A model generated the notes under the pieces. It was not told the DNA's origin. It ran no database searches and worked only from the letters and a program-made list of their open reading frames with translations. Of a stretch of DNA of 10,417 nt, positions 1 to 10,417 are shown in pieces. Position numbers and translations under genes: made by a program. Each line of letters starts with the position of its first letter. The stretch's first letter is position 1. This DNA comes from a candidate division WS6 bacterium GW2011_GWC2_36_7 (lineage in GTDB: Bacteria; Patescibacteriota; Dojkabacteria; SC72), in NCBI GenBank assembly GCA_000991805.1, contig LBSF01000016.1, forward strand, positions 1 to 10,417, in the 5' to 3' direction.

Positions 1-12
1 ATACTTTTGAAT

Positions 13-282
13 ATGTATAAAGGATATCTCTTACCAGAAGGGCTAGTTACTAAATATCTAAAAGCATTGAGGTCAAACGACAAAGATACAATGCATGATA
101 CCGCTTGCGAAATAGGCGTTGAGGTAGGTAAAACATGCAGGGTAATGAAATTTAGAAACAAGTCAGTTAGAGAGTTTGCTAGAAAAATAACTGAAAAAAA
201 TCCTGCTATAATAAAGGTTATACAGCATTTCATTAACAAAGAATTTGCGGATAAATTTGTAAAAGCAATCAATGAACACTAG
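13..282 (+). CDS. Small basic protein of unknown function, upstream of nth
   Basis: I do not recognise this 89-residue protein. It is lysine/arginine-rich, probably mostly helical, and has no signal peptide, membrane segment or zinc motif; its two cysteines (near residues 33 and 42) form no familiar motif. ATG at 13 is chosen as start; a TTG two codons earlier is in frame, and the frame stays open to the window edge, so the gene could begin further left. Bases 1-5 read ATACT, which with one preceding T outside the window would make a TATACT -10 box exactly 7 nt before the ATG, the same layout as the leaderless-looking start at 10337. Its last 11 nt overlap nth in another frame, which suggests co-transcription and coupled translation. 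The tight overlap supports it being a real gene. Confidence 0.6.
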   Translation: MYKGYLLPEGLVTKYLKALRSNDKDTMHDTACEIGVEVGKTCRVMKFRNKSVREFARKITEKNPAIIKVIQHFINKEFADKFVKAINEH

Positions 283-898
283 AACCCTTGCAAGACAATT
301 ACTGGTGGAAATAGAGCAAATATACCCTGAAGCTAAAACAGAGCTTTCTAACTGGTCTACAGCCTTTCAATTTCTAATCTGTATAGTACTCTCTGCTCAA
401 ACTACTGATAAACAGGTGAATAAGATAACGGAGAACCTTTTTAAACAATATTCGACAGCGAACATGCTTGCAAATGCTAAGTATGAGGATGTTGAACATA
501 CCGTACAGGGTATAAACTATTTCAAGACCAAAGCTAAACATATCATTGAATTAGCTAAGATGGTGGATGAACGATATAACGGGGAGCCTCCTAAGACCCT
601 CGTAGAGCTTCAAACTCTTCCAGGGGTAGGTTACAAGACGGCTAATGTATTTCTTAATGACCTGTATCATTCCAATCAGGGTATTGCAGTAGATACTCAT
701 GTGAGTAGGGTAGCTAAATCATATGGTTTAACAAAGGAAACTGATCCTACTAAGATAGCTCACGATCTAGAAAAGCTCTATCCAAAGGACGATTGGTACA
801 AAGTTAACTCACTTTTTGTACTATATGGAAGATATATATTAAAAGCCAAAAAGCCTGACTGGGAAAAGGTTGTATTAAAAGAATACCTTGTGATATAA
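272..898 (+). CDS. nth: Endonuclease III (DNA glycosylase/AP lyase) lacking the [4Fe-4S] cluster
   Basis: This base-excision-repair enzyme removes oxidised pyrimidines and nicks the abasic site. The 208-residue protein matches the endonuclease III core: LSAQTTD near residues 40-46, the helix-hairpin-helix LPGVGYKTAN at 116-125 with catalytic lysine K122, and VDTHVSRV at 140-147 with catalytic aspartate D141. Normal bacterial Nth (about 211 residues) ends with four cysteines (C-X6-C-X2-C-X5-C) binding a 4Fe-4S cluster. Here the equivalent tail after YGRY (185-188) contains no cysteine, and the only cysteine in the protein is C37, so the cluster is absent. Glycosylase and lyase residues are intact, so the enzyme is probably active. 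The start overlaps the preceding gene by 11 nt with no clear ribosome binding site, pointing to translational coupling. Its stop codon lies inside the rpsA promoter. Confidence 0.93.
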   Translation: MNTRTLARQLLVEIEQIYPEAKTELSNWSTAFQFLICIVLSAQTTDKQVNKITENLFKQYSTANMLANAKYEDVEHTVQGINYFKTKAKHIIELAKMVDERYNGEPPKTLVELQTLPGVGYKTANVFLNDLYHSNQGIAVDTHVSRVAKSYGLTKETDPTKIAHDLEKLYPKDDWYKVNSLFVLYGRYILKAKKPDWEKVVLKEYLVI

Positions 899-899
899 T
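870..899 (+). promoter_or_regulatory. Extended -10 promoter for rpsA
   Basis: TGATATAAT at 891-899 is a perfect extended -10 (TGn plus TATAAT). A weak -35 (TTGTAT, 870-875) sits 18 nt upstream. Predicted transcription start is near 906, giving a leader of about 66 nt before rpsA. The element overlaps the end and stop codon of nth. Confidence 0.7.
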
Positions 900-927
900 C
901 CATCTCGTAGCAAATAAAATTATTAGT

Positions 928-954
928 ATGTAATAGCAGCTACAGGCATTACAT
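928..954 (+). promoter_or_regulatory. Perfect 7-bp inverted repeat in the rpsA leader
   Basis: ATGTAAT (928-934) and ATTACAT (948-954) are exact inverted repeats around a 13-nt loop. They lie in the transcribed leader and end 4 nt before the AAAGGA ribosome binding site (959-964). They could form an RNA hairpin controlling S1 synthesis, or a protein operator. E. coli S1 represses its own translation through leader hairpins, so autoregulation is a reasonable guess, but no binding site is demonstrated. Confidence 0.45.
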
Positions 955-971
955 CACCAAAGGAAAACCCT

Positions 972-2198
972 ATGGCACAAACACAAAAAAGTGCATACGC
1001 ACAAATAGATCAGTTCCTCATTGATGAAGGAAACAAGATCAGAAAACTTTCTAAAGGCGATATTGTTGAAGGAGTTGTTGCAGACGTTAGAGACGGCTAT
1101 GTCGTTGTTGACGTTGGTTACAAATCTGAAGGTATTGTTGCAGGAAGAGAATTAAAGAGTGAGACAATGAATTGGAGAGACCTTAAGGTTGGAGACAGCC
1201 TCTTAGTATACGTTGTTAAACCAGAAGATGATGAAGGACAATTAGTTCTCTCAATCAGAAGAACACAGCAAGCAAGTGCATGGATCACCCTTGAGAAATC
1301 TAAGAAAGATAACTCTGTTGTTGAAACTACAGTAGTAGAAGCAAACAATGGTGGATTAATCGTAGAAATTGGGAAAGATATCAGAGGATTCATCCCTACA
1401 TCTCAATTAGATGCTTCAAGAGTATATCTAAACGGTGTAAGACAGGTAGGAAAAGATATCTCTTCAAGAGTACAAAAGACTTTGAATTCATTGGTTGGTG
1501 AAAAAGTTCAGACCAGAATTATTGAATTAGACAGAGAAAAGAATAGAATCATTCTTTCAGAAAAGATGGTTACACAATCAAGAGACTTAGAGCAGAGAGA
1601 GAAGACATTAAACAAGGTCAAAGAAAGCGATGTATTAGTAGGTACAGTAAGTGGTATTACACCATTCGGTATCTTTGTTAATGCAGAAGGATTAGAAGGA
1701 TTGGTACATCTCTCAGAGTTATCATGGGACAAGGTTGAGAATATTGATAGCATCTATTCTGTAGGTGATAAGGTAAATGTCATGGTAATTGGTATCTCAG
1801 ACGGTGGAAAGCGAGTAGCTTACAGTGTTAAGAGATTACTTAAAGATCCATGGGCAGAGGCAATCTCTATGTACAAGGTTGGAGATGTTGTTAAAGGTGA
1901 GATTCAAAAGGTGGTTCCTTACGGTGCATTTGTCAGAATTGGTGAAGGTCTTAACGGACTCATCCATATCTCAGAACTTTCAGACAAATTGGTTAAAAAC
2001 CCTGAAGATATTGTAAAAGAAGGAGATCCAGTAGATGTAAAGATCCTCTCAATCTCTTCTACAGAAAGACATTTGGGATTAAGTCTCAAGGGTGCAAGTA
2101 CAAAGAAAACAGCAGAACCTAAGAAGAAAGTTACCAAAGAAGAGCTTGCAAGTGCAGTAGATAGCGCTATTGAAGCAGAGCTAACCACAAAAGAATAG
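972..2198 (+). CDS. rpsA: Ribosomal protein S1, four S1 domains
   Basis: S1 binds mRNA on the small ribosomal subunit and helps recruit it for initiation. The 408-residue protein holds four S1 (OB-fold) repeats at about 28-96, 116-198, 216-288 and 302-373. Repeats 3 and 4 are the most canonical, with GxVxxxxPFGIFV (225-236) and the matching VVPYGAFVRIGEGLNGLIHISEL in repeat 4 (314-336). A charged Lys/Glu tail follows. E. coli S1 has six repeats; four-repeat forms are usual in Firmicutes and many other lineages. The start is secure: AAAGGA (959-964) lies 7 nt upstream, the best Shine-Dalgarno in the window. It has its own extended -10 promoter and an inverted repeat in the leader. A four-repeat S1-like RNA-binding protein not bound to ribosomes cannot be excluded. 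Confidence 0.9.
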   Translation: MAQTQKSAYAQIDQFLIDEGNKIRKLSKGDIVEGVVADVRDGYVVVDVGYKSEGIVAGRELKSETMNWRDLKVGDSLLVYVVKPEDDEGQLVLSIRRTQQASAWITLEKSKKDNSVVETTVVEANNGGLIVEIGKDIRGFIPTSQLDASRVYLNGVRQVGKDISSRVQKTLNSLVGEKVQTRIIELDREKNRIILSEKMVTQSRDLEQREKTLNKVKESDVLVGTVSGITPFGIFVNAEGLEGLVHLSELSWDKVENIDSIYSVGDKVNVMVIGISDGGKRVAYSVKRLLKDPWAEAISMYKVGDVVKGEIQKVVPYGAFVRIGEGLNGLIHISELSDKLVKNPEDIVKEGDPVDVKILSISSTERHLGLSLKGASTKKTAEPKKKVTKEELASAVDSAIEAELTTKE

Positions 2199-2209
2199 TC
2201 TGGATGTAG

Positions 2210-2215
2210 TATAAT
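2210..2215 (+). promoter_or_regulatory. TATAAT -10 box placed 5 nt before the clpC ATG
   Basis: A perfect TATAAT is followed by TGGGT-like spacing of 5 nt and then ATG. Transcription starting the usual 6-8 nt after the -10 would begin at or within the start codon, giving a leaderless or nearly leaderless clpC mRNA. No convincing -35 is visible at the expected distance. Confidence 0.55.
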
Positions 2216-2220
2216 TGGGT

Positions 2221-4716
2221 ATGGCATCAATAACTCTGGGTAAAAAACAGAACATTTTAAAACGACTTAGTAAAAACGCGAGGATATCTCTTCGTAATGC
2301 TTCACTCATAATGGAGCATTTAAAAGCGAAGAGTATCTCTCCGGAGCATATATTCATAGGGATACTTTTAAATGAAGATAGTCTTGCTACAAGGACTATT
2401 TCTTCAATGAATATTGATAGAAATGATCTGATGAAGAAGTCTTTTGGCGGAAAGATGATTGAGATAACCACAGATCCCAATTCTGCAAGAGAATTAGAAA
2501 TTTCCAACGAATCCCAATTTGTACTTAGAAAAGCATATGATATTTCTAGAAAATATTCTCATGTATATGTGGGTTCAGAACATATAATGGAGGCACTACT
2601 TCAGTTAGATACAGACTATTTCAAGGATTTAATTCACATAGGTTTGTCATACAAAGCTTTTAAAAAAGCTTTAGATAACTATGCATCATATCCTCTTGGA
2701 GTTTTGGCTCGTCCACATATGCCAAGTAACCCTATGGATGATGATTCAATTGTTGATTTTTTAGGAATAGATTTAGTTGAATTAGCCAAAGAAGGCCGTT
2801 TAGACCCAGTTTTAGGTAGGGAAGCAGAAATCAATCAGCTCATAAATATATTAAGTAGAAGGAAAAAGAATAATCCAATCATAGTTGGCGAGGCGGGTGT
2901 TGGGAAGACAGTACTCGTGGAAGGATTGGCAGAACGAATAGCTCTTGGGCATGTCCCACCTTCACTGCGAAATATGCGAATTGTATCCTTAGATATCGCA
3001 AGTATAATGGCAGGCAGCAAGATGAGAGGGGACGTTGAAGAAAAGATTATGTCCATAGTAGATGAAGTTATTTCTTCAAACAACACGATTCTCTTCATAG
3101 ATGAGATTCACAATATTGTTGCGCCAGGTATGTCTGGAGGACCGTCAGATATAGGTTCTGTACTTAAACCTGCACTTTTGCAAGAAGACTTTAGGTGTAT
3201 AGGGGCTACAACAATCGAAGAATATTCTGCGAATTTTGAATCAGATAGCGGTTTGGCAAGGAGATTTCAACCAATCCGTCTAGAAGAAGCAACTCAGGAA
3301 AATACACTCGAAATACTTCAAAAAATAAAACCAATATTAGAGAGGCATCACAATGTGAGTATAAGCAAGGAAGCCTTGAGGACTGCAGTTACTTTGTCTA
3401 ATAGATACGTAAGTGATAGGTATCTACCAGACAAGGCAATTGACCTTTTGGATGAGGCTGCTGCATCTAAAAGGTTGGCGATAGAGAATGAATATGGTGA
3501 TATATCTGAACTCATATCTCAGCTAAACAATCTCAAACAGAAAAAAGAGACATTCATATTAAAGGGGAATATGCCAAGAGCTGAGAAACTACAACATCAA
3601 GAGGTTGAACTTGAGAAGCAAATAGTGAAAAGGGAGAAGGAGTGTACAGAGAATAAGAAAAGTAAGAAAAACCAGATAGATGAGGATGATATCAGAATGG
3701 TTGTTTCAAAATGGACGGGTATCCCATTGAATACATTGGGTAGTAGGGAAAAAGTGTCACTATTGAAGCTAGAAAAAGAACTAGATACATTCGTAGTAGG
3801 ACAAAAGGATGCTTGTCGAGCAGTGGCTGCTTCCATTAAGCGAGCACGAACTGGCATATCTGATTCAGATAGGCCATGGGCATCATTCTTGTTCTTAGGT
3901 CCTACTGGTGTAGGGAAGACAGAGTTAGCGAAAGTGCTTACTAAACAGCTTTTTGGAAACGAAGACAGACTTGTACAAATCGATATGAGTGAGATGATGG
4001 AGATGCATAGTGTTTCTAAGTTGATAGGGTCTCCCCCGGGCTATGTGGGCTTCCAGCAGGGAGGTATGCTAACTGAGCAGGTACGAAGGCAACCACATTC
4101 CGTTATTCTTTTTGATGAGATAGAGAAAGCTCACCCGGATGTATTAAATGTGCTTCTCCAGATATTGGAATATGGGCATTTAACAGATGGAAGAGGTAGG
4201 AAGGTTAATTTCAAGAATACCATTATAATCCTTACCTCAAATATTGGGGCGGAGGAGATAAAGCGAGATAAGGTGCTTGGCTTTGTTGGTACGAGAGAGA
4301 AGAAACGAAGTGATATAGATATTAATAAGGCATACTCCAGTATGAAATCAGAGCTTCTGATGAAGCTAAAAGATACTTTAAGGCCGGAATTGCTTAACCG
4401 TATAGATGATATTGTCATATTTAGATCATTGACGAGAAAGGATGCAAGGAAGATTGTAGAACTATTAATTAATGATTTAAATACTCGCCTAGTTGAGGAA
4501 AATATTGTCGTGGAAATTACAGACAAGGTTGGAACATACCTAGTGAAAGAGGGCTTCAGTGATGAATATGGTGCTAGACCGCTTAGAAGAAGGGTACAGG
4601 ATTCTGTTGAGAATGTGCTTGCTGATTACATTCTCTCTCATAAGGTCGCAAAAAAGAAGATGAACGAAGTTACCATTGATATGATTAATGGTAAAATGGA
4701 TATCTTAACTAACTAG
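2221..4716 (+). CDS. clpC: AAA+ unfoldase ClpC, ATPase subunit of the Clp protease
   Basis: ClpC unfolds proteins and feeds them to the ClpP protease (clpP is not in this window). The 831-residue protein has the full order: an N-terminal domain with two Clp repeats (about 15-150); AAA domain 1 with Walker A GEAGVGKT (223-230), Walker B ILFIDE (290-295) and arginine fingers in LARRFQ; a short charged helical middle region (about 425-480) like the UVR-type linker of ClpC rather than the long ClpB coiled coil; and AAA domain 2 with Walker A GPTGVGKT (560-567), Walker B VILFDE (628-633), pore loop GYVGF and sensor-2 GARPLRR (784-790). The LGF tripeptide (686-688) matches the ClpP-docking loop, favouring ClpC over ClpB. 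Odd point: the domain-1 pore loop reads SKMRGDVEE where KYRGEFEE is usual, so the pore tyrosine is methionine. ATG 2221 is preferred over an in-frame TTG at 2215 because the -10 box ends at 2215. Confidence 0.93.
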   Translation: MASITLGKKQNILKRLSKNARISLRNASLIMEHLKAKSISPEHIFIGILLNEDSLATRTISSMNIDRNDLMKKSFGGKMIEITTDPNSARELEISNESQFVLRKAYDISRKYSHVYVGSEHIMEALLQLDTDYFKDLIHIGLSYKAFKKALDNYASYPLGVLARPHMPSNPMDDDSIVDFLGIDLVELAKEGRLDPVLGREAEINQLINILSRRKKNNPIIVGEAGVGKTVLVEGLAERIALGHVPPSLRNMRIVSLDIASIMAGSKMRGDVEEKIMSIVDEVISSNNTILFIDEIHNIVAPGMSGGPSDIGSVLKPALLQEDFRCIGATTIEEYSANFESDSGLARRFQPIRLEEATQENTLEILQKIKPILERHHNVSISKEALRTAVTLSNRYVSDRYLPDKAIDLLDEAAASKRLAIENEYGDISELISQLNNLKQKKETFILKGNMPRAEKLQHQEVELEKQIVKREKECTENKKSKKNQIDEDDIRMVVSKWTGIPLNTLGSREKVSLLKLEKELDTFVVGQKDACRAVAASIKRARTGISDSDRPWASFLFLGPTGVGKTELAKVLTKQLFGNEDRLVQIDMSEMMEMHSVSKLIGSPPGYVGFQQGGMLTEQVRRQPHSVILFDEIEKAHPDVLNVLLQILEYGHLTDGRGRKVNFKNTIIILTSNIGAEEIKRDKVLGFVGTREKKRSDIDINKAYSSMKSELLMKLKDTLRPELLNRIDDIVIFRSLTRKDARKIVELLINDLNTRLVEENIVVEITDKVGTYLVKEGFSDEYGARPLRRRVQDSVENVLADYILSHKVAKKKMNEVTIDMINGKMDILTN

Positions 4717-4723
4717 TTTCGCT

Positions 4724-6064
4724 ATGAAATATATATGTACTGCGTGTGGTACTGAATCTCTCAAATGGTCTGGAAAATGTCCTAGCTGTGGTCAATGGGG
4801 AACACTAGAAGAAAGTGAAGAACTCCCTGTAGAAAAATCCGGAACAAAGATTGGTACAGCAGCAAAATATGAATCAATATTTCAAGATGAGAGCAAAGCA
4901 TTTAGCTCGGATACTCGCATTTCAACGGGGTATACAGAGGTTGATAGGGTACTAGGTACAGGTTTAATACCCGGAGAAGTGGTTTTAATTAGTGGTGAAC
5001 CAGGTATCGGCAAATCTACGTTACTTATGCAAGTGGTTTTGAAGTTTTCAGAAAAAAAAATATTGTATGTTTGTGGAGAGGAATCTCCAGGGCAGTTGAA
5101 CTCTAGGCTGGTCAGGCTTGCCAATAACAAGTCTTCTAGTAAAATAGGGCAGAATTTCATGGTAACAGAGGATATTTGTGCAGAAAATATTGTAGCTTTG
5201 ATCGAAAAAGAGAATTTTGATCTTATAGTTGTCGACTCGATACAGAGTATCTCTTCAATGCAATCCAGAAGTTACCCAGGAAGTATAAGTCAGGTAAGGA
5301 TTTGTGGGGCTATGCTAACTCATGTGGCAAAAATTAAACGAATCCCTATGTTCATAGTTGGTCAGATAAACAAAGGCGGAGATATAGCTGGTCCCAAGGT
5401 ATTAGAACATATCGTTGACTGTGTATTGTACCTAGAGGGGGATCAATTTAACCAATATCGTATATTGAGAGGAATGAAGAATAGATTTGGATCGACTAAT
5501 GAAATAGGGGTGTTTGAAATGACGGGTAGTGGATTGCAAGAGGTCGGAAACCCATCGTTAGTATTTCTTGAGAACGATACTAAGTCGTCGGGTAGTGCTA
5601 TAGGTGCTGTGTTACAAGGCTCTAGAGTTGTGTTTGTAGAAGTGCAATCGCTTGTTGTAGAGCGCGAAAGCACTGGTGGACCAATGATGCGTGTTGCGAA
5701 TGGTATCAAAAAGCCAAGATTAGATATGCTTTGTGCAGTTATGTCTCGTAAGGGTGGAGTATTTTTAGGAGATAAGGATGTGTTTGTAAATATAGTGGGA
5801 GGGCTGAATATTAATGATCCGTGTATTGATTTGGCGATATGCGCAGCGATTAAGTCTTCTGCAAAGGATAAAGTCCTAGATAAAGAGAGCGTGTATGTAG
5901 GAGAAGTAGGTTTGACAGGAGAGGTAAGAGGTTCTTGGGGAGTTAGCGCAATCATAGACGAGGCCCAAAGAGTAGGCTACAAAAGTGCAATCATTGGCAA
6001 ATCCAAGCTTGGAAAGGCTCAGGATATCGCAGTGAAAAAGATTTCTCAGATTACTAGTATCTAG
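4724..6064 (+). CDS. radA: DNA repair protein RadA/Sms, branch-migration ATPase
   Basis: RadA is a RecA-like hexameric ATPase that helps process recombination intermediates during repair. The 446 residues match the family's usual length and order: a four-cysteine zinc finger (C5, C8, C19, C22); Walker A GEPGIGKST (91-99); a RecA core with LIVVDSIQ (167-174); the RadA-specific KNRFG motif (252-256); and a C-terminal Lon-protease-like domain (about 270-446) with DVFVNIVGG (352-360). The gene begins 7 nt after the clpC stop with no clear Shine-Dalgarno, so it is most likely expressed from the clpC promoter by coupled translation. The clpC-radA adjacency is also seen in Firmicutes. Nothing essential is missing. 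Confidence 0.95.
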   Translation: MKYICTACGTESLKWSGKCPSCGQWGTLEESEELPVEKSGTKIGTAAKYESIFQDESKAFSSDTRISTGYTEVDRVLGTGLIPGEVVLISGEPGIGKSTLLMQVVLKFSEKKILYVCGEESPGQLNSRLVRLANNKSSSKIGQNFMVTEDICAENIVALIEKENFDLIVVDSIQSISSMQSRSYPGSISQVRICGAMLTHVAKIKRIPMFIVGQINKGGDIAGPKVLEHIVDCVLYLEGDQFNQYRILRGMKNRFGSTNEIGVFEMTGSGLQEVGNPSLVFLENDTKSSGSAIGAVLQGSRVVFVEVQSLVVERESTGGPMMRVANGIKKPRLDMLCAVMSRKGGVFLGDKDVFVNIVGGLNINDPCIDLAICAAIKSSAKDKVLDKESVYVGEVGLTGEVRGSWGVSAIIDEAQRVGYKSAIIGKSKLGKAQDIAVKKISQITSI

Positions 6065-6244
6065 GAAGGGTAGCGACTTGCTTTATCAGTGCTTGCCCAA
6101 GTCTATATCCACAAAAGGCGTAACATTAAAGAGGTAGGATGTCGCCACGTAACATACAAAAGTACAGTTGGAGAAATATGCCATTATGGGGCGACTTCTG
6201 CGAAACAATGGAGGACTTAGTGTGTGTGGATACTATATATAGGG
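6065..6244 (+). other. Non-coding stretch after radA with alternative short helices
   Basis: These 180 nt sit between the radA stop and the first promoter of the radA-rho interval. No clear terminator with a T-run follows radA. Two mutually exclusive pairings of one segment are visible: ATGTCGCC (6139-6146) can pair with GGCG plus ACAT (6117-6120 and 6123-6126, with a two-base bulge), or its GTCGCC part (6141-6146) can pair with GGCGAC (6190-6195). GACTTG (near 6075) and CAAGTC (near 6098) can also pair. No function is assigned. Confidence 0.3.
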
Positions 6245-6579
6245 TTGACAATTATACCACTCGAGGCGTATACTATACTGTTCTTTCAGAAGACTGTGGA
6301 TATCTTAGGTTTTTCCCTTTGTCTGGGGTGTCACGAGCACATCTGGGCAACAGGATAAGCCTAAGAAACCATAATCAACTGATATTAAGAAAAGAAGGGA
6401 TAAATATATTTATATATGTTATCCGATATTTTTTTCTTAACTTATTAAGAGAAAGAAACCGGGGTCGGTTGGGGCAGTACCGATCCCTTCTTTTTAATTC
6501 CCTTTTGATCTGTATATTTGACATATTTTTTTTATTTCAATATACTTTTGGAGTCAATAGGGCGTATGCCCAATATTAA
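6139..6579 (+). CDS. Doubtful open reading frame across the radA-rho interval
   Basis: An open frame of 146 codons starts at an ATG with GAGG 4 nt upstream (6131-6134) and ends 14 nt inside rho. Its first 70 residues look moderately protein-like, but the second half is dominated by Phe, Ile, Leu and Arg from A/T-rich runs. The frame runs through a consensus promoter (6245-6274), a strong intrinsic terminator (6461-6495) and the rho promoter (6518-6546), which is hard to reconcile with a gene. I recognise no family. It is most likely chance, or the remnant of a shorter gene at its 5' end. Confidence 0.2.
   Translation: MSPRNIQKYSWRNMPLWGDFCETMEDLVCVDTIYRVDNYTTRGVYYTVLSEDCGYLRFFPLSGVSRAHLGNRISLRNHNQLILRKEGINIFIYVIRYFFLNLLRERNRGRLGQYRSLLFNSLLICIFDIFFLFQYTFGVNRAYAQY
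6245..6279 (+). promoter_or_regulatory. Consensus sigma-70-type promoter for the radA-rho interval RNA
   Basis: TTGACA (6245-6250) is separated by 18 nt from TATACT (6269-6274); a second overlapping TATACT lies at 6274-6279. Transcription would begin around 6281-6286. No convincing gene starts just downstream, so the product is probably an RNA. Confidence 0.7.
6390..6494 (+). promoter_or_regulatory. Possible antiterminator pairing upstream of rho
   Basis: AAAAGAAGGGAT (6390-6401) is exactly complementary to ATCCCTTCTTTT (6483-6494). The second segment contains the 3' arm of the terminator stem and most of its T-run, while the first overlaps the 5' arm of the GGATAA/TTATCC hairpin. The two folds exclude each other, as in attenuators. 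The intervening distance is about 80 nt, and no ligand or leader peptide is evident. Confidence 0.35.
6461..6495 (+). terminator. Intrinsic terminator upstream of the rho promoter
   Basis: GGGGTCGGT (6461-6469) pairs over 9 bp (one G-U) with ACCGATCCC (6479-6487) around a 9-nt loop, followed directly by TTCTTTTT (6488-6495). It would end transcripts from the 6245 promoter and read-through from clpC-radA before the rho promoter. Confidence 0.8.
6518..6546 (+). promoter_or_regulatory. Consensus promoter for rho
   Basis: TTGACA (6518-6523), 17 nt spacer, TATACT (6541-6546). Predicted start near 6553, giving a leader of only about 13 nt before the ATG at 6566. The long T-run in the spacer could add curvature. 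Confidence 0.8.
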
Positions 6580-7861
6580 ATTTCCTGTTAAAAAAATGGT
6601 TAATAAAGTTAAAACGATTCAAGAGTATGAACAAATGACTCTTGCACAGCTTCGAGAGGAAGCAAAGGTTATGAGTATGGAAGATTTTATGGAATTTGAA
6701 AAGCGAGAGCTAATTATAGAAATTCTTAAGAAAGCTACCAAAGATGATGGATTTGTATTCGTAGGAGGAATCTTAGAAGTAATGAAAGATGAAACCCACG
6801 GATTAATTAGAACTGAAGGGTTGCTCCCAAGTGATAATGATGTATATATTTCTGGTTCGCAGATTAAGAAATTCAGTTTAAGAACTGGAGATGAGGTCTA
6901 CGGTCCTGCAAGATTACCAAAAGAAAAAGAAAAGTATCTAAGTCTCTTAAGAGTAGATACTGTGTATGGAAAACCAGCAGCAGAGGCTGCAAATAGGCCT
7001 GCATTTAGAAAGTTGACTCCAGTATTTCCTGATAAGCAGATGAAATTGGAAACAACTCAAGAAGTTATATCCACTAGAATGATAGATTTGCTTTCCCCAA
7101 TTGGTTTTGGTCAAAGATCTATGGTCGTTTCTCCTCCTAAAGCAGGTAAAACAACCATATTAAAAGATATCGCTAGTGGTGTTGCTCAAAATCATCCTAA
7201 AGCAAAATTGATGGTTGTACTCGTAGGTGAAAGACCTGAAGAGGTTACTGATATGAAGAGATTTGTTAAAGGTGAGGTATATGCTTCAAACTTTGATGAA
7301 CTTCCAGAACAGAACTGTAGAATAGCTGAAATGGCACTCCAGAAGGCTATGAGAATGGTTGAGTGGGGTGAAGATGTCATTATACTCATGGATAGTATTA
7401 CAAGGCTTGCTAGAGCGTATAACATTACTATGCCTACATCAGGCAAAACACTCTCCGGTGGTTTTGATCCAGTTGCATTGTATCCTCCAAAGAGATTCTT
7501 TGGTGCTGCTAGAAACTTTGAAGATGGTGGTAGTTTAACAATTATCGCTACTGCATTAGTAAATACGGGGAGTAAAATGGATGACTTGGTATACGAGGAA
7601 TTCAAAGGTACAGGTAATATGGAACTCCATTTGGACAGAAATCTTGCAAACCGAAGAATCTTCCCAGCTATTGATGTCATAGAATCCGGTACTAGAAATG
7701 AAGAATTGCTTCTAAGTAAAGAAGTTTTGAATCAATCATGGAGAATTAGAAGAATGTTAGAACTTTTAGGTAACAATGAGAACCCAACAGAAGTGTTGGT
7801 AAGTGGCCTAAAGAAGACTAAAACGAACGATGATTTCTTAGCAACTCTGCACGAGGCATAG
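6566..7861 (+). CDS. rho: Transcription termination factor Rho
   Basis: Rho is a ring-shaped RNA helicase that ends transcription of untranslated RNA. The 431-residue protein carries a Rho N-terminal helical region (about 17-60), a cold-shock-like RNA-binding domain (about 62-135), and the ATPase with Walker A SPPKAGKT (189-196), Walker B DVIILMDS (270-277), Q-loop LSGGFDPVAL (296-305) and R-loop EFKGTGN (345-351). Motor motifs are intact. The primary RNA-binding motif is odd: E. coli DGFGFLR aligns with ETHGLIR (76-82), losing both aromatic residues. ATG 6566 is chosen because it follows the promoter by about 13 nt with a weak AGGG 3 nt upstream. An in-frame ATG at 6596 (421 residues) is a real alternative, and an in-frame TTG at 6518 lies within the -35 and cannot be the start of the main transcript. 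GGGC/GCCC at 6560-6571 puts the first start codon in a small hairpin. Confidence 0.95.
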   Translation: MPNIKFPVKKMVNKVKTIQEYEQMTLAQLREEAKVMSMEDFMEFEKRELIIEILKKATKDDGFVFVGGILEVMKDETHGLIRTEGLLPSDNDVYISGSQIKKFSLRTGDEVYGPARLPKEKEKYLSLLRVDTVYGKPAAEAANRPAFRKLTPVFPDKQMKLETTQEVISTRMIDLLSPIGFGQRSMVVSPPKAGKTTILKDIASGVAQNHPKAKLMVVLVGERPEEVTDMKRFVKGEVYASNFDELPEQNCRIAEMALQKAMRMVEWGEDVIILMDSITRLARAYNITMPTSGKTLSGGFDPVALYPPKRFFGAARNFEDGGSLTIIATALVNTGSKMDDLVYEEFKGTGNMELHLDRNLANRRIFPAIDVIESGTRNEELLLSKEVLNQSWRIRRMLELLGNNENPTEVLVSGLKKTKTNDDFLATLHEA

Positions 7862-7866
7862 AGACT

Positions 7867-7875
7867 TGGTATAAT
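7867..7875 (+). promoter_or_regulatory. Extended -10 promoter for the LysM/M23 gene
   Basis: TGGTATAAT is a perfect extended -10, starting 5 nt after the rho stop codon. No good -35 is seen, as expected for extended -10 promoters. Predicted start near 7882, about 23 nt before the TTG at 7905. Confidence 0.65.
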
Positions 7876-7904
7876 GGTAGGCATCAATTCTAATAACTAA
7901 ACGA

Positions 7905-9119
7905 TTGGAAGATATTGGGTCGAATCAAAATAAAAATGTTGCAGGACTGAGCTTCAAGGATCTATCAAAAGAAGAGAAAGATTCTTTTAATGCTACCTCT
8001 GGAGAATTTCTTTTTGTTAATGAAGAGATAGGGGAAAAGAATTCCTTAATGGACGCTAGGGGAAAATTCATACAATTCATAAATACTAAAAAGCAGAGGA
8101 AAGATGTATTTGCATTTGTAATAGAGCTTTTAAGCTATGTCTATACTCGTTTTCGTGTTGCCCTAATACTCCTCTCAGTACTATTCGATATCTTTAGTGA
8201 TTTCATAAATTTCTTTAAAGATAAGATTGTTAAAAGGATGTTCTGGGGCAGGGGAACTTTCCTCAAATCCGCACTACAAGTCACACTATCATTCATGGTA
8301 TTCATATTAATAATCTCCTATGTATATAGAAGGCCCGTAGTCATAGAAGCAAGCGCAGATACATTAGCTAGTGTTGGAGTGCTTGAAACAGACACCATAG
8401 TTGCTACGGCATCATTAAATACACTCGTACCTAAGGATAGGGGTAGAACATCAACTATAGATTATATTGTAAAAAGGGGTGATACCATTAGTTCCATTGC
8501 AGCTGCAAACAACGTAAGTACACAAACTGTTCTATGGGCAAACGATATGTCAGCAAACGACTATCTAAAGCTAGGGCAAACATTGGCTATACCTCCTCAA
8601 GATGGTGTAATCGTCAAGGTTGTAAAAGGTGATACCGTTGAATCTTTAGCGAAGAAATATTCAGCGAATGCGGCTGACATCGTTGATGCTGCATGGTTAG
8701 AAGCGCCATATAAACTTACTACCGGTGTTGAGATATTTATACCTAATGGTGAAATGCCAACAGTAATTGCAAAGAGAACTACCACAAGCACACCTTCTTC
8801 ATATCAACAGTCTTCAATTAAATACAGTGGTGGTGTAGCAGACCCTAATGTCGGAAGATTCTTAGGATGGCCAGTAGGTGGGCCAAGTGCAATTTCAAGA
8901 GGTTTCTTCTCTGGTCACTATGGTATCGACTTCTATCCAACAGGTGGTAGTAGGCCAAGTGTTGTATCTGCTTGTGCTGGTACTGTAATAAGTGCAGGGT
9001 GGGGCTATTGGGGTACAAACTATGGGGGCTACGGCTATTATACTCATGTCGATTGTGGTAATACATGGACAAACTGTATGTATCTGCTGGTCAACACGTT
9101 GGTAAAGGACAGGCACTAG
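7905..9119 (+). CDS. Membrane-anchored LysM/M23 peptidoglycan peptidase, frameshifted near the end
   Basis: The frame encodes 404 residues: a charged cytoplasmic region (1-70); two hydrophobic segments (about 83-104 and 118-140, the second a clear membrane anchor); two LysM peptidoglycan-binding repeats (186-230 and 236-280, each with a GDT motif); a Ser/Thr linker (290-310); and the start of an M23 metallopeptidase domain with zinc-ligand motif HxxxD (H338, D342). M23 enzymes cut peptide cross-links in the cell wall. After THVDCGNTWT (380-389) the frame leaves the family pattern and stops. The rest of the domain, including HTH, follows in another frame up to 9226. The expected YAHLS-type segment with a catalytic histidine is absent from both frames. 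TTG 7905 is the only usable start after an in-frame stop at 7878, and no ribosome binding site is evident. As it stands the product should be inactive. Confidence 0.8.
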   Translation: MEDIGSNQNKNVAGLSFKDLSKEEKDSFNATSGEFLFVNEEIGEKNSLMDARGKFIQFINTKKQRKDVFAFVIELLSYVYTRFRVALILLSVLFDIFSDFINFFKDKIVKRMFWGRGTFLKSALQVTLSFMVFILIISYVYRRPVVIEASADTLASVGVLETDTIVATASLNTLVPKDRGRTSTIDYIVKRGDTISSIAAANNVSTQTVLWANDMSANDYLKLGQTLAIPPQDGVIVKVVKGDTVESLAKKYSANAADIVDAAWLEAPYKLTTGVEIFIPNGEMPTVIAKRTTTSTPSSYQQSSIKYSGGVADPNVGRFLGWPVGGPSAISRGFFSGHYGIDFYPTGGSRPSVVSACAGTVISAGWGYWGTNYGGYGYYTHVDCGNTWTNCMYLLVNTLVKDRH

Positions 9120-9226
9120 GCCTCATAGGTGCAACTGGTGTTGCATACGGTGTCCATACACACTTCGAATTGAGAAGAGGAGCTGGACTTGGAGGTAGGA
9201 TAAACCCTGCTCCATATATGCAATAA
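9071..9226 (+). pseudogene. Displaced C-terminal end of the M23 peptidase domain
   Basis: Read in the frame of base 9071, the bases encode KLYVSAGQHVGKGQ, then ALGLIGATG, GVHTHFELRRG and a GRINPAPYMQ ending with a TAA at 9224-9226. This is the normal end of an M23 domain, with the catalytic/zinc HxH motif (HTH). It is joined to the upstream gene out of frame: one base would have to be added or two removed. From the family's usual spacing I estimate that about six codons plus one base are missing around 9070-9080. Both sides are otherwise undamaged, so the lesion is recent or is an assembly error. Confidence 0.75.
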
Positions 9227-9240
9227 CTGATATTCTTTAG

Positions 9241-9246
9241 TATAAT
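9241..9246 (+). promoter_or_regulatory. -10 box for the tandem tRNA-Ala genes
   Basis: TATAAT lies 9 nt before the first tRNA. Transcription would start about 3 nt before the mature 5' end. No recognisable -35 is present. Confidence 0.6.
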
Positions 9247-9255
9247 AATTCCAGT

Positions 9256-9329
9256 GGGCTCATAGTTCAGTTTGGTAGAATATCTCATTCGCATTGAGAA
9301 GATCGCCGGTTCGATTCCGGCTGAGTCCA
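9256..9329 (+). tRNA. tRNA-Ala (anticodon CGC), no encoded CCA
   Basis: A full cloverleaf can be drawn: acceptor GGGCTCA/TGAGTCC with the G3-U70 wobble pair that marks alanine tRNAs; D stem GTTC/GAAT; anticodon stem TCTCA/TGAGA with loop TTCGCAT, anticodon CGC at 9290-9292; and T stem GCCGG/CCGGC with loop TTCGATT. It reads GCG codons. After the discriminator A at 9329 the sequence is GAAG, so CCA must be added by an enzyme. Confidence 0.95.
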
Positions 9330-9341
9330 GAAGTTTGTTGT

Positions 9342-9418
9342 GGGCCTGTGGCTCAGCTGGTTAGAGCACATCGCTGGCAGTGATGGGGTCAGGGGTTCGA
9401 ATCCCCTCAGGTCCACCA
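9342..9418 (+). tRNA. tRNA-Ala (anticodon GGC), CCA encoded
   Basis: Cloverleaf: acceptor GGGCCTG/CAGGTCC with G3-U70; D stem GCTC/GAGC; anticodon stem CATCG/TGATG with loop CTGGCAG, anticodon GGC at 9376-9378; T stem AGGGG/CCCCT with loop TTCGAAT; CCA encoded at 9416-9418. It reads GCC and GCU codons. It lies 12 nt after the first tRNA and is presumably processed from the same transcript. Confidence 0.96.
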
Positions 9419-9436
9419 AAATATTTGTAAAACGGC

Positions 9437-9466
9437 TTGAAATTTTTACTGAATAGGAGCTATAAT
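9437..9466 (+). promoter_or_regulatory. Promoter pointing into the 3' end of the convergent DUF3800 gene
   Basis: TTGAAA (9437-9442), 18 nt spacer, TATAAT (9461-9466). Transcription would begin near 9473 and run antisense to the DUF3800 gene, whose stop codon is at 9489-9491. No + strand gene follows in the window. The early transcript can form GTCTG/CAGAC (9467-9471 with 9481-9485 region) and GTGAAG/CTTCAC hairpins. It may be the orphaned promoter of a gene displaced by the insertion, or make an antisense RNA. Confidence 0.45.
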
Positions 9467-9488
9467 GTCTGTGTGAAGTGCAGACCAC

Positions 9489-10337
9489 TCAGATTAGTTT
9501 GGACGGCTTCACATCTTGTGGTTCAACCTCTGTTACTTCTATTAGTTTTTGATTAGTCGAATCTTTAATCAAAGTTTTTCCTTTGTATATTTTGTGAATA
9601 CAATCTGAGAAGCTTATGTTAATTTTCATCATTGAAAGTGGATCTCTTGCTTTCCTTCGATACGTTGTATAGGCTCCTATGTCTGCTAACTCTAGCCCGG
9701 TATGAATATAATCTTTGTTAGCTATACTTAAACTATTTATTCTCGACTTAACACATTCTGAGTATATATTTATCTTTCCTCCTTTAAGTCTTGGTTTTCT
9801 AGCATCATCAAAGTAACTGACAAAAAATTGATCACTAAATTGGCGAGATTCTATAACGATTTCGCCTGTAGTCTTCTTGCTTGCTAAAAAACAGGAGAAA
9901 TCGATAAGCGCATTTCTTGAAACTAGCTCATAGGGGAGATCATAGTTTATTGTTGTCGACTTTTTTCCACCATATGGTTTATACCCAATTTTATTTCTTA
10001 GTTTATCCTTGTCGATATAATATATAGCAGATTGAAAGGGTACTATTTTGAGAGTATCCTCTATACGTGTCAGAAAAGAATTCCTTCTATCTTGAGGAAC
10101 CATTAGTTTTCTGTACTTTTTATATGTTCTCTCAAACAAATCAGTGCAATGTATCCCTTTGCACTCATTTCTGAAATATTCCCTTTTTAGTAATTGAAAG
10201 TAACCTTGAATAATAGGTATATCGCTATTCTTGATAATTACACAAGAGAGAATAAACACTTTTCCTCTGTGATTCAGTGAGGCTACGCCAGATTCGTCGA
10301 TGAATAGGGTGTATAAATTGTTATTGATCTTTTCCAT
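9489..10337 (-). CDS. DUF3800 domain protein
   Basis: The 282-residue protein has the landmarks of the DUF3800 family: FIDESG near the N-terminus (12-17, acidic pair D14/E15), an HCTDLF segment (63-68), a central VIESR strand (161-165) and ELADIGAY near the C-terminus (216-223, D219). The spaced acidic residues suggest an RNase H-like nuclease fold, but the biochemical role of the family is not established. Members are common in accessory and mobile regions. ATG 10337 is chosen over the in-frame ATG at 10376 because a TATAAT box lies between them, 7 nt before 10337, and FIDESG then falls at its usual place. It is the only minus-strand gene here, the only one ending in TGA, and it sits directly downstream of tRNA genes, all of which hint at acquisition. 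Confidence 0.8.
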   Translation of the reverse strand: MEKINNNLYTLFIDESGVASLNHRGKVFILSCVIIKNSDIPIIQGYFQLLKREYFRNECKGIHCTDLFERTYKKYRKLMVPQDRRNSFLTRIEDTLKIVPFQSAIYYIDKDKLRNKIGYKPYGGKKSTTINYDLPYELVSRNALIDFSCFLASKKTTGEIVIESRQFSDQFFVSYFDDARKPRLKGGKINIYSECVKSRINSLSIANKDYIHTGLELADIGAYTTYRRKARDPLSMMKINISFSDCIHKIYKGKTLIKDSTNQKLIEVTEVEPQDVKPSKLI

Positions 10338-10344
10338 ATACCAA

Positions 10345-10350
10345 ATTATA
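10345..10350 (-). promoter_or_regulatory. -10 box giving a leaderless DUF3800 transcript
   Basis: On the minus strand TATAAT is followed by 7 nt and then the ATG at 10337, so the predicted transcription start is the A of the start codon. No strong -35 is visible. This supports the shorter protein. Confidence 0.5.
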
Positions 10351-10417
10351 CATCTTTGTTTTTCTACCAATACCATAGTCGCGCTTTGGATAATGAATCT
10401 GTCAGAAAGAGATTGTA

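Follow-up and report, generated by a model that had tools for sequence, protein, structure and literature searches.

Between radA and rho in the window, i.e., the whole 10,417-nucleotide stretch of DNA that was analysed, lies what is, judged by its sequence, a new family of standalone small RNA, the gene of which is kept across nearly the whole class Dojkabacteria. It combines its own promoter, a conserved structure and its own terminator with the lack of a reading frame, as a standalone small RNA gene does, and the case for it is made up of the promoter, the fold and its covariation, class-wide retention, occurrence away from rho, and a phage-like copy. The initial annotation had proposed an undescribed structured RNA at this place, and the compensatory changes, the class-wide conservation, the lack of an Rfam 15 match at gathering score in the window and 20 homologous loci, and the lack of a conserved frame all uphold that proposal. 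The RNA is tentatively read as DnaA-linked and trans-acting, a standalone small structured molecule that would dock or titrate a protein and that is made from its own sigma-70 promoter up to an intrinsic terminator; this reading, the mechanism of which is putative, comes near to an even call without reaching it.

The feature sits between radA, so called after the initial annotation and its domains, and rho, in the following order (positions are those of the window).

Upstream side, in window order: endonuclease III-like gene, S1-domain gene, clpC, and radA, which ends at 6064
6238-6244 (+): TATAGGG element, adjoining the -35 box on its 5' side
6245-6274 (+): sigma-70-type promoter TTGACA-18-TATACT, 11 of 12 matches
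6280-6288 (+): predicted RNA 5' end with the conserved motif GTTCTTTCA (GWTCWTTAA), a putative start site
6296-6373 (+): H1, a hairpin and the core module, matched by model R1
6323-6326 (+): 5' CUGG of a tandem U-G/G-U wobble motif, partner of 6343-6346
6343-6346 (+): 3' CUGG of the same motif, partner of 6323-6326
6398-6424 (+): small A/U-rich hairpin between H1 and H2, from a single-sequence fold
6429-6456 (+): H2, a hairpin of variable sequence adjoining H3, from a single-sequence fold
6461-6487 (+): H3, the near-invariant hairpin GGGGTCGGT-TGGGGCAGT-ACCGATCCC
6470-6478 (+): loop of H3, with GGGCAGU retained on differing stems
6488-6495 (+): T-rich tract of the intrinsic terminator
6518-6546 (+): separate rho promoter TTGACA-17-TATACT
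After the feature, in window order: rho, a LysM/M23 gene (7905-9119), two neighbouring tRNA genes (9256-9415, Rfam 15 at gathering score), and a DUF3800 protein gene (9489-10376, -)

The LysM/M23 gene, which covers the M23 profile only at 2-58 of 96, ends early and possibly carries a frameshift or is truncated. The modular build of the RNA, its fixed GGGCAGU loop, the DnaA-box-like sites and the phage copies go beyond what the initial annotation had described.

The predicted transcript extends from ~6280 to 6495 and would be ~215 nt long, both ends being predictions. Region 6281-6496 folds at -77.6 kcal/mol with a z of -6.73, which none of 200 shuffles equals, and H1 alone has a z of -5.53. 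Among the 84 loci, 37 diverse ones were tested with 60 shuffles each, and the z values of all 37 lie between -4.04 and -13.4. The strong intrinsic terminator is present as claimed, with a 9-bp stem, GGGGTCGGT/ACCGATCCC, at 6461-6487 and Ts continuing to 6495. The claimed pairing of the 5' end with 6451-6457 is not supported, being missing from the minimum-energy and centroid folds, in which 6451-6456 is instead part of a hairpin formed locally. The evidence for H2 comes from folds of single sequences, since RNAalifold on the H2+H3 alignment returned H3 alone and no consensus fold for H2; H2-like hairpins also occur in the single-sequence folds of relatives.

The two promoters named by the initial annotation, one for the RNA and one for rho, are both found at their expected places. 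A promoter scan alone proves nothing, since the 4 promoter-like sites found compare with 3.4 expected in shuffles and are thus at chance level. The promoter of the feature is supported by conservation, since 78/84 loci have TTGAC[ACT]-16..19-TANNNT-like sites ahead of H1, a count made without a shuffled control; slightly looser hexamers give promoter-like sites upstream in 82 loci. Moreover, a TATAGG-like element starts 6-8 nt ahead of the -35 box in 63/82 loci compared with 2.9% of control windows, the variants counted having been picked after inspection of the upstream promoter sites, and a similar element stands just ahead of the -10 box in 36 of 82 loci. A 5' end resembling GWTCWTTAA with at most two mismatches is present in 58/82 loci, compared with 9.6% of control windows.

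H1 forms a long hairpin whose invariant core consists of UCC, a 2x2 internal loop, a 4-bp helix, and CUGG opposite CUGG. R1 finds it in the window with an E of 7.6e-19, the window sequence being part of the training set of that model. The tandem wobble is kept as U-G in 33/33 and as G-U in 32/33 sequences of alignment A2, and as U-G in 84/93 and G-U in 87/93 rows of alignment A4. The conserved helix is predicted to have only 1x1 and 2x2 internal loops and no open bubble, and no conserved GNRA apical loop is seen in the H1 alignment. Covariation among relatives, a check that the initial annotation had suggested, comes out clearly on the side of structure. In a set of 95 matches (93 distinct rows, with 4 low-scoring antisense matches retained), 96.4% of the H1 cells are paired compared with 69.9% after shuffling, and 503 cells are double-sided compared with 145.5, in an alignment that is fitted to the structure and therefore leans towards it. 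Double-sided change affects 16 pairs compared with 13.8 in shuffles, a figure matched by 5/500 of them. A MAFFT alignment of 33 sequences, which is not fitted to the structure, likewise has double-sided changes in 16/22 H1 pairs. Shifting the register by one column lowers the H1 pairing to 53% and 52%. In 15/85 genomes the locus holds a second copy of H1, set apart from the first by a run of N in G025, and inspection by eye showed a third in L149.

A plain terminator with chance folding, or a hidden protein gene, was considered as the source of the signal and is ruled out by the H1 covariation and by a frame analysis of 28 loci, so that its probability is practically negligible. An open frame of 146 aa does span 6139-6579 across the feature, and the frame of the window is open over 210 nt in 9/28 family loci, above the 0 and 2 of the other sense frames; however, it has stops in 19/28 family loci. 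Some frame is open through the 215-nt stretch in 24/84 loci, on both strands and in several frames. Summed column divergence at codon positions 1, 2 and 3 of the window's frame is 3.46, 2.61 and 3.82 (75 nt round the H1 core, 28 family loci), without a clear excess at the third position. In addition, the H1-to-H3 lengths are spread modulo 3 (19, 21 and 23 of 63), and the open frame of the feature has no Pfam match. Two of the refuting conditions named by the initial annotation, a lack of covariation and a conserved protein frame, do not hold.

H3, written as RNA, is GGGGUCGGU-UGGGGCAGU-ACCGAUCCC, with 23 invariant columns in 33 sequences. No double-sided change in H3 occurs among the 33 sequences of alignment A1, and the compensatory changes come from further loci, namely the stem variant GGGAUCGAU/AUCGAUCCC in L174-L176 and the compensated stem GGUUGGU/ACCAAUC in a second H3 of L212. 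The GGGCAGU loop is also carried by an unrelated stem in L187 and by an extra hairpin in L157. The H3 model R2 matches 66/81 class genomes; the 15 without a match are nine f14 genomes, G046, G054, G068, G017, G019 and G061. One f14 genome, G074, has neither an R2 nor any other RNA match, and H3 is missing in eight f14 genomes that carry H1. H3 was not found in the loci of another class either.

The conservation of a paired motif in H1, the H1 repeats and the loop kept on different stems together look like the pattern expected of binding sites. The RNA may thus serve as a platform that docks or titrates a protein; H1 (its CUGG/CUGG wobble helix and 2x2 internal loop, with one to three copies in tandem) would be the main protein site and the H3 GGGCAGU loop, found in Dojkabacteria, a candidate second one. 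An unlikely alternative, which still deserves a place, is a base-pairing (antisense) small RNA that uses the GGGCAGU loop and the 5' GWUCWUUAA end as seeds for mRNAs or another RNA. A loop retained on changing stems is also seed-like, the 5' motif recurs in the 58/82 loci given above, and the predicted transcript ends in a T-rich terminator. However, H1 as the most widespread module is conserved within helices, f14 and the other class retain H1 but not H3, and A+T-rich genomes would be expected to hold few copies of the complement ACUGCCC. Protein binding is preferred over base pairing because the commonest module is conserved inside a helix, has an unusual wobble and varies in copy number. 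The genome gave no sign of a shared regulon, since TATAGGGTTGACA, with one mismatch allowed, occurs once in the genome of the window, at the feature, while the reversed-pattern control gave 7.

The proposed link to DnaA comes from box-like sites beside the promoter, two of which are in the window.

6225-6233 (-): DnaA-box-like site GTATCCACA, one mismatch to TTATCCACA, ~70 bp upstream of H1
6295-6303 (-): second DnaA-box-like site ATATCCACA, one mismatch, in the transcribed part at the H1 base

Within the window alone, the 5 one-mismatch sites are not significant compared with 3.5 expected. The family of the window has one-mismatch sites only, at -71 to -73 of H1 in 12/28 loci and at -1 of H1 in 23/28 loci; conservation of the site at the H1 base could equally fit a constraint on the RNA. 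Over all loci, the 18.2 kb near H1 (-200 to +20) hold 28 exact copies of TTATCCACA, versus 2 in the other 347 kb of these loci. Counted by locus, it is present in 18/84 versus 1/1378 control windows when exact, and in 52/84 loci versus 67/1378 control windows with one mismatch, the loci being related and their counts not independent events. Scrambled 9-mers, 200 in all, average 0.3 occurrences near H1, and the highest count, 11, was reached by one of them. The positions differ by family: f9 and f17 have two boxes ~30 bp apart upstream, part of f1 has boxes flanking the promoter, f2 has them at the start of H1, and two f29 loci have them between promoter and H1. No box is present within the stretch searched in the f6, f7, f8, f10, f15 and f16 loci counted and in 7/8 f14 loci; TTATCCACA was seen by eye in G054 and G068, which belong to f6 and stand outside the locus count. 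These sites suggest that DnaA may bind beside the promoter, which would couple the replication state to expression of the RNA.

The DNA of 6236-6500 matches 44/58 genomes, its own included, up to class level, and the 3' hairpin does so most widely. Covariance model R1, for H1, matches 77/85 Dojkabacteria genomes, again with the own genome included. After an R1 miss, H1 was found by local search in G041 and G069; in G068, R3 finds two diverged H1 copies ahead of rho (E 1.8e-4 and 0.025), and G054 has a diverged form that was seen by eye only and is not reached by R3 at E 0.05. In G019, which is without an RNA match, the contig ends 90 bp from rho, and G017, G061 and G074 have neither an RNA match nor a rho match, so that in these four genomes locus loss and assembly gaps look the same. 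A scan of 84,980 genomes with an H3 pattern gives 60 stretches, titled Dojkabacteria/WS6 (36), Patescibacteria (7), 'bacterium' (16) and Microgenomates (1); the single Microgenomates title is probably a mislabel, and the pattern is usable as a tag for Dojkabacteria. In draws from the phylum, R1 matches 36/380 and R3 33/379 genomes, with ~11-12 candidates scored per genome, so that weak matches may be lost; R3 missed G041, G047 and G053, all found by other searches. The matches outside the class are G096, G148, G185 (f29), G197 and G133 (f45). Shorter relatives with promoter and H1 and no H3 are seen in another class of the phylum (L158-L161, L252), of which L158-L160 have an ordinary terminator, by eye, and adjoin tRNA genes.

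In 69/84 loci, i.e., 69/78 main Dojkabacteria loci, rho lies downstream on the same strand, and clpC and/or radA lie upstream of the feature in most loci. The rho linkage has nine exceptions: a locus at a contig end, two loci of f12 and six of f9, where rho is ~6 kb off on the opposite strand in five loci and on another contig in the sixth. No rho was found beside the RNA in two f12 genomes or in four loci of the other class, where 3/4 loci scanned adjoin tRNA genes. The RNA is not always upstream of rho, which is not adjacent in the 6 f9, 2 f12 and 4 other-class loci. A cis role, with the RNA acting as a leader or attenuator of rho, would likewise be compatible with the linkage seen in most genomes, and read-through into rho may occur in f14, where H3 is lacking. 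This cis reading is very improbable, the exceptions having refuted it for the most part: rho has a promoter of its own after the RNA in the window, the RNA is retained while rho is elsewhere in the six f9 loci and the two f12 genomes, rho is not adjacent in the other class, and a further copy lies among phage genes. Action in trans is most likely, given that the RNA is found away from rho in f9, f12, the other class and the phage-like contig.

That contig, L256 (43 kb), has H1 (E 9.3e-8) and H3 (1.3e-12) at 2290-2458 (-), between a replication-initiation gene and RecT/exonuclease genes, with a promoter seen by eye. A second contig, L255 (45 kb), has H3 (1e-16) at 10801-10844 (+) with a hairpin ahead of it, beside a replication gene and a RecE-like exonuclease gene; it gave no H1 match of note, the best being 0.35 elsewhere on the contig. 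L256 and L255 are presumably phages of Dojkabacteria, going by the RNA and the neighbouring genes. Two more viral stretches from a looser H3 pattern, L257 and L258, were judged chance hits, with dense long open frames and without an H1 match. The f9 stem variant was not found in the viral scan, nor did the window region or the L256 copy match annotated phage records.

The genomes of Patescibacteria are reduced, and little work has been done on their regulation. A wider proposal, which is possible and somewhat unlikely, is that this is a core RNA of Dojkabacteria, governed by DnaA and coupling replication to expression through a protein that reads H1 and GGGCAGU, that phages bring a version of their own with which they exploit or disarm this machinery, and that an older, simpler form (promoter, H1 and terminator) persists in another class of Patescibacteria. 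If so, the retention of this core RNA would be comparable to that of 6S RNA or tmRNA elsewhere. The RNA is a candidate central regulator in cells with few described ones, because of its class-wide retention, its near-frozen terminal hairpin, the DnaA-box-like sites at its promoter and the phage-like copy. It is also a defined molecule for fishing out a partner protein, and an unusual partner, if that is what is found, could set the RNA further apart from the known kinds.

Among known families, Rfam 15 gives no match at gathering score for the feature or for 20 homologous loci, the scans covering the window and a subset of loci; the window yields two tRNAs only. This agrees with the earlier remark that no known family was recognised. 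At loose thresholds, the feature has sub-gathering matches to microRNA, plastid, snoRNA, SpF39 and SIB families, the last two being bacterial and on the other strand. The comparison with 6S RNA, which the initial annotation had made by size, does not carry over to the sequence or the fold, as RF00013 matches 0/38 genomes (with 5/14 controls detected, 4 over the cut-off) and the fold has no large open bubble. The feature is like 6S RNA in its size range and in being near-universal within its clade, and the same RF00013 counts may mean that the 6S role is vacant here; it differs from 6S RNA in having no Rfam match and no large internal bubble. A 6S-like decoy of RNA polymerase is thus improbable, the internal loops of H1 being small only and the loci scanned lacking an RF00013 match.

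Bacterial SRP RNA (RF00169) resembles the feature as a compact hairpin RNA conserved across a group. With stricter filters, RF00169 matches 0/81 class genomes and 0/192 phylum genomes, while 11/14 controls are detected, 9 of them over the cut-off, which would leave room for a replacement of SRP RNA. Such a replacement is nevertheless highly improbable. The Ffh M domain PF02978 was found in 0/12 genomes compared with 14/14 controls, so that no known protein user is at hand and the reason to seek an SRP RNA is removed; moreover, the feature has no RF00169 match and H1 no conserved GNRA apical loop. Judged from the RF00169 and PF02978 searches, Patescibacteria may lack SRP or have a strongly diverged one. 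No statement of such an absence was found in the portions available of the literature on these bacteria, including PMC8321541, PMC7203096, PMC8155191 and PMC10768705.

The docking or titrating reading also invites comparison with other standalone RNAs. Small RNAs of the CsrB/RsmY type are standalone, titrate a protein and have repeated GGA loops in hairpins. The feature is similar in being a standalone RNA with a repeated hairpin module (H1, 1 to 3 copies), and this repetition suggests protein titration, protein binding itself being putative. In contrast to the CsrB/RsmY type, its conserved motif is a paired CUGG/CUGG wobble helix; repeated GGA loops are seen in neither the H1 nor the H3 alignments, and the GGA of H1 is paired. 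The nearest concept is CcnA of Caulobacter, by the part of its description that was available (PMC8959179). CcnA is a 182-nt cell-cycle ncRNA in the replication origin region with DnaA boxes, acts on ctrA and gcrA, and is presumably activated by CtrA. Compared by description only, the two are alike as small ncRNAs of similar length with a tie to replication control and DnaA boxes nearby, and CcnA differs in its place in the origin, its presumed activation by CtrA and its action on ctrA and gcrA. Among the titles and opening lines of abstracts listed as matches in the Patescibacteria, CPR, Saccharibacteria and Dojkabacteria literature, no paper describes this RNA. A tmRNA match beside L157 has 46.4 bits, just under the cut-off of 47, and is broken off at the end of the stretch, which suggests that tmRNA is a gene separate from the feature.

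In two f7 genomes, a second H1 lies upstream of a gene at another place (L217, 2408-2484; L218, 2682-2789, -), preceded by a palindrome that, by eye, overlaps a promoter. In L217, the gene that follows encodes a CsoR-type metal-sensing repressor (PF02583, 1.4e-17; the Pfam assignment was made in L217 alone), after which comes a DsbD/HMA protein.
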